IMG/VR virus record: IMGVR_UViG_3300017613_001772
Location: 1 to 63,697 of that record
Length of the DNA: 63,697 bases
Origin: a virus
Strand: one strand, 5' to 3'
Under the pieces are notes generated by a model that was not told the DNA's origin, did not search any database, and worked only from the letters and a program-made list of their open reading frames with translations. The translations under genes were made by a program, and so were the position numbers. Shown here piece after piece: positions 1-63,697 of this stretch. Every line of letters starts with the position of its first letter. Position 1 is the first letter of the stretch.

Positions 1-2
1 AC

Positions 3-869
3 CAATCTATAGGGTTAGTTGCGTCGCGACGTCAAGTAGACGATACGGGCGGTTATGTGAATAACTGGAATACTAGAGAATTTACATCTTATGTCAGGGA
101 AAGAACTAATAATATTATATTATGTAGAGATCACGGTGGTACTGGACAAGGAAATTATAACGATGGTGGTATGTTTTCATTCTTGGAAGACGCTAAATAT
201 ATGGACATAATCCATATAGATCCGTGGAAAAAATTAAACTTCAAAGAAGCTGTAGCTTATACGATAGACATAATTAAAATGTGTTCTTCAGTGAATGACT
301 CATGTCTGTTTGAAGTAGGAACTGAGCAAGCAATATATCCTATGAACCCACATGTATTTGAAGTATTTATTGAAACCTTGAAAGAACAAATACCAGATAA
401 ATTTCATAAGATTATATATGGAGTTATTCAATCAGGTACATCTCTAGAAGCTGGAAATAATACAGGAACCTATAGTAAAGAATCTCTTAAAGAAATGTCT
501 GACACGTGCAGACGTTATTCTATTCTTTCAAAAGAACATAATGGAGATTATTTGTCGGCTTCTCTAATAAAAGAAAAATTTAATCTGGGCCTATCAGCAA
601 TTAATATAGCCCCAGAAATAGCTAATTTAGAAACCAAGTATGTATTAGAAAATATTTCCGTGATTGAATTGTGGTTTACATTATTAATGGAAGACGGTAG
701 ATGGAAAAAATGGTTTCCAGAAAACTTCGACCCTCGCAAACATAAAGCAAGAGTTTTAGAGTTGTGTGGTCATTATGTTTTTAGTCATCCTAAATTTAAT
801 TTTGACCTCGAGTCCGTATACGAATTAGTATCCGCAGATATATTTTCTTTTATAAAAGAGCGCATATGA
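3..869 (+). CDS. KbaZ/GatZ-like tagatose-bisphosphate aldolase family protein (5' partial)
   Basis: The reading frame is open to the left edge, so the gene begins before the window; the GTG at 57 is an internal codon. Residues before it (IGLVASRRQVDDTGGYV) align with the N-terminal region of the non-catalytic subunit of class II D-tagatose-bisphosphate aldolase, followed by the family-like CRDHGGTGQ and HIDPWKK motifs and a VGTEQ segment. This is a TIM-barrel sugar-phosphate aldolase family, and bacterial members also occur in surface-polysaccharide loci. It overlaps the next gene by 4 nt (ATGA) and heads a run of sugar-nucleotide genes, which suggests supply of an unusual sugar. The substrate cannot be read from the sequence. 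Confidence 0.65.
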   Translation, partial: QSIGLVASRRQVDDTGGYVNNWNTREFTSYVRERTNNIILCRDHGGTGQGNYNDGGMFSFLEDAKYMDIIHIDPWKKLNFKEAVAYTIDIIKMCSSVNDSCLFEVGTEQAIYPMNPHVFEVFIETLKEQIPDKFHKIIYGVIQSGTSLEAGNNTGTYSKESLKEMSDTCRRYSILSKEHNGDYLSASLIKEKFNLGLSAINIAPEIANLETKYVLENISVIELWFTLLMEDGRWKKWFPENFDPRKHKARVLELCGHYVFSHPKFNFDLESVYELVSADIFSFIKERI

Positions 870-1219
870 ATAGACCAAAAACAATATTTATAGACATTGA
901 TGGTACAATTTTTGAACATACAGGAAGGGAGAATTGCCTTAGAGGAGAACGTCCTATACTTCCTGGAGTGATAGATAAATTTGTTGAATGGGATTTAAAA
1001 GGATATAACATTATCCTTGTCTCTGGACGCAGAGAAAGCGATAGAGAAATAACCGAGAAACAATTAGCTTATCATGGTTTATTTTACGACCAACTTATTC
1101 TGGGAATAGGAGGAGGAATGCGAGTATTACTCAATGACCTTAAACCGAACTCATCAGAAACTACCGCATATGCTATAGAAATTCCGAGAAATCACGGCCT
1201 AGAGGATGTTGATATATAA
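866..1219 (+). CDS. HAD-superfamily phosphatase
   Basis: A short (117 aa) HAD hydrolase. Motif I is FIDIDGTIFEH near the N-terminus, with the nucleophile and acid/base aspartates in DIDGT. Motif II is the LVSGR segment, and LLNDLKP near the C-terminus is the position of the metal-binding acidic motif. The length suits a capless HAD like those that dephosphorylate sugar phosphates. It is coupled on both sides (ATGA with the upstream gene, TAATG with the next), so it probably acts in the same sugar pathway. The substrate is unknown. Confidence 0.75.
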   Translation: MNRPKTIFIDIDGTIFEHTGRENCLRGERPILPGVIDKFVEWDLKGYNIILVSGRRESDREITEKQLAYHGLFYDQLILGIGGGMRVLLNDLKPNSSETTAYAIEIPRNHGLEDVDI

Positions 1220-2196
1220 TGAATAGAATTTTAGTAGTTGGAGGAGCAGGGTATGTAGGTGGAGCAATTGTAGACATGCTCTTGAAAGATAGAGACCTTC
1301 CTAAGCGTATCCCTGGTTATGTAGGACACGAAGTTACTGTTTACGATAATCTCTTGTACGAAGATTCATTTCGTAAGGATGTAAATTTTATATATGGCGA
1401 TATTAGAGATAGGGAAAAACTATTGCCACTACTCAAGAAAGCACATTCAGTGATATGGCTCGCAGCTCTCGTAGGAGATGGGGCATGTCAAATTAATCCT
1501 GACCTAACTAAAGAGTTGAACGAGGATTCAATTAAGTGGCTTGCAGAGAATTATGATGGAAGGATTGTATTTCTATCCACTTGCTCTGTTTATGGTGCTC
1601 AAGATAAAGAACTTGATGAGACCTCACCAACTAACCCCCTTTCTGCATATGCAATTACTAAATTGAATGCAGAAAAATACTTAGAACCAAAAAATGCAAT
1701 TATATATAGACTTGGAACTTTATTTGGTGTAGGAGATAAATATTCGCGTATCAGATTAGACCTAGTCGTAAATATATTGACAGCCAAAGCGCACACAGAT
1801 GGTAAAATAGATGTGTTCGGTGGAGACCAGTTCAGACCTCTCTTACACGTTAAAGACGTTGCTCATACGGTTGTAGATAATTTATACTCTCCCGCACAGG
1901 GAATATATAACATTCACAAACAAAACGTAAGAATAATTGATCTTGCTTATCAGGTTAGAAATCATTTTCCGGATATGCAAATTAACCACACTGAAATGCC
2001 ATTTCAAGACACAAGAAACTATAGAGTGTCCAGCGAAAAAGCTCGAGTCGGTTTAAAATTTAATCCAACTTGTTCGATAGATCAGGGCATCGAAGAAATT
2101 AAATATCTTGTGGAAACAAAACGTATAAAAAACTTAGATAATACAAGATATTCTAACCAAGCCTATTTAACTGGCTTAGACATAAAACAAATTTAA
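1219..2196 (+). CDS. NAD-dependent epimerase/dehydratase (extended SDR)
   Basis: A 325 aa extended short-chain dehydrogenase. The N-terminal Rossmann motif is VVGGAGYVGG (GxxGxxG), NAD-binding segments follow at about residues 60-90 (VIWLAALVG), and the catalytic Thr/Ser-Tyr-Lys set appears as STCSVYG and YAITKLNAEKYL. The fold is that of nucleotide-sugar 4-epimerases and 4,6-dehydratases such as GalE and RmlB. It overlaps the HAD gene by 1 nt and is followed after 4 nt by a sugar cupin. Host surface glycan or virion/DNA sugar synthesis are all possible roles. Confidence 0.85.
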   Translation: MNRILVVGGAGYVGGAIVDMLLKDRDLPKRIPGYVGHEVTVYDNLLYEDSFRKDVNFIYGDIRDREKLLPLLKKAHSVIWLAALVGDGACQINPDLTKELNEDSIKWLAENYDGRIVFLSTCSVYGAQDKELDETSPTNPLSAYAITKLNAEKYLEPKNAIIYRLGTLFGVGDKYSRIRLDLVVNILTAKAHTDGKIDVFGGDQFRPLLHVKDVAHTVVDNLYSPAQGIYNIHKQNVRIIDLAYQVRNHFPDMQINHTEMPFQDTRNYRVSSEKARVGLKFNPTCSIDQGIEEIKYLVETKRIKNLDNTRYSNQAYLTGLDIKQI

Positions 2197-2200
2197 AATT

Positions 2201-2659
2201 ATGATATTACCAGAACCAAAATTATATGAAGGAACTATTTTTGTAGATGACAGAGGGATAGTAGAATTTAATAATGATTTAGATTTAACTCCCATTAAGA
2301 GATATTACATAGTATCAAACCATGTCCCGGGATTTATTCGTGCTTGGCATGGACATGAAAGAGAAGCTAAGTATTTTACTATGTTGTCAGGCAGTGCCAT
2401 TATTGTAGCAGCACAAATGATGTTATACAAAAACGAATGGAATCTGAATTGGGATATACAAGCAAGAGAAACTATTTCGGCTAATAAGCCCGCAGTATTT
2501 TATGTGCCACCTGGCTATGCTAATGGTTTTAAATTATTAACTCCAGATTCTAAATTAATGGTATTCTCATCAAGTACCACAGAAGAAAGTAAAATTGACG
2601 ATATTCGATTTACTTATAATAACGAAAACGACCACTTTTTTGCGGCGGATGAAAGATGA
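2201..2659 (+). CDS. Cupin-fold sugar epimerase/isomerase-like protein (RmlC/WxcM type)
   Basis: 152 aa. The segment FIRAWHGHEREAKYF, followed by VPPGYANGF, resembles the cupin core of dTDP-4-dehydrorhamnose 3,5-epimerase and WxcM/FdtA-type isomerases: a metal- or sugar-binding HxH and a PPGYxxGF strand. It lies between an SDR epimerase/dehydratase and an RmlD-like reductase, the usual company of such enzymes, and overlaps the downstream gene by 4 nt. Whether it epimerises or isomerises the sugar cannot be decided. Confidence 0.72.
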   Translation: MILPEPKLYEGTIFVDDRGIVEFNNDLDLTPIKRYYIVSNHVPGFIRAWHGHEREAKYFTMLSGSAIIVAAQMMLYKNEWNLNWDIQARETISANKPAVFYVPPGYANGFKLLTPDSKLMVFSSSTTEESKIDDIRFTYNNENDHFFAADER

Positions 2660-3504
2660 CAGATAAAGTAGTAATATTTGGATCAACCGGGATGTTAGGT
2701 AACGTAGTTAGCAAGTATCTTAAGCAGAGTAAACTTTACGACGTTATCGATATACCTACTAGTGGGTTTGATATATTAAATGATTCAATTGAAAACTTAA
2801 GACCCATGTTAGTAAATTATAATGATTACCTTACGGTAATTATAAATTGTGCAGGAATAGTCAAACCCAGAATTAAAAATATGTCTGTGGAAGAAGTACT
2901 CAAAATAAACTCTGCGTTTCCTATACAACTCTCTAAATATGTTTCTAGATTAACTGAAGCTGGACATGACGTAGCAATGATTCATATATCTACTGATTGT
3001 GTATTTACTGGTAATCGCGGAAATTATAGAAGCGACGACATACCAGATGCCACAGACTTGTATGGAATGTCTAAAAGTTTAGGAGAGGCCTGTGAAAGCA
3101 CAGATACTTTAGTAATACGTACCTCCATAATAGGAGAAGAATTAGCTAATAAATATTCGCTCCTTGAATGGGCTATATCACAAAAGGGGAAAGAAGTACA
3201 GGGTTGGACAGACCACATTTGGAGTGGAGTCACTACTTTAGAATTAGCTAAGTACATAGATGGATTATTATCTAATGGATTAGATAACGGCCAAACAGAA
3301 GATTTAATTACATACGCAAGCCGAGCAATAAATAAATTTGATTTATTAACTATGATAAATACTGTATATCATCTCGGCTTAACAATAAATAAAACTACTG
3401 GGCCTAATCCGTGTGACAGAAGTTTAGTCTGTGATACTTGGGATCCACCTGGATTACTAAAGCAATTAACAGAAATGAAGGAGTTTTTTGATGAATGCAG
3501 ATAA
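2656..3504 (+). CDS. dTDP-4-dehydrorhamnose reductase-like (RmlD family) SDR
   Basis: 282 aa. The Rossmann motif FGSTGMLGN is at the N-terminus. IINCAGIVKPRI, STDCVFTGNRGNY and LYGMSKSLGEA carry the RmlD family signature, including the catalytic Tyr-x3-Lys. RmlD enzymes reduce the 4-keto sugar in the last step of deoxysugar-nucleotide synthesis. With the preceding epimerase/dehydratase and cupin this makes a three-step sugar-nucleotide path. It overlaps the downstream glycosyltransferase gene by about 14 nt. Confidence 0.82.
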   Translation: MTDKVVIFGSTGMLGNVVSKYLKQSKLYDVIDIPTSGFDILNDSIENLRPMLVNYNDYLTVIINCAGIVKPRIKNMSVEEVLKINSAFPIQLSKYVSRLTEAGHDVAMIHISTDCVFTGNRGNYRSDDIPDATDLYGMSKSLGEACESTDTLVIRTSIIGEELANKYSLLEWAISQKGKEVQGWTDHIWSGVTTLELAKYIDGLLSNGLDNGQTEDLITYASRAINKFDLLTMINTVYHLGLTINKTTGPNPCDRSLVCDTWDPPGLLKQLTEMKEFFDECR

Positions 3505-4150
3505 TATACCTATTATAATTAATTCATTTAATAGACTAACTTGTTTAAAACAATTAATTAATTTTATTGTAGATAAAAAACTACCTAATCCGGTTGTGAT
3601 ACTTGATAACGGGTCTATTTATGAACCTTTGCTTGAATATTATAAAACTTTACCCTACGAAATAATTATGTTGGGTAACAATTTGGGTCATGAGGCTCTT
3701 TGGAAATCTGGTCTATACACCAATAGGTTTAAAAAAGAACATTTTGTATATACAGACCCGGACGTAGTTCCTATTGAAGAATGCCCAGCAGACCTTATAC
3801 ACCATCTTTATGCTGTGCTAAAAAAATATCCTCAACATTTAAAATTAGGAATGGGACTTAAGATAGATGATATTCCGGATCATTTTCCTCATAAAGAATC
3901 TGTTCTGGGATGGGAGGATCAATTTTGGAAAACAGAAATAGAACCAGGGTTATATAAAGCTGATGTAGATACTACTTTTGCTATGCACGACCCGAGGAAA
4001 AATTCCGCATGGTCTCGTTCATTTAGAACAGGGTTTCCTTATATTGCAAGACATACCACATGGTATCTAGATCCTAATAATTTACCAGAAGATGAAATCT
4101 TCTATAAAGGAGAAATAAAAACTATAACTCATTGGTCAAAGGCTTTATAA
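3491..4150 (+). CDS. GT-A type glycosyltransferase (family 2-like)
   Basis: The N-terminus IPIIINSFNRLTCLKQLI and the VVILDNGS strand are typical of the GT-A nucleotide-sugar-binding half. VYTDPDVVP supplies the DxD-like metal/UDP-binding motif. A TTG at 3488 would add one codon, but the AAGGAG at about 3478-3483 sits 7 nt before the ATG at 3491, so I use 3491. It closes the sugar cassette and would transfer the sugar made upstream. The acceptor (host LPS/capsule, virion protein or modified DNA) is not revealed. Confidence 0.75.
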   Translation: MNADNIPIIINSFNRLTCLKQLINFIVDKKLPNPVVILDNGSIYEPLLEYYKTLPYEIIMLGNNLGHEALWKSGLYTNRFKKEHFVYTDPDVVPIEECPADLIHHLYAVLKKYPQHLKLGMGLKIDDIPDHFPHKESVLGWEDQFWKTEIEPGLYKADVDTTFAMHDPRKNSAWSRSFRTGFPYIARHTTWYLDPNNLPEDEIFYKGEIKTITHWSKAL

Positions 4151-4206
4151 TGAAATTAAAATTTGTTACAGGAATCAGCATATAACATACAAACCACTAT
4201 TGGTAT

Positions 4207-4683
4207 ATGGGACTAAAAGGAAATGATCTCGAAAAGAGAGCAAATAAACAAAATATTTTATACAGAAAAGATTATGAAGCCTTGATTCTTAAGGTAGAAG
4301 TTCCTATAATTATAACTAGAAAAGGTCTTGTAGCAAAGCAATCCACAGTCGACTACACGGGCACATTAAAGGGTGGAAAATCTATTGCTTTTGATGCAAA
4401 AGAGACGAGAAGTAAAACCAGTTTTCCACTAGCAAACATTGAAGATCATCAATTAGCTTATTTAAATTTTCAACAGAAACTGGGAGGAATTGCGTTTTTT
4501 ATGATTCACTTTAAAACTGTGTATTCAGATAAAGTGTTTATTACGCCCATAAGTCTAGTTGAAAAATATCGAGACGAAGGAATTAGAAAGTCTATTCCAT
4601 TCAAAATATTTAAAAAAGAATGGTTAATTGAAATAGAGAATTATCTAGATAAAGTAAAAGAAATGGAAGATGAATTAACATGA
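4207..4683 (+). CDS. recU: Holliday junction resolvase RecU-like nuclease
   Basis: 158 aa. TVDYTGTLKGGKSIAFDAKET followed by KTSFPLANIEDHQLAYL matches the RecU family core: catalytic Asp in DYTG, Glu/Lys in DAKET, and the SFPLxNIxxHQ stretch. RecU resolves four-way junctions, and phages use it for recombination-dependent replication and for clearing branches before packaging. A start at 4207 follows a 56-nt gap that contains no recognisable gene. It overlaps the next gene by 4 nt. Confidence 0.85.
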   Translation: MGLKGNDLEKRANKQNILYRKDYEALILKVEVPIIITRKGLVAKQSTVDYTGTLKGGKSIAFDAKETRSKTSFPLANIEDHQLAYLNFQQKLGGIAFFMIHFKTVYSDKVFITPISLVEKYRDEGIRKSIPFKIFKKEWLIEIENYLDKVKEMEDELT

Positions 4684-4958
4684 ATGCTATATATTTAAGT
4701 GAAAGAATAAAACGAGGAGATACTGTAAGAATAACTACAGATACCGCTGTAGGAGTTATTGGAAGAGTGACTGATATAAGTCCTGCAAATAATGGTATTG
4801 AGATACAGGGGTTTAAAGAAAATGAGTTACTTGAACAAATAGATAATGCCGTGGAATTTGATAAAGCACTATTCCCAATATCGGATATTAAATATATATT
4901 TAGAGTAACATTAAATGAAATAAAATCAACAGAAACTAATGGCGCAGATGATAGCTAA
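4680..4958 (+). CDS. Hypothetical protein, 92 aa
   Basis: I do not recognise this protein. Its start overlaps the recU-like stop (ATGA) and its end overlaps the dUTPase start by 20 nt, so it belongs to the same transcript. The residues are mixed acidic and hydrophobic, with a short beta-rich pattern (TVRITTDTAVGVIGRVTDI) reminiscent of a small barrel. No membrane segment or metal site is seen. Confidence 0.6.
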   Translation: MNAIYLSERIKRGDTVRITTDTAVGVIGRVTDISPANNGIEIQGFKENELLEQIDNAVEFDKALFPISDIKYIFRVTLNEIKSTETNGADDS

Positions 4959-5379
4959 TTTAAAATTTAAAAAGATAAACCCACTAGGAGTTGCACCCAC
5001 AAAAGATAGAGACTCTGATGCTGGCATAGATTTGTATGCGGTAGGAAGGATAAAACTTGCCTCAGGAAATAGAGAAGCGATTTCAACAGGGTATGCGGTA
5101 GCTATACCAAACGGATATTATGGACAAATTGAAGAGCGTAGCGGATTCTCTATGAGAAACACATTAAAATTAAAAGCCGGAGTTATAGACTCTGAATACC
5201 GCGGAGAAATTAAAGTAGTATTTCAAAATTGTGGTTCATATCCAGAAGAAATAGAAGCTGGAGAAAAAATAGCACAAATAGTAATACACAGGCAACCCAT
5301 AGTTAAATTTGAATTTGTAGAAGAGCTGGACGATACAGACCGCGGAGAAAAAGCATTTGGCTCATCCGATAAAAAATAG
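4939..5379 (+). CDS. dut: dUTP diphosphatase (trimeric dUTPase)
   Basis: All five dUTPase motifs can be seen in 146 aa: DAGIDLYAV (I), EERSGFSMRN (II), GVIDSEYRGE (III), GEKIAQIVI (IV) and a C-terminal RGEKAFGSS (V), whose glycine/serine arm closes over the active site. It hydrolyses dUTP to dUMP and diphosphate, keeping uracil out of phage DNA and feeding dTMP synthesis. It is next to the ribonucleotide reductase gene. An alternative start is the ATG at 4948. Confidence 0.92.
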   Translation: MAQMIANLKFKKINPLGVAPTKDRDSDAGIDLYAVGRIKLASGNREAISTGYAVAIPNGYYGQIEERSGFSMRNTLKLKAGVIDSEYRGEIKVVFQNCGSYPEEIEAGEKIAQIVIHRQPIVKFEFVEELDDTDRGEKAFGSSDKK

Positions 5380-5400
5380 CCAACCGTCGAGGAATACTAT

Positions 5401-7959
5401 ATGATGAATAAATACTCAAAGGAAATCTGGAATGATAATTACAGAGGACCCCACGAAGAAACTGTAGAAGATACTTGGAAACGCTTAGCAAATGAAGCAG
5501 CAAAACCTGAAAATAAAAAAATAGAAAAGAAAGTGGCAAATGAGTTTTATTCAATTCTGAAAGATTTTAAATTTATCCCCGGCGGTCGTATCATGGCAAA
5601 TCTTGGCATCAATACGCGACATGCAACTACCCTGATGAATTGTTATGTGCATCATCCTAAAGACATTAATTATAAAGATCCGGATTCGATTGAGGGGATC
5701 TATAATATGTTAAAAGCTCAGGCACATACTCTGAAATCAGAAGGTGGTTATGGAATAAATTTTAGTTGGATCCGTCCCGCAGGAGCTTATGTAAAAGGTA
5801 TTGGAAGCAGAACCCCAGGTGTGTTGAAATTTATGGAACTTTGGGATACCTCTTCTGAAATTATTACTATGGGGTCTGAAAAAATTCTTGGTGAGCTAAA
5901 AGAAGATGAAAAAATAAAAATAAGAAAGGGTGCTCAAATGGGAGTCCTTTCTGTTTGGCATCCGGAAATAGAAGACTATATTACGGCAAAACAAACTCCG
6001 GGACGATTAACTAAATTCAACCTGTCAATAGGAATTACTGGCGGGTTTATGAAAGCAGTAGAAAATAATAAAAACTGGCAACTCATTTTTCCTGATACAG
6101 AACACCCTAAATATGCATCAGAATGGAATGGGGATATCGATCAATGGGTAAGTAAAGGTTACAAAATTATAGTTCATAAAACTGTAAAAGCTAAAGATCT
6201 TTGGGATAGCATATCTTATGCTACCTACACAAGGAATGAACCAGGAGTTATATTTTTAGATTTATTTAATAAATTAAATTCACTCAAGTACGCTGAAAAA
6301 ATCTTTGCAACTAACCCTTGTGGAGAAATAGGAATGGCAACAGGAGTATGTAACTTGGGTTCTCTTAATCTCACAAAATTTGTTAAACTGGAAAATGAAA
6401 AACTAGTATTCGATTTCGATGAATATGCACGGTGTGTAAATATTGGCGTGAGATTTTTAGACAATATAAATGATATATCTAGAACGCCTCTGCCCGAATA
6501 TAAAAATTCTATGACTACAAAACGTAGAATAGGTTTAGGAAACATGGGACTCGGATCTTTAATGATAATGTTTGGTATAAGATATGGGTCAAAAGAATCA
6601 CTAGACTTGATTAAAAATATTTATAAATTAAAAGCTGAAACTGAATTGTTAGCTTCAGCAAAACTTGGTGTGGAAAAAGGTAGTTTTAAATTATTTAATA
6701 AACGAAAGTATTTTAACACCTACTGGTGGAATAATTTAAAAATAGCACCAAGCGTAAAAAAAGAAATAGAAAGTATAGCACATATGCGAAATTCACATCA
6801 TTCTATGAATGCCCCTAATGGCAACAGCGCCATATATGCAAACATAGTGACTGGTGGTATTGAACCAGCGTATTTATTAGAGTATATGCGTTGGGCAATT
6901 GTGACCGAGTATGAGAGACGTAATTTAAGGAAAAAAGGATTTACTTGGCCAGACCCTATGAAAGGCGAATGGTTTGAAACTGATCATATGAAATTTAGTA
7001 TTCGTGGTGATGAACAAGTGTTGCACGGAACTTTTGACGACACTGATTATGAAGTAGATAAAAATAGAGGTCTCGTAAAAGCTACAAACGTCGAAGATTA
7101 TGGCTGGGCATTTGCAAAAAAACACTACAAAAATGATCTACCAAAAATGATAGATAGAGGTGTATTTGCAAGCGCTATGGAGCTCAGTGTGTCAGATCAC
7201 ATTAATGTTCTTAAAGTAATAGCTCACTATACTAACATGAATAATTCTAAAACAGTTAACTTACCAAACGACTATTCTTATGAAGAATTTAAGTCTTTAT
7301 ATTTAGATGCCTGGAAATCAAATATAAAAGGACTTACTACATATAGAGCAGGTACTATGACCGCTGTTTTAGAAACACAAAAAGTAAAAATTTATCAAAA
7401 TGAACTAGAAAGACAATTCGAAGAAGCTGGAGATAGAATAATACCGCATGTAGTAAAAATACCAAATGAATATTTTGCCCGTGGTTTTAAAATAAAAGAT
7501 AATGGGCGTAAAAAATGGTATATCAACCTAGCATTTGTTGACGATGCCATGACTCGGCCTTATGCGATTTTCGTAAATACAAATAACATAGAGAGTACAG
7601 AAGTTACTGAAGAACTTATTAAATCTATGGAAAAGCTTCTTATAGAAAAAGGTTTACCTAAAAATCTAATAGAAGAGCAAATAGAAAAATACGAAAATCA
7701 AAAAAACGCTACTCGAATTGCTAGAATTATTGGGATGGCCCTGCGCCATAATCTGAAGATACAAGATATAGTAGAAATACTAGATCAATACCCACATGAA
7801 TTATCAAGTTTTGTTTTTCATTTGAAAAAATTATTGGCTCGTTATATACAAGATGGCACAAAAGTTAAAAAAGAAAAGTGCCCTTCTTGTAAACACAGTT
7901 CAATAATTTATCAAGATGGATGCAAAACATGTACTAATTGTGGTTGGAGTAAATGCTAA
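5401..7959 (+). CDS. nrdJ: Class II (B12-dependent) ribonucleotide reductase
   Basis: 852 aa. The N-terminal half carries FIPGGRIMANLG, a conserved Cys in LMNCYV, and the substrate-loop region EGGYGINFSWIRPAG. The active-site signature NPCGE lies at residues 305-309 with the radical cysteine at C307. The C-terminus is a zinc-ribbon-like tail with cysteines at 827, 830, 841, 844, 847 and 852, as in NrdJ proteins where it re-reduces the active site. No separate small subunit is present, in line with the cobalamin-dependent class that needs no oxygen. Adjacent ATGs at 5401 and 5404 are both possible starts. Confidence 0.92.
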   Translation: MMNKYSKEIWNDNYRGPHEETVEDTWKRLANEAAKPENKKIEKKVANEFYSILKDFKFIPGGRIMANLGINTRHATTLMNCYVHHPKDINYKDPDSIEGIYNMLKAQAHTLKSEGGYGINFSWIRPAGAYVKGIGSRTPGVLKFMELWDTSSEIITMGSEKILGELKEDEKIKIRKGAQMGVLSVWHPEIEDYITAKQTPGRLTKFNLSIGITGGFMKAVENNKNWQLIFPDTEHPKYASEWNGDIDQWVSKGYKIIVHKTVKAKDLWDSISYATYTRNEPGVIFLDLFNKLNSLKYAEKIFATNPCGEIGMATGVCNLGSLNLTKFVKLENEKLVFDFDEYARCVNIGVRFLDNINDISRTPLPEYKNSMTTKRRIGLGNMGLGSLMIMFGIRYGSKESLDLIKNIYKLKAETELLASAKLGVEKGSFKLFNKRKYFNTYWWNNLKIAPSVKKEIESIAHMRNSHHSMNAPNGNSAIYANIVTGGIEPAYLLEYMRWAIVTEYERRNLRKKGFTWPDPMKGEWFETDHMKFSIRGDEQVLHGTFDDTDYEVDKNRGLVKATNVEDYGWAFAKKHYKNDLPKMIDRGVFASAMELSVSDHINVLKVIAHYTNMNNSKTVNLPNDYSYEEFKSLYLDAWKSNIKGLTTYRAGTMTAVLETQKVKIYQNELERQFEEAGDRIIPHVVKIPNEYFARGFKIKDNGRKKWYINLAFVDDAMTRPYAIFVNTNNIESTEVTEELIKSMEKLLIEKGLPKNLIEEQIEKYENQKNATRIARIIGMALRHNLKIQDIVEILDQYPHELSSFVFHLKKLLARYIQDGTKVKKEKCPSCKHSSIIYQDGCKTCTNCGWSKC

Positions 7960-7960
7960 C

Positions 7961-8004
7961 ATGCGGAACATTTATTAAATACTATGCGAAACATTTAATA
8001 AATA
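7961..8004. repeat. Two imperfect tandem copies of a 21-bp element
   Basis: Just after nrdJ two near-identical 21-bp units (7961-7981 and 7984-8004) start ATGCGnAACATTTA and end TAAATA, separated by CT. They differ at two positions. They fill most of the 69-nt gap before the next gene, so they may be a protein-binding site, a mini-iteron or leftover duplication. Confidence 0.6.
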
Positions 8005-8028
8005 AAATACAATCAGACAGAAAACAAT

Positions 8029-8460
8029 ATGGAAGACTTCTTAAACAAAGCTATTGGTAGTTTAGATAGAGATGTTACGGTTAAAGATATAAGGTTAAAA
8101 AGTGTAAGTATGCCAGATAAGGTATCTGAAAAAGTTGAATTTACTGTAGAAGATGAAAATGGCAGAACATTCACTATCTCGGACTGCTGGATAGAAGACT
8201 ACAAAGGAGAAAAAGATATTAAAGGTCTTTGGTATTCAACTGGTAAAAATGGAATTTCTCCAATGTCTGCGGTAGCACAATTAATGAAATATCATGGAGT
8301 TGATAAATTAAAGGACTTCGTAGATAAAAAATTAGCTGTGTATCCGGACAAAAACAATTATCTCGTATTAACTACATGCGAAATTACTGAAGATGATTTG
8401 AAATCAACAATGGTTGACGAAGAAAAACCAAAGCCGGTCAAAGGCGAACTTTTCGATTAA
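8029..8460 (+). CDS. Hypothetical protein with acidic tail, 143 aa
   Basis: I do not recognise the family. The protein is beta-rich in its middle part (VEFTVEDENGRTFTISDCW) and ends in a short tail with acidic and aromatic residues (GELFD) after a Lys/Pro linker. Such tails are seen on single-stranded DNA-binding proteins, and the position among replication genes fits, but this is inference only. Confidence 0.6.
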   Translation: MEDFLNKAIGSLDRDVTVKDIRLKSVSMPDKVSEKVEFTVEDENGRTFTISDCWIEDYKGEKDIKGLWYSTGKNGISPMSAVAQLMKYHGVDKLKDFVDKKLAVYPDKNNYLVLTTCEITEDDLKSTMVDEEKPKPVKGELFD

Positions 8461-8479
8461 ATAATAAAACACAGACAAC

Positions 8480-10636
8480 ATGAAAGTAACACAACAAACT
8501 TTACCTCTATTCAACGAAATGTATGAACTTAAGTTTTCAGAAGACGAAATGCAAAAAGCTTTTTCCGTCCATGACGAGGTAATTGAAAAATTAAAAGACT
8601 TAGGAAAACCATTCAAGAATACTAGTGTGGGAACTATAAGCCACATAATAGATAATGGGGTAAACACTATAACCCACACTATGTATGTCTCTGATTCTTG
8701 GGAAGGTAGATTGGAAATTCATGCAGGACATCCCGACGAAGAAGATGATGAGGAGGAAGGAAAAGAAACTCTTCCTGCTACTACAACCTCTTATTTTGAA
8801 CTACGACCAGAATTTTTAACCGGTGGTGGAAGAAATTGCATTAAAGTTAAAACAATTGTGCCTGAGCAATTATACACATTATTAGAGAATTTGCACTATT
8901 GTAGTGAAATGGAAATACATGCATTAAATGATGAAGAAATAGAAAAACACAATGGGATTGAAGTTTATGATGATCTGACCTGGTTGATAGAAGTTACGAA
9001 CGGACCAAGAATTTTTGAAAAAATAAAAGCAGAAGAATTGAATGATGGCCTTGCTATAAATAGTTCAAAAGAATTCGACGACTCCTTCGATAAAATAATT
9101 GAAATGTGTGATTGGTTACTTCCGGGAGCAAAGAAAACAGAGACAAAAGATGATGTTTTAGAAAAACAACTACTATCTGAAAATTTTGGAGATCGGGGAG
9201 AAGCTCTGGGATATATTGAAGGAATTTTAGAAAAAGACAATCACAGACTTGGAATAATTTCATTATACACTAAAGATCATTATAGGAAATCATCTTACAG
9301 ACGATTATTTTTATTAAATCATGAGGATGATCTTTTTAATTATGCAGATATCGATAGAATTTGTGTTATAGATCGTAGAAATCATTATAGTTATACTACA
9401 ATTCCTATATCTAAAACTGGGGTGTTTGGTAAACTTTTATTTACCGAGGAAGTTACCTTACCTACAAGAGAAGCCTTACAATGGATTGTAAGGCACATTA
9501 CAGGAAATGACACACAATTATATGACGCGTCACAATTAAAATTATCTGTAAAAAAATTCTCTGAGGATATACGACGTAAAAAAGAAGAGGAAGATGAAAA
9601 AAAGGCTCTTGAAACTAAATTAAAGCAAAAAATAGAAACTATAAAAGCTGGTAAAAAATTAATACTAAATGGAATGACTATCAAAAAAGATTCTATTGAA
9701 TATGAAGAACAAATTTTAAAACGATCTGATAAAGCTGATTGGGTATACACTTCTTTATTGCGTTTAAGTAGGGCATATAAATTTGATGATATAAATTGGG
9801 ATTCGGTATTTGAAGAATTTATTAGAACCATTTCTCGAGAAAATTCAAAGGGTGAAATAGGAGATGTGTCTTTTGCACTTAGATATGAAGAATCTACTAA
9901 TAGAGCTAATATAACTAGCACAAAAACTTACTTGAATGACCACAGAATAAATAAAATGGAAATTCTGGATTGTTTAAGAAGGGCGGTGTGTTATGAAACT
10001 CAAGAAGATTTTAATGAATTTTTATCTAACGTAAGCAGCTGTTCTCTAAAATTCCACAGATACCTCCAGACAGGAGTAGATTTTCAAGTGTCTGGAATGA
10101 GATATAACGAAGGATTTTCTTTCAAGTTACCGCTTGAACGTAGAAAAAATTTAATGTATATTGTATTAGGAGACAACGAATATAAAGTTAGAGATACAAA
10201 CAGGCTTATAAATACACAGAACATGAGTGATCTAGGCGAAATTATGGAACTTTTGCTCGGAGATAAAGTTATCGAAGGTATGACTATTGATGACGCAAAA
10301 AGTGTTCTTAAATTAGCTAAAATAGAATTTCAATCTGCTATTGATAAAAGTAAAAAATTATTAGAAGAAACAGAAAAAACCCTCAAGTTAGAAAAACGAA
10401 AAGATATTCAAATGAATGAAATCACTGTTCGAGAGGGTTATATAGTAAACGGAAAACTTAGACAATATGTGGTAGCAAACTCGGAAAAATGCGAGGTTTA
10501 TGAATACCCCTCAGGAAGATACATATGTATAGTCGACAAATCTACTTCTCAGGTTGGTAAAGATAAACTAGTAAACCGCTTATATGCGTTATCAAATGAT
10601 CATGCGTTAGCGCAAGATATCCACACTTTAAACTGA
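8480..10636 (+). CDS. Hypothetical protein, 718 aa
   Basis: A large soluble protein I cannot assign. It has an acidic low-complexity patch (EEDDEEEGKE, about residues 92-101), a charged coiled-coil-like stretch near 360-390 and another near 610-640, and several scattered cysteines. No P-loop, nuclease or polymerase motif is visible. It lies directly upstream of the ubiquitin-like gene, in the same direction and after only 20 nt, so it could be a partner or substrate of that system or an unrelated replication factor. Confidence 0.65.
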   Translation: MKVTQQTLPLFNEMYELKFSEDEMQKAFSVHDEVIEKLKDLGKPFKNTSVGTISHIIDNGVNTITHTMYVSDSWEGRLEIHAGHPDEEDDEEEGKETLPATTTSYFELRPEFLTGGGRNCIKVKTIVPEQLYTLLENLHYCSEMEIHALNDEEIEKHNGIEVYDDLTWLIEVTNGPRIFEKIKAEELNDGLAINSSKEFDDSFDKIIEMCDWLLPGAKKTETKDDVLEKQLLSENFGDRGEALGYIEGILEKDNHRLGIISLYTKDHYRKSSYRRLFLLNHEDDLFNYADIDRICVIDRRNHYSYTTIPISKTGVFGKLLFTEEVTLPTREALQWIVRHITGNDTQLYDASQLKLSVKKFSEDIRRKKEEEDEKKALETKLKQKIETIKAGKKLILNGMTIKKDSIEYEEQILKRSDKADWVYTSLLRLSRAYKFDDINWDSVFEEFIRTISRENSKGEIGDVSFALRYEESTNRANITSTKTYLNDHRINKMEILDCLRRAVCYETQEDFNEFLSNVSSCSLKFHRYLQTGVDFQVSGMRYNEGFSFKLPLERRKNLMYIVLGDNEYKVRDTNRLINTQNMSDLGEIMELLLGDKVIEGMTIDDAKSVLKLAKIEFQSAIDKSKKLLEETEKTLKLEKRKDIQMNEITVREGYIVNGKLRQYVVANSEKCEVYEYPSGRYICIVDKSTSQVGKDKLVNRLYALSNDHALAQDIHTLN

Positions 10637-10648
10637 TTGGTTAACCAA
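10637..10648. promoter_or_regulatory. Perfect 12-bp palindrome before the ubiquitin-like gene
   Basis: TTGGTTAACCAA lies in the 20-nt gap upstream of the ubiquitin-like gene, which has no clear Shine-Dalgarno site. It could be an operator, or a small RNA hairpin influencing translation. The function is inferred from position only. Confidence 0.35.
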
Positions 10649-10656
10649 CTAAACAC

Positions 10657-10923
10657 ATGGACGAAAATAAAGAAACATTAGATATTGAAGAGTTTCAGGA
10701 ACAACTTGAACGTAAAGTAAGAGTCAGAGTTGTAAGTTCGAAAGGACACGATGATTGGGAAGATGTCCCTGAAATAGCATTATCGAGGATACAAAATGAA
10801 ACAGCTAATAGTAAAAAATGGTTATATATTGATGGAGTACAACAAAATCCAAATAATTTAACTGTAGAAAAATTATTAGATGCAGAGTATGTCATTTTAA
10901 CTAATGCTCTCGTAGGAGGGTAA
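10657..10923 (+). CDS. Ubiquitin-like (beta-grasp) protein with C-terminal Gly-Gly
   Basis: 88 aa. The last 33 residues follow the ubiquitin pattern: LYIDGVQQ corresponds to the LIFAGKQ strand, LTVEKLLDAEYVIL to the turn and last strand, and the protein ends exactly in LVGG, so no maturation is needed. Before it are a beta hairpin (VRVRVVSSKG) and a helix (IALSRIQNE), giving the beta-beta-alpha-beta-beta order. A free C-terminal diglycine is what E1 enzymes adenylate. A JAMM peptidase and an E1-like gene follow within 1.1 kb, which strongly supports a conjugation or sulfur-transfer role. The fold assignment is by eye. Confidence 0.78.
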   Translation: MDENKETLDIEEFQEQLERKVRVRVVSSKGHDDWEDVPEIALSRIQNETANSKKWLYIDGVQQNPNNLTVEKLLDAEYVILTNALVGG

Positions 10924-10935
10924 CCTGTTATTTAA

Positions 10936-10955
10936 GCGCGGGGGAAACCCCGCGT
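10936..10955 (+). other. Strong GAAA-tetraloop hairpin after the ubiquitin-like gene
   Basis: CGCGGGG-GAAA-CCCCGCG forms a 7-bp GC stem (plus a G-U pair) capped by a GNRA tetraloop, 13 nt after the stop codon. No T-run follows, so it is not a classical terminator. It could stabilise the upstream mRNA 3' end or mark a processing point that keeps the Ubl mRNA more abundant than downstream genes. Confidence 0.6.
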
Positions 10956-10983
10956 TAGTATTCATTTAATCGAGGTATTTTAT

Positions 10984-11229
10984 ATGAATGGTATAAGTGC
11001 TGAAAAAAGAGGACATCAAGGGAAAGAATATTGGAAATCTAGATTACACCCACAGGGAGAAGAACCTGGTAAATATACAAAAAGATTAACACATAAAAAA
11101 GAAAGAAAAACAATCAAACAAATAATACACAACTTAAAACAAGAAATTGATAGTTTATTTGGACGACATTTAAACTATCAACTTAGTAATAATGAGGAAA
11201 TATGGACAAAAAACATGGACTCTTGTTAA
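10984..11229 (+). CDS. Hypothetical basic protein, 81 aa
   Basis: A Lys/Arg-rich protein between the ubiquitin-like and JAB genes, with a good upstream site (TCGAGGTATTTTAT). The middle part is a probable amphipathic helix (KQIIHNLKQEIDSLFGRH). The only cysteine is the C-terminal residue. It overlaps the JAB gene by 28 nt, suggesting co-expression. I do not recognise it; by position it could be a partner or target of the cassette. Confidence 0.55.
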   Translation: MNGISAEKRGHQGKEYWKSRLHPQGEEPGKYTKRLTHKKERKTIKQIIHNLKQEIDSLFGRHLNYQLSNNEEIWTKNMDSC

Positions 11230-11687
11230 CCTATACGCAATTAAATGAATTGATACAATACGCAAAGACGTCTCCAGACAAGGAAATTTGTGGTGCTATA
11301 ATGGGCAATGTTATTGACAAAGATTTTGGATTATATAAAATGGTCAGCTTTGTTCCAATAAAAAATATAGCTGGCGTTGGAGTAGCTGACTACGTGATGG
11401 ACGGAAATGAACTTTTAAGTAAGGTATTGAATAATAGTCAAGTACACATGAATCCAAAAGCACCACTTTCTTTTGTTGGTGTATTTCACAACCATCCTTA
11501 TTGGCGGCCAATTCCATCTGAAATGGATATTGAAGGGGCTGGGTATGCTGGAATATACGTGATTTACTCAAATTTATATAATGATTTAATGGCCTGGTAT
11601 AACGAAGGATCGGATGATTCAAGTGTCGCTACGGCCACTTATAGAGGTGACAGAGGCTTCGGTGGGGCGTATCTGTATGTAAGATGA
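11202..11687 (+). CDS. JAMM/JAB (MPN) metalloprotease, predicted Ubl-deconjugating
   Basis: 161 aa with a full JAMM zinc-peptidase motif set: the catalytic Glu in DKEICGAIMG, then FHNHPYWRPIPSEMD, which supplies the His-x-His, Ser and Asp of the metal site. JAB proteins cleave after the Gly-Gly of ubiquitin-like proteins, or desulfurise or trim them. As the neighbouring Ubl already ends in Gly-Gly, the likely role here is deconjugation rather than maturation. AGGAAAT precedes the ATG. It is followed after 40 nt by the E1-like gene. Confidence 0.88.
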   Translation: MDKKHGLLLTYTQLNELIQYAKTSPDKEICGAIMGNVIDKDFGLYKMVSFVPIKNIAGVGVADYVMDGNELLSKVLNNSQVHMNPKAPLSFVGVFHNHPYWRPIPSEMDIEGAGYAGIYVIYSNLYNDLMAWYNEGSDDSSVATATYRGDRGFGGAYLYVR

Positions 11688-11727
11688 AACCTTTTTAATT
11701 TTAAAGCATCTAAAGAGAATAGAAAAC

Positions 11728-12333
11728 ATGGAAAAAGTAAAAAATATTTTAATTGTTGGAGCGGGGGGTATTGGTTCATGGATAGCACCAGAGCTTGACC
11801 GCCTTAGAAAAACAAATCAAATAACGACAGCACTAATAACTTTTGCCGATTATGATGATGTAGATACTAAAAATCTGCCTTATCAAAACTTTAATAAATC
11901 AGATGTTCTGGATCCGAAAGTAGAAATAATTTCAGCTAGGTACGGAATGGAAGAAGGCATTAACCAAAAAATAGAAACCAAAGATGTATTCGAAGGATAT
12001 GATTGTATAATAGCAGCTGTAGATAATACAAAATTTAGAAAAATGCTATTTGACTACGTTTTTAATGATAACCCAAAAGTATATTGGATTGATCTACGTA
12101 GTGAAGGAAAATCTTATGCAACATACACTAAAAGTAAAAAACATACATATAAATCTATGTTGAATACTTTGCCGGATAAAGATGTTGAGGATGGTAGTTG
12201 TCAAAATGCCTGGGAATTAGAACAAGGTATTGTACAGCGTGGAAATATTCACGCCGCAAGTTATGGCGTAAGTTATATTTTAAACTGGTTGCGTGGAGAC
12301 CCTAACCCCGCAGAATTTATTCATACATTATAA
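11728..12333 (+). CDS. E1/ThiF/MoeB-like Ubl-activating enzyme
   Basis: 201 aa, a minimal adenylation domain. The nucleotide loop is VGAGGIGSW (residues 10-18), an arginine-rich helix follows (LDRLRK), the FADYDDVDTKNLPYQNF segment matches the D-x-D...NLxRQ region of E1 proteins, and AAVDNTKFR supplies the conserved aspartate. A possible catalytic Cys lies in DGSCQNAWE. The CxxC zinc pairs of ThiF are absent. It would adenylate the C-terminal Gly-Gly of the Ubl encoded about 0.8 kb upstream. No E2 gene is recognisable nearby. Confidence 0.86.
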   Translation: MEKVKNILIVGAGGIGSWIAPELDRLRKTNQITTALITFADYDDVDTKNLPYQNFNKSDVLDPKVEIISARYGMEEGINQKIETKDVFEGYDCIIAAVDNTKFRKMLFDYVFNDNPKVYWIDLRSEGKSYATYTKSKKHTYKSMLNTLPDKDVEDGSCQNAWELEQGIVQRGNIHAASYGVSYILNWLRGDPNPAEFIHTL

Positions 12334-12572
12334 TGGAATTTTACAATAAGCCAGACGATGGCAGACAACACAGGCGACAATCAAAAGACTTTAAAGAAAT
12401 TGTAAATATACAAACTGATATGGATATCGATGATTTAAAATGGGATCGTACATTTCATAACTGGGAAAACCCTGAAAATTGTAATGGAAGAAAACGGATA
12501 AAAAAATGTACTATATGTGAAATGATCGATGACGGAAAATCCGTTGAACATTTGAAACCAAAAGGGAGTTAA
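12333..12572 (+). CDS. Hypothetical protein with CxxC, 79 aa
   Basis: Starts at the E1 stop (TAATG overlap) and ends directly before the sigma factor gene, so it is translated with both. It has one CxxC (KKCTICEMI) plus an isolated Cys in NCNG, which might bind zinc, and is otherwise charged. I do not recognise it; its tight coupling makes it a candidate accessory part of the Ubl cassette. Confidence 0.55.
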   Translation: MEFYNKPDDGRQHRRQSKDFKEIVNIQTDMDIDDLKWDRTFHNWENPENCNGRKRIKKCTICEMIDDGKSVEHLKPKGS

Positions 12573-13376
12573 ATGGCAATTGAACAATATTTAAAAGAAA
12601 TCCGAAAGTTTCCTCCTTTTACAAAAGAAGAAGAAAGAATAGTTATAGATAAAGCTAAAGCTGGTAACAGACAAGCCTATGACGAACTTATGAATCGGAA
12701 CTTGAGGTTTGTGGTAAGTGTGGCTAAAAAATATCAAAATCAAGGGTTACCACTGGACGAACTAATACAAGAAGGAAACTTCGGATTAATTACAGCTTTT
12801 AAAAAATTCGAAGTTGATCGTAACTTTAAATTTATAACTTATGCTGTCTGGTGGATTCGTCAGTCAATTATGAAAGCAATTCATGATAATGCTAGAGTAA
12901 TAAGATTACCTCTAAATGTTATTATGGAATTATCTAAATTAAATAAAGTTAAAAAAGAATTAGAACAAGAATTAGGTAGAAGCCTAACAACCGACGAATT
13001 GTTAGAACTTACAGATAACGAAGAAGTAGCGAATGCTGTTAAATATAATTATGGAATTATTGACATAGATGCACCAAGGACAGAAAATGACAAAGATCTA
13101 AATCATATACTTCCTAATAAATCTGCAGCAGACATGCAAATAACAATTGAAGATATAAAAGATGAACTAAAATATATTTTAGATGATTTTTCTGAAAGAG
13201 AACGAGATATTTTAATAATGTATTTTGGTATAGACCAAATTAGACCCTATACTTTAAAAGAAATTGGTGTCGACAAAGGTTTAACTAGAGAAAGAATAAG
13301 ACAAATAAAAGAAAAAACAATTGGTAAATTAAAAGACGATAAATACTCAAACCAGCTCAGAGAGTACCTTGAATAA
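12573..13376 (+). CDS. RNA polymerase sigma factor, sigma-70 family (short group 1/2-like)
   Basis: 267 aa. Region 1.2 ([19 protein letters not shown]), regions 2.1-2.4 ([51 protein letters not shown]), region 3 and region 4.2 ([19 protein letters not shown], the helix-turn-helix) are all present; region 1.1 is missing. This is a complete sigma that can read both -10 and -35 elements, not a fragment. It would direct host RNA polymerase to phage promoters; the repeated GGTATAAGAAT motif on the right side is a candidate target. It sits without a gap between the Ubl cassette and the DNA polymerase gene. Confidence 0.93.
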
Positions 13377-15170
13377 ATGAATAGCAATCAAAATTATATA
13401 GACAAACCTGAAAACGTACAAGATGCTATAGATTGGCTGAAACAACAAGACGCTATTGGTATTGATACAGAAACGACCTCTCTTGATCCGCTGACAGGGT
13501 TTGTGTTATTAATACAGATAGGTACCCCCACAAGACAATATGTATTCGATGTAGCACAAATAGGAGATAAAAAAGTTAAACAACTTTTAACTTCGATAAA
13601 CCAACCAAATATTGCAAAGATTCTTCATAATTCTATGTTTGACTACATGCATCTGAAACATAAATTTGGTGTTGGATTAACTAACATGAAATGTACCATG
13701 CTTGGAGAACAGTTAATGTATCAAGGAAAAAAAGGACATCCTTATACTTTAGCTGCAGTAGTTAAAAAATATATTGGGGTTATCTTGGAAAAATCGGTTA
13801 GAGAAACTTTTCAACATCATAATTTTGGAGACCCTTTTACCGAAGAACAAATTGAATACTCTGCAGAGGATGTTCAATACTCCATTCCCGTATATAATAG
13901 TATACTTCCTTTACTAGCAGCGAGAGAGATGGAAGAATTATATCTTTTAGAAAATGAAGCCGCAGCTGTACTAGGAGACATGACCTTGAATGGTATTTAT
14001 CTTGATAAAGATTTATGGATACCTCTTGAAGACCAAGCAAAAATTAGTTTACAAAAAGCCAAAGAAAAGTTAGATGAGCATTTTCAATACTATATTGAAG
14101 CTAATGTATCTACAGACTTATTTGGTTCGGTAGAACATGTTATAAACTATAACTCCCCAAAACAGCTGCTGCCGAGGCTTAGAGAAGTAACACAACTAGA
14201 ACTAGCTAGTACAGATGCAAAATATCTAGAATTTTATAAAGATAAACACAACGTAATTGCAGATTTAATTGATTATAGAAAAGAACAAAAAAAGATTTCA
14301 ACTTATGGAACTGCCTTTTTAGAGCATATACATAAACATGATAAAAGGATACATTCTAAATTTAGACAGTTGTACGCACAGACTGGACGAATGAGTTCTA
14401 ATGAACCTAATATGATGAATCTTCCCAAAGATCAATCATACAGAACGCCTTTTTGCGTTCAGGATCCAACCTGGAATTTTATTAGTGCCGATTTTAGTGG
14501 ACAGGAACTTAGATTACTTGCACATGCAAGTAAAGAACCTCAAATGATAAAGGCCTTAAAAGACGGAGTAGATTTACATACTTTCTCAGCAAGTCTTTTG
14601 TTTAAAAAAGACTATAATGATATTACACCGGAAGAAAGAAATCAATGTAAAGCTATCACATTTGCACTATTATATGGTGCTGGACCTCAAAAACTTTCTA
14701 GAACCTTGAAGATACCTTATGGAGACGCTAGAAATTTAATGAATAGATATTTTACTGTATTCACAAAAGTAAAGAAATTTATGGATGATGTAGTTGAGCA
14801 AGTTCAAGTAAATAAATATGCCGTGTCACCTTTAGATAAAAGACGAGTAGATTTATTTGGTATTGACTGGGAAAACAAAGCTATGGTTGCGCATGCAATA
14901 AATCAATCTAAAAATTTGCCTTTTCAGGGTACAGGTGCGTCAACCACTAAATTAGCTTTAGTTAGATTAAATAACAGAATTAAAAAAAGTAAGTATAATG
15001 CAAAAATTGTGAACGCTATTCATGATGAAATCCTTGTGGAAGTTGCTCCAGAACATACACAAGAAGTAAAAATTGCTATCGAAGAAGAAATGGTAAAAGC
15101 ATTTAATCATTATGCTGATTCAGTCCCAATGGAAGTAACCGCAAAGGTGGGAAAACATTGGATACATTAA
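13377..15170 (+). CDS. DNA polymerase, family A, with 3'-5' exonuclease
   Basis: 597 aa. The N-terminal exonuclease has DTETTSLDP (Exo I), LHNSMFDYMHL (Exo II) and YSAEDVQYS (Exo III). The polymerase half has motif A DFSGQELRLLAHAS, motif B RNQCKAITFALLYGAG (a Phe at the site that in T7 polymerase is Tyr) and motif C HDEILVE. There is no 5'-3' exonuclease domain, as usual for phage PolA enzymes of this size. It starts directly after the sigma stop codon. It is the likely main replicative polymerase; no helicase or primase gene is in this window. Confidence 0.94.
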   Translation: MNSNQNYIDKPENVQDAIDWLKQQDAIGIDTETTSLDPLTGFVLLIQIGTPTRQYVFDVAQIGDKKVKQLLTSINQPNIAKILHNSMFDYMHLKHKFGVGLTNMKCTMLGEQLMYQGKKGHPYTLAAVVKKYIGVILEKSVRETFQHHNFGDPFTEEQIEYSAEDVQYSIPVYNSILPLLAAREMEELYLLENEAAAVLGDMTLNGIYLDKDLWIPLEDQAKISLQKAKEKLDEHFQYYIEANVSTDLFGSVEHVINYNSPKQLLPRLREVTQLELASTDAKYLEFYKDKHNVIADLIDYRKEQKKISTYGTAFLEHIHKHDKRIHSKFRQLYAQTGRMSSNEPNMMNLPKDQSYRTPFCVQDPTWNFISADFSGQELRLLAHASKEPQMIKALKDGVDLHTFSASLLFKKDYNDITPEERNQCKAITFALLYGAGPQKLSRTLKIPYGDARNLMNRYFTVFTKVKKFMDDVVEQVQVNKYAVSPLDKRRVDLFGIDWENKAMVAHAINQSKNLPFQGTGASTTKLALVRLNNRIKKSKYNAKIVNAIHDEILVEVAPEHTQEVKIAIEEEMVKAFNHYADSVPMEVTAKVGKHWIH

Positions 15171-15182
15171 TCATAAAACAGA

Positions 15183-15911
15183 ATGGTAAATTATCCTAGT
15201 GTAATGTTAATTGGATTTGGACATCGAGCCAGAAATGGTAAAGATACCGCAGCCAATTACTTAAAAGAAAAATTAGTAAGTTCAAACGTAGAAATAATCC
15301 GTTGGGCAGACGGTGTGTATGAAGAATGTACAAACGCTGATTCTAAATATCCTCTCATATTACAAGAATTTGTAACTTCTGTTAAAACATACTATACAGT
15401 TTTAGCAAACAAAGAAACTGGAGAGAGGTTTGCAATATCTAACTTGACTGATCCTTATCTACATAAAATATTTACAGAAAGAAAAATAACCGAGTATCAG
15501 GGAATGACCGACAAAGACCCAGAAATACTACAATTCTGGGGAACTAACTATCGTCGAACTCACTGCGATGGAAATTACTGGGTGAATCTCACTATGCAAA
15601 AAGCTTTTGAGTTAGCTAAAGAAATGCAAACCGGATATATTTTAGTTCCAGACACAAGATTTAAAAATGAAGTCGATGCTTTAAGAATAAACGGTGGTTA
15701 TTATATAAAAGTGGTTAGAACAAAAGAAGATGGTTCTCAATATATCGCAGACGATAGAGATCCTGACCACCCATCTGAAGCTGAACTGGAAGGTTATCCC
15801 GCCGATGTAACTTTAACAGCAGTAAATGTACCTAAATTAATAGACGAAGTTGATGAATTCTATCACGGATTTATTGACCCGGTACAAATGGCCGCAGCAT
15901 TTAAACAATAG
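15183..15911 (+). CDS. Deoxynucleoside monophosphate kinase
   Basis: 242 aa. The N-terminal P-loop variant GHRARNGKDTAA and the segment ILQFWGTNYRRTHCDGNYWV are typical of phage dNMP kinases such as T4 gp1, followed by VPDTRFKNEVDAL. It phosphorylates dNMPs to dNDPs and so works with dUTPase and ribonucleotide reductase to fill the dNTP pool. It is the last plus-strand gene of this block and is followed by a strong terminator. Confidence 0.85.
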   Translation: MVNYPSVMLIGFGHRARNGKDTAANYLKEKLVSSNVEIIRWADGVYEECTNADSKYPLILQEFVTSVKTYYTVLANKETGERFAISNLTDPYLHKIFTERKITEYQGMTDKDPEILQFWGTNYRRTHCDGNYWVNLTMQKAFELAKEMQTGYILVPDTRFKNEVDALRINGGYYIKVVRTKEDGSQYIADDRDPDHPSEAELEGYPADVTLTAVNVPKLIDEVDEFYHGFIDPVQMAAAFKQ

Positions 15912-15915
15912 AAGA

Positions 15916-15943
15916 GGGGCTTACGCCCCCTTTCTATTTTTTT
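15916..15943 (+). terminator. Rho-independent terminator after the replication block
   Basis: GGGGC-TTAC-GCCCC followed by TTTCTATTTTTTT. It closes the plus-strand transcript where it meets the leftward virion operon. The T-tract runs into TTTAGCTTAA, an element also found after three other terminators. Confidence 0.85.
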
Positions 15944-15953
15944 AGCTTAAATT

Positions 15954-16688
15954 TTATACAGCTACTGAACCGTCTGAACTTCCACCAAGCTCATCAATAC
16001 TGATAGGACGTAATGCTGTGCAACGAATGCCAACATCTTCCATAAGTACAGTTTGCTGAGCTGACGCGGAGAATCTATGTGACTGTAAATAGCACTCTTC
16101 AAGATAAAATCCACCATAAGCTTGTTGCTGCATATCATATAATACACAACCAAGACCTAAAGGTTTATTAAAGAATTCTGATGCTATATTAATAAAGAAC
16201 TCTGCGTTATTTGATGTATCAAATCCACCAGTAGTAGTTCCAATAAGTACTGGATCTTCTCCAGTAACATTATATGGTTCGCCAGGATTTGATGTCGATG
16301 TTTGATCTGAAGCTACATTAGTAGCAGGTATATATAAGTCAGCACCTCCTTCATTATATACGTAAAGCGCCTGCATTAATGATGGTCCATCAAACAATAC
16401 TCTAGCCATTCCAACCTGTACAGTAGTTCTGCCAGGAACAAAGAATGGTAACTTAGAGCCAATTTCAAACAGTTGTTGAATTTGTTTTGCTTGTGTCACC
16501 TGCACGTTTTGTACCAAACCAATGGGTATTAAGTTAGTAGGAGTGATCGCAGTATCCAATTTTGGCGGACCTGACAGCAACACAACTGATTCTGAAGATA
16601 AGAAATCTCCCGCAGTCGTGTCCAGAGGCTGTGTATGATCACTGGTAAACTTTTCTATCCATGTTTGTAATGTTTTTACACTTGCCAT
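15954..16688 (-). CDS. Tail tube protein
   Basis: 244 aa. The segment QLFEIGSKLPFFVPGRTTVQ, followed by VGMARVLFDGPSLMQALY, has the pattern of myovirus tail tube proteins, and the gene directly follows the tail sheath in transcription order, the usual pairing. The tube is the inner conduit for DNA, polymerising under the sheath. It has a Shine-Dalgarno site (AGGAGG) and lies 11 nt from the sheath stop codon. Confidence 0.75.
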   Translation of the reverse strand: MASVKTLQTWIEKFTSDHTQPLDTTAGDFLSSESVVLLSGPPKLDTAITPTNLIPIGLVQNVQVTQAKQIQQLFEIGSKLPFFVPGRTTVQVGMARVLFDGPSLMQALYVYNEGGADLYIPATNVASDQTSTSNPGEPYNVTGEDPVLIGTTTGGFDTSNNAEFFINIASEFFNKPLGLGCVLYDMQQQAYGGFYLEECYLQSHRFSASAQQTVLMEDVGIRCTALRPISIDELGGSSDGSVAV

Positions 16689-16699
16689 GTTATTCCTCC

Positions 16700-18310
16700 T
16701 TAGAATAGTAAGGTTACTTTAATATAATTAACTGGATACTTAACTTTAATATCCACGGTTACTCTGATAGTATCCGGTGCGATATCATCAACAGCAACTG
16801 ATAATATTTTCATATCTGCTATTCTACCTTCTCGTGTCAGATACAAGGAAATACTAATTAATATTGAATTAACAAGCTTTAAGAATGCCGGTGTAATAGT
16901 ATATCTACCTATGTAAGGTACCATTGATTTTCTAATGAACTTAGCTACATAATCAAGAGCCTTGACAATACTTAATTCTCTTTTAGATACCTGAGTCATA
17001 TCAGTAGTTAACTGATGTCTAGATACTATAGGAGCACTAGGATTTGTCTGAACCATAATATAAGTTCCGCCCTCAGCCATTATATTCAGTTGTGCTTCAT
17101 TAAAATAATCGCCAGAACCGTAAGTTTCTTCTAATCCTGTAGTTGGTAAATTAGTTAAAGGTTGTTCTGGGAACTCCCCAATAATTTGTCCTACTACCAT
17201 AGCTGGGTAGTAATAACCAGGAACAGGAACTTTTACTGTTACCATACCATCTCCACCTGCCCATCCAGCGTCTTTGACTTCTGCCCATATTGCAGCAGTA
17301 ATCTCTGTACCAGCTTTATACTTCTTGTTGTTTATAAACGCATCAAATGCAAATTTTGCTTTTAAAGCATAAGATGCAAACCCCGCAGAAGTTCCAGTAA
17401 AGCTATTAGCAATCCATGTCGGGCTAATTGTACTGATATGACGAGTTTCTGTTATATATGCCACATCTGGGTGTGTAATAACAACTCTTCTATCAAGATA
17501 AGCAATATTTGCATCTCTTATAGATGTCGCTGTGGTCGTTTTTTCTGTGTTGTCTGTTGAGAAAGCTGTTCCTGCCCAAAAACCTGAAAGGTCCTGATTC
17601 ATGATAGCAATTCTCTCTTTTTTATTTATAGCTAATGATTGTGTATCTACATGAGTTTGCATTGCGCCTATAGTTATATTATGTGTAACTGGTGCAATAG
17701 CATACACTTCTCTCGTACTAAGTAAACTATCAACAGCGTTTTCCATATCTACTTGACCAACCCCTGACACATTTAATACATTCATTTCACGACCAGAATT
17801 TAACATTGCTAGTCTTGCACCAAATGCTAGCGGGTTCCAAGATACGGGTTCTCCAATAGTTTCTTCTACATCAGCCAGCGAATAAAGATTTTTATATCCA
17901 TAGTCACTAGCATTCTTAAGTGCTAGAAAGCCTATTCTTATTTGGTATAAATTACTTTGGTATGCTGCATTTGCTGATATAGTTACTGTATCATTGGCTA
18001 CTGTGTAATCATCTGTGTAAACTAGATGAGTCACATCCCCTATTCCGTTTCCAGAAACTGTAATTAAATCTACTACAACCATTTCTTCCAAATCACCTAC
18101 TTGATAGAAAACAGAATTAATTCCGCTAAGTATAACATCTGTAGACTGTCCGTCATAAGTGGTTCCTTCGACAATTGATAGATCTGAAGAAGGATCTTGC
18201 CAATGGTATCCATTACCAATAAGTACGCCTTCAAGATCTGGGGTAATTAACGCAGGAGTAGTTGTTTTAGCTTCTTGTACAATTTCAACTCCGGGTTTTA
18301 CATAAGCCAT
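16700..18310 (-). CDS. Contractile tail sheath protein
   Basis: 536 aa. The N-terminus MAYVKPGVEIVQEAK with a following PALITPDLEGVLIG, a long middle domain, and the C-terminal VDDIAPDTIRVTVDIKVKYP strand are typical of tail sheath proteins, whose N- and C-terminal arms form the intersubunit mesh. It shows that the phage has a contractile tail. The next gene in transcription order is the tube. Confidence 0.88.
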   Translation of the reverse strand: MAYVKPGVEIVQEAKTTTPALITPDLEGVLIGNGYHWQDPSSDLSIVEGTTYDGQSTDVILSGINSVFYQVGDLEEMVVVDLITVSGNGIGDVTHLVYTDDYTVANDTVTISANAAYQSNLYQIRIGFLALKNASDYGYKNLYSLADVEETIGEPVSWNPLAFGARLAMLNSGREMNVLNVSGVGQVDMENAVDSLLSTREVYAIAPVTHNITIGAMQTHVDTQSLAINKKERIAIMNQDLSGFWAGTAFSTDNTEKTTTATSIRDANIAYLDRRVVITHPDVAYITETRHISTISPTWIANSFTGTSAGFASYALKAKFAFDAFINNKKYKAGTEITAAIWAEVKDAGWAGGDGMVTVKVPVPGYYYPAMVVGQIIGEFPEQPLTNLPTTGLEETYGSGDYFNEAQLNIMAEGGTYIMVQTNPSAPIVSRHQLTTDMTQVSKRELSIVKALDYVAKFIRKSMVPYIGRYTITPAFLKLVNSILISISLYLTREGRIADMKILSVAVDDIAPDTIRVTVDIKVKYPVNYIKVTLLF

Positions 18311-18329
18311 TTATATATCCTCCAATAAA

Positions 18330-19088
18330 TTATTTTAACATATCAGAAATTAGTTTAACTTGAGCTACAGGTGGTGCTAATGACCACAGTGCTGTTTCTT
18401 GTAATCCACCGCTTGTTCTAGATACAAGGGATTCATTTTTCTTTCCAGAGCCCAATAAAAAAGTTCCAGCACCGAATCCTATTGGGGTCAATGCCATAGC
18501 GCCTGGGACTGCACCTTTTCTTTTTTTCACTATATAATCACCAGCGCTAGTTCTTCCCTGTATAGGTCTGTTAAATCTTTCATGTTTAAATAAACCTTTG
18601 CCCTGAATTTTGGTTTTTTTCAACCTACTTTTTATTGCTTTAGGTATTATTTTAGGTCCAGTTAGTGTGGCTGTTTCTTTTGAGATAACTTTATATCTGG
18701 CACCTCTTACTTGATCTTTCAATAAATGACCAAAGTTTTTAGCTAGAGTTGTAGCATTTGTAGAAAGAGATTTACCCTTACCTACACCTTCACTAACTCT
18801 GCGAAAGGCATGTGCCGTATCTCCAAATTCTCTTAAAATGTATTTCTCAACACCACCAACATTTTTTGCATAAGTTTCTACTTTAACGGGTTTCTTTAAG
18901 GCTCCTTTTGGCAATGCAAACACGGGGCCTTTATGTTTCTCAAGGACTTTTAATCCTTCCTTGATGCCCTTAGTACCTGCTACCAAATCCACGTTTTTCA
19001 AAACTTTTACTATAGTTTTTAAACCAGCCTGCTTTTCTAATTCATTTAAAAAACTAGCTAAAACTATTTCTTCTGATAGTTTGTTCAT
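18330..19088 (-). CDS. Hypothetical virion-region protein, 252 aa
   Basis: I do not recognise the family. The N-terminus (SFLNELEKQAG) resembles leaders seen on several other proteins of this module. It is Lys/Arg-rich with a hydrophobic Gly/Ala stretch near the C-terminus (AMALTPIGFGAGTFLLGSG). It lies immediately upstream of the sheath gene with its own Shine-Dalgarno site. A structural or virion-internal role is inferred from position. Confidence 0.55.
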   Translation of the reverse strand: MNKLSEEIVLASFLNELEKQAGLKTIVKVLKNVDLVAGTKGIKEGLKVLEKHKGPVFALPKGALKKPVKVETYAKNVGGVEKYILREFGDTAHAFRRVSEGVGKGKSLSTNATTLAKNFGHLLKDQVRGARYKVISKETATLTGPKIIPKAIKSRLKKTKIQGKGLFKHERFNRPIQGRTSAGDYIVKKRKGAVPGAMALTPIGFGAGTFLLGSGKKNESLVSRTSGGLQETALWSLAPPVAQVKLISDMLK

Positions 19089-19112
19089 ATATCTCCTTTT
19101 TTAGGATTGGAA

Positions 19113-20102
19113 CTAATTAGTAATACTTATAAATGGATCGGGGCTCGCTACTTCTTCTGTTTGGGTCAGACCTGATTCTGTATTAAATATATAATCAGTT
19201 AGCCCAGACACAGTATAAGTACCACTTATAATTATTGCATTGTTCAAAACATAATAGCCATACACAGCGCCACTAAGTACAGTATAGGTAGTATTTTCTC
19301 CATCATAATCTCCTACAAGTTCTGATGTGACTGTTTCTAAATCTACTGCATTTACAAAACTAACGTTTATAGCTTCTGTATTATCTGCCGGTGGATTTGT
19401 AAACTCAACCGTTGTACCATTATTTGTTATCTTGTAATCTATGTTTTCATATACTGGAATATCTACAGTAACTGTTCCAGTAGTTGTCTCTCTAGGTATC
19501 TGAACAACAACCTCTATGTTATTTAATTTGCCTGCTTTTTCTACAGTTTTCTGTGCTATAAATCCTAAACTTACTGTGACTCCCATTGCTTCTATTTCAG
19601 ATGTTGTTTTTACAATTCTTTCATCGCCAATTGAAAGTCCCGTAGTCTTATGAATACCATATTTTCTTAATTCTTGTTTGTACCCACTAAGGGCTATAAA
19701 CAATTTATTTGCTATTTCTTCTGCTTCTATACCATTTTTTGAAAGAACATTATAAGTAATAGAACCACGTAACAAATCAGTAAATGAAAAATCTAACCAT
19801 CTATCTCCACTAGGTTCGGGAGACAATGTATCTACCTTCTTACTTGAAAGAACACTATTTTGTCCATCTTGCCCACGTATTGTATCTGTCCAACCAAAAC
19901 TTCCACGAGATAATACTATTGCTGGTCTCTTTTCTATAACACCCAGATCTACTGCAAACTTATCAGCAATTATAATTTTAGTTGTTTGCGGGTTACTATC
20001 CCATGTAAACTTAGTATCTAGCGAAAAATATCCTTGAGCAAAACTTAGAAACGTGTGTTTAATCCACAGGTTTATATTATTGTAAGGATTGTATAGTTGC
20101 AT
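19113..20102 (-). CDS. Putative tail/neck structural protein, 329 aa
   Basis: The N-terminal two thirds is a mixed alpha/beta domain. The C-terminal third is Thr/Asn-rich and beta-strand-like (GTVTVDIPVYENIDYKI and repeats of similar strands), as in decorated tail completion or terminator proteins. Position between neck genes and sheath supports a tail role. No definite family is recognised. It overlaps the next upstream gene by 1 nt. Confidence 0.55.
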   Translation of the reverse strand: MQLYNPYNNINLWIKHTFLSFAQGYFSLDTKFTWDSNPQTTKIIIADKFAVDLGVIEKRPAIVLSRGSFGWTDTIRGQDGQNSVLSSKKVDTLSPEPSGDRWLDFSFTDLLRGSITYNVLSKNGIEAEEIANKLFIALSGYKQELRKYGIHKTTGLSIGDERIVKTTSEIEAMGVTVSLGFIAQKTVEKAGKLNNIEVVVQIPRETTTGTVTVDIPVYENIDYKITNNGTTVEFTNPPADNTEAINVSFVNAVDLETVTSELVGDYDGENTTYTVLSGAVYGYYVLNNAIIISGTYTVSGLTDYIFNTESGLTQTEEVASPDPFISITN

Positions 20103-20293
20103 TATATCTCAAGTCGTTTATATAAAAAGTCTTTTACAGGGATAGGATCAGTTCCTAAATCTTGTTCAATGTATTTGCGCTTGTGTTTCTTTTGAGCACG
20201 TTTTCTTGCAAGTTCGACAATATTCATATCTGAACGAAAACTTTCGCCCACATTATCGACCCTTTTCAAAGTATACGAATACGCAATTCCCAT
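20102..20293 (-). CDS. Hypothetical small basic protein, 63 aa
   Basis: A short basic protein (KRAQKKHKRKYIEQD) coupled by a 1-nt overlap to the tail/neck gene. The family is unknown; its position in the tail operon suggests a small structural or assembly part. Confidence 0.5.
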   Translation of the reverse strand: MGIAYSYTLKRVDNVGESFRSDMNIVELARKRAQKKHKRKYIEQDLGTDPIPVKDFLYKRLEI

Positions 20294-20312
20294 GGTTTAT
20301 TAGAATATATTG

Positions 20313-21482
20313 TTATTTTGCATTATAGTCAAGTTCTTCTTCAGTTAAGTTTTTTATAGCTACAAAATGAGTGATTTCTGTACCTGTTGCTTTTACTGGG
20401 GATATAATTTGTATGTCCTCAAAAATAGTCCCATCTTTCTTTTTATTAAACAACCTACCCTTCCATATTTTATCAGATATAATATGGTCCCACATATCTT
20501 TATAGAATTTATCATCGTGTTTTCCGGATTTTAAGATGCGCGGAGTTTGGCCTTTTACCTCATCAAGAGTATACCCATAAATTCTAGTAAAAGCCGGATT
20601 AACCCATAAAATCTCACCGTCAATTTTAGTAATCACTACACTATTAGGAATTGCTTTGATAGCTTCACTTTTAACTTTAAGCCATGCCCTATCTTTTATT
20701 TCTTGTGTAACATTGCTTATCATGGTGATAATGCTATCTTGTTCTTCGATAGCAAACATCGTAATATCTAACAGGCGTTCTTTTCCTTTTGAATCTTTTA
20801 TTTGTACCAGATCCCAGTGTGCAAAACCCTTCTTTTTTATGGTATTCATTACTAAAGTTTTTACTCTTTTTGATTCTTCAGGATCAGGGTAAGCAGATTC
20901 AAAAAATTTGTCAAAGTCTTGTGCCACATCCAGTGGCCATCCAATAATATTACTAAAATTAGAATTTAAGTACTTGGTTTCACCTTTACTTATAGATTTT
21001 ACTCCTAACCCAATAGGCATGTTCTCCATAATTTGAAATATAAACTCATTACTTTCTTCAAGTTTTTTATGTGCAGCCTTTCTTTCAGAAATATCATGCA
21101 CAGTAACTATAGTTCTTTGTTTACCATTTTGGCCTATCGTGTCAAAATTTATATTTACTGGAACCCAATTGCCAGAACAAGTCTTTAGTTCTGTTTCTAC
21201 TTCAACATTCCCTTCACACTTTTCTTTTAAATTCTCTGTTTCTGCAAGCTCTTTAGTTAAAAATTCACTAAACTTGTGCATGTGTATTAAATGTGGGTCA
21301 TCACATTCAAAAAACCCCATTGTGACCGGGTTAAACCGAATAATTACACAATTTTCTAAAACCAATTTAGGATCTTTAGACAATTCAAAAGCAGACTTAT
21401 AAAATTCAAAATTCTGTAGTAGCTGCTCTTCGAATCTTTGTTCACTATCTATACTAATATTTTTACTAAACAAATTTTTCAT
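20313..21482 (-). CDS. Multi-PAS domain sensor protein without output domain
   Basis: 389 aa. Three PAS-like units are visible: about 1-130 (ending VTVHDISERKAAHKKL), about 138-265 (NMPIGLGVKSISKGETKYL through ISNVTQEIKDRAW) and about 268-385 (NSVVITKIDGEILWVNPAF through ITHFVAIKNLTEEE). These are ligand- or redox-binding sensor modules normally joined to kinases or cyclases, yet no histidine kinase, GGDEF or HTH part follows. It overlaps the membrane-protein gene by 1 nt (TAATG) and lies in the lysis cassette, so control of lysis timing is a reasonable but untested guess. A moron gene is the alternative. Confidence 0.85.
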   Translation of the reverse strand: MKNLFSKNISIDSEQRFEEQLLQNFEFYKSAFELSKDPKLVLENCVIIRFNPVTMGFFECDDPHLIHMHKFSEFLTKELAETENLKEKCEGNVEVETELKTCSGNWVPVNINFDTIGQNGKQRTIVTVHDISERKAAHKKLEESNEFIFQIMENMPIGLGVKSISKGETKYLNSNFSNIIGWPLDVAQDFDKFFESAYPDPEESKRVKTLVMNTIKKKGFAHWDLVQIKDSKGKERLLDITMFAIEEQDSIITMISNVTQEIKDRAWLKVKSEAIKAIPNSVVITKIDGEILWVNPAFTRIYGYTLDEVKGQTPRILKSGKHDDKFYKDMWDHIISDKIWKGRLFNKKKDGTIFEDIQIISPVKATGTEITHFVAIKNLTEEELDYNAK

Positions 21483-22228
21483 TATAGTTTTTTACCATTA
21501 AAAGTTAAACCACTTAATTCTCCGTTCATTGATCTTAGAGCTAACACTACATCCTCTAAAAGCCCCGAACGAAATATAATTCGAGCATCATTTAAAAAAG
21601 TATTTAATGCTTCATTTGTCTCTATATCTGCCATGAAAGTTGATGACAACACATCTGCTAAAAGTAAATCAATTCTGTGTTTATATAAAGCACTATACTT
21701 ATCAATAAGCGGCTGTGGAAGTTGTCTTTCTTTCCAGTTTTCAGTTGTCTCTTCTACCATATGAAATATACAAGCCCGTAATTTTTTCCGAAAATCTGTA
21801 GCATCAATAAATTTAGGATTATCATAAATGAATTCCTTGAGTATATCTCTATAAGTATCAAGTTGTATTGTGATAATACATCGCATGGCTTCTGTTCTAC
21901 CCTCACTGCCAAAATGCTTATGACGCACATCGTTCTCAAGCATATCTTCTATAGTATCAAAAATTAAATGGTCTGATAAAGGAGGTCTTACAAGTAACTT
22001 CTTTTTCTTTCGTTCAAACAAAAAATACCGCAAGAAAAATATAGCTACACTAGAAATTCCCGGAATAAGTGGTGCCCAATCAATCTTTTCAGGTTGATCA
22101 AGTATTTGTTCTGGTACTTCATAAGTAGGTATATCGAATTTATCATGCTCATACATAACAAACCAAATAATACTGCCAAACAACACTCCTGCTAAAACAC
22201 CGTTTATAATCTTGTCCCACAGTTTCAT
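21482..22228 (-). CDS. Two-TM membrane protein, candidate holin or lysis regulator
   Basis: 248 aa. TM1 is about residues 10-27 (GVLAGVLFGSIIWFVMY) and TM2 about 52-70 (LIPGISSVAIFFLRYFLF), followed by a basic stop (RKKKK) and a soluble helical tail of about 170 residues. The location directly after the amidase gene fits a holin or antiholin, but the long soluble tail is unusual for a holin. The next gene is a PAS protein coupled by TAATG, so the tail may be its contact. Confidence 0.6.
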   Translation of the reverse strand: MKLWDKIINGVLAGVLFGSIIWFVMYEHDKFDIPTYEVPEQILDQPEKIDWAPLIPGISSVAIFFLRYFLFERKKKKLLVRPPLSDHLIFDTIEDMLENDVRHKHFGSEGRTEAMRCIITIQLDTYRDILKEFIYDNPKFIDATDFRKKLRACIFHMVEETTENWKERQLPQPLIDKYSALYKHRIDLLLADVLSSTFMADIETNEALNTFLNDARIIFRSGLLEDVVLALRSMNGELSGLTFNGKKL

Positions 22229-22230
22229 AA

Positions 22231-22887
22231 CTATGCTCCGATTTTGTCTAGACCTCTCGGTAAAATAGGATTATTTTCTAAATAACTTGCGTTACTTATA
22301 AAATCATTCATAGGAAATGCAGGCGAAATGTCTGTTTTATCTGACCTTACATTACAGTGATTTAGTATTCCAGTAAAACTTGAAGCTAAATTTTTGTCAT
22401 AATTTAAATGGCCTATGAAATTAAATGGTATATTCATATTATATGCAAGTATTTTTGTTACTATTGCTGCAGATCTTACTTGCGCTTCTGTGTATGCAGC
22501 AAAATATTTTTGACCTCTCCATTCAACACCAAGTTCATGTACAGGACCTCTATACACTGCTTTACCATTAAACCATAAAAAAGTATTATCTCTTTTAGTT
22601 AACCAGCCTTCATTTACAATTTCTATACCTATAGATTTTTTATCTATACTTCCTCCAGTTCCTCTCAAGCCTAAATGATAAGACCAATACTTAGGTTCGA
22701 ATGTCTCATAAACGGTACCATCTTTATCTATTACATAAGCAGTAGCAACATGAACTCCATCCTGTTTCCACCAATTCATTGCTGAAGCCGCTGAGCTAGA
22801 TACCGTGTGATGCAAATATATTTGTTCTTTAGGATATTCTGTTTTGTAATATTCTGTATCCGGAAGATAATGTTTAATAAATTTCAT
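22231..22887 (-). CDS. N-acetylmuramoyl-L-alanine amidase endolysin (Amidase_2/PGRP type)
   Basis: 218 aa. The YLHHTVS segment holds the first zinc histidine, GIEIVNEG the conserved central strand, and LNHCNVRSDKTDISPAF the second histidine and the Lys-Thr-Asp motif of Amidase_2 enzymes. It cleaves the amide between MurNAc and the stem peptide. No signal peptide is seen, so it probably needs the neighbouring membrane protein to reach the wall. It overlaps the upstream tail gene by 1 nt, unusual for a lysis gene. Confidence 0.85.
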   Translation of the reverse strand: MKFIKHYLPDTEYYKTEYPKEQIYLHHTVSSSAASAMNWWKQDGVHVATAYVIDKDGTVYETFEPKYWSYHLGLRGTGGSIDKKSIGIEIVNEGWLTKRDNTFLWFNGKAVYRGPVHELGVEWRGQKYFAAYTEAQVRSAAIVTKILAYNMNIPFNFIGHLNYDKNLASSFTGILNHCNVRSDKTDISPAFPMNDFISNASYLENNPILPRGLDKIGA

Positions 22888-23726
22888 TAGATTTCATCTA
22901 ACCTATCATTCAAGTAAGTTAAAAGTGTTGCTTTATCCGTAGTCATTGCATCGCCGTTATTATTCTGCATATAGGCTTCTATAGTATTCATTGCTCCATT
23001 AGTAATATAATATCTACGAGCAAAGACAATTTTTTTAGCTTTCGAAGCAATATCCGTCTTAAATTTTTGTACGACCGTTAAGCTGGGTATAACTATTTCC
23101 ATTAGTTGACCATAAATACTTTCTTGTGCAATGGTAGCATTATTTGAAAATAAAAAATTTTCAATTTCATTTCTGACTGAAGTTCGACTAGTTCTGTATG
23201 GTAAATATCCGGAATAACTTAACTTGAAAGTGTGTGTTTTACTTGGTAAATCAAAAGATATATGTGAAAATACTAATCCTTGTGCAACTCCTCCCCAAAA
23301 AGGAGGGGATTCAAATACCTTTTTCATATCTGCTTCAAAAACTACTTCGTTTGAATTAAATCCAGAAATAGCAAGTCCCCAATTTTCTAAATGGGACGCT
23401 ACATCAGCAGGTTTAAGCACACCAATTTCTCCAAGACCCGGAGTATTAGAAAACATACGTACAGTGTATATATCATTCACATCATCATAATTTAGAGTTT
23501 CATAATCAAGTTCAACATACCATGGTTCCATATATTGAGAAACACCTGATATATTTGCATCAGATACTATAAGCCGAGCAAATTCAGGGAGCGTCTCATA
23601 AGTATTCCAATCATCAGGAAGAGTCTTAGCAAACGTCAAGTCTCCCCGCTTGAGGGAACTTATTCTGTCTATTCTAGGATTAGGATGTACATCACTTACA
23701 TTTTTTAATAATAATTCTACTGCCAT
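22887..23726 (-). CDS. Putative virion/neck protein, 279 aa
   Basis: I do not recognise the family. It is a soluble beta-rich protein in the run of neck and tail genes, coupled by 1-nt overlaps to the amidase gene and to the zinc-ribbon virion gene. A structural role is inferred from context. Confidence 0.5.
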   Translation of the reverse strand: MAVELLLKNVSDVHPNPRIDRISSLKRGDLTFAKTLPDDWNTYETLPEFARLIVSDANISGVSQYMEPWYVELDYETLNYDDVNDIYTVRMFSNTPGLGEIGVLKPADVASHLENWGLAISGFNSNEVVFEADMKKVFESPPFWGGVAQGLVFSHISFDLPSKTHTFKLSYSGYLPYRTSRTSVRNEIENFLFSNNATIAQESIYGQLMEIVIPSLTVVQKFKTDIASKAKKIVFARRYYITNGAMNTIEAYMQNNNGDAMTTDKATLLTYLNDRLDEI

Positions 23727-24517
23727 TATAATAATTGTTTATATAAAAGTTCATCCTGTGCTAGAGAAGCTATTTGTGCTTGTTGTTCAATAACATACCC
23801 AAGATGCTCTGTCGAGCGTACTTGAACAACTGTCCACAAGTGATTATTATCATCTGCCACTATATCACGAGACTTGAGTGGTGGATAGCCAAGCATGTAT
23901 AACATACTATCGCTCGGTTTCCATTCACCAAACATATTTATTTGACTTAATTTAGGACTAGAGTTCTTCATTCCCCTAATATCTATTGCATCATAATAAC
24001 CATTAATCCAACCCGTTCCATAACACGTGGTGCAACTTGAATCTGTTGAACGTTGAAGAGATTCATCCCAACATACATTACAATGTGTACCCCATGAACG
24101 TCGCTTGAATATCTTGAAGTCTCTCCCTGAAAATCTGGGATTCAAGAGATTAATATTTTTACGTCTTACAATTTCCCTGAATACTCTGTTTGGAACTTCA
24201 TCTTTCAAGTACGCTGCTGGATCCGGTTGATAAGTAATACCTGATATATTTATTGTTTCATATATACCAAGCTTGTAGAACCATGGACGCCCAAGATCTA
24301 ATAACTGAGCTATTCCTGTATCTATATAACTATACAAGTTAGCATTCAGGCCAGAAGCAACAGTTTCATATTGAGTTATATCATCAACGGGTGATTCAGA
24401 ACGATAGATATTTACAGAGTAATCACTATACAGATCTGTATCTGGTTCAAACTCCCAAGACACATTATAGCTTTGGCCATCATATGTTGCTATATCAAGT
24501 GACTTTAATATTAACAT
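23726..24517 (-). CDS. Putative neck/virion protein with zinc-ribbon insert
   Basis: 263 aa. The N-terminal part resembles a fibronectin-type fold (VSWEFEPDTDLYSDYSVNIYR). In the middle, CNVCWDESL and CTTCYGTGWING form two CxxC pairs typical of a structural zinc ribbon, then a C-terminal domain follows. Proteins with a Cys-x2-Cys-x-Gly-Thr-Gly-Trp insert occur in head-tail regions of large myoviruses, but I cannot give a precise name. Confidence 0.55.
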   Translation of the reverse strand: MLILKSLDIATYDGQSYNVSWEFEPDTDLYSDYSVNIYRSESPVDDITQYETVASGLNANLYSYIDTGIAQLLDLGRPWFYKLGIYETINISGITYQPDPAAYLKDEVPNRVFREIVRRKNINLLNPRFSGRDFKIFKRRSWGTHCNVCWDESLQRSTDSSCTTCYGTGWINGYYDAIDIRGMKNSSPKLSQINMFGEWKPSDSMLYMLGYPPLKSRDIVADDNNHLWTVVQVRSTEHLGYVIEQQAQIASLAQDELLYKQLL

Positions 24518-25002
24518 TACGCATCCCCTAAATCCGCATATTCAGATGGAATTTCTCCATACGCTTCATCGACGTTTTTAGTTAACTTCCAAGAAATTAT
24601 TGCTCTTTGATACTTAGCTATAAGTACATTAAACCAATTTACATATCTACCATACTTGTCTATATCAGACACTTGAATACCGCCCGTATCATTATAAGTA
24701 AGTTGATTACGTGCAGAAAGTATACCCTGAGATATAAGTATATTCAGGACTCCGCCAAGCTTCAAGATACTCCATGGTACGTCAGTAAAAGCTGTATGTG
24801 TGGTAATTGGTGGGGTAACATTTATTTCATCGAGTGAATCCTGTAATGCAAAATATAAATCAACGTTTGTTGATTCTTGTACTTGATCGAGTGTGTTCAA
24901 GACATCCTGATCCTGTAAGAATCTACGAAGTCTATTTACATAAGGACGATCTGCAGTTGGAATAGTTTCATCATTAGTTATGTCAAAAGCTGTCTCTGCC
25001 AT
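24517..25002 (-). CDS. Putative head-tail connector protein, 161 aa
   Basis: A mostly alpha-helical protein with an acidic N-terminus. Size and position between capsid and tail genes fit an adaptor or head completion protein. It overlaps its neighbours by 1 nt on both sides (TAATG coupling). The assignment is from context only. Confidence 0.45.
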   Translation of the reverse strand: MAETAFDITNDETIPTADRPYVNRLRRFLQDQDVLNTLDQVQESTNVDLYFALQDSLDEINVTPPITTHTAFTDVPWSILKLGGVLNILISQGILSARNQLTYNDTGGIQVSDIDKYGRYVNWFNVLIAKYQRAIISWKLTKNVDEAYGEIPSEYADLGDA

Positions 25003-25289
25003 TATTTACCCTCCTCATACACTTCGATTGTATTTGGTTCACCTGGAGCAAAAGTTGTGTCTGGAAATATCACATATGCCCAAAGTATCCAATCTCCTGG
25101 AATATCTAGATCATTTGCCTGCACATCATAATAAAACACTCCCGTATCTGCATCAGATATAATACCCGACCATGTAGCTATTGTACCGTCTGGCTTTTTG
25201 TGCTTAACTTGACAAGTAGCCCCGTTTACGTCAACATCAGTAGTAAGCTGAAACCTCAGAGCCGTTTGTCCTACATATATTTTTCCCAT
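25002..25289 (-). CDS. Small Ig/BppU-like virion protein, 95 aa
   Basis: The sequence alternates strands (ALRFQLTTDVDVNGATCQV, IISDADTGVFYYDVQ, GDWILWAYVIFPD) in the way of small beta-sandwich domains found at N-termini of baseplate BppU-type proteins. Possibly a decoration or adaptor protein. Coupled by TAATG to the small gene upstream. Confidence 0.45.
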   Translation of the reverse strand: MGKIYVGQTALRFQLTTDVDVNGATCQVKHKKPDGTIATWSGIISDADTGVFYYDVQANDLDIPGDWILWAYVIFPDTTFAPGEPNTIEVYEEGK

Positions 25290-25444
25290 TAGAACACCTT
25301 CGAAATTATATATTTGATTTTTTGTACTATTGAATTACCTGTAATTAAATTCAAAATGGCGCTATTATATAATATAGCAATTTCTACGTTAGAATCATAA
25401 TCCTGACTTTTAGTTATTTTTGAGTTAAAATATACTATTTCCAT
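25289..25444 (-). CDS. Small hypothetical protein, 51 aa
   Basis: Begins at the ATG formed by the upstream stop (TAATG) and ends at the downstream start (TAATG), filling a gap that otherwise looks empty. The product starts MEIVYFNSK and has a hydrophobic central helix. Exact coupling on both sides is the main support. Confidence 0.6.
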   Translation of the reverse strand: MEIVYFNSKITKSQDYDSNVEIAILYNSAILNLITGNSIVQKIKYIISKVF

Positions 25445-25596
25445 TAGTTATTTGATACCATCCTGATTATTTTAGTTATAAATGAGTTCATTGTTATTAA
25501 TTCTCTCATTGCTTGATATATTTTCTTTATTCTACCTCCGAGTCCCCAAGTTAGAATATTAACACCAACTCCTTTTGTTAGTCTAACTGTTACCAT
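25444..25596 (-). CDS. Small hypothetical basic protein, 50 aa
   Basis: Starts at the TAATG shared with the large adhesin gene stop and ends at the TAATG of the next small gene. The product begins MVTVRLTKGVGVNILTWG and is basic with a Gly-rich turn. Perfect junctions on both sides suggest that it is translated as part of the operon. Function unknown. Confidence 0.6.
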   Translation of the reverse strand: MVTVRLTKGVGVNILTWGLGGRIKKIYQAMRELITMNSFITKIIRMVSNN

Positions 25597-27833
25597 TATA
25601 CCCTATCTCTTCTATAAACATCATCTGTTGTTGGGCTTCCGCCAGCATCATATAAGTTAAATCTAATGAGTTCCGTAATATTATCTGGTTTATAGCAAAT
25701 CAATTGATTTGCAACAAGCACATGTTTACCACTTTCAAGATCGCTAATAAATTGTAAATCTACATTTAATCCAGAAATAGTAGATAATATATTATCTTCA
25801 GATAAAGTCACTTCTGTTCCGGTAGCTACATCATAATCTGTTAGAGATAAATCCATTTGTAAATTAATTGTATCCTGACTAACTGCTTTATTATCTATTG
25901 TAACACTGCCGCTCGAATTATCTGTTACGACTCCAGCTACACCATACAACCTTACCGTACCTCCAGTACCATTTACAACAACAGGTCCTGTTACTGCTGA
26001 AATTTGTGTTATACTACTGCCACTACTAGTAATTGTAACTGCCCGACATATACCTCTAATTTCGGCATTTCCTCCACCCGTAGTAATTGTTTGACCTCCA
26101 CCTGTAACTACTTCAACTGTCATAGTACAATCACTATCAAGCGTGATATTTGTACCGCCTGACCATCTTCTGATATTTATACCTGTAGTATCCCCTAAAC
26201 CACTGAAATCAAACACAGGGGTTCCTGCCCCAGGTACTAAACTATAACAGTCTATAAACACATACTCGCCAGAACTACCTGCCGTAAATTGTCCATCATT
26301 GTTTCCAATACCGCATTCTATAAACGTACCAGCCGGTATAGTAGTTTCTCCAATTTTACAATCATGAAAATGGGGCGCATTTAAGGCAAGTCCAGAACCA
26401 GTAACGTTTGCTCCATAAAAAGTACTTTCACTTATAGACTCATCAGATAAATTTAAATCCCAATCATTTCCTTTAAATAATTGATTTTCTTGTGCTTGAA
26501 TAAACTCTATACTTGAACCATTTACTATAATAAATTTGTTTAATCCTACTGCTGTAGATAATGTATTAGCTGCTACCATTGTGCTAACCGGATTATCTCC
26601 AGTTCCATCTACGAATGGAGTAGTGTTCGTATTAGATGCATTAGTATCAATCCAAATAGCGCCATCAGAATAACCGACTGTTTGCCCAAGATTTTGTGCC
26701 TGAGCTGTTAGAGAATCTATATATAATCGCTGGTTAGACCCAGTTGAATCAAATCTCAAGTAAACTTTGCCTGCATATGTTCCTGTGCCCGTATGTGCTG
26801 ATAAAAGAGTTACATCTACAGTAATATCATTTGCAGTACCTTGTCCATCTATTGTATATCTATTATCCCAGTCTCCTGTAGTAAAATTATAAGCTTTAAC
26901 TACACAATCATCATTGCGACCTCTTAAATACCCAGTAAATACTACCTTGACACAGCTTCGTCCAGGACCTACTTCAAATTGATAAATCACATCAATCTCA
27001 TTTGTGTCATCGTCAAAGTAATGATAATTATCATCATCGGCATAAGTACTAACATATGTTCCTGTTGTTTGTATTCCTATAAATGGTGCAAGTGGGGTAA
27101 ATACGGGCGCACCCGCTATGACTCCATCCACATTATCATCTGTAGCTATAAAATTCAAAGCAGCCCCTGTACCGCTACCTATTCCATCAATTTTTGAATT
27201 TGTCACCTCAAGATCAGCCGCAGTAGCAACCTCTGCTCCATAAGTGCCTGATATTGTGTGATCTATTAAAAGTTTATTCCACACAGCTGATGATATTTCA
27301 TCTGCATCGATTGAAATACCAGAAATAGAAATTGAACCTAAATCATCAACTTTAGCTACTTCTTTTCCAAATGTTGCGGGCGTGACATGATCAGCAACGT
27401 CCTCATCCCAAACTCTATCTGCTATATCAAGTTTGTCTTGAGGAGTTACACCTGAACCAGAGACCACAGTGATTAAGCCCGCTGAGTTAGTTGATATAAT
27501 TTGAACTTGATTTTGAACTAAAATATTATTTGCAACATCAAAAACGTTATTATTAGATCCTTCTAAAATTACTGTATATTGGCCATCTTCAAACTCCACA
27601 CTATATGGTGCAAGAATTTCTACTGTTCGTGCAAAAGTAGTTCCCGCTACAGTTACTTCTGTATTGTGAATATGAGTTTTTAAAAATCCCATACCTTCTA
27701 TACTAGCTTCTATAGCTTTTAAATCTAACCTGAATTGATTGGTATCAAAAGTATATATAGTTCCACTAACCAAAGTCAAATATGATTGTGGCACAGAAAT
27801 AACGCTTGTAATCCAATCTATAGAAATAGCCAT
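25596..27833 (-). CDS. Large virion adhesin / tail-fibre-like protein, 745 aa
   Basis: The N-terminal about 130 residues (ISIDWITSVISVPQSYL, then NTEVTVAGTTFARTVEI and FEDGQYTVILEGSNNN) form a conserved-looking anchor. After a linker come segments rich in Ser, Thr, Gly and Asn with repeated short strands and a parallel-beta-helix feel (about residues 400-650), typical of fibre or spike shafts. It is one of four large beta-rich proteins in a row after the capsid gene. Receptor binding is likely but not shown. Confidence 0.6.
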   Translation of the reverse strand: MAISIDWITSVISVPQSYLTLVSGTIYTFDTNQFRLDLKAIEASIEGMGFLKTHIHNTEVTVAGTTFARTVEILAPYSVEFEDGQYTVILEGSNNNVFDVANNILVQNQVQIISTNSAGLITVVSGSGVTPQDKLDIADRVWDEDVADHVTPATFGKEVAKVDDLGSISISGISIDADEISSAVWNKLLIDHTISGTYGAEVATAADLEVTNSKIDGIGSGTGAALNFIATDDNVDGVIAGAPVFTPLAPFIGIQTTGTYVSTYADDDNYHYFDDDTNEIDVIYQFEVGPGRSCVKVVFTGYLRGRNDDCVVKAYNFTTGDWDNRYTIDGQGTANDITVDVTLLSAHTGTGTYAGKVYLRFDSTGSNQRLYIDSLTAQAQNLGQTVGYSDGAIWIDTNASNTNTTPFVDGTGDNPVSTMVAANTLSTAVGLNKFIIVNGSSIEFIQAQENQLFKGNDWDLNLSDESISESTFYGANVTGSGLALNAPHFHDCKIGETTIPAGTFIECGIGNNDGQFTAGSSGEYVFIDCYSLVPGAGTPVFDFSGLGDTTGINIRRWSGGTNITLDSDCTMTVEVVTGGGQTITTGGGNAEIRGICRAVTITSSGSSITQISAVTGPVVVNGTGGTVRLYGVAGVVTDNSSGSVTIDNKAVSQDTINLQMDLSLTDYDVATGTEVTLSEDNILSTISGLNVDLQFISDLESGKHVLVANQLICYKPDNITELIRFNLYDAGGSPTTDDVYRRDRV

Positions 27834-28057
27834 TAACTGCCTCCGCTATATAATTTTTGCTGTACACTAGATAATTGTAGTCTCAAGTTTTCAATAGTAG
27901 AATCTTGTTCTCTAAGTCGGCCTTCTAGTAATATTACCTTATCTTCTAATTCCTTTACTAATTTTCTGGTTTCATTAGTAAATGCTACTGTTGCCTTTAC
28001 ATTATTAGTAGTTACTTCCTCAAATGCTTGCCTTAATTCTATTTCTCCTGCTTCCAT
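27833..28057 (-). CDS. Coiled-coil protein, 74 aa
   Basis: Almost wholly coiled coil: heptads run through KLVKELEDKVILLEGRLRE and on to the C-terminal Gly-Gly-Ser. It overlaps the adhesin gene by 1 nt and may be a trimerisation or chaperone part for the neighbouring fibres. Confidence 0.55.
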   Translation of the reverse strand: MEAGEIELRQAFEEVTTNNVKATVAFTNETRKLVKELEDKVILLEGRLREQDSTIENLRLQLSSVQQKLYSGGS

Positions 28058-28059
28058 TT

Positions 28060-30582
28060 TTATTCATCCTCGATTAATAATATTACTCCTGTATACCCAG
28101 TAGCACTTATAGTTGCAGATAAATTTCCCTGTGAATATAGAGTTCCTGCAGTAGCAGATCTAGCTATTCCTAGCATAGGCTGGTCTGATGTATATCTATG
28201 ATTAAATGTTGCTTCTCCAGAACCATCTGTTGCATCAGATAAAAGAGTAGCAGTAGCCTTAATTGTTCCAGTAGCTGGACTATCTGGGGTACCGCTAACA
28301 GTATAAGTATATGTATCTACATCTGTAACAGTAATCTCATATGTACCATTATACTCTTTTTGAGTAGCTCCTTTTATAAATATTTTTAGTCCAGTACGCA
28401 TTCCGTGTGCGGTATGAGTCACAGTTGCAGTAGAACCAGATCTAACTATTGTTATAGATTCTTCGAAAGGCATGTCTCCTCCAGATGCTGCTCTTATGCG
28501 TACTCGCGCACCCGATACTACTGATGCATCTGAAGCATTTTTTACTGTTATTGTCACAGCTGGAGCATTTATTATTGTTACGTTTCCTCTTAAGGGAGAA
28601 AATATTTTATCAGAATCCAGTTCTGATCCATCCTCTAATACCCATGTAAGAGTTCCAGTACCTCTCCATTCTAGCTGTGCTGTAGTTCTGCTATCAAAAG
28701 TAATACCACTAGCAATCAATTCTAGATCTCCATCTCCAGTCGGAGCTTCAATTCTAATCCCTAACGGCCAATCTTCCACTTCAGAACCACTAAGCTGTGT
28801 ATTTAAATCTGCTTGCATATTAGCTTCAGTATCAGTAGAAATAGTATATTTAGATAATGCTCCCCTTCTAAATAATTTATCACGAATTTCTGTTGTGGGA
28901 TCCAATGCTCCTGCACTACCGCCTTGTGAATTATCGCTCCATGTAACCCAATGAGAATACGTGCAATCTTCTTGTCCTGCATAAGAAATATCTGTGGTGC
29001 CTGTCTCGAGGTTATTGTCAGGATCAGCCCAAACTACGTTTCCTGAATGTGTATCAAAAATTCCGAGCGTCATTGGATTACCATCAGTAACAGTTTGCTC
29101 TTCCCCGTCTAAAAATAATAAAAATTCTTTCGTAGTTTCGAGATGTGTATACCTCATACAAATGTGGTAAGGTCTATTTGGAGTCAGTCGAACATCGGCT
29201 ACAGCTTGTACGTTATCTCTAGTACCGGCGGTATCAGCCAATTGAGCAAGGAGTACATTTCCTATTCCCACTACAAATGCTAGATTCTGTATCTGGCCCC
29301 CTTCTTTCCAGACACACCCCAGAGATTGTTGTACTCCGCCGAGCTGTATCCAGCCAGCGACCGTTCTTTCCTGTGATGAAATAGTAACGTTCATATTCGG
29401 ACTATCGGCTATTTCTCTTGCTTCTGTTACGGCATCTACTTTCCAAGCATAGTCACTATCTTCAGCAATAACGGTTCCAGAAGCTGTAAAAGCTCCATAA
29501 TCCGAAGCATGATCACTTGTGCCCATATCTAATTGAGGACCAGTATTGCCAGTATCTGTGTAAGAATTATCGAGTTTCCAATAATGATCTGGTTTTAACT
29601 TACCTATAATCTCAACATATTCAAGGAATCCCACGTCGCAAGCAAATGCTGCACTTTTTTCGGCAGAATCATTAGTGACTACCATATACACAGTAGTTTT
29701 ATCGCCAAGAGAACCCTGTACAGTATCTATAGTAATAGATGTGGCAGACCAGGTATCAATTGTCTGGACAGTTTTGATTGTTCCAGAAAGGTCAGACCAA
29801 AACTCTACTTTACCACTTCCCTGAGAAGCTTCAAATCCCGTTCCGGTTACGACCAACCCTGTGGCGCCCCAAGTAAATTCTTCGGTTGTATTAAAATCTG
29901 TTACACGAACATTCTGTACTTCCATGATTGCAAAAGTATAGCAATGATATTCTGCCGTCGTCGTCGGGGTACCTGAGTGAGTCCATGCACCAGGAGTTTC
30001 AGTTCCTGCTGAAATTCCAGATTTAGTTGCACCAAATTGGTCAGTATGGTCAAAGTCGGTTCCGGATCTTGACACAGTCACCTCTGCTCTTAGTGTATAC
30101 CCACTTGGCACACCTGTAGTGTCAATGTCATCATGAGTAGCACATTGAACAACTAAGGCCAAGGAATTATCAGCAGCACAACCAATGGCAGTATTAGTAG
30201 GATTTATAGTATCATTTCCTGCAAGAAACTTCCATTCAAAAGGGGTGACAGTATCTACACCACTAAAAGTAAATATCATGCCATTCATAGGCTCAGATAA
30301 ACCATGAGTAAATGTAGGATTCGATTCACTGCCATCATGAAATTTCCAATAGATTGCTGTTTCTCTATCTCTGCCCTGTGTACTTCGAGCATAATGCAAT
30401 TGTATCCAATCATTCCCACCACCACCATCATCGTCCCAAGTCCCGGCACTGGTATTTTCAGACTCATAACATACTGCAATCATCAAGTCTCCACTACCGG
30501 CTCCTCCTGGAATAGTTAGAGTTATTGATGTTCGAACTGCGGTGTAACTTGTAGCACCATTACCTGTTATAGCGATAGCCAT
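28060..30582 (-). CDS. LamG/concanavalin-like multidomain adhesin, 840 aa
   Basis: Domain order by eye: an N-terminal jelly-roll-like domain (about 1-220), an IPT/Ig-like unit (about 225-310, FNTTEEFTWGATGLVVTG), a LamG-like lectin domain (about 325-560, DHYWKLDNSYTD through REIADSPN), beta linkers and a C-terminal domain ending TGYTGVILLIEDE. The C-terminal unit is shared with the next adhesin, whose end reads GLTETILLIPDE. Probably glycan-binding fibres on the virion. Confidence 0.65.
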   Translation of the reverse strand: MAIAITGNGATSYTAVRTSITLTIPGGAGSGDLMIAVCYESENTSAGTWDDDGGGGNDWIQLHYARSTQGRDRETAIYWKFHDGSESNPTFTHGLSEPMNGMIFTFSGVDTVTPFEWKFLAGNDTINPTNTAIGCAADNSLALVVQCATHDDIDTTGVPSGYTLRAEVTVSRSGTDFDHTDQFGATKSGISAGTETPGAWTHSGTPTTTAEYHCYTFAIMEVQNVRVTDFNTTEEFTWGATGLVVTGTGFEASQGSGKVEFWSDLSGTIKTVQTIDTWSATSITIDTVQGSLGDKTTVYMVVTNDSAEKSAAFACDVGFLEYVEIIGKLKPDHYWKLDNSYTDTGNTGPQLDMGTSDHASDYGAFTASGTVIAEDSDYAWKVDAVTEAREIADSPNMNVTISSQERTVAGWIQLGGVQQSLGCVWKEGGQIQNLAFVVGIGNVLLAQLADTAGTRDNVQAVADVRLTPNRPYHICMRYTHLETTKEFLLFLDGEEQTVTDGNPMTLGIFDTHSGNVVWADPDNNLETGTTDISYAGQEDCTYSHWVTWSDNSQGGSAGALDPTTEIRDKLFRRGALSKYTISTDTEANMQADLNTQLSGSEVEDWPLGIRIEAPTGDGDLELIASGITFDSRTTAQLEWRGTGTLTWVLEDGSELDSDKIFSPLRGNVTIINAPAVTITVKNASDASVVSGARVRIRAASGGDMPFEESITIVRSGSTATVTHTAHGMRTGLKIFIKGATQKEYNGTYEITVTDVDTYTYTVSGTPDSPATGTIKATATLLSDATDGSGEATFNHRYTSDQPMLGIARSATAGTLYSQGNLSATISATGYTGVILLIEDE

Positions 30583-30860
30583 TAGAAATCCAATCCTGTT
30601 TGCTTACGAATAAACTTTTCAATATCAGGGTATTCTTCTGATTTAGGAAATGCTTCTAGCACTTCTTTTAAAATTGTTCCTAGTTGTTCATATTTTATAA
30701 ATCTAGAATCTCGTTGTATATTTGCTGCTTCTCCATATTTTTCTATACACCAATTTTGTTGAGTTTTCCCAGTATCTATATTTATCATAGCTTCATAAAA
30801 TTCTCTGATTAAAGAAGCTTCTAATAAATACTCGCTAATTTTTCTTTCTAAATCTTTCAT
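30582..30860 (-). CDS. Hypothetical helical protein, 92 aa
   Basis: A small alpha-helical protein between two adhesin genes, sharing a 1-nt overlap with the 840-aa adhesin gene. It could be an assembly chaperone for the fibres. No family recognised. Confidence 0.45.
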   Translation of the reverse strand: MKDLERKISEYLLEASLIREFYEAMINIDTGKTQQNWCIEKYGEAANIQRDSRFIKYEQLGTILKEVLEAFPKSEEYPDIEKFIRKQTGLDF

Positions 30861-30862
30861 GA

Positions 30863-32149
30863 TTATTCGTCTGGAATTAATAATATAGTTTCAGTCAGAC
30901 CAGCACTAGTTATAGGTCCATTAATATTTCCTTGCTGGAAGTAAGTAGAAGATGTTCCTTGTCTTACATACCCAACAATAGATTGATCTGTAATATAATC
31001 ATAACTAGTCGTAATTATTCCTGAAACATTAGTAATGTCATTTAAAATTTCAGTTTCTCCTACTCCACTAATATAAACTCTTGCCCCCTCAACCGCTGAA
31101 AAATCACTCAAGTTAAGTGCGGTGATAGTTATTGTAGTTCTTGTTTTTAATACTATACTTCCGCCAAAGGGCGCAGAAGTTATTGAACAATTTGATCCAT
31201 TTATATTGATCAAAGTTAAAGTATCGGATGTTCCAGTGTATTGAATATGAATTGAAGCTAAAGAATTGAATGTTATATTATCGATTTCAAGTTCGAAGTC
31301 TCCACCACCTGAAACAGCCTCAATTTCTAAACATAATGGAGCATCTGCTCTTTCAGTTGCTGAATACGCATCTAATGCAGTTTGCATTGCAGCCTCTGTA
31401 CCAGTTGATATAGTTATGTCAGGTAAAGCTCCTTTTTCAAATAAAGTTTCCCTTACTTCATTCTCTGTAAGTACTGCATCAGCTTCATCCCATGTAGCCC
31501 ATTCATTCCATTTTCCGTTAGTACAAGCATTTAACTGAATTAAATCTCCACCAATACCCACTGTTCCAGGAATACCTCCTACAGGATCGCCAAATTCAAC
31601 AACAGATCTCACATTAAGGTCGGCCGTATCAGGCTGCCTGTCAGATGGTTCTGCATCTGTCATTTCTACACCATCTACGTAAAATCTTACTTCATTACCA
31701 TATCCATTGCCTTCAAAAATACCACATAGATGATATGCTCTATTCGGCTGCATAACCGGCCCAAATACCTGAAGATCAAAATTTGTCGGCTCTACACATT
31801 CAAACATTACATTATTACCATACGCCATTACAAACTGAAAACAAGTTGCATTCGTTCCTTCGCCATAAATTCGTTTTGGCGGAGGCTGTATAGCAGTATT
31901 CATAAACCACCCAGCCACAGCTTTCCGTGACTGGGCACTGCTTATGCCAGACGTTGTCGGAATTGTTATCCGATCGTCTGTTGTAGCATTTGTTTCTGCA
32001 CAATTTGTAACATCCCTACAAATACCGGCACTAGTATATATTATAGACGTAGCAGTTCCGTTTACGGAACCAACTTGATCTAATGCGTCTCCATCAAAGT
32101 CCCATCTGTGATCGGGATTTAATGTGTCTATATCTGTACCATAAGCCAT
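30863..32149 (-). CDS. LamG-domain adhesin, 428 aa
   Basis: The N-terminal DHRWDFDGDALDQVG begins a LamG/concanavalin-like domain (to about residue 240) with YHLCGIFEGNGYGNEVRFYVDG as its core strands. A C-terminal Ig-like unit ends in GLTETILLIPDE. It is a shorter paralogue of the 840-aa adhesin, lacking its N-terminal domains. Coupled by a 1-nt overlap to the upstream structural gene. Confidence 0.65.
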   Translation of the reverse strand: MAYGTDIDTLNPDHRWDFDGDALDQVGSVNGTATSIIYTSAGICRDVTNCAETNATTDDRITIPTTSGISSAQSRKAVAGWFMNTAIQPPPKRIYGEGTNATCFQFVMAYGNNVMFECVEPTNFDLQVFGPVMQPNRAYHLCGIFEGNGYGNEVRFYVDGVEMTDAEPSDRQPDTADLNVRSVVEFGDPVGGIPGTVGIGGDLIQLNACTNGKWNEWATWDEADAVLTENEVRETLFEKGALPDITISTGTEAAMQTALDAYSATERADAPLCLEIEAVSGGGDFELEIDNITFNSLASIHIQYTGTSDTLTLININGSNCSITSAPFGGSIVLKTRTTITITALNLSDFSAVEGARVYISGVGETEILNDITNVSGIITTSYDYITDQSIVGYVRQGTSSTYFQQGNINGPITSAGLTETILLIPDE

Positions 32150-33876
32150 TATGCATCAGTAGTCCTAATAGCAGTAATAGTCTGTGCTGATGAAGTCTGT
32201 GACCAAGATGAAATGAACTGCTTGATCGGTGAAGCATCACCATCTCGAACTATAACAACTAATTGTCTTGTTCCAGACTGCACACTCGTAAATGTTGCAG
32301 TTGAACTGCCAGCTAATTCATCTATGTAAGCAATATATACATCATTAGATACTGCTGCCTCATTTCCTTGAAAATCCTCATTACCATCAGTTGTATCAAT
32401 TGTAAATGTGCTCGTTGACCAACTTGAATAATGCAACCTTCTCTCAAATCCATTATCATCAGTTACTCTAATATATCCACTAGAAGGAGTATCCGCAGGA
32501 ATTGCTTCTGATACTTCTACTTCTGTTTCATTATCTGCATCAAGGATAGTTGCTAATGATAGCTGATCTTTTGTAATTGCTGGATCACCGTTTGTGTCCG
32601 TACTTGAACCATTCCAAGGAGCTACAAGAACTCTGTCTTGTCCACTTTCAAGTCCTGCAACTGTATTTTCAACATAGTTAGGTGGTGTAATTACATTATT
32701 TCCTAAATCAGTTACTTTATCATTAGATGTTAGGTCAAGCACTTCTATACCTAAACCATAAGCACCAATAATCGCACTACCGGTAGAAGCTCCGCAGAAA
32801 GGTTTAGAAATTGATCTTTCTGTGTTTGGTGATCCTAAAACCGTTGCTGTTGCACTACTAGTTGTACCAGTTATAGTAAGTGAACTAGGAACTACGCCAC
32901 TAAGTAGCTGCATCCATAGGGTAGTCGAAGCTGAGCCGGTGTTATTATCTACTGCAAACAGTTGTCCTACACCTGCGGTAGCACCTGCTCCCCAAGTTAA
33001 TTCTTCTGCTCCTGCCCAAGTACCTGTGCCACTATCAATTGCTACTTGATGAGTTATGCCTCTGAATAGTTCACCGTTCAAGCCATATATGCTTTCAGTG
33101 GTGCCATCTGTGGTTAACCATTTCATTCTTTCATAAAACTGGTTAATAGTATAAGAATCTCTGTCCCATTCTGAGTAATAGTACTCATCTGTAGTATCAT
33201 TATTTACATCAAGTCCTACATAGTTTTCTGTAACATTTGTAATTCCTGACCAAGTTGATACTACTCCGGATACAGTTTCATTATTCAAGTCATTAGAATC
33301 GGTTAACGCAAGGACGTTGTTACCACGTGAAGTTCCATTAATTGAGAATTCTGAATAGGTATAACCAAATCTACGACATGTACCAATTAGTCTACGACCA
33401 TCAATATCTGCTCCACTATCTCTTGTTTTAATCATGAACCTGTGTGAAATACCAGCAGTTTCATCCGGGTTCAAGCCAGCGCCACCGTAATTCCACCAAT
33501 CATCTGCTAAAACGGCACCATCTTGTATTAATTGTATTTGTACGTCACTATTTCCAAAGTTTACTATTCCGTCCCATATTTCATCTCCGCCATCTTGAAT
33601 AATAGAACCATCATATAAATGCTCCGCTTCTGTGGCAGTTATATTATAACCATTTATAAGCGTTATAATGTTGTCCGTTGATCGTCTTGAGGGATCAGTA
33701 TTTGTAATATCAAGCTCATCATCACCTGTCGCTACAGCATCATCCGCTAGTCCTTGCAACCATCTATGGAACTGAATAACAGTTGCGTATGTAGGGGATG
33801 AAGAATGATCGCCTCCAATATATCGGATGTTCCCTGATGACCTGGTAACTTCCCAATCGCCAGCTACTATAGCCAT
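32149..33876 (-). CDS. Putative tail fibre/virion structural protein, 575 aa
   Basis: A beta-rich, Thr/Ser/Asp-rich protein starting MAIVAGDWEVTRSSGNIRYIG. It is first in the transcription unit driven by a consensus promoter at 33936-33964 and has a good Shine-Dalgarno site (CGGAGAT). Phage structural proteins with this type of N-terminus occur next to fibre genes. The exact role is not known. Confidence 0.55.
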   Translation of the reverse strand: MAIVAGDWEVTRSSGNIRYIGGDHSSSPTYATVIQFHRWLQGLADDAVATGDDELDITNTDPSRRSTDNIITLINGYNITATEAEHLYDGSIIQDGGDEIWDGIVNFGNSDVQIQLIQDGAVLADDWWNYGGAGLNPDETAGISHRFMIKTRDSGADIDGRRLIGTCRRFGYTYSEFSINGTSRGNNVLALTDSNDLNNETVSGVVSTWSGITNVTENYVGLDVNNDTTDEYYYSEWDRDSYTINQFYERMKWLTTDGTTESIYGLNGELFRGITHQVAIDSGTGTWAGAEELTWGAGATAGVGQLFAVDNNTGSASTTLWMQLLSGVVPSSLTITGTTSSATATVLGSPNTERSISKPFCGASTGSAIIGAYGLGIEVLDLTSNDKVTDLGNNVITPPNYVENTVAGLESGQDRVLVAPWNGSSTDTNGDPAITKDQLSLATILDADNETEVEVSEAIPADTPSSGYIRVTDDNGFERRLHYSSWSTSTFTIDTTDGNEDFQGNEAAVSNDVYIAYIDELAGSSTATFTSVQSGTRQLVVIVRDGDASPIKQFISSWSQTSSAQTITAIRTTDA

Positions 33877-33935
33877 TTAATTATCTCCGTTTAATGTACA
33901 TTAATTTGTATAAATTAAGAATATTCTATTAATTG

Positions 33936-33964
33936 AATATAGTTATATTTGTCTTTATTGTCAA
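33936..33964 (-). promoter_or_regulatory. Sigma-70-type promoter for the adhesin-tail operon
   Basis: On the minus strand: TTGACA, 17-nt spacer, TATATT. It lies just downstream of the capsid gene terminator and about 60 nt before the 575-aa gene. Restarting transcription here separates capsid from tail expression. Confidence 0.8.
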
Positions 33965-33973
33965 GATAGATAC

Positions 33974-33998
33974 AAAAAAGGCCGGTCTATGCCGGCCC
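33974..33998 (-). terminator. Terminator after the major capsid gene
   Basis: Reading leftward: GGCCGG-CATAGA-CCGGCC, then TTTTTT. It ends the head-gene transcript 24-48 nt after the capsid stop codon and lies next to the promoter for the following operon. Confidence 0.88.
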
Positions 33999-34021
33999 GA
34001 AATATCTTATATTTCTACAGA

Positions 34022-34942
34022 TTAGCTAAGAGTCAATTTAGCGCAAGATTTGGTATTACCAATTCCCATGCCAATAGTTTCATAAGCTGCCCATGAAATG
34101 ATATTCTTTTTCTTTTCAATCCAGAATTTAGTATCATTCAGAATATAGAAGTTTCCGAAGAACTCCTGTGCAGTGAATGCATAGATAGTATTTTCTAACA
34201 AGTCTGTCTTGTTAGAAACGATCAATCTACGACCAAATAATGTTGAATATGAATACCCATTAACATGAGTTTCTGAACCAACTGCATCACCAGCTGTAGT
34301 TGCATCATATAAGAACAGTCTATTGAACATTGTAGCATCCATAAGGATAACTTCTGTTCTCAGTCTGTTGCCATCAAGCGTATCGAAAAGTGATTTAAGA
34401 TCGTTCTTTACGATCGATCCTACTTCACCACTAGTTGCATAAAGACCAGACACTGCTGTCTGATTTCCTGCTGCTACTTCGATAGTGATAGCTGAATTAA
34501 CTTGTGATAAAAATGCAGTATCTTCTGTCTCCTGAATATCCAATACAGAGTTTTTCTCGATAACCTCAGTTAAAGGCATATCATAAGCTAAAAGCTCTTC
34601 TTCTGTTTTCTGGAAGTCTTCACTTGATACGAAGAAGAATGGGATTTCATATCTTTCGCCCATTACATAGTTATTTGTGGGATTACCACGGAAGTTGACG
34701 ATCATCGCTTTAGATTCAGGTTCGATGTCAACTATTTTAACCATACCATCATGGTTTACAGATCTCTGTAGATCCATTTTTGTTACGTACTCAGGTTGTA
34801 CTATCTTTCTTGCGAAAGAAACCTCACGTAGTTTCTGTCTAATAAAGGCAGAACCCTCTTGTGCAACTTTTTCAAGCCCTTCAGGAGAGTTCAGCTTCTG
34901 GATAAACAGTTCGTTTATCGTGCTGGCACTGATATTTTCCAT
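34022..34942 (-). CDS. Major capsid protein (HK97 fold)
   Basis: 306 aa. The N-terminal helix region (LREVSFARKIVQPEYVTKMD) and the P-domain/A-domain order fit an HK97-type shell protein of large myoviruses; LDGNRLRTEVILMDATMFNRL and FGRRLIVSNKTDLLENTIYAF are typical capsid core strands. It is last in the head operon (protease, scaffold-like proteins, decoration, capsid) and is followed by a strong terminator. Confidence 0.82.
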   Translation of the reverse strand: MENISASTINELFIQKLNSPEGLEKVAQEGSAFIRQKLREVSFARKIVQPEYVTKMDLQRSVNHDGMVKIVDIEPESKAMIVNFRGNPTNNYVMGERYEIPFFFVSSEDFQKTEEELLAYDMPLTEVIEKNSVLDIQETEDTAFLSQVNSAITIEVAAGNQTAVSGLYATSGEVGSIVKNDLKSLFDTLDGNRLRTEVILMDATMFNRLFLYDATTAGDAVGSETHVNGYSYSTLFGRRLIVSNKTDLLENTIYAFTAQEFFGNFYILNDTKFWIEKKKNIISWAAYETIGMGIGNTKSCAKLTLS

Positions 34943-34956
34943 GCTATAACCCTCCG

Positions 34957-35385
34957 TTATGCGGTTACGAATTCAATTGCTGTGAATCCTTGACCAAGAT
35001 AAGTTGTTGAGTGTGATGGTTTTGTGCAATAAGCTACTACAACGGCGTCGCCTGCAGAAGTTATTGACAATTTACCAGTTGCATCCACAAACAGTGGTGC
35101 ACCTGCTGTCGGTGATCCTACAAATTGATCTGTTACGCCACGTAATTTACCGTAGATAACTGTAACATTTCCAGTAGAAGCGATATCTGGAGAGAAACCA
35201 GCACTACCGTCTCTATTAGATTCTGACCAAATTGGGAACGCGAGATCTCCTGCAGTAGGTATACCGCAGTCATCATCTCCGCCAGGAGAAACCCAAGTGC
35301 CCGTAACACCAGAAGCTAGAATCCACGTGTCATACGCAAGATCCATTCTGGTTGCTAGGTTTAAGCTACTTAGTATTTGAAGCAT
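34957..35385 (-). CDS. Capsid decoration/cement protein, 142 aa
   Basis: A small Gly/Ala/Thr-rich beta protein (GAPLFVDATGKLSITSAGDAV) directly upstream of the capsid gene. Beta-rich proteins of this kind with an SITSAGDAV-type strand are common as capsid cement. It has a GGAGGAA site before its ATG. Confidence 0.65.
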   Translation of the reverse strand: MLQILSSLNLATRMDLAYDTWILASGVTGTWVSPGGDDDCGIPTAGDLAFPIWSESNRDGSAGFSPDIASTGNVTVIYGKLRGVTDQFVGSPTAGAPLFVDATGKLSITSAGDAVVVAYCTKPSHSTTYLGQGFTAIEFVTA

Positions 35386-35416
35386 TTACTTCTTCCTCCA
35401 ATTAATATGTACCCAT

Positions 35417-35755
35417 TTAGAGTACATCTGATAATAAATAACGAGTCAACGGGTCTAACGTATCGTCGTCTTGTATGCGTGAACTAAGGGTGCCGAATTT
35501 AGTATTACCCTCATGTGCATTGAATTCAATGGCTTTCTCCATTAAATTTAATTCTTCCATAGTTTTTGATGCAAATTTTTCAATAGAAGACTCTAGTTCT
35601 TCGACAGGAATAGAACCCAACTTGAAAAGTCGGAACGCAAGTTCATGTGCCTTATTTTTAGTTTCAAGCTCTGCCGTTTTTTCAAGAATCTCTTCCTGTA
35701 ATTGAACAATAGCATCTGCGGCTAATTTTTGTAATTCAGCATCCATTAGATTCAA
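35417..35755 (-). CDS. Hypothetical head-region protein, 112 aa
   Basis: A helical protein with coiled-coil-like heptads (EILEKTAELETKNKAHELAF). Between the scaffold-like genes and the capsid genes, so it may be a scaffold or core part. Family unknown. Confidence 0.5.
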   Translation of the reverse strand: MNLMDAELQKLAADAIVQLQEEILEKTAELETKNKAHELAFRLFKLGSIPVEELESSIEKFASKTMEELNLMEKAIEFNAHEGNTKFGTLSSRIQDDDTLDPLTRYLLSDVL

Positions 35756-35758
35756 TTT

Positions 35759-36082
35759 TTATTTTTCTTCAGTGTTATCTGCGATAGTCTGAAGTTCTTC
35801 AGCAAAAGATTGTGCAAGAATTTTTCCCGATTCGACTAATTCTGCTACTTTTACTTCCTCTTCTTCTATTTGCAAATCATTTTGAATTAACATTTCTGCC
35901 AATTTCTCGACATCTTCTAATTCATAGTCTTCGCCATATTCAGCTTTAAGAGCTTCGTCGGCAACCTCGGCGTACTTAGCAAGAATATCCATTCTTTCAG
36001 AAGCGACTTTTACTTCTTCCTCAGAAACTTCTACTTCTTGTTCAGCTTGTTTCATTAATTCATACCTTTCTAGTAAACTCAT
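35759..36082 (-). CDS. Acidic helical head-region protein, 107 aa
   Basis: The frame is open further upstream (an ATG at 36097), but the ATG at 36082 forms a TAATG overlap with the preceding stop and has a GGGGG-rich site at the right distance, so I use it. The protein begins MSLLERYELMKQAEQ and is almost all acidic helix with a repeated KLAEM/KVAEL pattern. A scaffolding or core role is likely by position. Confidence 0.55.
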   Translation of the reverse strand: MSLLERYELMKQAEQEVEVSEEEVKVASERMDILAKYAEVADEALKAEYGEDYELEDVEKLAEMLIQNDLQIEEEEVKVAELVESGKILAQSFAEELQTIADNTEEK

Positions 36083-36774
36083 TAGTTTTCCCCCCATAAT
36101 TTTTGATAGAGATTGACAAGTACCTGAGCCTGTTTAGAAAGTTCTTCTTCTGCTGGTTCAACTTTTTCTTCTTTCTCAGCTTCTTTAACTTCTTCCTTTA
36201 CTTCTTCTTTTACCTCTTCCTTTACCTCTTCAACCACTTCTTCATTCATTTCTGCTTCGGCTAATTTTTTTATCTCTGCATGAAATGAGCGTGCCATGAT
36301 TGCTCCAGTTTCTTCAGCTTCTTTAACTTTTTCAGCTTCTTCTGCAGCAAGCTTTTCAGCCTCTACGTTTTTTTCAGCTTCTTCTGCTTCTACCACAGCT
36401 TTTGCTGCATTATAAGCTTCTTCTGCTTCAGCTAATTTAATTTCAGATTCTGATTTAGGTTCTTCAACAGTTTCTTCTTTAGATTCGGTTTCTTCCTTAA
36501 CTTCAGCTTTAGCTTCTTTTTCTTCTTCTTTCACTTCTTCATTCACTTCTTCTTTCACTTCAGCTTCAGCTTCTTTTTCTTCTTCTTTTACTTCTTCTTT
36601 AACCTCTTCTTTAGATTCTTCTGCTTCTTTAGAAGTTTCTTCCGCTGAGGTTTCTTCGGCTTTTACTTCTTCTGCAGCTTCTTCTTTCTCGCTTAATCCT
36701 TCAACCAGCTTTTCTTCTGCAGTTTTTTGTCGTCCTAATTTTTCAAGGATTTGATCGACATTTAATCCAGCCAT
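36082..36774 (-). CDS. Glu/Lys-rich repeat protein, probable prohead scaffold/core
   Basis: 230 aa, dominated by EEVKEE-type repeats (residues about 25-110 and 175-215) with alternate K-E spacing that favours long single helices. Scaffold and core proteins of large myoviruses are of this type. It lies directly after the protease gene, as expected. The repeats have nearly identical codons, so the gene is prone to slippage. Confidence 0.6.
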   Translation of the reverse strand: MAGLNVDQILEKLGRQKTAEEKLVEGLSEKEEAAEEVKAEETSAEETSKEAEESKEEVKEEVKEEEKEAEAEVKEEVNEEVKEEEKEAKAEVKEETESKEETVEEPKSESEIKLAEAEEAYNAAKAVVEAEEAEKNVEAEKLAAEEAEKVKEAEETGAIMARSFHAEIKKLAEAEMNEEVVEEVKEEVKEEVKEEVKEAEKEEKVEPAEEELSKQAQVLVNLYQKLWGEN

Positions 36775-36791
36775 ATTTTAACCTCCCTTAG

Positions 36792-38564
36792 TTAGTTAAT
36801 TAAATCCATATATATTAATTGTAGATGAGCATCATCCATTTTAGCTACAAACTCTCCTAGTTTAGCAATCCCTAGAGATCGATCAAGTGCTTTTTCAGCA
36901 CCAACCAAGCCAAGAGAAGCAACTAGTCCAGTTAGAACGGGATGCTTTCTAATAAAGTTCTCTGTTGAAGAGATGGGTTCTCCTCTTTTCGCTTTATTCT
37001 CTGCTTTAGCTGACATATAGTAAGAAACAGGAACACTTACAAGCGAATTTCGTAAAAATCTATCTATGTTAATTGCAAGCCCAGCAGTTTTCTTGAAAGA
37101 CTCATCTTGAGCAAACAAGCTTCCTACTGTCCCAGCACCTACTAAAACTGGTAATAACCATTTATTCTTCATCATAAATTGTCTAAATCCAGTCTTACTA
37201 GTATTATTAAATACTTTTGCATATCCATAATATAGTCCTCCTAAAATACCAAGAGGTAATATAGGATTCTTGTGTGCAGTTGTTTCCGGATCTGGTTCAT
37301 GACCAAAAAATATTTTACTAATAAAGCTTCTATCAACCGGCGCCTGTGGAGGAAATACTGTCTTTGCAGTTTCCGTCTGTTCACTTGGGTCAAAATATGT
37401 GCCCTTACTTTCCTGTGCAAGTTTAGTTAAAGCTCGTGTAACTATCAGTTCTTTAGTCATAGACATATCTGGAATTTCTTCCATTAGAAGTTCTGCTACC
37501 TTTTCATCATAGTTATCAAAAGATACATCAACAGGGACTTCGGGAACAGTGTTGGCAGAGATATTAAATACCTCTCCTTTTTGTTCCAATTCATCAGCGA
37601 GACTTATCTCACCTAAATTGTATAGTGCTAACTTCTGAAAATCCTCTTTTAAAGGAAAAATACGTAGAGCATTCATTGTAGATAAAACCTGGTTCAGAGG
37701 AAACTCTGCAAGTTTCTTTAATTTCTCTTCTGGCAATCTATTCTGTGAATTACGTACGAGTAATTTTGGATCGGAACTTACACAATCAACCTTAGCTTCT
37801 ATATTCTTACGAATTTCGGCTAGAGTATCCTGTTCAGCTAATTTTTGTAAATTACTTTCTAAATTAGGTGCATAATTAGCCACCTTCATAAATGTAGCTT
37901 CCTTTCCATTGTATCCTGCTACTTTAGATAAAAATCCCGCAGTTCTATCTGCAGGGATAAGAACAACACTCAGGTCAAAAAACTTGGGCATTCTATTTAT
38001 TGCTACAATACGTTGTCCACTTGAAATCACGTGATTCATTTTCTTTGCTAAATGTTCACAGTATTCTTTTCTCGTGCGTGCGCGATTGCCACAGATAGAA
38101 CATTCATCCCATGGAACTCTACATCCCATAGATACTGCAGGCAAATCCCCTTTTTCAAGTTTCTGAACTACGTCTTCTGCTTTTGCTTTATCAAGTTCTA
38201 TAATTAACTCTACCCTATGCATTTCTGGGTTATAATGAGAAAACACTACCTTACCCATAGACTTGTTAGGATCCTTGTTCACGTGATGTCTGTAAACATG
38301 GCCGAGCGCCTCAAAAGTTTTGTGATATTCTTTCAGAGCATTTTCTGGAAAATAATCGCCGTTGCGATTTGAGCCGTAATATTCCCCTGCGGAAAGAGCA
38401 TTCACAAGAGCATATATCTTGTCAGCTTTTTCTTTCAGCGTCTTGATAAAATCTACAAGAACCTGAGAATATTCTGCCGTTTTAACAAAATTGCTCGGAT
38501 GAACTAATTGTAAAACTTCAGAATTATTATCGCCATATTCGAATAATATTTCTTTATTAATCAT
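36792..38564 (-). CDS. Prohead maturation protease with long C-terminal extension
   Basis: 590 aa. Residues about 60-220 hold the conserved block: GEYYGSNRNGDYFPE, VYRHHVNKDPNKSMGKV (probable catalytic His), AVSMGCRVPWDECSICG (probable Ser, then a CxxC) and EYCEHLAKKM. This block is found in capsid proteases of large phages. The remaining about 370 residues contain several KLAE-type helices and Gly/Ala-rich hydrophobic stretches, so the protein may also be a core component. It precedes the scaffold-like gene. Confidence 0.65.
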   Translation of the reverse strand: MINKEILFEYGDNNSEVLQLVHPSNFVKTAEYSQVLVDFIKTLKEKADKIYALVNALSAGEYYGSNRNGDYFPENALKEYHKTFEALGHVYRHHVNKDPNKSMGKVVFSHYNPEMHRVELIIELDKAKAEDVVQKLEKGDLPAVSMGCRVPWDECSICGNRARTRKEYCEHLAKKMNHVISSGQRIVAINRMPKFFDLSVVLIPADRTAGFLSKVAGYNGKEATFMKVANYAPNLESNLQKLAEQDTLAEIRKNIEAKVDCVSSDPKLLVRNSQNRLPEEKLKKLAEFPLNQVLSTMNALRIFPLKEDFQKLALYNLGEISLADELEQKGEVFNISANTVPEVPVDVSFDNYDEKVAELLMEEIPDMSMTKELIVTRALTKLAQESKGTYFDPSEQTETAKTVFPPQAPVDRSFISKIFFGHEPDPETTAHKNPILPLGILGGLYYGYAKVFNNTSKTGFRQFMMKNKWLLPVLVGAGTVGSLFAQDESFKKTAGLAINIDRFLRNSLVSVPVSYYMSAKAENKAKRGEPISSTENFIRKHPVLTGLVASLGLVGAEKALDRSLGIAKLGEFVAKMDDAHLQLIYMDLIN

Positions 38565-38567
38565 TCA

Positions 38568-39086
38568 TTAATCCGCTTCTAGAGGACCATATGTATCTAA
38601 TTTCGTAAAATCCGACTTTGATCCATACCCTGATTCATAAACTAGACCGGTACCTACTACTTTTCCTACAGCAGCGTCTGCTATTTCACTAAATCTTCTT
38701 TTCTCTTGTTTAGCTTCTGTCTGGGCTTTTTGTATTGCTGCTAATGTGTTGTAAGTATCAACCGGTGGACCGCCATATAATTCTGGAAATCCCCTATCAA
38801 TCGATTGTCTAATAAAAGCTCCAGCAGATAAAGGGTCTGCTGCCATATGTGGAGCGAAATGAAATAATGATGCCCAGTATCTTGCTACAACTTTAGGATC
38901 TTCTTTTTTAAGAGCCGGATGTGCTTTCAACATTTCTCTGTAATATTCTTTACTCTTGGACTTCATTTTATTTTCCTTGAACCAAGCAAGCATCTCATCA
39001 GCAAAAACAGAACCTATCATTATCGTACCACTACCAATAATTGAAGCAGCCACTGCACCCCACTGAATTTTACTTTGTTTCTCCAT
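38568..39086 (-). CDS. Hypothetical head-region protein with N-terminal hydrophobic segment, 172 aa
   Basis: An N-terminal hydrophobic stretch (AAASIIGSGTIMIGSVF equivalent) precedes a basic helical body with FHFAPHMAADPLSAGAFI. Translationally coupled to the 343-aa gene upstream (1-nt overlap). It may be a head-core or membrane-interacting virion protein; no family recognised. Confidence 0.5.
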   Translation of the reverse strand: MEKQSKIQWGAVAASIIGSGTIMIGSVFADEMLAWFKENKMKSKSKEYYREMLKAHPALKKEDPKVVARYWASLFHFAPHMAADPLSAGAFIRQSIDRGFPELYGGPPVDTYNTLAAIQKAQTEAKQEKRRFSEIADAAVGKVVGTGLVYESGYGSKSDFTKLDTYGPLEAD

Positions 39087-40117
39087 TATCTTACCTTATA
39101 TTGTTGTAAACGTAAATTAACAGCATCTCGAGTGAGAGGTACTTTAGATTGTTTCTTTTTTTGTGGCATCATTCTTCCAGCCTTGAAAGATACAAGCATT
39201 GCCACGGCTGCGGTAGCAGTTGGATGTTCCTTGAACCACTTGAAGGATTCACTAGCAGTGTTAAAAAAGCCAGCGTTCTTAATCATATTTGGTGAATTAT
39301 TTGAACTGCGAAGAGATTCATATTCTGCCTTGTAAGCTTCATATGCTTCTTCTAAACGTAAAGCATGTAAGTATTTATCTTCAATTTCATTAGCTAATTT
39401 GAATAGACGTGATTCGGTGTTTGGAAGCGAACTTGAGAATTCTGCCTGTTTGTCAAAATCGATGTGTGTCATTCTATCAGCTAGACGAGACTTAAATAAA
39501 TCTATCATAGCTTCACCTGTACATTCTGCTGCAGTCTTGATAATACCCGAAATATCTGCAAAAGTAGTCCCTTCTAGAACTGCTTGTTTTACAAGTGTTT
39601 CTAGTTCTTCTACATCAGTTGTAAAAGATCCTTGTGTTTGTACAAAATTATCATTCAAGTATTCGACTACTCCTTGTAGATATTCGCTTTTCTTTACGAA
39701 GTCTCCGCTTGAAGTCTTGATCGAATCTCGGTGTTTTACAATATTTTCTATTTCTAAATCTGAATGTAAAGAGACTTCTGCTTTCTTATATAAATCAAAA
39801 ATGCTTGATACCTCCGTGTCCGGAGTATCTAGTGTATAGTCATACATAGGAATTTCCTCTTTACCTACTTTTACTGTTTCTTCATGAGCAAGTTCGGCAT
39901 CTGCTAAATCAAATTTCAAATATTTCTCTTCGGCTGTTTTGATAAGCGCAAGATATGTAGATACATTAGCACTCTCTGCAACTCTACGTAATTGTTGCTT
40001 GTTCAAACCCTGTTCAGACGCAACTTTCTTGAGTCCTTCATTCAAGGTGATATGCTTTTGTACATAGTCTTTTGATATGCGTTCGCCTAACTTCTCAAGT
40101 TCTTTAGGTTCTACCAT
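39086..40117 (-). CDS. Hypothetical head-region protein, 343 aa
   Basis: A helical protein with repeated LxKLAxE patterns and a C-terminal hydrophobic segment preceded by HP (KEHPTATAAVAMLVSF) and a basic tail. It occupies the usual place of a portal between terminase and protease, but it is too short and lacks portal-like features, so I do not call it one. It starts at the likely +1 of its own promoter. Confidence 0.5.
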   Translation of the reverse strand: MVEPKELEKLGERISKDYVQKHITLNEGLKKVASEQGLNKQQLRRVAESANVSTYLALIKTAEEKYLKFDLADAELAHEETVKVGKEEIPMYDYTLDTPDTEVSSIFDLYKKAEVSLHSDLEIENIVKHRDSIKTSSGDFVKKSEYLQGVVEYLNDNFVQTQGSFTTDVEELETLVKQAVLEGTTFADISGIIKTAAECTGEAMIDLFKSRLADRMTHIDFDKQAEFSSSLPNTESRLFKLANEIEDKYLHALRLEEAYEAYKAEYESLRSSNNSPNMIKNAGFFNTASESFKWFKEHPTATAAVAMLVSFKAGRMMPQKKKQSKVPLTRDAVNLRLQQYKVR

Positions 40118-40122
40118 AATTG

Positions 40123-40151
40123 AATATACTCCTTTGTTTAGTTACTGTCAA
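40123..40151 (-). promoter_or_regulatory. Sigma-70-type promoter for the head operon (near-leaderless)
   Basis: TTGACA, 17 nt, TATATT on the minus strand. The ATG at 40117 lies 6 nt after the -10 element, so transcription would begin at or beside the start codon. An AAAGGAG in the spacer could serve transcripts arriving from further upstream. Confidence 0.78.
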
Positions 40152-40157
40152 GTAAAT

Positions 40158-41705
40158 TTAAGAAAAATTTGCAATTCCATGCATTAGGTCAAGCGCTACT
40201 TTACAGAAAAGTGTTGAATGTACTGCATCATCAGGACCTATACTGATGTACTTCATGCTATTCTTTTCCTCATCATAGTCCATTTGAACATTGAGAAAAT
40301 CATCTTTAAATGGCTCAAAATCGTCCCAACGAGGCAAAACCATGTTTCCTTTTCTAATTTCCTGAAACAGTTCATTCATCACTTGACTACGATTAAGAGT
40401 GTAAGCAGGCATCTTTGGATTCCATCTAATTTTTTCTTTCTGTGTAGGTAAATGTTGGAAAGCAATTACCTTATTATGTCCTACTTTACTACGGATTTCT
40501 GAATTTGGTGCTTCACCCATACCGTAGTCAGCAGCAAGATGTACTACTTTCCACTTCTCCATGAGTTCAGGAATCAGTCGATGTATGTAAGCATAATCTG
40601 CTTCCTTACCTAAAAATTTCTTCAAGTATAAAACATGGTATCTATCTCCACGTTTTTGCATTATAGTAATAACTGTGTGAGAATTTTCTGAATTTATTGG
40701 GCCATAATCAATTCCCATAATACTCTTGTACGAAACATCAAGGTCGTTTGGTTCTCCAGACATAACATATTCTGATCTACAATTCTTGACTAAGTCTGCT
40801 TCAGTTATAGGAGATGTTCCTTCATCATATTCAAGTGCAAGTACTTCATTATGATATTTAGCAGTAGAGTATTTTTCTCTCTTGCCAAGTACATCTTTTT
40901 CCCAGTCTACCCACGGAGCTTTATCAAAATGTAATAAGCAAACTCTGAATCCTTCTAGTACTGGTTTTTTAGTTAAAGAAAAAGTAGATACCCATTCCCC
41001 TCCCTGCTTAACATCAAGCGATCTTCCACATTTATTACACACAACTCCAAGATCACCAATATTATCAGGACCTAATATATTCCAATGATTACATGACTGA
41101 CATTTCAGGATATACTCATTTTTAGTAGATCTGTCCCAAATATTTGCAAGAGTTCCTTTACTGCGCTTTGGGGTCCCCGCATACAAGCTCCACTTGAACA
41201 TAGAACGCGACATGGTTTCCTGTATTACAGGAATAATATCTTCTCTTAAATCCTGCACTTCATCAAATATATTCATGTCAGCAGAGTACCCTCTGATTCT
41301 GTCAGCATTTAAGAGTGCATACCTCAAGTACATTCTCGAACCATTCAAGAGTTGTTTCATAAATACGTTTTGAACTAATGACGAATTCATATAATGTTCC
41401 TTGATAAGCGGACTACCCTCGAGCACTGGGTTCACTCTATCATGAGAAAACACTTTTGTTTGGTCTACTGTAGGAGAAATATAGAGAGACTTGAAATAAT
41501 TATACATCACACTATTTGTTATCATAAGATTAGATAAAGTGGTAGACTTCGCCGTCTGTCTTGAAAACATATAGACGGACTCTGGCGCATCTGAATTGTA
41601 AATTGCGCGTAAATGTGGGTAGTCATTCAATGATAATTGATGACCATTCAGATACAAGAAATTCTCAGCAAAATCTGCTTTAGTTGTGTGTATAACTTGA
41701 GACAT
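40158..41705 (-). CDS. terL: Terminase large subunit
   Basis: 515 aa. The ATPase half has a Walker A-like FSRQTAKSTTLSN (residues about 48-60) and Walker B MNIFDEVQDL. A zinc-ribbon insert (CQSC...CNKC) lies near residue 200. The nuclease half begins with IMGIDYGP and later has HLAADYGMGEA and IGPDDAVHSTL, carrying the acidic residues of an RNase H-like nuclease. It packages DNA into the prohead. No small terminase or portal gene is recognised next to it. Confidence 0.92.
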   Translation of the reverse strand: MSQVIHTTKADFAENFLYLNGHQLSLNDYPHLRAIYNSDAPESVYMFSRQTAKSTTLSNLMITNSVMYNYFKSLYISPTVDQTKVFSHDRVNPVLEGSPLIKEHYMNSSLVQNVFMKQLLNGSRMYLRYALLNADRIRGYSADMNIFDEVQDLREDIIPVIQETMSRSMFKWSLYAGTPKRSKGTLANIWDRSTKNEYILKCQSCNHWNILGPDNIGDLGVVCNKCGRSLDVKQGGEWVSTFSLTKKPVLEGFRVCLLHFDKAPWVDWEKDVLGKREKYSTAKYHNEVLALEYDEGTSPITEADLVKNCRSEYVMSGEPNDLDVSYKSIMGIDYGPINSENSHTVITIMQKRGDRYHVLYLKKFLGKEADYAYIHRLIPELMEKWKVVHLAADYGMGEAPNSEIRSKVGHNKVIAFQHLPTQKEKIRWNPKMPAYTLNRSQVMNELFQEIRKGNMVLPRWDDFEPFKDDFLNVQMDYDEEKNSMKYISIGPDDAVHSTLFCKVALDLMHGIANFS

Positions 41706-42008
41706 TTACATTCCCAGGCTTTTTAAATATCTGTCACGAACTACGTTTTTTGCTAATTCTTTTTTATTTAAAACACTCACAGGTAATTTACCACCAGTTA
41801 CTAGTTCAGCCGACATGTGTTTTTCTCTCAAGACCTGTGCTGCTGTACCTTTTCCAGAATACATTTTATTTACTTTGTTCATTCTTGGTGTAGGTTGTAT
41901 TTTTATTGGTCCTTCATATTTAGGAAGTTTAGTAGTTTTCTTAAATGTCTTGACTATCGAACCCCAAACTCCTGCATATTTTTGAAACACAGTTTCTGCT
42001 TTATCCAT
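41706..42008 (-). CDS. Small basic protein with MDKA N-terminal motif, 100 aa
   Basis: Begins MDKAETVFQKYAG, the recurring leader of this block, followed by a Lys/Pro-rich basic body. It lies directly upstream of the terminase gene. A small terminase cannot be excluded by position, but no DNA-binding motif is seen. Overlaps the bS21 gene by 8 nt. Confidence 0.5.
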   Translation of the reverse strand: MDKAETVFQKYAGVWGSIVKTFKKTTKLPKYEGPIKIQPTPRMNKVNKMYSGKGTAAQVLREKHMSAELVTGGKLPVSVLNKKELAKNVVRDRYLKSLGM

Positions 42009-42183
42009 ATTTCGCTCTCATTTTTCTTCTTTCTCTTTTAGCTAAAGAAGGTTTGACATAAAATTGTCTTTTATTAAATTCATCTAAAATTTTAGATGTT
42101 TCCATTTTCTTTTTAAACTTACGAAGAGCTATCTCTAGTGCTTCATTGCTGCTGTTCCGAACTTCCACTTCTACCGGCATCAT
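42001..42183 (-). CDS. rpsU: Phage-encoded ribosomal protein bS21
   Basis: 60 aa that match bS21 along the whole length: PVEVEVRNSSNEALEIALR, KFKKKMETSKIL and the REFYEKP-like RQFYVKPS, then a basic tail (KRERRKMRAKYG). bS21 binds near the 3' end of 16S rRNA and influences Shine-Dalgarno recognition. Phage copies are known from metagenomes and are thought to favour phage mRNA. The start overlaps the nucleotidyltransferase 3' end by 41 nt; MM gives two possible starts. Confidence 0.85.
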   Translation of the reverse strand: MMPVEVEVRNSSNEALEIALRKFKKKMETSKILDEFNKRQFYVKPSLAKRERRKMRAKYG

Positions 42184-43093
42184 TCGCTTTTGATTGGTGT
42201 ATTATTTCCTCCACATCTTCCAATATAATCTGATATTTAATTGGTAATCTTTTATGCATAAACTTATAAAGAATATTACGATATCCAACTCTAGGAGATC
42301 CCCAACCCCAATTATATGCGAAATCTCTTCCCAGTTGTAATTCTTCAATGAAGGATATTAATTGTTTTAGATCTCTTTGTATACGATTTTCTAATGTAAT
42401 TATTTTCCATGGGTTTCTGCCGTATTTTTTTATATCTTTTAAACTGTTTTCATAGTTATCAGCTCTTCTCATGAATTCGTTTGCGAGCATTCGAACTGTC
42501 GTGAGTTCTGCCCAAAATTTATCTTCTACTCGTCTATAAGTAGACTCATCTGGCGGATTAACTAACCATTCATCAGCTAATACGTCATATACGCCGAAGT
42601 AAGAATCTTGATATCCTGGTATCTCATCTCTCATTCCTTGTAAATATAGATTTAAAGGATGGCTAGTTCCTGGTATATTTTTATCATTATACTTTCTTCG
42701 TTCTTCCCAAAGTTCTTCAACCAAACTTGGCGGATCAAGTACTGCATTTACATCTACATCCGACTTGGAAGTATATCGAAGTCCAGTTGTAGATCCTATA
42801 AGGACTATTTGCTTAACAGACTCTTTTGGTGCAAGTCTGTATACTACTTTCATGATATGATCGCGAACGTTAGGCAACAAGTGACTTCCATCCGGCAACC
42901 ATAAATCAGGTGCCATCTTGTTAGCTTTACGATCTAATATACCAGCACGCTTGAAGAATACTACTTCAGCTTTTTCCTTACGTATTCCTTTAGGTGGTTT
43001 ACGATTAAACCATTCCTTAGACAACGCATCTATTGCCTGACTTGTAGGAGTATTCTTTATTTTTTTATAAACTTGTGAAGCCTTGTCCATCAT
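42143..43093 (-). CDS. Nucleotidyltransferase (Pol beta-like), MDKA leader
   Basis: 316 aa. After an MDKASQVYKKIKN leader, IVLIGSTTGLRYTSKSDVDV carries the GS...DxD signature of the polymerase beta-type nucleotidyltransferase fold (two metal-binding aspartates). The rest is helical. The substrate is unknown: it could modify a small molecule, RNA or protein. It starts with a TAATG overlap with the metallopeptidase stop codon. Two adjacent ATGs are possible; the second yields the MDKA form. Confidence 0.72.
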   Translation of the reverse strand: MMDKASQVYKKIKNTPTSQAIDALSKEWFNRKPPKGIRKEKAEVVFFKRAGILDRKANKMAPDLWLPDGSHLLPNVRDHIMKVVYRLAPKESVKQIVLIGSTTGLRYTSKSDVDVNAVLDPPSLVEELWEERRKYNDKNIPGTSHPLNLYLQGMRDEIPGYQDSYFGVYDVLADEWLVNPPDESTYRRVEDKFWAELTTVRMLANEFMRRADNYENSLKDIKKYGRNPWKIITLENRIQRDLKQLISFIEELQLGRDFAYNWGWGSPRVGYRNILYKFMHKRLPIKYQIILEDVEEIIHQSKANDAGRSGSSEQQQ

Positions 43094-43593
43094 TATTTCT
43101 TTTTAAATTTTAAATATGCGCTGCCGGTCACTGTTCCTCCCGCAGCAATTGTCGCTTGTATTGGTCTTTGCTTTATCGCTTGTTTAGTCCCAACTTCAAT
43201 TGCAGCCATTGTTTTAAATCCTTTAGGTACCTCTTTTAGTTTTCTCCAAGCCGCTCGATTTGCAGCAACCTCTTCAATTATATTAAATGGTAAAAGTGGA
43301 TAAAGTTTTCCAGATAGTTTTCCTTTTTTAGCTCTAATAGCATGAGTTAATTCGTGCCTAAGTAAAAACCTGTCATTTTTTTTCTTGTCTGCTATAAATA
43401 CTATTCCTTTATCTTCTATAATTGCTTTTCTAAGAGTAGGTCTAAGGGCAGGCTCCTGTTTCCAAAATCTTTTAAAATTTCTGTGCAAACTTGCGTTACT
43501 TAGGGAAGCCCCATCTGCAGCCTTATTGCCTGTTCTGCTTACATTTTCTGTTAGCACCATTAATGGTCTATAAAATTTAGCAGCTTTATCCAT
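43093..43593 (-). CDS. Putative zinc metallopeptidase (HExxH), MDKA leader
   Basis: 166 aa. RHELTHAIRAKKG contains HELTH, with IIEEVAANRAAW about 25 residues later offering the third zinc ligand (Glu), the arrangement of gluzincin-type peptidases. It begins MDKAAKFYRP, and the C-terminus is a Gly/Ala-rich hydrophobic segment preceded by RP. A virion-packaged peptidase is a plausible guess. Function unverified. Confidence 0.65.
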   Translation of the reverse strand: MDKAAKFYRPLMVLTENVSRTGNKAADGASLSNASLHRNFKRFWKQEPALRPTLRKAIIEDKGIVFIADKKKNDRFLLRHELTHAIRAKKGKLSGKLYPLLPFNIIEEVAANRAAWRKLKEVPKGFKTMAAIEVGTKQAIKQRPIQATIAAGGTVTGSAYLKFKKK

Positions 43594-44442
43594 TTAATTT
43601 AGCTCTGATATATGTTTAATCTTGACTTCTTCTTCTGCTTGAGTTATAGGTCCTTCAGATGCAGGTAAATCCTGCTCTTTCTTTTTATTTAACTTGAATG
43701 AAATTTCAGTAAATACATCTTTCTTTTCCTTGGTATCCCTATCAAATTTTTCAAGTTTTTCTACAGTCTTGAGTGCAAGGTTACCCCATTTCTGAGCTAC
43801 GTCTGTATTAGTCTTTGAACTTTCCTTGAAATTATAAAATGAATCCGTCATTATTTCTCTGAGCATAGAATCAAAAGATTTGTTTGGTGCTGCGCCAAGT
43901 TTCCAAACAAGACGGTCTTTATCTCCTTCGAGAGCTAATTTATAAAATCTTTTTAAATTACTATTTTCAGTTATATCTACAAATTCTATTTTGTCTGTAA
44001 GTGACCAAGACTTGACATTAAAAAAGTAATGTAAAAATTCTGCAATGTCTTCTGATGTATAGCTAATATTATACTTTCCATTAACAATCAATTCAATATC
44101 TTCGTCTGTTATTTTGGCAAGTGCTAGAGAGGTAATCAAGCGATACATAAGGGGGTCTTCAAGTAATCGAAATGCTCCTTCTATACCAGTGGTTCCGTTC
44201 GGCATATCTAACTTACGCAAGTAACTTACCATCTTATCAACGCCCATTTCCATTAACCAATTTGGATCTGGTTGATTCTTAGTAATATAATCTGGATTAA
44301 TTTTTGCAAGAGTTGCATGAACCTGATCTGTACCATCAAAAGGAATAAAAAATTCTTGCTCAGCAAGTTTTTCTTCTATATGGTCTTTTGATAATTTACT
44401 ACAAACTAATGCTTCTATATATTTTATATAAGGTATTTTCAT
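43594..44442 (-). CDS. Hypothetical protein, 282 aa
   Basis: A soluble helical protein, acidic at the end, with no motif I recognise. It starts with an ATGA overlap to a tiny upstream gene and lies 1 nt from the metallopeptidase gene. By position, upstream of terminase, it is a packaging or virion-core protein at best. Confidence 0.5.
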   Translation of the reverse strand: MKIPYIKYIEALVCSKLSKDHIEEKLAEQEFFIPFDGTDQVHATLAKINPDYITKNQPDPNWLMEMGVDKMVSYLRKLDMPNGTTGIEGAFRLLEDPLMYRLITSLALAKITDEDIELIVNGKYNISYTSEDIAEFLHYFFNVKSWSLTDKIEFVDITENSNLKRFYKLALEGDKDRLVWKLGAAPNKSFDSMLREIMTDSFYNFKESSKTNTDVAQKWGNLALKTVEKLEKFDRDTKEKKDVFTEISFKLNKKKEQDLPASEGPITQAEEEVKIKHISELN

Positions 44443-44543
44443 TTTTTTATTCGAAAGTCATCCCTCATTTTAGTTTTAATATATTTAACCTTCTTACACT
44501 TACGACGAGCTAACTTTTTAAAAACAATATCTGCTTTAGACAT
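44439..44543 (-). CDS. Tiny basic protein with M(S)KA leader, 34 aa
   Basis: MSKADIVFKKLARRKCKK followed by a basic tail. The leader repeats the M-D/S-K-A-x2-V-F pattern of neighbouring genes. It starts 5 nt before the zinc-finger stop in another frame and ends with an ATGA overlap to the next gene. Coupling and leader support a real gene. Confidence 0.55.
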   Translation of the reverse strand: MSKADIVFKKLARRKCKKVKYIKTKMRDDFRIKK

Positions 44544-44703
44544 TTCTTTCACTCCTACAGTTTGGAGCATGGCAAATAATTTTTCTATGAGTCCTCCCGG
44601 CTGAATTTACACTAGACTCTATTCTAGCAGTTTGCCCTCCACAAACAGGGCACTTGACACTTCGAGGCCCAACCTGTGTCTTTGTAAGTTTTTTAGGTTG
44701 CAT
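44536..44703 (-). CDS. Ogr/Delta-like zinc-finger protein, 55 aa
   Basis: Four cysteines spaced C-x2-C-x22-C-x4-C (VKCPVCGGQ ... ICHAPNCRS), exactly the spacing of the P2 Ogr and P4 Delta late-gene activators, with a similar run of Thr/Ser/Arg between the pairs. Those proteins bind upstream of late promoters and contact RNA polymerase. It begins with a TAATG overlap. The 55-residue length is shorter than Ogr (about 72). Confidence 0.6.
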   Translation of the reverse strand: MQPKKLTKTQVGPRSVKCPVCGGQTARIESSVNSAGRTHRKIICHAPNCRSERNV

Positions 44704-44933
44704 TAGTGTACAAATAATTTAGCTAATTTCTCTCTGTCGAGCTTAAGTTTTTCTCCCCACTCGGTGAATTGATTGTCATACTTGCCTTCAAAAGCTTCCT
44801 TGACCATTTCTCCCATCTTAACAAAAGATTCTGGCTGTGCTTTTTCGGCTATCTTACAAAATAAAGAATCAAACTCATTTGGAGTTTCGGGTTCTTTATC
44901 GTAATTCAGGTGTTGAAATATTTCGTAACCCAT
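44703..44933 (-). CDS. Hypothetical acidic protein, 76 aa
   Basis: I place the start at ATG 44933 (MGYEIFQHL), preceded by AGGA at about 7 nt, rather than at an upstream ATG at 44987 that would add a basic stretch inside the previous gene. It overlaps the upstream gene by 38 nt. Helical, unknown function. Confidence 0.5.
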   Translation of the reverse strand: MGYEIFQHLNYDKEPETPNEFDSLFCKIAEKAQPESFVKMGEMVKEAFEGKYDNQFTEWGEKLKLDREKLAKLFVH

Positions 44934-45201
44934 CTTTTTTCCTCGCTTTTTTACGACGTTCTGCTTCTTTATCTTCGTCGTCTTCATATATAAAATTAAT
45001 AATATAATTTAGATCTTCGTTTGAACGTGGACCAGTAAATCGGATTAATTCTTTTTGATCCTCGTTATATATTCCTATATCTGGAATATCAGAAATAACA
45101 AACTCGCAAGTAGCTCCAAAGTTGTCTTCTGCAACATTTTTTAGAGCTACTGCTAAGTCGTTAGCTGCCTCGGTTCCATTGTGTTCTATTAAGAGATACA
45201 T
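44896..45201 (-). CDS. Hypothetical protein, 101 aa
   Basis: A small alpha/beta protein (MYLLIEHNGTEAANDLAVAL) with an acidic then basic tail. Coupled by 1 nt to the upstream gene. No family recognised. Confidence 0.5.
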   Translation of the reverse strand: MYLLIEHNGTEAANDLAVALKNVAEDNFGATCEFVISDIPDIGIYNEDQKELIRFTGPRSNEDLNYIINFIYEDDEDKEAERRKKARKKDGLRNISTPELR

Positions 45202-45656
45202 TAATTATAATATGCTCGTTGTGGTATATTCAGGCCTCGCATTGAAGCTAATTGTCTACGTTTCTTTTCACTAGATTCGTTTGCGGAATTAGCTAGATAT
45301 AAACCTCCAGCAACCGCTGCTCCACCTACGACCAATCCTTTTTTATGACGACTTACAAAACCTTTGCCTTTAGGTCCTTTACCACTAGTAAGTGCAACAT
45401 TTTCTGCTTTAGATGCCTGCTCTTTGCCGAGCCTGGTTAACTGAGCGCCTCTTTCCTTCATATATCCACTAACATTAAAATTTGGATCTTTCTTTAACAT
45501 TGCGGCAGCTTCATTTGATGTCTGCTTGTAGATATCTTTTGCTCCTTTTCTCTTAGCAAAAAATCTTTTTATAGCACCCTTACCGCGCACTAAAGGTAAA
45601 AATTTAGCATCTTTCTGTATCTCGTTTTTAAATCCTACAAGATTCTGCTTATTCAT
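45201..45656 (-). CDS. Basic protein with Gly/Ala hydrophobic segment, 151 aa
   Basis: Start chosen at ATG 45656 (MNKQNLVGFKNEIQKDAKF), which has GAGG at 6-8 nt; a longer frame exists upstream inside the previous gene. The C-terminal SRHKKGLVVGGAAVAGGLYL is a hydrophobic Gly-rich helix as in several neighbours. Possibly a virion-internal protein. Confidence 0.5.
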   Translation of the reverse strand: MNKQNLVGFKNEIQKDAKFLPLVRGKGAIKRFFAKRKGAKDIYKQTSNEAAAMLKKDPNFNVSGYMKERGAQLTRLGKEQASKAENVALTSGKGPKGKGFVSRHKKGLVVGGAAVAGGLYLANSANESSEKKRRQLASMRGLNIPQRAYYN

Positions 45657-45981
45657 CACTGTCCTCTTTTTTAGATTTCTTTCTGGAAGCGGTTTTTTTG
45701 GGATCCTTAGAACCTTTACTTTTAGGAACTTCTTTTTCAATCAAAGTTTCTACCATTTCCTTTTTTACTTCTTCAGGAACTTCGGGTATAACTTCCGGTT
45801 TTTTATCTTCCTTTTCTGTTACAACGGGTTCTACAATATCTTTCTTTACTTCCTCTAAAATTGTTTCAGAAGGAACCTGTGGCTCTTCAACCACAGGCTC
45901 TTCAATTAATACTTCTTTTGCTTTTGCTGCATCACGCTGTTTAGTTCTAACTTCAGCTATATGAAATAATGATCTTGCCAT
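45649..45981 (-). CDS. Glu/Val/Pro-rich low-complexity protein, 110 aa
   Basis: N-terminal MARSLFHIAEVRTKQRD, a middle of PVVEEPQVPSE-type repeats and a Lys/Ser-rich C-terminus. Likely disordered. Virion-region protein of unknown role. Confidence 0.45.
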   Translation of the reverse strand: MARSLFHIAEVRTKQRDAAKAKEVLIEEPVVEEPQVPSETILEEVKKDIVEPVVTEKEDKKPEVIPEVPEEVKKEMVETLIEKEVPKSKGSKDPKKTASRKKSKKEDSDE

Positions 45982-45993
45982 ATGTATCTCTGA

Positions 45994-46212
45994 TTATGCT
46001 GGACCACCGTGTAATACGGTAAGCTTGCGTGTGTATGCATGCACATTTTCTTTCTCTCTGGTTTTTTGTGCTTTCCATTTACTGGTTGCACCACTATCTC
46101 CACCAGTTGCCTGATGTGAGTATGTGTCATATACAGATTGAATGTATGTGTTTTGTGTAGCGCCTGCAGCTAATTTTTTAGCATACGCACGCTGATATAG
46201 TGTCATACTCAT
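45994..46212 (-). CDS. Hypothetical protein, 72 aa
   Basis: Small basic protein starting MSMTLYQRAYAKKLAAG, with a strong AGGAGG site. First gene after a 62-nt gap, so it may start a transcript: TTTGTA-18 nt-TATATT lies upstream. Unknown function. Confidence 0.5.
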   Translation of the reverse strand: MSMTLYQRAYAKKLAAGATQNTYIQSVYDTYSHQATGGDSGATSKWKAQKTREKENVHAYTRKLTVLHGGPA

Positions 46213-46274
46213 CGAGTATTCCTCCTTAATTATTGTTTATTAAATATAGCATTTTTTGTGCAAATATACAAATT

Positions 46275-46766
46275 TTACAAAGCTTGTGTCCACCCAACAT
46301 GTGATTTCCTCTGACCGAGAATAACTTTACTTAGATGTCCTGCATCTAAGTCATGTTCTCTGCAAAATCTGTTAAGTCCTATGGCTGAAATTAGTTTCCC
46401 TGTGGGACTTATAATTTTAAATGGCTGTGCTTTACTTTTAGATATTTTTTCTTTTGTTTTACCAGAATGTTTCATACCTAAATTATTGTTAGCCACTCTT
46501 CGAATGTTATATTTAGGATCTAATGTATCCAAATAATACTGCTCTCTAGTAGTTAAATTATTTATATCCTTAACTAATTCTACAGGTTGAAAGTGCATAG
46601 TTTCCAAGCCATATTTGTTACATGCCCTTTGCAATATTATATTCGGATGTTTATTGTTTTTTAAATGGGTTTTGTGTTCCCCAAATCTTCTTGTTATATT
46701 GTTAGTTGACCCAATATAAAAATCTCCAGTTATTTTGTTAGCTATTTTGTAAATTCCAGAACTCAT
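46275..46766 (-). CDS. GIY-YIG endonuclease (free-standing homing type)
   Basis: 163 aa. SGIYKIANKITGDFYIGST is the GIY-YIG core, with the arginine and glutamate ligands further on, and a C-terminal NUMOD/helix-turn-helix region (ISPTGKLISAIGLNRFC). Such genes move by cutting an unoccupied homologous site. It is inserted between the ligase gene and a small gene and overlaps the ligase start by 1 nt. Confidence 0.85.
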   Translation of the reverse strand: MSSGIYKIANKITGDFYIGSTNNITRRFGEHKTHLKNNKHPNIILQRACNKYGLETMHFQPVELVKDINNLTTREQYYLDTLDPKYNIRRVANNNLGMKHSGKTKEKISKSKAQPFKIISPTGKLISAIGLNRFCREHDLDAGHLSKVILGQRKSHVGWTQAL

Positions 46767-48085
46767 TATTTATACTTCTCCGTTCTGAATTCTTTAAAAA
46801 TTGGCATTCTTATTTTTCCAGTTCCTGAATATTTCATTTGTCCTTTTACTTTAATCCAATTGCCTATAAATTTATTTGGATTTAAATAGGCTTCTCTTCG
46901 TAATTCATCAGAAAGCCCCGATCCTACTCTTATCTTGGTTTTGCTATTTTCTGGGATTCCAACGAACCCTCCGATGGCGTTGCCTTCGTACTTGCTGCCG
47001 GAACTAGCACTGAACACTCCAGTTATTAGAACGTCAAAGTCTTCACTTGACTTTGATTTGTAAGGGACTGCCTCTTTTAACTTATAGACTACTACTCCCT
47101 CCCGCGTTAGCGGGTGTTTGCCCGAAAGTATATCGTTTTTAAGTTTCATTTTTTCTTGTTGTGTATAAGCCAAAGGAGGTAATTCGAGCTCAGGTATTTT
47201 TTCTGATATTTCTTTTAACATCTTGAGCTTTTCTTCATACGGACTTTTTTCTACATTCTTACCTCTGAACTTGACTATGTCTATCATAGCTGGCTTAACT
47301 TTCCCAGTTCGAACTTGAGTATCTCTCGCTTTCCATACGTTTGAGTTTAAAATTCCGCCAAGCGTAGAAGAGTCTTTACCTGGAAGATATAACTCTGTTC
47401 TAACAACTGTGTTTCCAAGGTCGACTGGTCCACGAGTCTTGTAAAGATCTGTTCTATATGAATGATCTATTTGGCCTCCAGATTTTTTACTTACTCTATA
47501 TGAGTATGTATCAAGTCTTTTGTTAGGTCGTATAACTACCGTGTTATGTGCACCATCTAGCTTCGGTGCCCAAACTTCATCCTTGTGATCTGACTTGAGC
47601 TGTTCAATTTTAATAGACTTATAGTGTGGCTTGTAGTCAGGAACTTTTTCTCCTGTCTGTCCTGTATAATTATATAGGAGCCAATCTTTACCACTAGTCT
47701 TGAGTAACATATATCTAAAAACTCCTTGACCACGATATAAATTGAATAATATTTTATCTGACTTAGATTCTAATACTTCCACTTTATCAAAGAACATACT
47801 TTTTACTGTGCCTGCACCGTATCCTGATTCTATCTTACCTTCCCAACCCATATAAGAACTTTCATGAGTTGGTTGTTCGATAGCTTTTGTCTTTTGTCCC
47901 GGACCGGGAAAATTTCTAACTGCCCACGATAAAGCATCACTTGAACCTGGTGGACTTAATCTGAGATCATAGTGTGGTCCAGCTTTCTTTGCCTGATGAT
48001 ATTGTATATTTCCTTTCCATCCAGAAGTGGATGTACTTGGTATACTAGAAAATCTACTTCTATCAGGTATTCCTATCGGAGTCAT
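46766..48085 (-). CDS. LigD-like phosphoesterase-ATP-dependent DNA ligase fusion
   Basis: 439 aa. Residues about 25-145 form a LigD-type 3'-phosphoesterase domain: H38-Y-D40-L-R42 in GPHYDLRL, HESSYMGWEGKIESGYGAGTV with H74 and Y79, and DWLLYNY. The rest is an ATP-dependent ligase: motif I KLDG at 175-178, RTELYL (III), REGVVVYK (IV) and WIKVKGQM (V). In bacteria this pair belongs to non-homologous end-joining LigD, where PE trims 3' ends before sealing. No Ku or polymerase domain is found here. It could act in phage end repair. Confidence 0.85.
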   Translation of the reverse strand: MTPIGIPDRSRFSSIPSTSTSGWKGNIQYHQAKKAGPHYDLRLSPPGSSDALSWAVRNFPGPGQKTKAIEQPTHESSYMGWEGKIESGYGAGTVKSMFFDKVEVLESKSDKILFNLYRGQGVFRYMLLKTSGKDWLLYNYTGQTGEKVPDYKPHYKSIKIEQLKSDHKDEVWAPKLDGAHNTVVIRPNKRLDTYSYRVSKKSGGQIDHSYRTDLYKTRGPVDLGNTVVRTELYLPGKDSSTLGGILNSNVWKARDTQVRTGKVKPAMIDIVKFRGKNVEKSPYEEKLKMLKEISEKIPELELPPLAYTQQEKMKLKNDILSGKHPLTREGVVVYKLKEAVPYKSKSSEDFDVLITGVFSASSGSKYEGNAIGGFVGIPENSKTKIRVGSGLSDELRREAYLNPNKFIGNWIKVKGQMKYSGTGKIRMPIFKEFRTEKYK

Positions 48086-48690
48086 TGTTCTAGTGTTCTC
48101 TTTATATTATTATTTTCAAGTCCTAGAGTATTTTCTGGGAGATCTGTATTTATATTATATAAACAATGTCGAGAAAGATCAGGTAAACTATTATTAATTT
48201 TTACTGCTTTTAAAAAAAATCCAAAATGATCGTCCTGAAATTGATCTTTGTGAAGTACTAAAATATCATATTTTCTAAATATGGTTTTAATATCTTCTAT
48301 TTCATACCTCCAATAATCACTTGGATAGCCGTGTATTCCAAAGCCTCTTGAACGTGAAGTTAAATATATAATACCTCCTATCTTTAAAACTTCCATCATA
48401 TTTGTGATAGCAATTCTCCACTCCTCTACATGCTCTATTACTTCTGTACAAACTACTATATCAAAACTTCCTTTACCAAACTGTTTTACAATATTTTTAA
48501 CATCACATACAAGGTCTACATTTGGGCCCTCAACAATATCTACGCCGGTGTATTTTTTTGGACCGAGTTCCTGAAAAATTGCCTTGAAAGACCCATTTAC
48601 ATTACAACTACCCACCTCTAAAATTGACTTACCTTGCACTTCATTTTTTGAAGCGAGAGCCTTGGCAAGGTTAAATAAAAATGGATCCAT
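48082..48690 (-). CDS. Class I SAM-dependent methyltransferase
   Basis: 202 aa. SILEVGSCNVNGSF holds motif I, YTGVDIVEGPNVD the acidic end of strand beta 2, and DIVVCTEVIEHVEEW motif IV. The layout is that of small Methyltransf_11-type enzymes. The target is not evident, and no DNA-methyltransferase catalytic motif (DPPY or PC) is seen. Starts with an MDPFLFNLAKALA leader and overlaps the ligase gene by 4 nt. Confidence 0.82.
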   Translation of the reverse strand: MDPFLFNLAKALASKNEVQGKSILEVGSCNVNGSFKAIFQELGPKKYTGVDIVEGPNVDLVCDVKNIVKQFGKGSFDIVVCTEVIEHVEEWRIAITNMMEVLKIGGIIYLTSRSRGFGIHGYPSDYWRYEIEDIKTIFRKYDILVLHKDQFQDDHFGFFLKAVKINNSLPDLSRHCLYNINTDLPENTLGLENNNIKRTLEQ

Positions 48691-49142
48691 TAATCTTTCA
48701 CGTAAAAATCATATTTGCCTCTTCTGGCTTTATCTGTTACTGCTGCTCTAGATAATCTGTATTTAGTTAATTTTGATTTTATGGCGTCTTCATTTATACT
48801 TTTTGAGCCGGCTACTCCACCAAGTACCGCACCTACTGCTGCACCGGCTACCATAGGCCATTTCTTTCCATCTAAGAGTTTTGAAGAGGTAATGTGTCCA
48901 ATACCCGCTCCACCTGCAGCTCCAATTGTTCCAAGCATCGTGCCAAGTACGCCTTTAGCTACATTTTTTTGTTTATTGTATTTACCTATGTTCTTATTCA
49001 TCAATTCTTTATCTTTCGTTTCCCATTCTTTTAAATCAACTTTCTTGTAGCCAGATGCTTGTAAAGTCTTTGCCATATTAGGTCGATCTTTTTTTAATAA
49101 AGATGTTGATGTAACAGCTAATTTTAATAATAATTTATCCAC
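48690..49142 (-). CDS. Gly-zipper membrane-like protein with MDK leader, 150 aa
   Basis: Begins MDKLLLKLAVTSTSLLKK. Two Gly-rich hydrophobic segments (VLGTMLGTIGAAGGAGIGHI and AGAAVGAVLGGVAGS) look like glycine-zipper helices. It overlaps the methyltransferase gene by 1 nt. Perhaps inserted in membranes during infection; unknown. Confidence 0.5.
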   Translation of the reverse strand: MDKLLLKLAVTSTSLLKKDRPNMAKTLQASGYKKVDLKEWETKDKELMNKNIGKYNKQKNVAKGVLGTMLGTIGAAGGAGIGHITSSKLLDGKKWPMVAGAAVGAVLGGVAGSKSINEDAIKSKLTKYRLSRAAVTDKARRGKYDFYVKD

Positions 49143-49395
49143 TAGTTAACTCCAAAATTTTTATATATTTATTATCTATTTCTCTCTTCTTTTCTCTAGG
49201 AAGAGCCTTAAATTTATTTTCAATGGCTTTTATTCTTTTGTTGTCGGATTTACTACGTACTGCATGAGTCCATTTCTTATCTGCCTTAATAGAATCTGGA
49301 TCTAAATTATCTATCATTCTGAATAAAATATGAAAAGCATCCTCATAGTTCCCCTCTTTAAGGGCATTTTCGAATGTTTCATAGTTTATTTCCAT
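49135..49395 (-). CDS. Hypothetical charged protein, 86 aa
   Basis: A highly charged helical protein (EINYETFENALKEGNYEDA) whose start overlaps the DUF192 gene stop. No family recognised. Confidence 0.5.
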   Translation of the reverse strand: MEINYETFENALKEGNYEDAFHILFRMIDNLDPDSIKADKKWTHAVRSKSDNKRIKAIENKFKALPREKKREIDNKYIKILELTSG

Positions 49396-49717
49396 ACTTG
49401 GTTTTTAAGTAATTTTTTATATCTATTAGTATCATAGCATCAGAATCAACATTTGCCATTTCTACTGCGTACTTGTAAGGTTTGAGTGCACCCACTAAAT
49501 TAGTTTGCTCTGCATCTAAATTCTTTAAACCAACTAAATTAAAATCACTATCAAAGAACACAATTTTTATTGGATAACTGACATTGCGATTCCAAAATTT
49601 TGAAGTTGTATTGTTGTCAAACTTGAATACAGCAATTTCATCTTGAGCCAGAGGTTTGCTAAACATCAGGCCCCGTGCCCTATCGTACGAAGTCTCTGCT
49701 GTAAATCTTACTTTCAT
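49379..49717 (-). CDS. DUF192 family protein
   Basis: 112 aa. ARGLMFSKPLAQDEIAVFKF, then SKFWNRNVSYPIKIVFFD and YKYAVEM follow the DUF192 consensus (RxxGLM, FWMkNT-like, LDIxFlD). In bacteria these are small, often exported proteins of unknown role. The present copy has no signal peptide. Overlaps the next gene by 4 nt. Confidence 0.75.
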   Translation of the reverse strand: MKVRFTAETSYDRARGLMFSKPLAQDEIAVFKFDNNTTSKFWNRNVSYPIKIVFFDSDFNLVGLKNLDAEQTNLVGALKPYKYAVEMANVDSDAMILIDIKNYLKTKYGNKL

Positions 49718-50109
49718 TTTTTTCTCGGTAGATTAATCATTTTTTTCATCTTGATATTTTTACCTGCCGGGGTTGCAATACTGGTTGCAGTTTTTCTTGG
49801 CTTTGGTGCAAGTGATCCTGCTATTAAAGCAACTGCACCTACACCCGCAGCGCTCACACCCATTTTTTCAAATACATATGTTGCTTTATCCATCTCTGAC
49901 TCCTTTACAAATTTAATTGCATTCTTAACTTTCCTTTCAGTTTCTTTACCAGGAAGTAACATAGCTGCTGCACTTCCTAAAACCATTGGTATAGCAAATG
50001 TCTTAGCTTTCAAGATTTCCATCTTAGCAGCAAGGGTAAGTCCTGCCTTGGCCCCAGCCACTCCTTCTACGGTTTTTAACTCTTCCTGAGTGATTTTACT
50101 TTTTGACAT
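49714..50109 (-). CDS. Membrane-like protein carrying an internal MDKA motif, 131 aa
   Basis: Helical with Gly/Ala hydrophobic segments (IPMVLGSAAAMLLPG and VSAAGVGAVALIAGS). The stretch MDKATYVFEKMG lies inside, at about residue 72, matching the N-terminal leaders of nearby genes; it could be an internal start producing a shorter product. Function unknown. Confidence 0.5.
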   Translation of the reverse strand: MSKSKITQEELKTVEGVAGAKAGLTLAAKMEILKAKTFAIPMVLGSAAAMLLPGKETERKVKNAIKFVKESEMDKATYVFEKMGVSAAGVGAVALIAGSLAPKPRKTATSIATPAGKNIKMKKMINLPRKK

Positions 50110-50110
50110 A

Positions 50111-50728
50111 TTAATTCCATTTCATCCTTCGATCTATATCATTCACATAGCCATAAGGAGTCTTACCATGAAAATTCGTATTACCGTATCGATGATTACC
50201 TTTCATAAGTTTTCTTGCTCCGCCTACCCCACCATAATGAGCTGCTGCTAGATACTTGTACTGCTGTCTAGTCCATTTATTACTATCAGTACCAAACCCA
50301 AGTTGGCTTGCATTCTGTTGTGTAAACTTGTGCATATATTTATTTTGAAGTTGTGGGCTACTTAAGAATTGTTGTCTGTTTCCTTTATATCCTAGCCCTT
50401 TCAAGGTATTCGGCATAAACTGGTATCTTCCGAGGGCTCCCGAAGTTTTATTAACTACTCCCCATCTACCTCCAGATTCTTGTCCTGTTATCGCTCCTAT
50501 ATACCTATCGAAGGTTCCACTGCCTGAAGAAATTCGTCGTCTGTTCAAGCCATAAGAAGAAACTGTTCTAGGGGACATGCCATAACGTTTCCCAATATTT
50601 TTAACTGCCTTGTTATATTTTTTTGACAGAGTTAATGCCAGCCCGGTTGTACTGGCTAAACTATTATTTTGTTGAGCAAACTTGCAAAAACTCGAAAATT
50701 CTTGTTTTGTCATTGTATTTGTACCCAT
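50111..50728 (-). CDS. Lytic transglycosylase-like muramidase (SLT fold)
   Basis: 205 aa. AITGQESGGRWGVVNKTSGALGRYQFMP is the SLT core, with the catalytic Glu in QES and the GRYQFMP motif, followed by AAAHYGGVG. It cleaves peptidoglycan glycan chains, probably from inside the virion during DNA entry. First gene after the divergent region and preceded by a consensus promoter; an alternative start is the ATG shortly inside (MTKQEF). Confidence 0.82.
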   Translation of the reverse strand: MGTNTMTKQEFSSFCKFAQQNNSLASTTGLALTLSKKYNKAVKNIGKRYGMSPRTVSSYGLNRRRISSGSGTFDRYIGAITGQESGGRWGVVNKTSGALGRYQFMPNTLKGLGYKGNRQQFLSSPQLQNKYMHKFTQQNASQLGFGTDSNKWTRQQYKYLAAAHYGGVGGARKLMKGNHRYGNTNFHGKTPYGYVNDIDRRMKWN

Positions 50729-50761
50729 TTTTAGTTATATTAAAAAATATCTCGCTTGTTT

Positions 50762-50790
50762 AATTTAGCGATATTTACAATGATTGTCAA
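50762..50790 (-). promoter_or_regulatory. Sigma-70-type promoter for the leftward virion block
   Basis: TTGACA, 17 nt, TAAATT on the minus strand, about 34 nt before the transglycosylase ATG. It lies in the divergent gap between the minus and plus blocks. Confidence 0.75.
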
Positions 50791-50806
50791 GTAATCACAT
50801 TAAAAT

Positions 50807-51109
50807 ATGGCAAACTCCTTAAAATATGATCCACTACATACATTTCTCTTGAACGACAGAAGAAATAAAGATATTGACAATCTTATTTTCTTGAAGATAG
50901 AAGATAATTTACAAGTCAAGATCAATGACCTAATGAAAAAACTTATTACCGAAGAAGACGTAAATGAAATTGAAAAAATAAAGGCCATGCTTCAAAATAC
51001 TATTCAGGATAAAGAAGATGCTCAGCGTAATTTAGAAATTAACATAAAGAAAGCTAATGAAGTTCCTATTATTAATAGTTGGACTAAGTCAGGAGATTCA
51101 AATGTTTAG
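50807..51109 (+). CDS. Coiled-coil protein, 100 aa
   Basis: Helical, with heptad-like VKINDLMKKLITEEDVNEI. The first plus-strand gene after the divergent region. It overlaps the next gene by 8 nt. No family recognised; could be a regulatory or structural partner of the next protein. Confidence 0.5.
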   Translation: MANSLKYDPLHTFLLNDRRNKDIDNLIFLKIEDNLQVKINDLMKKLITEEDVNEIEKIKAMLQNTIQDKEDAQRNLEINIKKANEVPIINSWTKSGDSNV

Positions 51110-51407
51110 TAAAAAGATCCTTGAAGAGGATATACAGTACTTGGAAAGTTTACAAAAACAACAAGCTAAATGCCTTGACTTGATAAAAAGTAGTTATAAA
51201 GATGTCTTGGATAAGAACTTGAATGAAGAAGAACTAGAACTAGAAAAATCTTCTATTTCAGCCTTGCAAGATCAATACGATAACTTACATAGAGAAGTTG
51301 GATTACTCAAGGAACAGATGTATCTGAATTATACAAACACTATTACTATCAGTAAAGCTTCCGCGCCCGCGAAAAAAATCCCTCATATAAACACAATTAT
51401 CAGGTAA
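51102..51407 (+). CDS. Coiled-coil protein, 101 aa
   Basis: Start placed at ATG 51102 (MFSKKILEEDIQYLES), preceded by AGGAG, rather than at 51057 which lies inside the previous gene. Almost entirely coiled coil; pairs with the preceding protein by gene overlap. Function unknown. Confidence 0.5.
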   Translation: MFSKKILEEDIQYLESLQKQQAKCLDLIKSSYKDVLDKNLNEEELELEKSSISALQDQYDNLHREVGLLKEQMYLNYTNTITISKASAPAKKIPHINTIIR

Positions 51408-51410
51408 TTT

Positions 51411-51421
51411 GGTATAAGAAC
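51411..51421 (+). promoter_or_regulatory. GGTATAAGAA-type promoter candidate 1
   Basis: GGTATAAGAAC, 4 nt after the previous stop and about 35 nt before the SLOG-like gene. No terminator lies between. Confidence 0.6.
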
Positions 51422-51456
51422 TCAAATACGACCACAATTAAATTTTAGGTAAAAAA

Positions 51457-52056
51457 ATGAATATAAAATGTTATACCGGCGGTGCGTCCGGTGCTGACAT
51501 GTTATTTGAAGAGTTGTGTGATATAGAAGATATAGAAGTTATCGCATACTCATTTGAAGGACATACCACTACATCTGACCGTCGAAAAATTTTGACTCTT
51601 GAAGAACTTGAGGAAGTTAATTCTGTAGTAAGTAAAGTAGGAAAACTTATCCACCGTAACCCACCTTTCGCGCGCCCACATATAATCAAATTCCTCCAAA
51701 GAGATATCTATCAATCATTATTTTCTGAAGTAGTTTTTGGTGTAGGTATAATGGATGGAAAGAATTTTATGCCTGCAGGTGGAACTGCCTGGGCAATTGG
51801 AACCGGAATACTGCTAGGCTTACCTGTATTCTTTTTTGATCAAGAAAAAAAAGAATGGTATCAATATGATAAATCCTGGATAGATATATCATATCCAGAT
51901 AAAAAATATTTTGAATTAAATACCTTTACTGGGATAGGCACTCGTACCCTAAATGATGCTGGAAAAGCAGCCATTCATGACATAATTAGATGTTACAAGG
52001 AAACCCATTTAGCTGCTGAAGCAAAACGCAAAAGAGGGTCATTAATCAGAAGATAG
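51457..52056 (+). CDS. SLOG-like nucleotide-binding Rossmannoid protein
   Basis: 199 aa. The N-terminal YTGGASGADMLFEEL and the later MPAGGTAWAIGTG fit the DprA/LOG-like SLOG fold, with a glycine-rich loop that binds nucleotides or nucleotide-derived ligands. In bacteria the fold ranges from enzymes to sensors in anti-phage systems; a phage copy might bind or degrade a signalling nucleotide. First gene of an operon with a PNK and a peptidase. Confidence 0.65.
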   Translation: MNIKCYTGGASGADMLFEELCDIEDIEVIAYSFEGHTTTSDRRKILTLEELEEVNSVVSKVGKLIHRNPPFARPHIIKFLQRDIYQSLFSEVVFGVGIMDGKNFMPAGGTAWAIGTGILLGLPVFFFDQEKKEWYQYDKSWIDISYPDKKYFELNTFTGIGTRTLNDAGKAAIHDIIRCYKETHLAAEAKRKRGSLIRR

Positions 52057-52073
52057 TAAGGAGATATATTTAA

Positions 52074-52316
52074 ATGTTACAAAAAAATTCTAAAGGTCGT
52101 GTAAATGACCGTCGAATTAGTGCACTTGCACGCTTGAAAGAAATGGAACGCACAGGCAAAACTCTCAAGGAAAAAAGACCTCTCGACGATAATGATAAAA
52201 AGAGAGTTGCTAGCGAAATTAATAAACTAGAATCAATCATTGTAACTTCACAAGAAGCACGTGGAGTTAGGACCAAAAAAGATAGGTCTGCAACAGGAAA
52301 ACGAGGAGAAAAGTAA
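52074..52316 (+). CDS. Small basic protein, 80 aa
   Basis: Lys/Arg-rich (RRISALARLKEMERTGKTLK), with a clear AAGGAG site upstream, directly before the polynucleotide kinase gene. Possibly nucleic acid-binding. Unknown family. Confidence 0.5.
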   Translation: MLQKNSKGRVNDRRISALARLKEMERTGKTLKEKRPLDDNDKKRVASEINKLESIIVTSQEARGVRTKKDRSATGKRGEK

Positions 52317-53213
52317 ATGGCTGATATTATTGTAATGGTTGGTCCACCCGGATGTGGAAAATCTATATGGGCTAAATTATATGTACAAAACCACAAGGCT
52401 AAACGCCTGAATCGTGATGACTTTAGAAGTATGATGCAGAATAGTGACTATAATGCAAAAGACGAAAAAGTTATCAAGCGTATACGTAATTACGCGATTG
52501 AGAGTTGGTTACACATGGGCTATGATGTTGTAATAGACGATACAAATCTTACTCCAGATGTATTTCCAATGATGCAACGTATTGCTCGAAGAGTTGGTGA
52601 CGTAGGTGTACGAGAGCATGTAATAAATACTGAAAGCGAAGTATGCTGGTATAATAATACTCACCGCGAAATAGGCGTAATACCAGAAGCTCCCTGGAAT
52701 GAACTTTGGCTTTTATATTCTAATTTTCAAAAACATGATGATTACTATGCACCCCCGAGACAAATTCAGACTGAAATGTACCTGAATGAATATGGTGAGA
52801 CTGATCTTGATGATGCAATTATTGTGGATCTTGATGAGACTCTAGCTCTGCACAAGGCTGGACGTGATCCATTCAATCATGAACACATTCCAAATGATAT
52901 GGCAAACATGCCTCTTGTCGATCTTATTCATAGAGCAGAAGCAGCAATACTTTTAGTTACTGGTAGAAGTGAAGTTTCAAGAGAAGCTACAAAGAAATGG
53001 CTTGCCGATAATAACATAGAGTATGATGAATTATATATGAGGCCAGAAGATCAGCCTTATGAACATGACTATAATATCAAAAAAGAAATCTATGAAAATA
53101 AAATTAAAGACAAGTATTTTGTAACTGCGGTATTTGAAGATCGTGAACGGAACACAGAATTATGGAGAGATCTCGGCTTGATGGTTTATCAAATAAATTT
53201 CGGGAGATATTAG
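52317..53213 (+). CDS. pseT: Polynucleotide 5'-kinase/3'-phosphatase (T4 Pnk-like)
   Basis: 298 aa. The kinase half has P-loop GPPGCGKS (residues 8-15), the NRDDFR substrate-binding segment and VVIDDTNLTPD. The phosphatase half has VDLDETLALHKAG (HAD motif I) and LLVTGRSE (motif II), as in T4 Pnk. The T4 enzyme heals broken tRNA or DNA ends left by host anticodon nucleases. No RNA ligase is found here; the PE-ligase on the other strand is the only ligase. Confidence 0.9.
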   Translation: MADIIVMVGPPGCGKSIWAKLYVQNHKAKRLNRDDFRSMMQNSDYNAKDEKVIKRIRNYAIESWLHMGYDVVIDDTNLTPDVFPMMQRIARRVGDVGVREHVINTESEVCWYNNTHREIGVIPEAPWNELWLLYSNFQKHDDYYAPPRQIQTEMYLNEYGETDLDDAIIVDLDETLALHKAGRDPFNHEHIPNDMANMPLVDLIHRAEAAILLVTGRSEVSREATKKWLADNNIEYDELYMRPEDQPYEHDYNIKKEIYENKIKDKYFVTAVFEDRERNTELWRDLGLMVYQINFGRY

Positions 53214-53216
53214 TAA

Positions 53217-54050
53217 ATGAGTTTTTATAAACAGCCCTTGACTTATCAATGTGGTCCTCTGGCTCTCAAGTATGCACTAGTGATGCTCGGGAAGATGGAG
53301 GACGAACGAGATATAGAAGAGATTGCAGGAAGCACCTGGTGGCAAGGTACCGATGAAATTGGGCTCGAAAAAGCAGCAAATTACTATGACTGTGATTTCG
53401 AAGAAATTGCTGAAGGTGCTGATGCTGAGACTTCTTTTTTTAATTTGCGATCTAACTTGAAAGAAGGGTTTCCAGTTGTTCTTTGTGTAGATAAGTGGAG
53501 CCATTGGATTGCTGTTGTAGGATTTGAAAAAGATAAGTACGTGTGTGTAGACAGTGGTATGAAAAAAGTAATTATCATCTTGAGAGAGAAGGAATTACTC
53601 AAGCGATGGAAGTACAGAGATAAAAAACTTGATACTTTTTCTGGTTATGCTGTTGTGCCACAACGTCCTATGAAATCTCGTGCAAAGTTTAGCTTGGAAT
53701 CTGCCAAAGCTCTAATGACAGAAAAATACGAAGAACTCGCAGTTCATTGGGATTCTTATTTTAGTGTACTTGCAGAACTTGCTCGTAACAAGATTCCAGC
53801 ATCAGAACATACTATTACAGTTAGAGAATTCTTACGACGTTACCAGAAATCAATTGTAGAGTATATAGCTGAATGGCATGGAGGTATAGAATACGAAGAC
53901 CTGAATATATTGTTCGAGAACTTTCAATTTGTTGCGGATGTGTATGGAATGGTAATTCACTTGAACGATGAGAAACACGCAATCATAAATTTCACATGTG
54001 TCTTGATGATGCATACTACACACAATTACGGAACTTACTCCTATTTATAG
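53217..54050 (+). CDS. C39/papain-like cysteine peptidase-fold protein
   Basis: 277 aa. TYQCGPLALKYAL places a cysteine after glutamine near the N-terminus (residue 12); WSHWIAVVGFEKDKYVCVDSG supplies the histidine and aspartate. These are the catalytic elements of C39-type peptidases. The C-terminal half is a separate helical domain without recognised motif. It could cleave a host protein. Starts 4 nt after the kinase stop. Confidence 0.65.
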   Translation: MSFYKQPLTYQCGPLALKYALVMLGKMEDERDIEEIAGSTWWQGTDEIGLEKAANYYDCDFEEIAEGADAETSFFNLRSNLKEGFPVVLCVDKWSHWIAVVGFEKDKYVCVDSGMKKVIIILREKELLKRWKYRDKKLDTFSGYAVVPQRPMKSRAKFSLESAKALMTEKYEELAVHWDSYFSVLAELARNKIPASEHTITVREFLRRYQKSIVEYIAEWHGGIEYEDLNILFENFQFVADVYGMVIHLNDEKHAIINFTCVLMMHTTHNYGTYSYL

Positions 54051-54060
54051 GTATAAGAAT
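54050..54060 (+). promoter_or_regulatory. GGTATAAGAA-type promoter candidate 2
   Basis: GGTATAAGAAT overlapping the stop codon of the peptidase gene. It is followed after about 25 nt by a strong terminator, so a transcript from it would be only about 45-50 nt unless read through. Confidence 0.6.
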
Positions 54061-54085
54061 CGTAGATAAAGAGAATTAATTTTTT

Positions 54086-54112
54086 AAGCCGGCATATTTT
54101 GTCGGCTTTTTT
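54086..54112 (+). terminator. Terminator with AAGCCG stem
   Basis: AAGCCG ... CGGCTT stem followed by a T-run (TTTTTTATT). Ends the peptidase operon and lies between promoter candidate 2 and the next gene. Confidence 0.85.
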
Positions 54113-54129
54113 ATTAACAAGGAGGATCT

Positions 54130-54378
54130 ATGAAGCGTCGTGATTTTGAAGGAGAGGGAGGATTAATCGAAAAAGTATGCAAAGCTGTTTTTACTGATGT
54201 GTCCGGATGTATCCGAGAAAAAATGTCTTTCGAAAGAACAATAGCAACAACTCTAACGGACGAAGAAAGAAACAGGCTTGCCCACGAAATAACCATTAAA
54301 ATCCCAGAAGAAATAATTCGTGAATTTATAGATGATGGTATTTCAGAAGCACAATCTTACTCAGGAGGTAAGTCATGA
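54130..54378 (+). CDS. Hypothetical protein, 82 aa
   Basis: Acidic-basic helical protein with a very good AAGGAGG site. It has a sharp ATGA overlap with the lipoprotein gene, so the two are translated together. No family recognised. Confidence 0.55.
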   Translation: MKRRDFEGEGGLIEKVCKAVFTDVSGCIREKMSFERTIATTLTDEERNRLAHEITIKIPEEIIREFIDDGISEAQSYSGGKS

Positions 54379-54833
54379 AAAATTTACTCAGATTAACTTA
54401 TGGTTTGGCTTTATTACTCTTTACTATATATTCACTTGTATCATGTGGTTGCCCTGGAGCTAATAACCTTGCTTACCCGAGATTCTACAAGGCTCAGGAC
54501 TTGATGAAATATGAACTTGATGTATCTTGCATGCTAGCAAAAACAGATTCAAGTAAGGAAGCCCTGCATGAATGGGTTGGAGTGATAAACGGTGATGATG
54601 ATATAATTTTTTCATTCGAGGACGAAGAACTAAATTATTTCAGGCTCATGCATCATGATACATATGAAAATCTGTATCAACTTTTTGGAAAGTACATTAG
54701 ATTTTTTAAGCTCTACGGGGTGAACTACAAGTATACCGCCGGACATAATTTTAATTGTACTTATCTGACTTGGGAAGTTGCTTGCAATTGGCGTTCAGAA
54801 ACATTGCAAGTTGTTTGTACAAGAATTAATTAA
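54375..54833 (+). CDS. Predicted lipoprotein, 152 aa
   Basis: N-terminal signal peptide KNLLRLTYGLALLLFTIYSL followed by a lipobox LVSC-G, so lipidation at Cys about 24 is likely. The mature part is soluble with a second Cys-rich area near the C-terminus (NCTYLTWEVACNW). Phage lipoproteins often block superinfection by binding receptors or channels; that role is an inference. Confidence 0.65.
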   Translation: MKNLLRLTYGLALLLFTIYSLVSCGCPGANNLAYPRFYKAQDLMKYELDVSCMLAKTDSSKEALHEWVGVINGDDDIIFSFEDEELNYFRLMHHDTYENLYQLFGKYIRFFKLYGVNYKYTAGHNFNCTYLTWEVACNWRSETLQVVCTRIN

Positions 54834-54838
54834 TTTTT

Positions 54839-54866
54839 GTGATGGGGCCTACTCCATCACATTTTT
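54839..54866 (+). terminator. Terminator after the lipoprotein gene
   Basis: GTGATGG-GGCCTACT-CCATCAC followed by ATTTTTAA. A 15-nt spacer with a GGAGG site then leads to the next small gene, so some read-through or internal start is expected. Confidence 0.8.
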
Positions 54867-54880
54867 AAAATGGAGGATAT

Positions 54881-55060
54881 ATGTCATTTGAAGAATTCGA
54901 AAAAATCTTGAAAGAGTATGATTACTCAGATGAGTTAATAGCTTACCTGTGGAAATCAAGAGTTCCTGGCGTAACCCTGAACGAAGAGACTCTGAGGAAA
55001 ACAGCCGAACATTTTAAAGATAAAAAAGAAGAGCTAATGCAAGAAGCGGGCTTGAAATGA
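54881..55060 (+). CDS. Small helical protein, 59 aa
   Basis: Starts at ATG 54881 after a TGGAGGATAT site. The product begins MSFEEFEKILKEYDYSD and ends with an ATGA overlap to the next gene. Acidic helical, unknown function. Confidence 0.6.
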   Translation: MSFEEFEKILKEYDYSDELIAYLWKSRVPGVTLNEETLRKTAEHFKDKKEELMQEAGLK

Positions 55061-55299
55061 AATTGTACACTGGCCTGAACATAGAACTTTTACTCGAAGT
55101 GATTGATGAAAAGGTAGGGTATACTCGTATATACGCTATCGACCCGCATAAACTACTTCCGCACAGCTTGAGTCGTGATGCTCAGATATATGCGACTTTT
55201 GGGGGAGAAGTAGTTTACTTCAGTAACTTTGAAGAAATCCTGAACATGGACAAACGCAAACTGTTAGCGTTCAAGAAGATAACAGTAATCCTATCATAA
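55057..55299 (+). CDS. Hypothetical protein, 80 aa
   Basis: Starts by ATGA overlap with the previous small gene. A mixed alpha/beta protein with no recognised motif. Confidence 0.5.
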   Translation: MKLYTGLNIELLLEVIDEKVGYTRIYAIDPHKLLPHSLSRDAQIYATFGGEVVYFSNFEEILNMDKRKLLAFKKITVILS

Positions 55300-55314
55300 A
55301 ATGAAAGGGCAGAT

Positions 55315-55722
55315 ATGCAATATGCAGCTGCTATACACAAGATACCAGATACCAAACTTCAACTTGCTAACTTGATGAATAAGGAAATTAGGATAGGTGA
55401 TGTAATTTATCCTGCATGTCCTTCTGACCTGAATATTGAACTGTATAATTCAATACGGGAACATGACAATGGAATAGAAATTGATGGACTATGGGCTCAA
55501 AGACGGCCAATCTACGATTTAGGCCCTGAAGGCACTGCGATACTTGAAAAGTTTTGCAAGATGGAATGGGTATCTCTGATACTCGTAGATGTTCGGGTAT
55601 GGAAAGCCGTATCTCAACTACGAAATCGAACTCAGCATTTTGCTGATGCTTACAGAAAAGTAAACACTCCTGATCATTACATTAATCCCGATACATATGA
55701 CTTTGTTTTTTACTGGGATTGA
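55315..55722 (+). CDS. Hypothetical protein, 135 aa
   Basis: Soluble protein with AAAGGG upstream. No recognised family. Lies before a strong hairpin terminator. Confidence 0.5.
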   Translation: MQYAAAIHKIPDTKLQLANLMNKEIRIGDVIYPACPSDLNIELYNSIREHDNGIEIDGLWAQRRPIYDLGPEGTAILEKFCKMEWVSLILVDVRVWKAVSQLRNRTQHFADAYRKVNTPDHYINPDTYDFVFYWD

Positions 55723-55734
55723 ACTCCTCCATAG

Positions 55735-55784
55735 ACGGGACCTAGCATCTAGAGCTGATAGAGCTGGCAAGGTCCCGTTTGTTT
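55735..55784 (+). terminator. Long hairpin terminator (ACGGGACC stem)
   Basis: ACGGGACC pairs with GGTCCCGT around an inner helix (AGCT...AGCT) and a short T-rich tail (TTTGTTT). It closes the gene at 55315-55722. The 85 nt between it and the next small ORF shows only AT-rich DNA. Confidence 0.7.
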
Positions 55785-55868
55785 CAAGGGATCTGTTATG
55801 CTCGAGTTAATTTTTTTCTTTTGATTTAGTTCTAGGTCGAAATTTTTTTAAATTTTTGCGAGGTTCAC

Positions 55869-55940
55869 ATGATAGTCAAGTTAATTCAGGCCGCATTGCT
55901 GATTTCTATAATCATGATGGTATATGTGGGATTTATTTAA
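55869..55940 (+). CDS. Tiny single-TM peptide, 23 aa
   Basis: ATG after GCGAGG; the product is one hydrophobic helix (MIVKLIQAALLISIIMM then VYVGFI). Very short phage membrane peptides with such sites are known as lysis or envelope modulators. The evidence is the ribosome site and the composition only. Confidence 0.4.
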   Translation: MIVKLIQAALLISIIMMVYVGFI

Positions 55941-55980
55941 ATACCTACCTACCCTACCCTTCCTTAAACTTGAACTTTTA

Positions 55981-55991
55981 GGTATAAGAAA
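55981..55991 (+). promoter_or_regulatory. GGTATAAGAA-type promoter candidate 3
   Basis: GGTATAAGAAA about 50 nt before the 61-aa gene. Confidence 0.6.
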
Positions 55992-56041
55992 ATAGTAAAC
56001 TCTAATTCGATCAAATTCCTATTCACCTCAAGGAGAGTCAT

Positions 56042-56227
56042 ATGCTTATTGTCATTGGATCTGATCAGGCAATTGTTAGTCCAGAAACGGCTAACAAAAT
56101 TAAGTTCTTGCAAAATGGGGAAGATGATTATGTTGAACCGTGTATATGTATAGGTAATGAAAACGATTGCGGGGAGCAGTGTACTAAATGTGTCGATGAG
56201 TTTATTGAAGAAGAGCTAGGCCACTAG
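56042..56227 (+). CDS. Small Cys-rich acidic protein, 61 aa
   Basis: Strong AAGGAG site. Cysteines at CICIGNENDCGEQCTKC form two close pairs, so it may bind a metal. Ends acidic. Function unknown. Confidence 0.5.
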   Translation: MLIVIGSDQAIVSPETANKIKFLQNGEDDYVEPCICIGNENDCGEQCTKCVDEFIEEELGH

Positions 56228-56240
56228 CACTTGAGTTTCG

Positions 56241-56282
56241 GGGAGTTGTGCAACATATGTTGTGCTTCTCCTCTTCTTTTTA
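56241..56282 (+). terminator. Terminator after the 61-aa gene
   Basis: GGAG-TT-GTGCAACATATGTTGTGC-TT-CTCC hairpin with a T-rich tail (TCTTCTTTTT). Confidence 0.7.
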
Positions 56283-56306
56283 AATTAATATTATTTCAAA
56301 TTTTCT

Positions 56307-56317
56307 GGTATAAGAGA
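56307..56317 (+). promoter_or_regulatory. GGTATAAGAA-type promoter candidate 4
   Basis: GGTATAAGAGA just after a terminator, about 155 nt before the GTG start of the next gene, leaving a long leader. Confidence 0.6.
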
Positions 56318-56319
56318 AA

Positions 56320-56472
56320 TGGAATTTGCGCGTAAGCATTGACGGGATACACTTACCCCCTGTCCCAAGGTAAGGCATTTTCCTTTTTACATTAAAAAGT
56401 AAAATGCCCAAACAAGGCTAAATTATTACGGTAAGTCAATGATAATTTATAAACATTAACCAGTAGGACATT
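56320..56472 (+). ncRNA. Structured leader before the 261-aa gene
   Basis: A leader of about 150 nt after promoter candidate 4. CATTGAC (about 56338-56344) can pair with GTCAATG (about 56436-56442), enclosing a hairpin with stem GCATTTT...AAAATGC (about 56377-56410). The arrangement suggests a regulatory leader; no known riboswitch class is recognised. Confidence 0.4.
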
Positions 56473-57258
56473 GTGTCAAAACTATATATAATACTAGACA
56501 TAAGAAGCTGTGGCAGAATTTATGGCGCAGGAGCAACAACAGAAAAAAAGAAAACTTATAAGCAATTGGACGAAAGACTACAAGCACACTTTTTTTCTCA
56601 CGGGAATATATTAGCACATACATATACTCCTGGCTTAACAAATCAGGTATCTCCCACCAGGGATAAAAAAAATAAAAGAGATAAAGGCAGACATATAAAC
56701 GTAACTTTTATACGTTCAATGTGTTTTTGTGGAGATCTACAAGGATCCTATGACTTAAAATGGTGGAACGCAAAACGAGGTAAATATAACTATTTGCCTG
56801 CAGGATTTAAATTACAAGAATTGTATCAACCAATTATTTATCTATATGATAGAACAGTAATACGAGAAATGGTAGAAGCAGGAAAAGCAGATTTCATGCG
56901 TTTAGCTTCAGAGTCAAAAACCCATAAAAAAGATTATGAAAACCCCAATGAATATCTCGGAGAGTATTACATTTACGATAGAGAAGATACTCCAGATCCT
57001 AAATATATAATTATAGGAAACATTGGTACATCATTACCAATAAAAGAAAGGGTTGATTTAGAAAATGATATTCTTCCTAAAATTGCAAAAAGATTTCCGG
57101 AAACAGATATAATCTATTTTCCAAATGTAAATTTACGAAAAAGTAAAAAGAAAAAAGAAACCGGTAATTTTCGAACTTCAGTAAATGGTAGTAGAATTTT
57201 ACGTAAAATTCTTTTGGTTCGGCAGGGAAAAATATCTCCAACAAGGATCATCATATAA
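56473..57258 (+). CDS. Hypothetical protein, 261 aa, GTG start
   Basis: Begins at GTG 56473 with AGTAGGA a few nt before. A mixed alpha/beta protein with several Lys-rich loops; no recognisable motif. Preceded by a structured leader and followed by a small gene 1 nt away. Confidence 0.5.
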   Translation: MSKLYIILDIRSCGRIYGAGATTEKKKTYKQLDERLQAHFFSHGNILAHTYTPGLTNQVSPTRDKKNKRDKGRHINVTFIRSMCFCGDLQGSYDLKWWNAKRGKYNYLPAGFKLQELYQPIIYLYDRTVIREMVEAGKADFMRLASESKTHKKDYENPNEYLGEYYIYDREDTPDPKYIIIGNIGTSLPIKERVDLENDILPKIAKRFPETDIIYFPNVNLRKSKKKKETGNFRTSVNGSRILRKILLVRQGKISPTRIII

Positions 57259-57259
57259 T

Positions 57260-57460
57260 ATGGATATACTACCTATAGTCATTGACTTCTTTAATGACTT
57301 AAAATGGCATTATAAAGAATTACCTAATAAAAATTGTCAGGTAATAATTAAGTATTATAAAGGTAAATATGATTTGGTAGATTTTCAAAACGGTGTCTTT
57401 AAAAAAGGCACCAAGTTAATTTCTTTTAAAAAAGATTTTAAAAAATGGAGTTATGTTTAA
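57260..57460 (+). CDS. Hypothetical protein, 66 aa
   Basis: Start chosen at ATG 57260 (MDILPIVIDFFND), right after the preceding stop codon; a longer frame upstream would overlap that gene. Basic at its end (KKDFKKWSYV). Unknown function. Confidence 0.45.
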   Translation: MDILPIVIDFFNDLKWHYKELPNKNCQVIIKYYKGKYDLVDFQNGVFKKGTKLISFKKDFKKWSYV

Positions 57461-57800
57461 CTTCATACAAGAGTTTCTGATGAGAATCAGAATAAGGATA
57501 TATTTAGGCATACAAGCCTAAAGAGAAGCCAGGCCCGGTCTTAACTTGCATTGGCCACGCATTCTAAGAAAGTTGAGATCTATGCAGCTTATAGGGATGT
57601 TGTGTGGAACTTAGATACACATGACATACTTCATGAGTGAAGGGCGGGATAGTATTTGCCAACAATAATAGAACTAACCCTGAATGTCCAAAAACAAACA
57701 AGACTACTAGGTATATACAAGAAGATCACCCGCGCAGATATGCGTAAGGAAAAGAGAAGGACACCCCCGACCTAGCGGGGTAGTTGGCTTACTTCTTCTT
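57461..57800 (+). ncRNA. Multi-hairpin noncoding region, probable structured RNA 1
   Basis: About 340 nt without a gene. I see five clear hairpins in order: TTCTGAT-GAGA-ATCAGAA (57475-57492), TTTAGGC-ATACAA-GCCTAAA (57503-57522), CTTCA-TGAG-TGAAG (near 57630), CGCA-GATA-TGCG (57733-57744) and CCCCG-ACCTAG-CGGGG (57765-57780). Two of the loops have the GNRA pattern (GAGA, GATA). A pyrimidine-rich stretch follows. No promoter motif precedes it, so it may be the processed end of the upstream transcript. Confidence 0.5.
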
Positions 57801-57818
57801 TTCTTTAGCTTAAATATT

Positions 57819-57829
57819 GGCATAAGAAT
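57819..57829 (+). promoter_or_regulatory. GGTATAAGAA-type promoter candidate 5
   Basis: GGCATAAGAAT, preceded by TTTAGCTTAA at 57804-57813; about 36 nt before the ATG of the macro-like gene. Confidence 0.6.
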
Positions 57830-57864
57830 AGTGGAATATGTATATTAATTTAAATGGAGGATAC

Positions 57865-58401
57865 ATGATAAAGATCGTGATCGGTAATATGTTCGATTAC
57901 CCATCAAGCTGCCTTCTTGTAGGATCAAATGTTCGAGGACATTGTAAAAGCCCTACTTCTCTGATGTCTCAGGTACTACCCCTTTTAGATGAAGATAGTC
58001 TTGAAAATTATAAGATAGAATCTAAAGTTGTTTCTGAATATGCCACTGTAGTTGTTTACTACTTTAAAACCGGGAACAATTTTGACAAATTATTAGTTGG
58101 GTATCCTGGTACCGCCCATCAAACTACTTTTCAGGAAATGATGGAAAATGCACTAGCTACTTTAAACGTTGACGGGTTTGGAGGAGAAAATACAGATGTT
58201 ACAATGCCTCTAATAGGTCACAGTAAAACTGGTCTTACACTAGTAGAGTGGGCTGATAGTTTTAATGCTGCTATAGCAGATCGAACAGAAGGTCATACAA
58301 GGCCCGGCAGATATATGACAGATATAACAATAGTCTGTAAAACACAAGAACAGGCAGATTATCTTAATAAAACAATTTTGCCTTATCCTGAAGCTGTTTA
58401 G
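57865..58401 (+). CDS. Possible macro-domain-like protein, 178 aa
   Basis: Start at ATG 57865, which follows GGAGG; a longer frame from 57838 exists. The N-terminal MIKIVIGNMFDYPSSCLLV, a middle LLVGYPGTAHQ and the late VTMPLIGHSKTGLT followed by DITIVCKT recall the strand-loop pattern of macro domains, which bind ADP-ribose or related ligands. The glycine-rich loop is not canonical, so this is a weak call. Its 3' end overlaps the minus-strand gene by 38 nt. Confidence 0.5.
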   Translation: MIKIVIGNMFDYPSSCLLVGSNVRGHCKSPTSLMSQVLPLLDEDSLENYKIESKVVSEYATVVVYYFKTGNNFDKLLVGYPGTAHQTTFQEMMENALATLNVDGFGGENTDVTMPLIGHSKTGLTLVEWADSFNAAIADRTEGHTRPGRYMTDITIVCKTQEQADYLNKTILPYPEAV

Positions 58402-59149
58402 CTTTTAACTTGATCTGGGCGTGATTCATCACGCCTAGGTCTGTAAATTTTCTTTTAGCTTTATTATGTGGAACGTAAACTCTAACCTTTTTTGGAAGTC
58501 CTTCATTTTTAGTCATGTGCTCGAAAGTAGGAAACTGATCTTCTACTTTACTAGTCTTTCCTGGTATTTCTTTAAATTTACCGCTTTGTTTCGGAGTTTG
58601 TCCTTTTAAAAAAATACCTCTGACGTCATTCCAATATTTTGGATCTGGTTTTTGACCAGGACGACCGTGGTGTCCTTTTGTTCTCCATATAACTTCTTTA
58701 GCCGGAGTCTCTAATTCTTTTATTGTAGATTGATACATTACAGAAGATTTATCCGTAACATATGCTTTTTCTGGATGAAGAGTATGAAACCTGTCTACAG
58801 GCTTATTTATTTCTTTTTGGCGTAGTTTTGTATGTGCCATGTCATCTAATAAACCCGCCATCGGATCTTTTTTGGTTCCAGGAACACCTCTAAAAGTTTT
58901 TCCTTTTTCAATGAAATTTTCTAATTTTTTTATATTACCAGTTCCATCAGGATTGTAAAACCGTTTAGGATATTTACCTTCTGAAGTGATTGTCTTACGA
59001 AGAGTTTTTATAGGAGCTGGATCAAGATCGATAATTTCAGATTTATTGCCAACACTTTTCAAGTATTTTTCAGTAGAATTAAATCCTTTGCTTTTTGCAA
59101 TTTCAAGCATTCTATGAAGTACCTTATTTGATACAGCCCATTTATTCAT
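58364..59149 (-). CDS. Hypothetical basic protein, 261 aa, lone minus-strand gene
   Basis: Lys-rich soluble protein in an otherwise plus-strand block; its 3' end overlaps the convergent gene by 38 nt. It begins MNKWAVSNKVLHRMLEIAK, with ATG at the predicted +1 of a consensus promoter. Function unknown. Confidence 0.55.
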   Translation of the reverse strand: MNKWAVSNKVLHRMLEIAKSKGFNSTEKYLKSVGNKSEIIDLDPAPIKTLRKTITSEGKYPKRFYNPDGTGNIKKLENFIEKGKTFRGVPGTKKDPMAGLLDDMAHTKLRQKEINKPVDRFHTLHPEKAYVTDKSSVMYQSTIKELETPAKEVIWRTKGHHGRPGQKPDPKYWNDVRGIFLKGQTPKQSGKFKEIPGKTSKVEDQFPTFEHMTKNEGLPKKVRVYVPHNKAKRKFTDLGVMNHAQIKLKAKQLQDKAKLFY

Positions 59150-59154
59150 ACCTT

Positions 59155-59183
59155 AATATATAAATATATTTTATTTTTGTCAA
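59155..59183 (-). promoter_or_regulatory. Sigma-70-type promoter for the lone minus-strand gene
   Basis: TTGACA, 17 nt, TATATT. The ATG at 59149 lies 6 nt after the -10 element, so the mRNA should be leaderless. Confidence 0.8.
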
Positions 59184-59189
59184 CTTTCC

Positions 59190-59200
59190 GGTATAAGAAG
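59190..59200 (+). promoter_or_regulatory. GGTATAAGAA-type promoter candidate 6
   Basis: GGTATAAGAAG, adjacent to and divergent from the minus-strand promoter. Followed after about 30 nt by a GGGGCCCC-TTTTT stretch, then by candidate 7. Confidence 0.5.
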
Positions 59201-59256
59201 TGTACCACGATATCCTACAAGATAATCTCCGGGGCCCCTTTTTATTTTAAAAATTT

Positions 59257-59267
59257 GGTATAAGATA
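59257..59267 (+). promoter_or_regulatory. GGTATAAGAA-type promoter candidate 7
   Basis: GGTATAAGATA directly before structured RNA 2; no gene follows until after a terminator. Confidence 0.6.
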
Positions 59268-59271
59268 TGTA

Positions 59272-59560
59272 CAATGGAACGTTTAACTAAAAACAGACAG
59301 TGAGGAAGTAACCTTGATGTGCCTGTTTGGTACAGGATATATTAACAAGCTTTCGTTCGTTCCATAAAGTACGGGTTTCCAGCAATAGATATCAATGAGC
59401 TATTGATTTTTATTATCAACTGCCGCAAGATTAGGTAGATCCGGTTCTGTTTCACAGGTCTCCGAAAATGTTGTCCTTAGTGACCTCGGGTGGGATAAAA
59501 ATTGAGAAGGAAATTAGCGACTTTACTGAAGGTGGCTCACAAGGCTACCTTCTTTTTTTT
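59272..59560 (+). ncRNA. Probable structured RNA 2 with its own promoter and terminator
   Basis: A gene-free transcript of about 290 nt bounded by promoter candidate 7 and a strong terminator at its end. GGAACG near 59276 can pair with CGTTCC near 59357-59362, closing a first domain. CAATAG/CTATTG form another hairpin (about 59381-59404), and the end is the terminator hairpin. It has no open frame of note. The class is unknown; it is not a tRNA or tmRNA that I can recognise. Confidence 0.6.
59528..59560 (+). terminator. Terminator of structured RNA 2
   Basis: GAAGGT ... ACCTTC stem followed by TTTTTTTT. Confidence 0.85.
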
Positions 59561-59573
59561 AGCTCACGTTTTA

Positions 59574-59584
59574 GGTATAAGAAT
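59574..59584 (+). promoter_or_regulatory. GGTATAAGAA-type promoter candidate 8
   Basis: GGTATAAGAAT, directly after a terminator (TTTTTTTTAGCTCACGTTTTA), about 38 nt before the 84-aa membrane gene and the SPFH gene. Confidence 0.65.
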
Positions 59585-59621
59585 TATAGATTCACTTTAA
59601 TAAATTAAAGGAAAACAAACT

Positions 59622-59876
59622 ATGTTTTTTTCAATTGCAAAGATTTTTATTGTTTGCGTTGTAATATTAATACCTTTAATAATTACTTATAGGTTAATTA
59701 AAAAAAGTAAAAGGAAAAAAGCTCAGACAGCTCGAGATAAGCTTGATGAAGCCAAAGAATTATATTACGATGCTAAAGAAGATATTTCTGAAGCCGAACA
59801 ATTAATTCGGGAAGAAGAAAATGAAGCGAAAGTCTTGAAAGAAAAGGCTGAAGCAACTAAATCAATCATTCATTAA
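59622..59876 (+). CDS. Single-TM coiled-coil protein, 84 aa
   Basis: N-terminal TM helix (IAKIFIVCVVILIPLIITYRL), then a basic stop and a charged coiled coil (EAEQLIREEENEAKVLKEK). It directly precedes the SPFH gene and probably shares its membrane complex. Confidence 0.6.
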   Translation: MFFSIAKIFIVCVVILIPLIITYRLIKKSKRKKAQTARDKLDEAKELYYDAKEDISEAEQLIREEENEAKVLKEKAEATKSIIH

Positions 59877-59892
59877 TTTAAGGAACTCACTT

Positions 59893-61134
59893 ATGGGTCT
59901 GCTCAAGTTATTCTCATTCAAGGGAATTTCCTCCACAGCAAAATTGGTAAAAGGAGCTATACTAATAGTTATAGCAGTATTCTTCTTATCATTTTCCGGA
60001 TCGATTGTTGAGGATGTGCCTGCAGATGAAATTGTGATAAATCAGATGCCAATATCTGGTGAATTGCTTTTCTGGACTACTCCCGGCCTGAAAGGGCAAT
60101 GGGGAGGATCAACTACTAAATACCAGAAATCTTTTCAGATCTGGTTTTCCGATAAAGACAATCAGGGTGAAGAAGAGGATGATGAAATTCCAGTACTCTT
60201 CAATGATGGTGGTAATGGTTACATATCGGGAAGTATACGTATTATGTTTCCAAAAGATGATCTTCATCTAAGATTAATTCACACTACTTTTGGTAGTATG
60301 CGTAATCTAATTCATGAACTTGTCAAGCCAACCGTTACTAAGGTTGTGTTTGCAACTGGTCCACTTATGAATAGTTATGAATCCTACGCCGCAAAGCGTA
60401 CAGATTTTATTCGCTACATTGAGGATCAACTTCGAAATGGAGTTTATAAAACTAAATCTATAGAGAAGAAAGTTCAAGATGAATTCACGGGTAAAGATAA
60501 GTATGTAAAAATTGCGGAACTTGATTCTAGTGTACAATCGCCGGGCGGAATTGCAAGGCAAGAAGAGGCTCCGTTTGAAAAATTTGGCCTAAAAATTGCT
60601 GCTGTTTCAATAGAGCGAATTAGATATCAAGAAACAATTATGTTACAGATTGCTGCTCAGCAAAAAGCTCAGATGGAGGTTCAAACCGCCATTGCTGAGA
60701 CTAAAAAGCAGGAACAGCAATTGATCCAGGAAGAGAAGAAAGGCCAGAAAGAGGCCACAATCTCTAAATGGAAACAAGAGGTTATCAAAGCTCAAATGAT
60801 AACTGAAGCTGAACAGAAACGAGAAGTCGCACGACTTGAAATGGAAGCAGCCGAATTCACCAAGATGAAAGAAATTAAACTTGGTCAAGGTGAATCTGAA
60901 CGCAAGCGTCTCGTGATGAGTGCCGATGGTCAACTATCTATGAAATTAGCTACATATGAAAAGGTTCAACAAATGTGGGCCGATGCTGTATCTAAATATC
61001 AGGGTAATTGGGTACCGACAACTGTTATGGGAACTACTGGTACAAGCGGTCAGAATGGCGCCCAGTCTTTCATGGAAATTATGACAATGCAAGCGGCGAA
61101 AGATTTAAACTTTAATCCGAAGCCTACTAAGTAG
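59893..61134 (+). CDS. SPFH/band-7 (prohibitin/stomatin-like) membrane protein
   Basis: 413 aa. An N-terminal TM helix (LVKGAILIVIAVFFLSFSG), an SPFH domain (about 40-250, with VPADEIVINQMPISGELLFW), a long coiled coil rich in Gln/Glu/Lys (about 255-350) and a Gly-rich tail. SPFH proteins form ring-like membrane assemblies that organise proteases and lipid domains. Phage copies are known, with an undetermined role in infection or membrane defence. Confidence 0.8.
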   Translation: MGLLKLFSFKGISSTAKLVKGAILIVIAVFFLSFSGSIVEDVPADEIVINQMPISGELLFWTTPGLKGQWGGSTTKYQKSFQIWFSDKDNQGEEEDDEIPVLFNDGGNGYISGSIRIMFPKDDLHLRLIHTTFGSMRNLIHELVKPTVTKVVFATGPLMNSYESYAAKRTDFIRYIEDQLRNGVYKTKSIEKKVQDEFTGKDKYVKIAELDSSVQSPGGIARQEEAPFEKFGLKIAAVSIERIRYQETIMLQIAAQQKAQMEVQTAIAETKKQEQQLIQEEKKGQKEATISKWKQEVIKAQMITEAEQKREVARLEMEAAEFTKMKEIKLGQGESERKRLVMSADGQLSMKLATYEKVQQMWADAVSKYQGNWVPTTVMGTTGTSGQNGAQSFMEIMTMQAAKDLNFNPKPTK

Positions 61135-61154
61135 GTCGAAGACTCTATGTACTT

Positions 61155-61184
61155 AAAGCGGGAAATTAATCCCGCTTTCTTTTA
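61155..61184 (+). terminator. Terminator after the SPFH gene
   Basis: AAAGCGGG-AAATTAAT-CCCGCTTT followed by CTTTT. The next gene's Shine-Dalgarno site lies right behind it, with no promoter motif between, so it depends on read-through. Confidence 0.8.
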
Positions 61185-61197
61185 GATGGAGAATTTA

Positions 61198-61713
61198 ATG
61201 ACTCAAGAATCTATTGATTTTGTACAACTATGTGAAAAAGAAACTACTGATTTATTTAATAAATTTATAAATGATGAAGAATTTCTAACTAAAAAAGTAA
61301 AAGATATAGTAAGCATAATGAAAGCAGCTAGTCGAGATGCTATAGAGTTTGAAAACTCTGGTGCGTCTAAAGAAGAAATTCAAAAAGCTCAAGCAGAATT
61401 CATGGCTAGTATGACAGAAAACCAACTTGTTTCTATGAAAGAAATTCATGATGAATTGGCTCCTGCCAAACATGAACGCATGAAAACAATGGCTACTATG
61501 TCTCTCGATGAATTCAAGGAAGTAAGTTTTGAACTGTCGAAAAAAGAAATGGTTATTATGGGTACTTTTATGCAAACTTTAATGCAAAAAGCTGAAGGTC
61601 CAATAATGGAAGCTATGGATGAGGTGGAAGAAGAGATGACTGAAAAGGAACTGAAAACCGAAACTGAAACTCCTGTATTCGATATAAATTCTGGAAAGAC
61701 TTTAATAAATTGA
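61198..61713 (+). CDS. Hypothetical acidic helical protein, 171 aa
   Basis: Start chosen at ATG 61198, whose GGAG lies 6 nt upstream; an ATG at 61186 is part of that site. Mostly alpha-helical, Met/Glu/Lys-rich, no known motif. Possibly a partner of the SPFH protein by position. Confidence 0.55.
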   Translation: MTQESIDFVQLCEKETTDLFNKFINDEEFLTKKVKDIVSIMKAASRDAIEFENSGASKEEIQKAQAEFMASMTENQLVSMKEIHDELAPAKHERMKTMATMSLDEFKEVSFELSKKEMVIMGTFMQTLMQKAEGPIMEAMDEVEEEMTEKELKTETETPVFDINSGKTLIN

Positions 61714-61714
61714 T

Positions 61715-61737
61715 AAAGGGCCTCGGGCCCTTTTTTT
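61715..61737 (+). terminator. Terminator after the 171-aa gene
   Basis: AAAGGGC-CTCGG-GCCCTTT followed by TTTT. Confidence 0.85.
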
Positions 61738-61750
61738 AGGTTAAAAATTT

Positions 61751-61761
61751 GGCATAAGAAA
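61751..61761 (+). promoter_or_regulatory. GGTATAAGAA-type promoter candidate 9
   Basis: GGCATAAGAAA after a terminator and about 47 nt before the beta-barrel gene. A short hairpin GGGCT-TAA-AGCTC with a GATTTTT tail lies at 61769-61788, between motif and gene. Confidence 0.6.
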
Positions 61762-61807
61762 TATATCAGGGCTTAAAGCTCGATTTTTAAACTAACAAGG
61801 AGAGATT

Positions 61808-62368
61808 ATGAAATCTCTAGTCGTGCTCATTACTATTTTATTTATCATCCCTCTCAGTGCCCAGGATTTTGGTAAAGCTGGACAATGGGAATTATCCGGT
61901 AACGTTTCATTCACAAGTGAAACCAGTGTATTTGATGGAGAAACAGCAGAAAACTCTACTTCTACTTTTACTGTGGAACCGATGCTCGGTGTCTTCGTTT
62001 ACGATTGCATAGAACTTGGTTTAATGCCTATGTTCCAAACACAAAGCCATGGTGATAATAGTGTAACCACCTGGGGATTGTTTGCAGTTCCACAATATGT
62101 ATTTAGAGTAAATAAAATGTATCCTTACATTGGTGCTTTTCTCGGTTATGCTTCTACTGACGCAGATTTCGGAGAAGGTAGTGCTACTATGTCAGGATTT
62201 TCTTATGGTGCTGTTGGTGGAGTTAAATTTCAAGTTGCCCCTCAGGCCCTCTTAAATATAGGTCTACAATATTTGCTTCTTAATATGGAGCCAGAAGATT
62301 GGGACGGTGGACGAATTGGCATGAACCAATTCGCTGTCGTCGCCGGTTTTAGCATATTTCTGAATTAA
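61808..62368 (+). CDS. Outer-membrane beta-barrel protein
   Basis: 186 aa. Signal peptide KSLVVLITILFIIPLSAQ with a likely cut after SAQ, then alternate hydrophobic strands (GKAGQWELSGNVSFTSET, YPYIGAFLGYASTDADF) and a C-terminal strand ending FAVVAGFSIFLN. This pattern fits a small OmpX/OmpW-like barrel. In phages such proteins may change the host surface or exclude other phages, and the gene argues for a diderm host. Confidence 0.7.
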   Translation: MKSLVVLITILFIIPLSAQDFGKAGQWELSGNVSFTSETSVFDGETAENSTSTFTVEPMLGVFVYDCIELGLMPMFQTQSHGDNSVTTWGLFAVPQYVFRVNKMYPYIGAFLGYASTDADFGEGSATMSGFSYGAVGGVKFQVAPQALLNIGLQYLLLNMEPEDWDGGRIGMNQFAVVAGFSIFLN

Positions 62369-62441
62369 CTAACGAGTCAATATTCGAGCGAGAAGGTTGG
62401 ATCGTTGATGATTCACCACAACAGGAAATATGTTAAAGGTT

Positions 62442-62472
62442 GGGGGTGTAGTTTTCTCACCCCCTTCTTTTT
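62442..62472 (+). terminator. Terminator after the beta-barrel gene
   Basis: GGGGGTG-TAGTTTTCT-CACCCCC followed by TTCTTTTT. The stretch from 62369 to 62441 before it holds no recognisable gene. Confidence 0.85.
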
Positions 62473-62484
62473 AGCTTAAGAATT

Positions 62485-62495
62485 GGAATAAGAAT
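62485..62495 (+). promoter_or_regulatory. GGTATAAGAA-type promoter candidate 10
   Basis: GGAATAAGAAT with TTTAGCTTAA upstream at 62470-62479, about 33 nt before the 99-aa gene. Confidence 0.6.
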
Positions 62496-62527
62496 AGTAT
62501 ATAATCATTAATTAGAAAGGAGTGAAA

Positions 62528-62827
62528 ATGTATGCCAACCTAATACTTCAAGCAAACTACAAGCACAGTAGTGAACATTTTGCGGAAAGATTAAAAGAAA
62601 GGTACGACATACAAATGAGTGACAAAGAATACAAAAAGTTACTCAAGCAACTAAAGAAAGAAAAACCTTTTGTACTTTCAAGAAAAGGTAAGTATTCAAT
62701 GCACTGTACCAGAATAGCTGAAAAATTTGTGTACGTACTATTTAACCAAACCTCAGGTTTAGCATTAACCTGTTTTTTAACAACAACCGAGACTTGGAAC
62801 AAACTAGTAAACCGGAAAGAAAAATAG
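62528..62827 (+). CDS. Hypothetical protein, 99 aa
   Basis: Start chosen at ATG 62528, with AGGAG 6 nt upstream; a GTG at 62522 is also possible. SSEHFAERLKERYDI recalls the HxxxR opening of small toxin-like (DUF4258-type) folds, but the similarity is slight. Basic; function unknown. Confidence 0.5.
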   Translation: MYANLILQANYKHSSEHFAERLKERYDIQMSDKEYKKLLKQLKKEKPFVLSRKGKYSMHCTRIAEKFVYVLFNQTSGLALTCFLTTTETWNKLVNRKEK

Positions 62828-62845
62828 GCCCTTCTGGTCTATTTT
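62823..62845 (+). terminator. Terminator after the 99-aa gene
   Basis: AATAGGCC-CTTCT-GGTCTATT with a TTT tail. It overlaps the stop codon and leads into TTTAGCTTAA. Confidence 0.75.
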
Positions 62846-62886
62846 AGCTTAAATTTCGTGGATTCAAATCCACTAACAGAAATGAC

Positions 62887-62915
62887 TTGACTTAGGGTAA
62901 ATATATGATTATATT
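62887..62915 (+). promoter_or_regulatory. Sigma-70-type promoter for the GIY-YIG gene (leaderless)
   Basis: TTGACT, 17 nt, TATATT. The ATG at 62922 is 7 nt after the -10 element, at the expected +1, and no Shine-Dalgarno site exists. Confidence 0.75.
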
Positions 62916-62921
62916 AAAGTA

Positions 62922-63458
62922 ATGAAACATTTAATATATCGATTTATTTTCCCGAATGAAAAATCTTATATTGGACAAACGGTAAATTTTGCCAGTCGAA
63001 TGTCTAATCACAGAAAGACTGCTAAAGAAAGAAAATACAATACTCCTGTTTATAATGCTATACGCAAATACGGATGGGATAATCTTAAAATTATACGGCT
63101 CACATTCTGTGCCCCCGAAGACGTTGATGAATTAGAAAGACTATATATCTTGAAGTACCAATCTCTGGATCGATCTTTCGGTTATAATCTAGATACTGGT
63201 GGAGTCCTGAATAAAAAACATTCTAGTTCGACGCGTCAAAAAATTAGTACTACAAATAAAAATATGTCGCACCATACCTTCCGCACACGTACCAAGAAAA
63301 TCTGTTCTTACGACCTCGATGGCAACTTCATAGCTATATATGAAAGTGCATCAGAAGCTGCGCGTATCCACGGAGTTGCTGCAAATACTATCGCGCGCGT
63401 TGCGCGTGGAGGACGTAAAACCTCCTGTGGGTTCATCTGGAAATGGGCCGAAGATTAG
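62922..63458 (+). CDS. GIY-YIG endonuclease with NUMOD/IENR-type C-terminus
   Basis: 178 aa. LIYRFIFPNEKSYIGQT is the GIY-YIG start (YIG clear, the first triad degenerate). The C-terminus (KICSYDLDGNFIAIYESAS, SEAARIHGVAANTIARVARGG) holds a NUMOD1/helix-turn-helix DNA-binding unit, as in free-standing homing endonucleases. It has its own promoter of the non-GGTATAAG class, in line with an independently mobile gene. Confidence 0.85.
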   Translation: MKHLIYRFIFPNEKSYIGQTVNFASRMSNHRKTAKERKYNTPVYNAIRKYGWDNLKIIRLTFCAPEDVDELERLYILKYQSLDRSFGYNLDTGGVLNKKHSSSTRQKISTTNKNMSHHTFRTRTKKICSYDLDGNFIAIYESASEAARIHGVAANTIARVARGGRKTSCGFIWKWAED

Positions 63459-63468
63459 GTATAAGAAT
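63458..63468 (+). promoter_or_regulatory. GGTATAAGAA-type promoter candidate 11
   Basis: GGTATAAGAAT at the end of the GIY-YIG gene. A strong terminator follows about 45 nt later, before the next gene. Confidence 0.6.
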
Positions 63469-63514
63469 ACTGTAAATCAATCTCAATTCTTGAGGGCATT
63501 ATTTGACTCAACTA

Positions 63515-63540
63515 GGTCCGCTCCCCGCGGGCCTTTTTTA
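63515..63540 (+). terminator. Terminator between promoter candidate 11 and the last gene
   Basis: GGTCCGC-TCCCC-GCGGGCC stem followed by TTTTTTA. Confidence 0.85.
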
Positions 63541-63576
63541 TTTGTAATTAACTTGTTAAATAAATAAGGAATTAGT

Positions 63577-63697
63577 ATGACAAAATTAAATCCAGAAGGA
63601 CAAATAAATCTGGTGGTGACTGTCCTATGTATAATAGTGTTTTTGGTTTCCTGGATTCTAGCACTATTTGTTATAGCTCCTGAAAATGGTGGTGTAG
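63577..63697 (+). CDS. Single-TM membrane protein (3' partial)
   Basis: ATG 63577 after AAGGAATT. The readable 40 residues are MTKLNPEGQIN, then one hydrophobic helix (VTVLCIIVFLVSWILALF) and APENGGV, cut by the window edge. Probably a small membrane protein. Confidence 0.5.
   Translation, partial: MTKLNPEGQINLVVTVLCIIVFLVSWILALFVIAPENGGV

What the first reader, a model, noticed from the sequence alone, without database searches (positions are those of the whole stretch)
10657..12572. Phage ubiquitin-like cassette: Gly-Gly Ubl, JAMM peptidase and E1 in one operon, with no E2
Seen: an 88-aa protein ending LVGG whose last third tracks ubiquitin strand by strand, a complete JAMM peptidase, a minimal E1/ThiF and two small unknowns, all on one strand and leading directly into the phage sigma factor. 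Known: Ubl-E1-JAB sets occur in bacterial systems (including anti-phage Bil-type sets and the plasmid PRTRC cluster), and phage tail genes carry JAB/Ubl domains. Inference: this phage may tag a protein, perhaps RNA polymerase, sigma or a host defence factor, with its own Ubl and remove the tag with JAB. A mature Gly-Gly end argues for conjugation and deconjugation rather than precursor trimming. E2 is absent, so the E1 may transfer directly, a small unknown may act as E2, or it may be a sulfur carrier.
Basis: partly seen in the sequence, partly recalled or inferred. Interest (0 to 1): 0.92.

Follow-up and report, generated by a model that had tools for sequence, protein, structure and literature searches.

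The report
Virus-encoded ubiquitin-like protein tagging cassette
This bacterial virus carries its own small ubiquitin-like protein with the enzymes to activate it and cut it off, and related sets, always with one large unknown protein that keeps a single cysteine, occur in many other bacterial viruses and in the abundant ocean viruses of archaea, so these viruses probably tag proteins by a route that has hardly been studied.

Summary
Window 10657-12572 encodes a ubiquitin-like protein (Ubl, 88 aa, ...ALVGG), a JAMM/JAB peptidase with all metal-site residues, a minimal E1/ThiF, one conserved Cys-rich small protein (79 aa) and one weakly constrained ORF (81 aa); sigma-70 follows. AlphaFold2 gives the Ubl a beta-grasp fold; its best PDB matches are ubiquitin.

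The cassette is larger than reported. The 718-aa protein just upstream (P, 8480-10636) belongs to it. In 25 of 26 distinct phage-type P, and in all aligned P of TFB-encoding archaeal "magroviruses", P keeps one cysteine ([IVL]-C-[IVM]) after a beta-meander and before a helix. P, Ubl, E1 and usually JAB recur together, beside the sigma-70 or TFB gene. Of 70 distinct Ubls all contain Gly-Gly, and 41 carry 1-9 residues after it, so trimming is needed in many relatives. A strong RNA hairpin follows the Ubl gene in about half of the phage-type loci.

Best reading: a viral Ubl-conjugation pathway; JAB matures and removes the Ubl; P may be the transfer (E2-like) component, though sequence does not show it and the structural hint is weak. 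Not PRTRC or Bil, although its E1 is homologous to PRTRC ThiF. Biochemistry and target are undemonstrated.

The parts
8480..10636 (+). P: 718-aa protein of unknown family. Its C-terminal ~340 aa are homologous to the ~385-aa magrovirus P. Single invariant Cys at residue 683 (YPSGRYICIVDKS); candidate transfer (E2-like) component
   Evidence: No Pfam/PHROG/NCBIfam/PDB-sequence match. hhalign to magrovirus P 89%, E 2e-6, score 52.5 vs maximum 25.5 in 40 shuffles. Cys kept in 47/47 P of A6 and in 25 of 26 distinct phage-type P (L123 is truncated). Linked to Ubl/E1 in all complete loci.
10657..10923 (+). Ubl: 88-aa beta-grasp protein ending in Gly-Gly
   Evidence: AF2 model pLDDT 84.7; Foldseek top hits ubiquitin; G30, G87, G88 invariant in 32 homologues.
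10935..10956 (+). 9-bp RNA stem-loop directly after the Ubl stop codon (possible partial terminator or processing site)
   Evidence: MFE z-score -2.7; terminator-like site. Hairpin after Ubl in 11/21 phage-type loci with z<=-2, vs 1-4 of 19-21 after the other genes, with different sequences.
10984..11229 (+). ORF81: weakly constrained small ORF overlapping the JAB start; probably not a core part
   Evidence: dN/dS about 0.58 against L002; absent from L003.
11202..11687 (+). JAB/JAMM metallopeptidase, 161 aa; E28, HNHPYWRPIPSEMD (96-109)
   Evidence: Prok-JAB 2.6e-7; desampylase NF041370 3.4e-10, below cut-off; metal-site residues invariant.
11728..12333 (+). E1/ThiF-like adenylyltransferase, 201 aa; GxGGIGS, D41, D43, K64, D99, candidate catalytic Cys158; KNLPYQNF has Tyr where MoeB and PRTRC ThiF have Arg
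   Evidence: ThiF 5.3e-14; invariant residues in 20 diverse homologues; hhalign to PRTRC ThiF 99.7%, E 3e-27.
12333..12572 (+). ORF79: conserved small protein with a C-x(6-8)-C-x2-C motif (possible zinc knuckle), directly after E1
   Evidence: Homologues downstream of E1 in L001-L003, L103, L105, L107, L110, L119; dN/dS about 0.08 against L002.
12573..13376 (+). Sigma-70 factor; linked neighbour in the phage-type loci
   Evidence: Pfam r2 5.6e-18, r4 3.5e-13; a homologue 0.9-4.1 kb downstream of the E1 start in 24 of the 25 loci L103-L123 and L183-L186.
8029..8460 (+). 143-aa protein of unknown function, upstream neighbour of P; a similar 131-aa protein lies at the same place in L103
   Evidence: No family match; dN/dS about 0.13 against L002; position in L103.

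Best explanation
A virus-encoded ubiquitin-like conjugation pathway. The E1 adenylates the C-terminal Gly-Gly of the Ubl and probably holds it on Cys158. The Ubl is then passed to a partner, most likely through the invariant cysteine in the C-terminal domain of P, and on to one or more target proteins. The JAB peptidase trims the residues after GG in relatives that have them, and removes the Ubl from its conjugates. The hairpin after the Ubl gene probably lets more Ubl than enzyme be made. Shown here: the fold of the Ubl by prediction, the catalytic residues of JAB and most of those of E1, family-wide linkage of Ubl, P and E1, and the invariant Cys of P. Inferred: adenylation, the transfer step, conjugation, and any target.
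For: Ubl is beta-grasp with ubiquitin as best PDB match. GG is invariant while 41 of 70 distinct Ubls carry 1-9 variable residues after it, the signature of a processed modifier. JAMM motif kept in all 20 distinct phage-type JABs and all 69 magrovirus-type JAB hits. E1 homologous to PRTRC ThiF, with K64, D99 and Cys158 invariant. In 50 complete loci of the first scan: Ubl 50, P 50 (45 by the magrovirus profile, the other 5 by the window-type profile or hhalign), JAB 48; the same set in L103-L123 and L184-L187. Phage-type and magrovirus E1 group together against crAss-like and PRTRC E1 (support 94/89). P Cys invariant. The order helix, strands, Cys, helix in the P C-terminus resembles an E2, and four E2 structures occur among the first 50 PDB hits of P. 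Hairpin after Ubl.
Against: No E2 is detectable by sequence: Pfam none, hhalign of P to Prok-E2_D under 3%; the E2 Foldseek hits are not significant (E 0.9-3, TM by target about 0.3). E1 lacks the Arg of the NLNRQ motif and the N-terminal extension that carries the Arg finger in MoeB (own knowledge), so adenylation may differ or be weak. JAB was not found near L007 and L014. No target, no biochemistry.
Confidence: 0.6

Rival explanations
1. Sulfur-carrier relay: the Ubl is a ThiS/MoaD-like protein, thiocarboxylated after adenylation, and donates sulfur to a viral tRNA, cofactor or nucleotide. JAB only matures it.
For: E1s of this size resemble ThiF/MoeB, and NCBIfam lists ThiF (9.6e-12) as best hit, below cut-off. 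JAB accompanies ThiS-like operons in bacteria (PMC1779556). Many relatives need GG trimming.
Against: In the profiled and inspected neighbourhoods I saw no rhodanese, cysteine desulfurase, SirA or sulfur-metabolism gene. The invariant partner is P, which has no sulfur-transfer signature. The link is to sigma/TFB.
Confidence: 0.18
2. P is not the transfer enzyme but the substrate or scaffold: the E1 transfers the Ubl directly (SAMP/UbaA-like) to P or to a partner of P, and JAB removes it. (A variant of the best explanation; its confidence overlaps with it.)
For: P is unrecognisable as E2 by sequence. It is large with repeated beta-meander/helix units. Archaeal SAMP conjugation needs no E2 (PMC11354881).
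Against: A single invariant Cys in an ICI(D/V) motif with invariant Asn-Asp and Thr downstream looks like an active site, not like an acceptor surface.
Confidence: 0.3
3. Virion-assembly role, as suggested for the lambda tail Ubl (TAPI) and JAB (TAPK) pair.
For: The window JAB's best PHROG is a tail protein family (6.6e-11). Ubl/JAB pairs are known in tail modules (PMC1779556).
Against: The cassette lies between RNR and sigma/DNA polymerase on the + strand, while tail sheath and terminase are on the - strand. It includes an E1 and is shared with magroviruses beside TFB.
Confidence: 0.06

Closest known systems
PRTRC plasmid cassette (row 6d of Iyer et al. 2006, PMC1779556; e.g. Hydrogenophaga L080)
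   Same: Ubl + JAB + E1(ThiF) in one operon on a mobile element. E1 homologous (hhalign 99.7%, E 3e-27) with the same SC-motif Cys. A further linked protein with an [IV]-C-[hydrophobic] motif (E2_D there, P here).
   Different: No Prok-E2_D, no ParB-type, E or F proteins found here. PRTRC_ThiF score 44 vs cut-off 144.75. Ubl not detectably related. Arg replaced by Tyr in the E1 NLNRQ motif. Large P instead.
Bil (BilABCD) anti-phage ubiquitin-like system
   Same: Ubl, E1 and JAB in one operon.
   Different: Bil has a double Ubl and a recognisable E2 with a CEHH motif (PMC11354881). Here: single Ubl, no recognisable E2, and the cassette belongs to the virus.
SAMP/UbaA/HvJAMM1 (archaeal) system
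   Same: Small Ubl, minimal E1, JAMM; window JAB's best NCBIfam hit is desampylase (3.4e-10).
   Different: Below family cut-off (39.9 vs 130 bits); viral operon; extra partner P; no sulfur-relay genes seen.
E1/JAB clusters of cultured phages (crAss-like DAC15/frurule, Bacillus KLEB27-3, Acinetobacter ME3, Xanthomonas PhiXhv-12)
   Same: Phage genes for E1 (often named 'thiamine biosynthesis protein'), often a JAB nearby; KLEB27-3 has a Prok-E2_D-like protein.
   Different: Separate E1 branches. Neither P nor this Ubl family was found in the phage collection by tblastn.
Lambda-type tail TAPI (Ubl) / TAPK (JAB)
   Same: Phage Ubl + JAB.
   Different: No E1; structural module; different place in the genome.

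Membership tests
Ubiquitin-like beta-grasp modifiers | beta-grasp fold | tested here: met
   AF2 order of elements; ubiquitin best Foldseek PDB hits, probability 1.00, E 1.3e-3. TM only about 0.45, a predicted model.
Ubiquitin-like beta-grasp modifiers | C-terminal Gly-Gly, mature or exposed by trimming | tested here: met
   68 of 70 distinct homologues end GG+0-3 residues, the other two GG+9.
Ubiquitin-like beta-grasp modifiers | covalent attachment to proteins | not testable with these tools
   Needs biochemistry or proteomics.
E1/ThiF superfamily | Rossmann GxGGIGS, Mg/ATP residues (Asp, Lys), catalytic Cys | tested here: met
   Pfam over cut-off; G13, G14, D41, D43, K64, D99, C158 invariant in 20.
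E1/ThiF superfamily | Arg in the NLNRQ motif (a catalytic detail, not needed for the profile match) | tested here: not met
   Tyr in NLxYQN in 91 of 95 distinct E1; ThiF-fold membership rests on the profile and the other residues.
JAB/JAMM peptidases | Glu + HxHx7SxxD | tested here: met
   Prok-JAB over cut-off.
E2/UBC fold (P) | sequence match to an E2 family | tested here: not met
   No Pfam E2 match in 47 members; hhalign to Prok-E2_D under 3%.
E2/UBC fold (P) | helix, strand meander, Cys, helix | tested here: inconclusive
   AF2 secondary structure compatible; E2s among the top 50 Foldseek hits but not significant.
PRTRC | PRTRC_ThiF over cut-off | tested here: not met
   44 bits vs 144.75.
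PRTRC | E2_D (protein B), ParB-type and E/F proteins in the cluster | tested here: not met
   None among the neighbours; gene set compared with L080.
PRTRC | PRTRC-C Ubl | tested here: not met
   hhalign 0.3%; only four PRTRC-C sequences were used.
Bil | double Ubl and a recognisable E2 | tested here: not met
   Single Ubl, no E2 match.

The most novel reading that the evidence does not exclude
P is a new class of Ubl-transfer enzyme (E2-like or an independent thioester carrier), and bacterial phages and archaeal magroviruses share a viral Ubl-conjugation system that modifies the transcription initiation machinery (sigma/TFB-RNA polymerase) or another conserved target to control infection.
Probability: 0.25. 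Interest if true: 0.93.

Novelty: new variant of a known kind. Interest (0 to 1): 0.76.

Why it matters
Ubiquitin-like systems in prokaryotes are known mainly from host defence and plasmids. A conserved set encoded by viruses across two domains of hosts would make Ubl tagging a viral tool, and gives a compact testable set (Ubl, E1, JAB, P). The set occurs in nearly all magrovirus-like loci of the first scan, viruses of a very abundant ocean archaeal group, yet the magrovirus papers I could read do not mention ubiquitin, ThiF or JAB.

Tried and rejected
Near-identity search of phage records: none. Profile searches for the Ubl: no family; weak hits (e.g. PinA inhibitor, best 1.4e-4 in some members) are taken as chance or beta-sheet similarity. 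P as a SWIM zinc finger: considered, rejected because only one Cys is conserved. P to Prok-E2_D by hhalign and HMM in both directions: nothing. P against PDB sequences: nothing. P against BFVD: three unnamed proteins match over full length (E 8e-35 to 9e-30; names not available), nothing informative beyond. Direct relation of the Ubl to PRTRC-C: not detected. ORF81 as a part: rejected on constraint. Genome collection: four MAG contigs only; three look like misbinned magroviruses or relatives, one (L090) is a sigma-encoding phage contig. Literature: the one paper on PRTRC and ubiquitin is unrelated; none found on phage-encoded ubiquitin or on magrovirus with ubiquitin. No bioRxiv and few subscription papers are in the library, so absence from the literature is not proven.

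Full report
1. The observation. JAB (Pfam Prok-JAB 2.6e-7) and E1 (ThiF 5.3e-14) pass the Pfam cut-offs, and sigma-70 follows at once. The Ubl has no profile match, but the AlphaFold2 model made with 32 homologues (pLDDT 84.7) has the order strand 21-27, strand 30-36, helix 38-51, strands 54-58 and 61-63, helix 70-75, strand 79-83, i.e. beta-grasp, after an extra N-terminal helix. Its best PDB matches are ubiquitin chains at probability 1.00, with modest TM-scores near 0.45. The window is a whole virus record of 63,697 bases, with tail sheath and terminase on the minus strand.

2. Relatives. A profile scan with three E1 sequences returned 73 viral loci. Starting from the window Ubl alone, an iterated HMM search (E <= 1e-4 per round) took in one and only one Ubl in each of 63 loci, all ending GG plus 0-2 residues. 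A second scan found 224 relatives, of which the best 80 were kept, and a scan with P gave eight loci, four of them new (L184-L187). In all there are 70 distinct Ubl sequences; 29 end exactly in GG, 39 have 1-3 more residues, and two have nine. Several locus ids are the same contig fetched twice, so I count distinct sequences where possible.

3. Two groups of viruses. In the first group (window, L001-L003, L090, L103-L122, L184-L186 and others) the order is P, Ubl, JAB, E1, then sigma-70, with a family A DNA polymerase after it in the loci read in full. These viruses carry a bacterial sigma factor, so bacterial hosts are likely. In the second group the set lies beside a TFB gene (44 of 45 complete loci) and often a chaperonin gene; in L016 Pfam finds the TFIIB zinc ribbon just under cut-off and Cpn60 strongly. 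In an E1 tree the two groups together stand apart from crAss-like and PRTRC E1s (support 94/89), and the magrovirus group is one clade (100/100); the bootstrap had not fully settled.

4. P, the missing partner. P of the window (718 aa) has no match in Pfam, PHROGs, NCBIfam, PADLOC or PDB sequences. Its last ~340 residues are collinear with the ~385-aa magrovirus P: hhalign 89%, E 2e-6, score 52.5 against at most 25.5 in 40 column shuffles. Across 47 sequences only Gly277, Cys332, Asn355, Asp356 and Thr365 (numbers of the magrovirus model protein) are invariant. In the window the cysteine is residue 683 in YPSGRYICIVDKS. Among 26 distinct phage-type P, 25 keep the cysteine; the exception, L123, is truncated. 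The AF2 model (pLDDT 84) puts this cysteine directly after the last strand of a beta-meander that follows a helix, and before a helix, the order found in E2 enzymes, and four E2 structures are among its first 50 PDB hits; but none of these hits is significant, and sequence profiles do not connect P with Prok-E2_D. I therefore call P a candidate transfer component, not an E2. A parallel that supports the idea without proving it: in the Xanthomonas phage PhiXhv-12 the 892-aa gene product directly before E1 contains RIHPH...HGSLCLG, which reads like an E2 active-site motif (by eye).

5. Enzymes. E1: G11, G13, G14, D41, D43, K64, D99, N100 and C158 are invariant in 20 diverse members; C158 corresponds to the SC motif of PRTRC ThiF (by eye). 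One ATP-contacting Arg of MoeB-type enzymes (own knowledge) is Tyr in nearly all members, so the chemistry may be adapted. JAB: the motif is present in all 69 magrovirus-type hits and all 20 distinct phage-type members. In L090 the JAB reading frame seems broken into two ORFs, possibly an assembly error. ORF79 is a conserved small protein after E1, eight distinct sequences found, with C-x(6-8)-C-x2-C. ORF81 is weakly constrained and absent from L003.

6. An RNA feature. A strong stem-loop lies directly after the Ubl stop codon in the window (MFE z -2.7). In 21 phage-type loci the 60 bases after the Ubl gene fold with z <= -2 in 11, against 2 of 21 after P, 1 of 19 after JAB, 4 of 21 after E1 and 1 of 19 after sigma. 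The stems differ in sequence between lineages. A partial terminator or processing site that lets more Ubl than enzyme be made would fit a consumable modifier; this is inference, and several of the loci are related.

7. How it most likely works. The E1 activates the Ubl at GG; the Ubl goes to P or, through P, to a target; JAB trims and removes. What is shown are the predicted fold, the residues and the linkage; all chemistry is inferred. A sulfur relay remains possible (0.18), and P as substrate or scaffold has about 0.3. The target is unknown; the only clue is the initiation-factor gene next door in both virus groups.

8. Relation to known systems. It works like the Ubl-E1-JAB(-E2) operons described by Iyer et al. 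2006 (PMC1779556), but fails membership tests for PRTRC (ThiF cut-off, no E2_D, no ParB/E/F) and Bil (single Ubl, no recognisable E2). Cultured phages already have E1/JAB genes annotated as thiamine biosynthesis or PRTRC proteins, so viral E1 and JAB genes as such are not new. New here, as far as the searched library and collections show, are the Ubl family, its partner P, and the sharing between sigma-encoding phages and magroviruses. The magrovirus papers read do not mention ubiquitin, ThiF or JAB (JAB was not among the terms searched in the first).

Noticed in passing
L016, L037 and ~45 other loci (Ubl, P, TFB, E1, JAB, chaperonin): Nearly every magrovirus-like locus of the first scan carries a homologous Ubl-P-E1-JAB set beside TFB; not mentioned in the magrovirus papers read.
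   Followed up: yes
L094, L095, L096 (crAss-like and related phages): E1 annotated 'thiamine biosynthesis' or 'E1 enzyme family', a JAB directly before it in L094 and L096, and further upstream a ~390-aa protein with a VC[IT]F motif; cultured Bacteroides phages make this testable.
   Followed up: partly
L097 5241-7919 (Xanthomonas phage PhiXhv-12): 892-aa protein directly before E1 contains RIHPH...HGSLCLG, which looks like an E2 active site; no Pfam E2 match.
   Followed up: no
L099 5660-8708 (Bacillus phage KLEB27-3): Phage with a Prok-E2_D-like protein (2.7e-4, below cut-off), a PRTRC_A-type JAB and ThiF: a PRTRC-like set in a phage.
   Followed up: partly
L002 745-4233: The ribonucleotide reductase large subunit is 1162 aa against 852 in the window; the insertion after MNC looks like an intein.
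   Followed up: no
L184 7432-7680, L185 7137-7385: Ubl with nine residues after GG (SDDTLIRLS / SDDSNTDLS): natural precursor substrates for a JAB assay.
   Followed up: no
window 12333-12572 and L103 6615-6908: Conserved small Cys-rich protein after E1 in near relatives; possible zinc knuckle, function unknown.
   Followed up: partly
L086 650-5608 (Leptolyngbya plasmid pLBX): A plasmid PRTRC-like operon with ThiF also starts near a sigma-70 gene.
   Followed up: no
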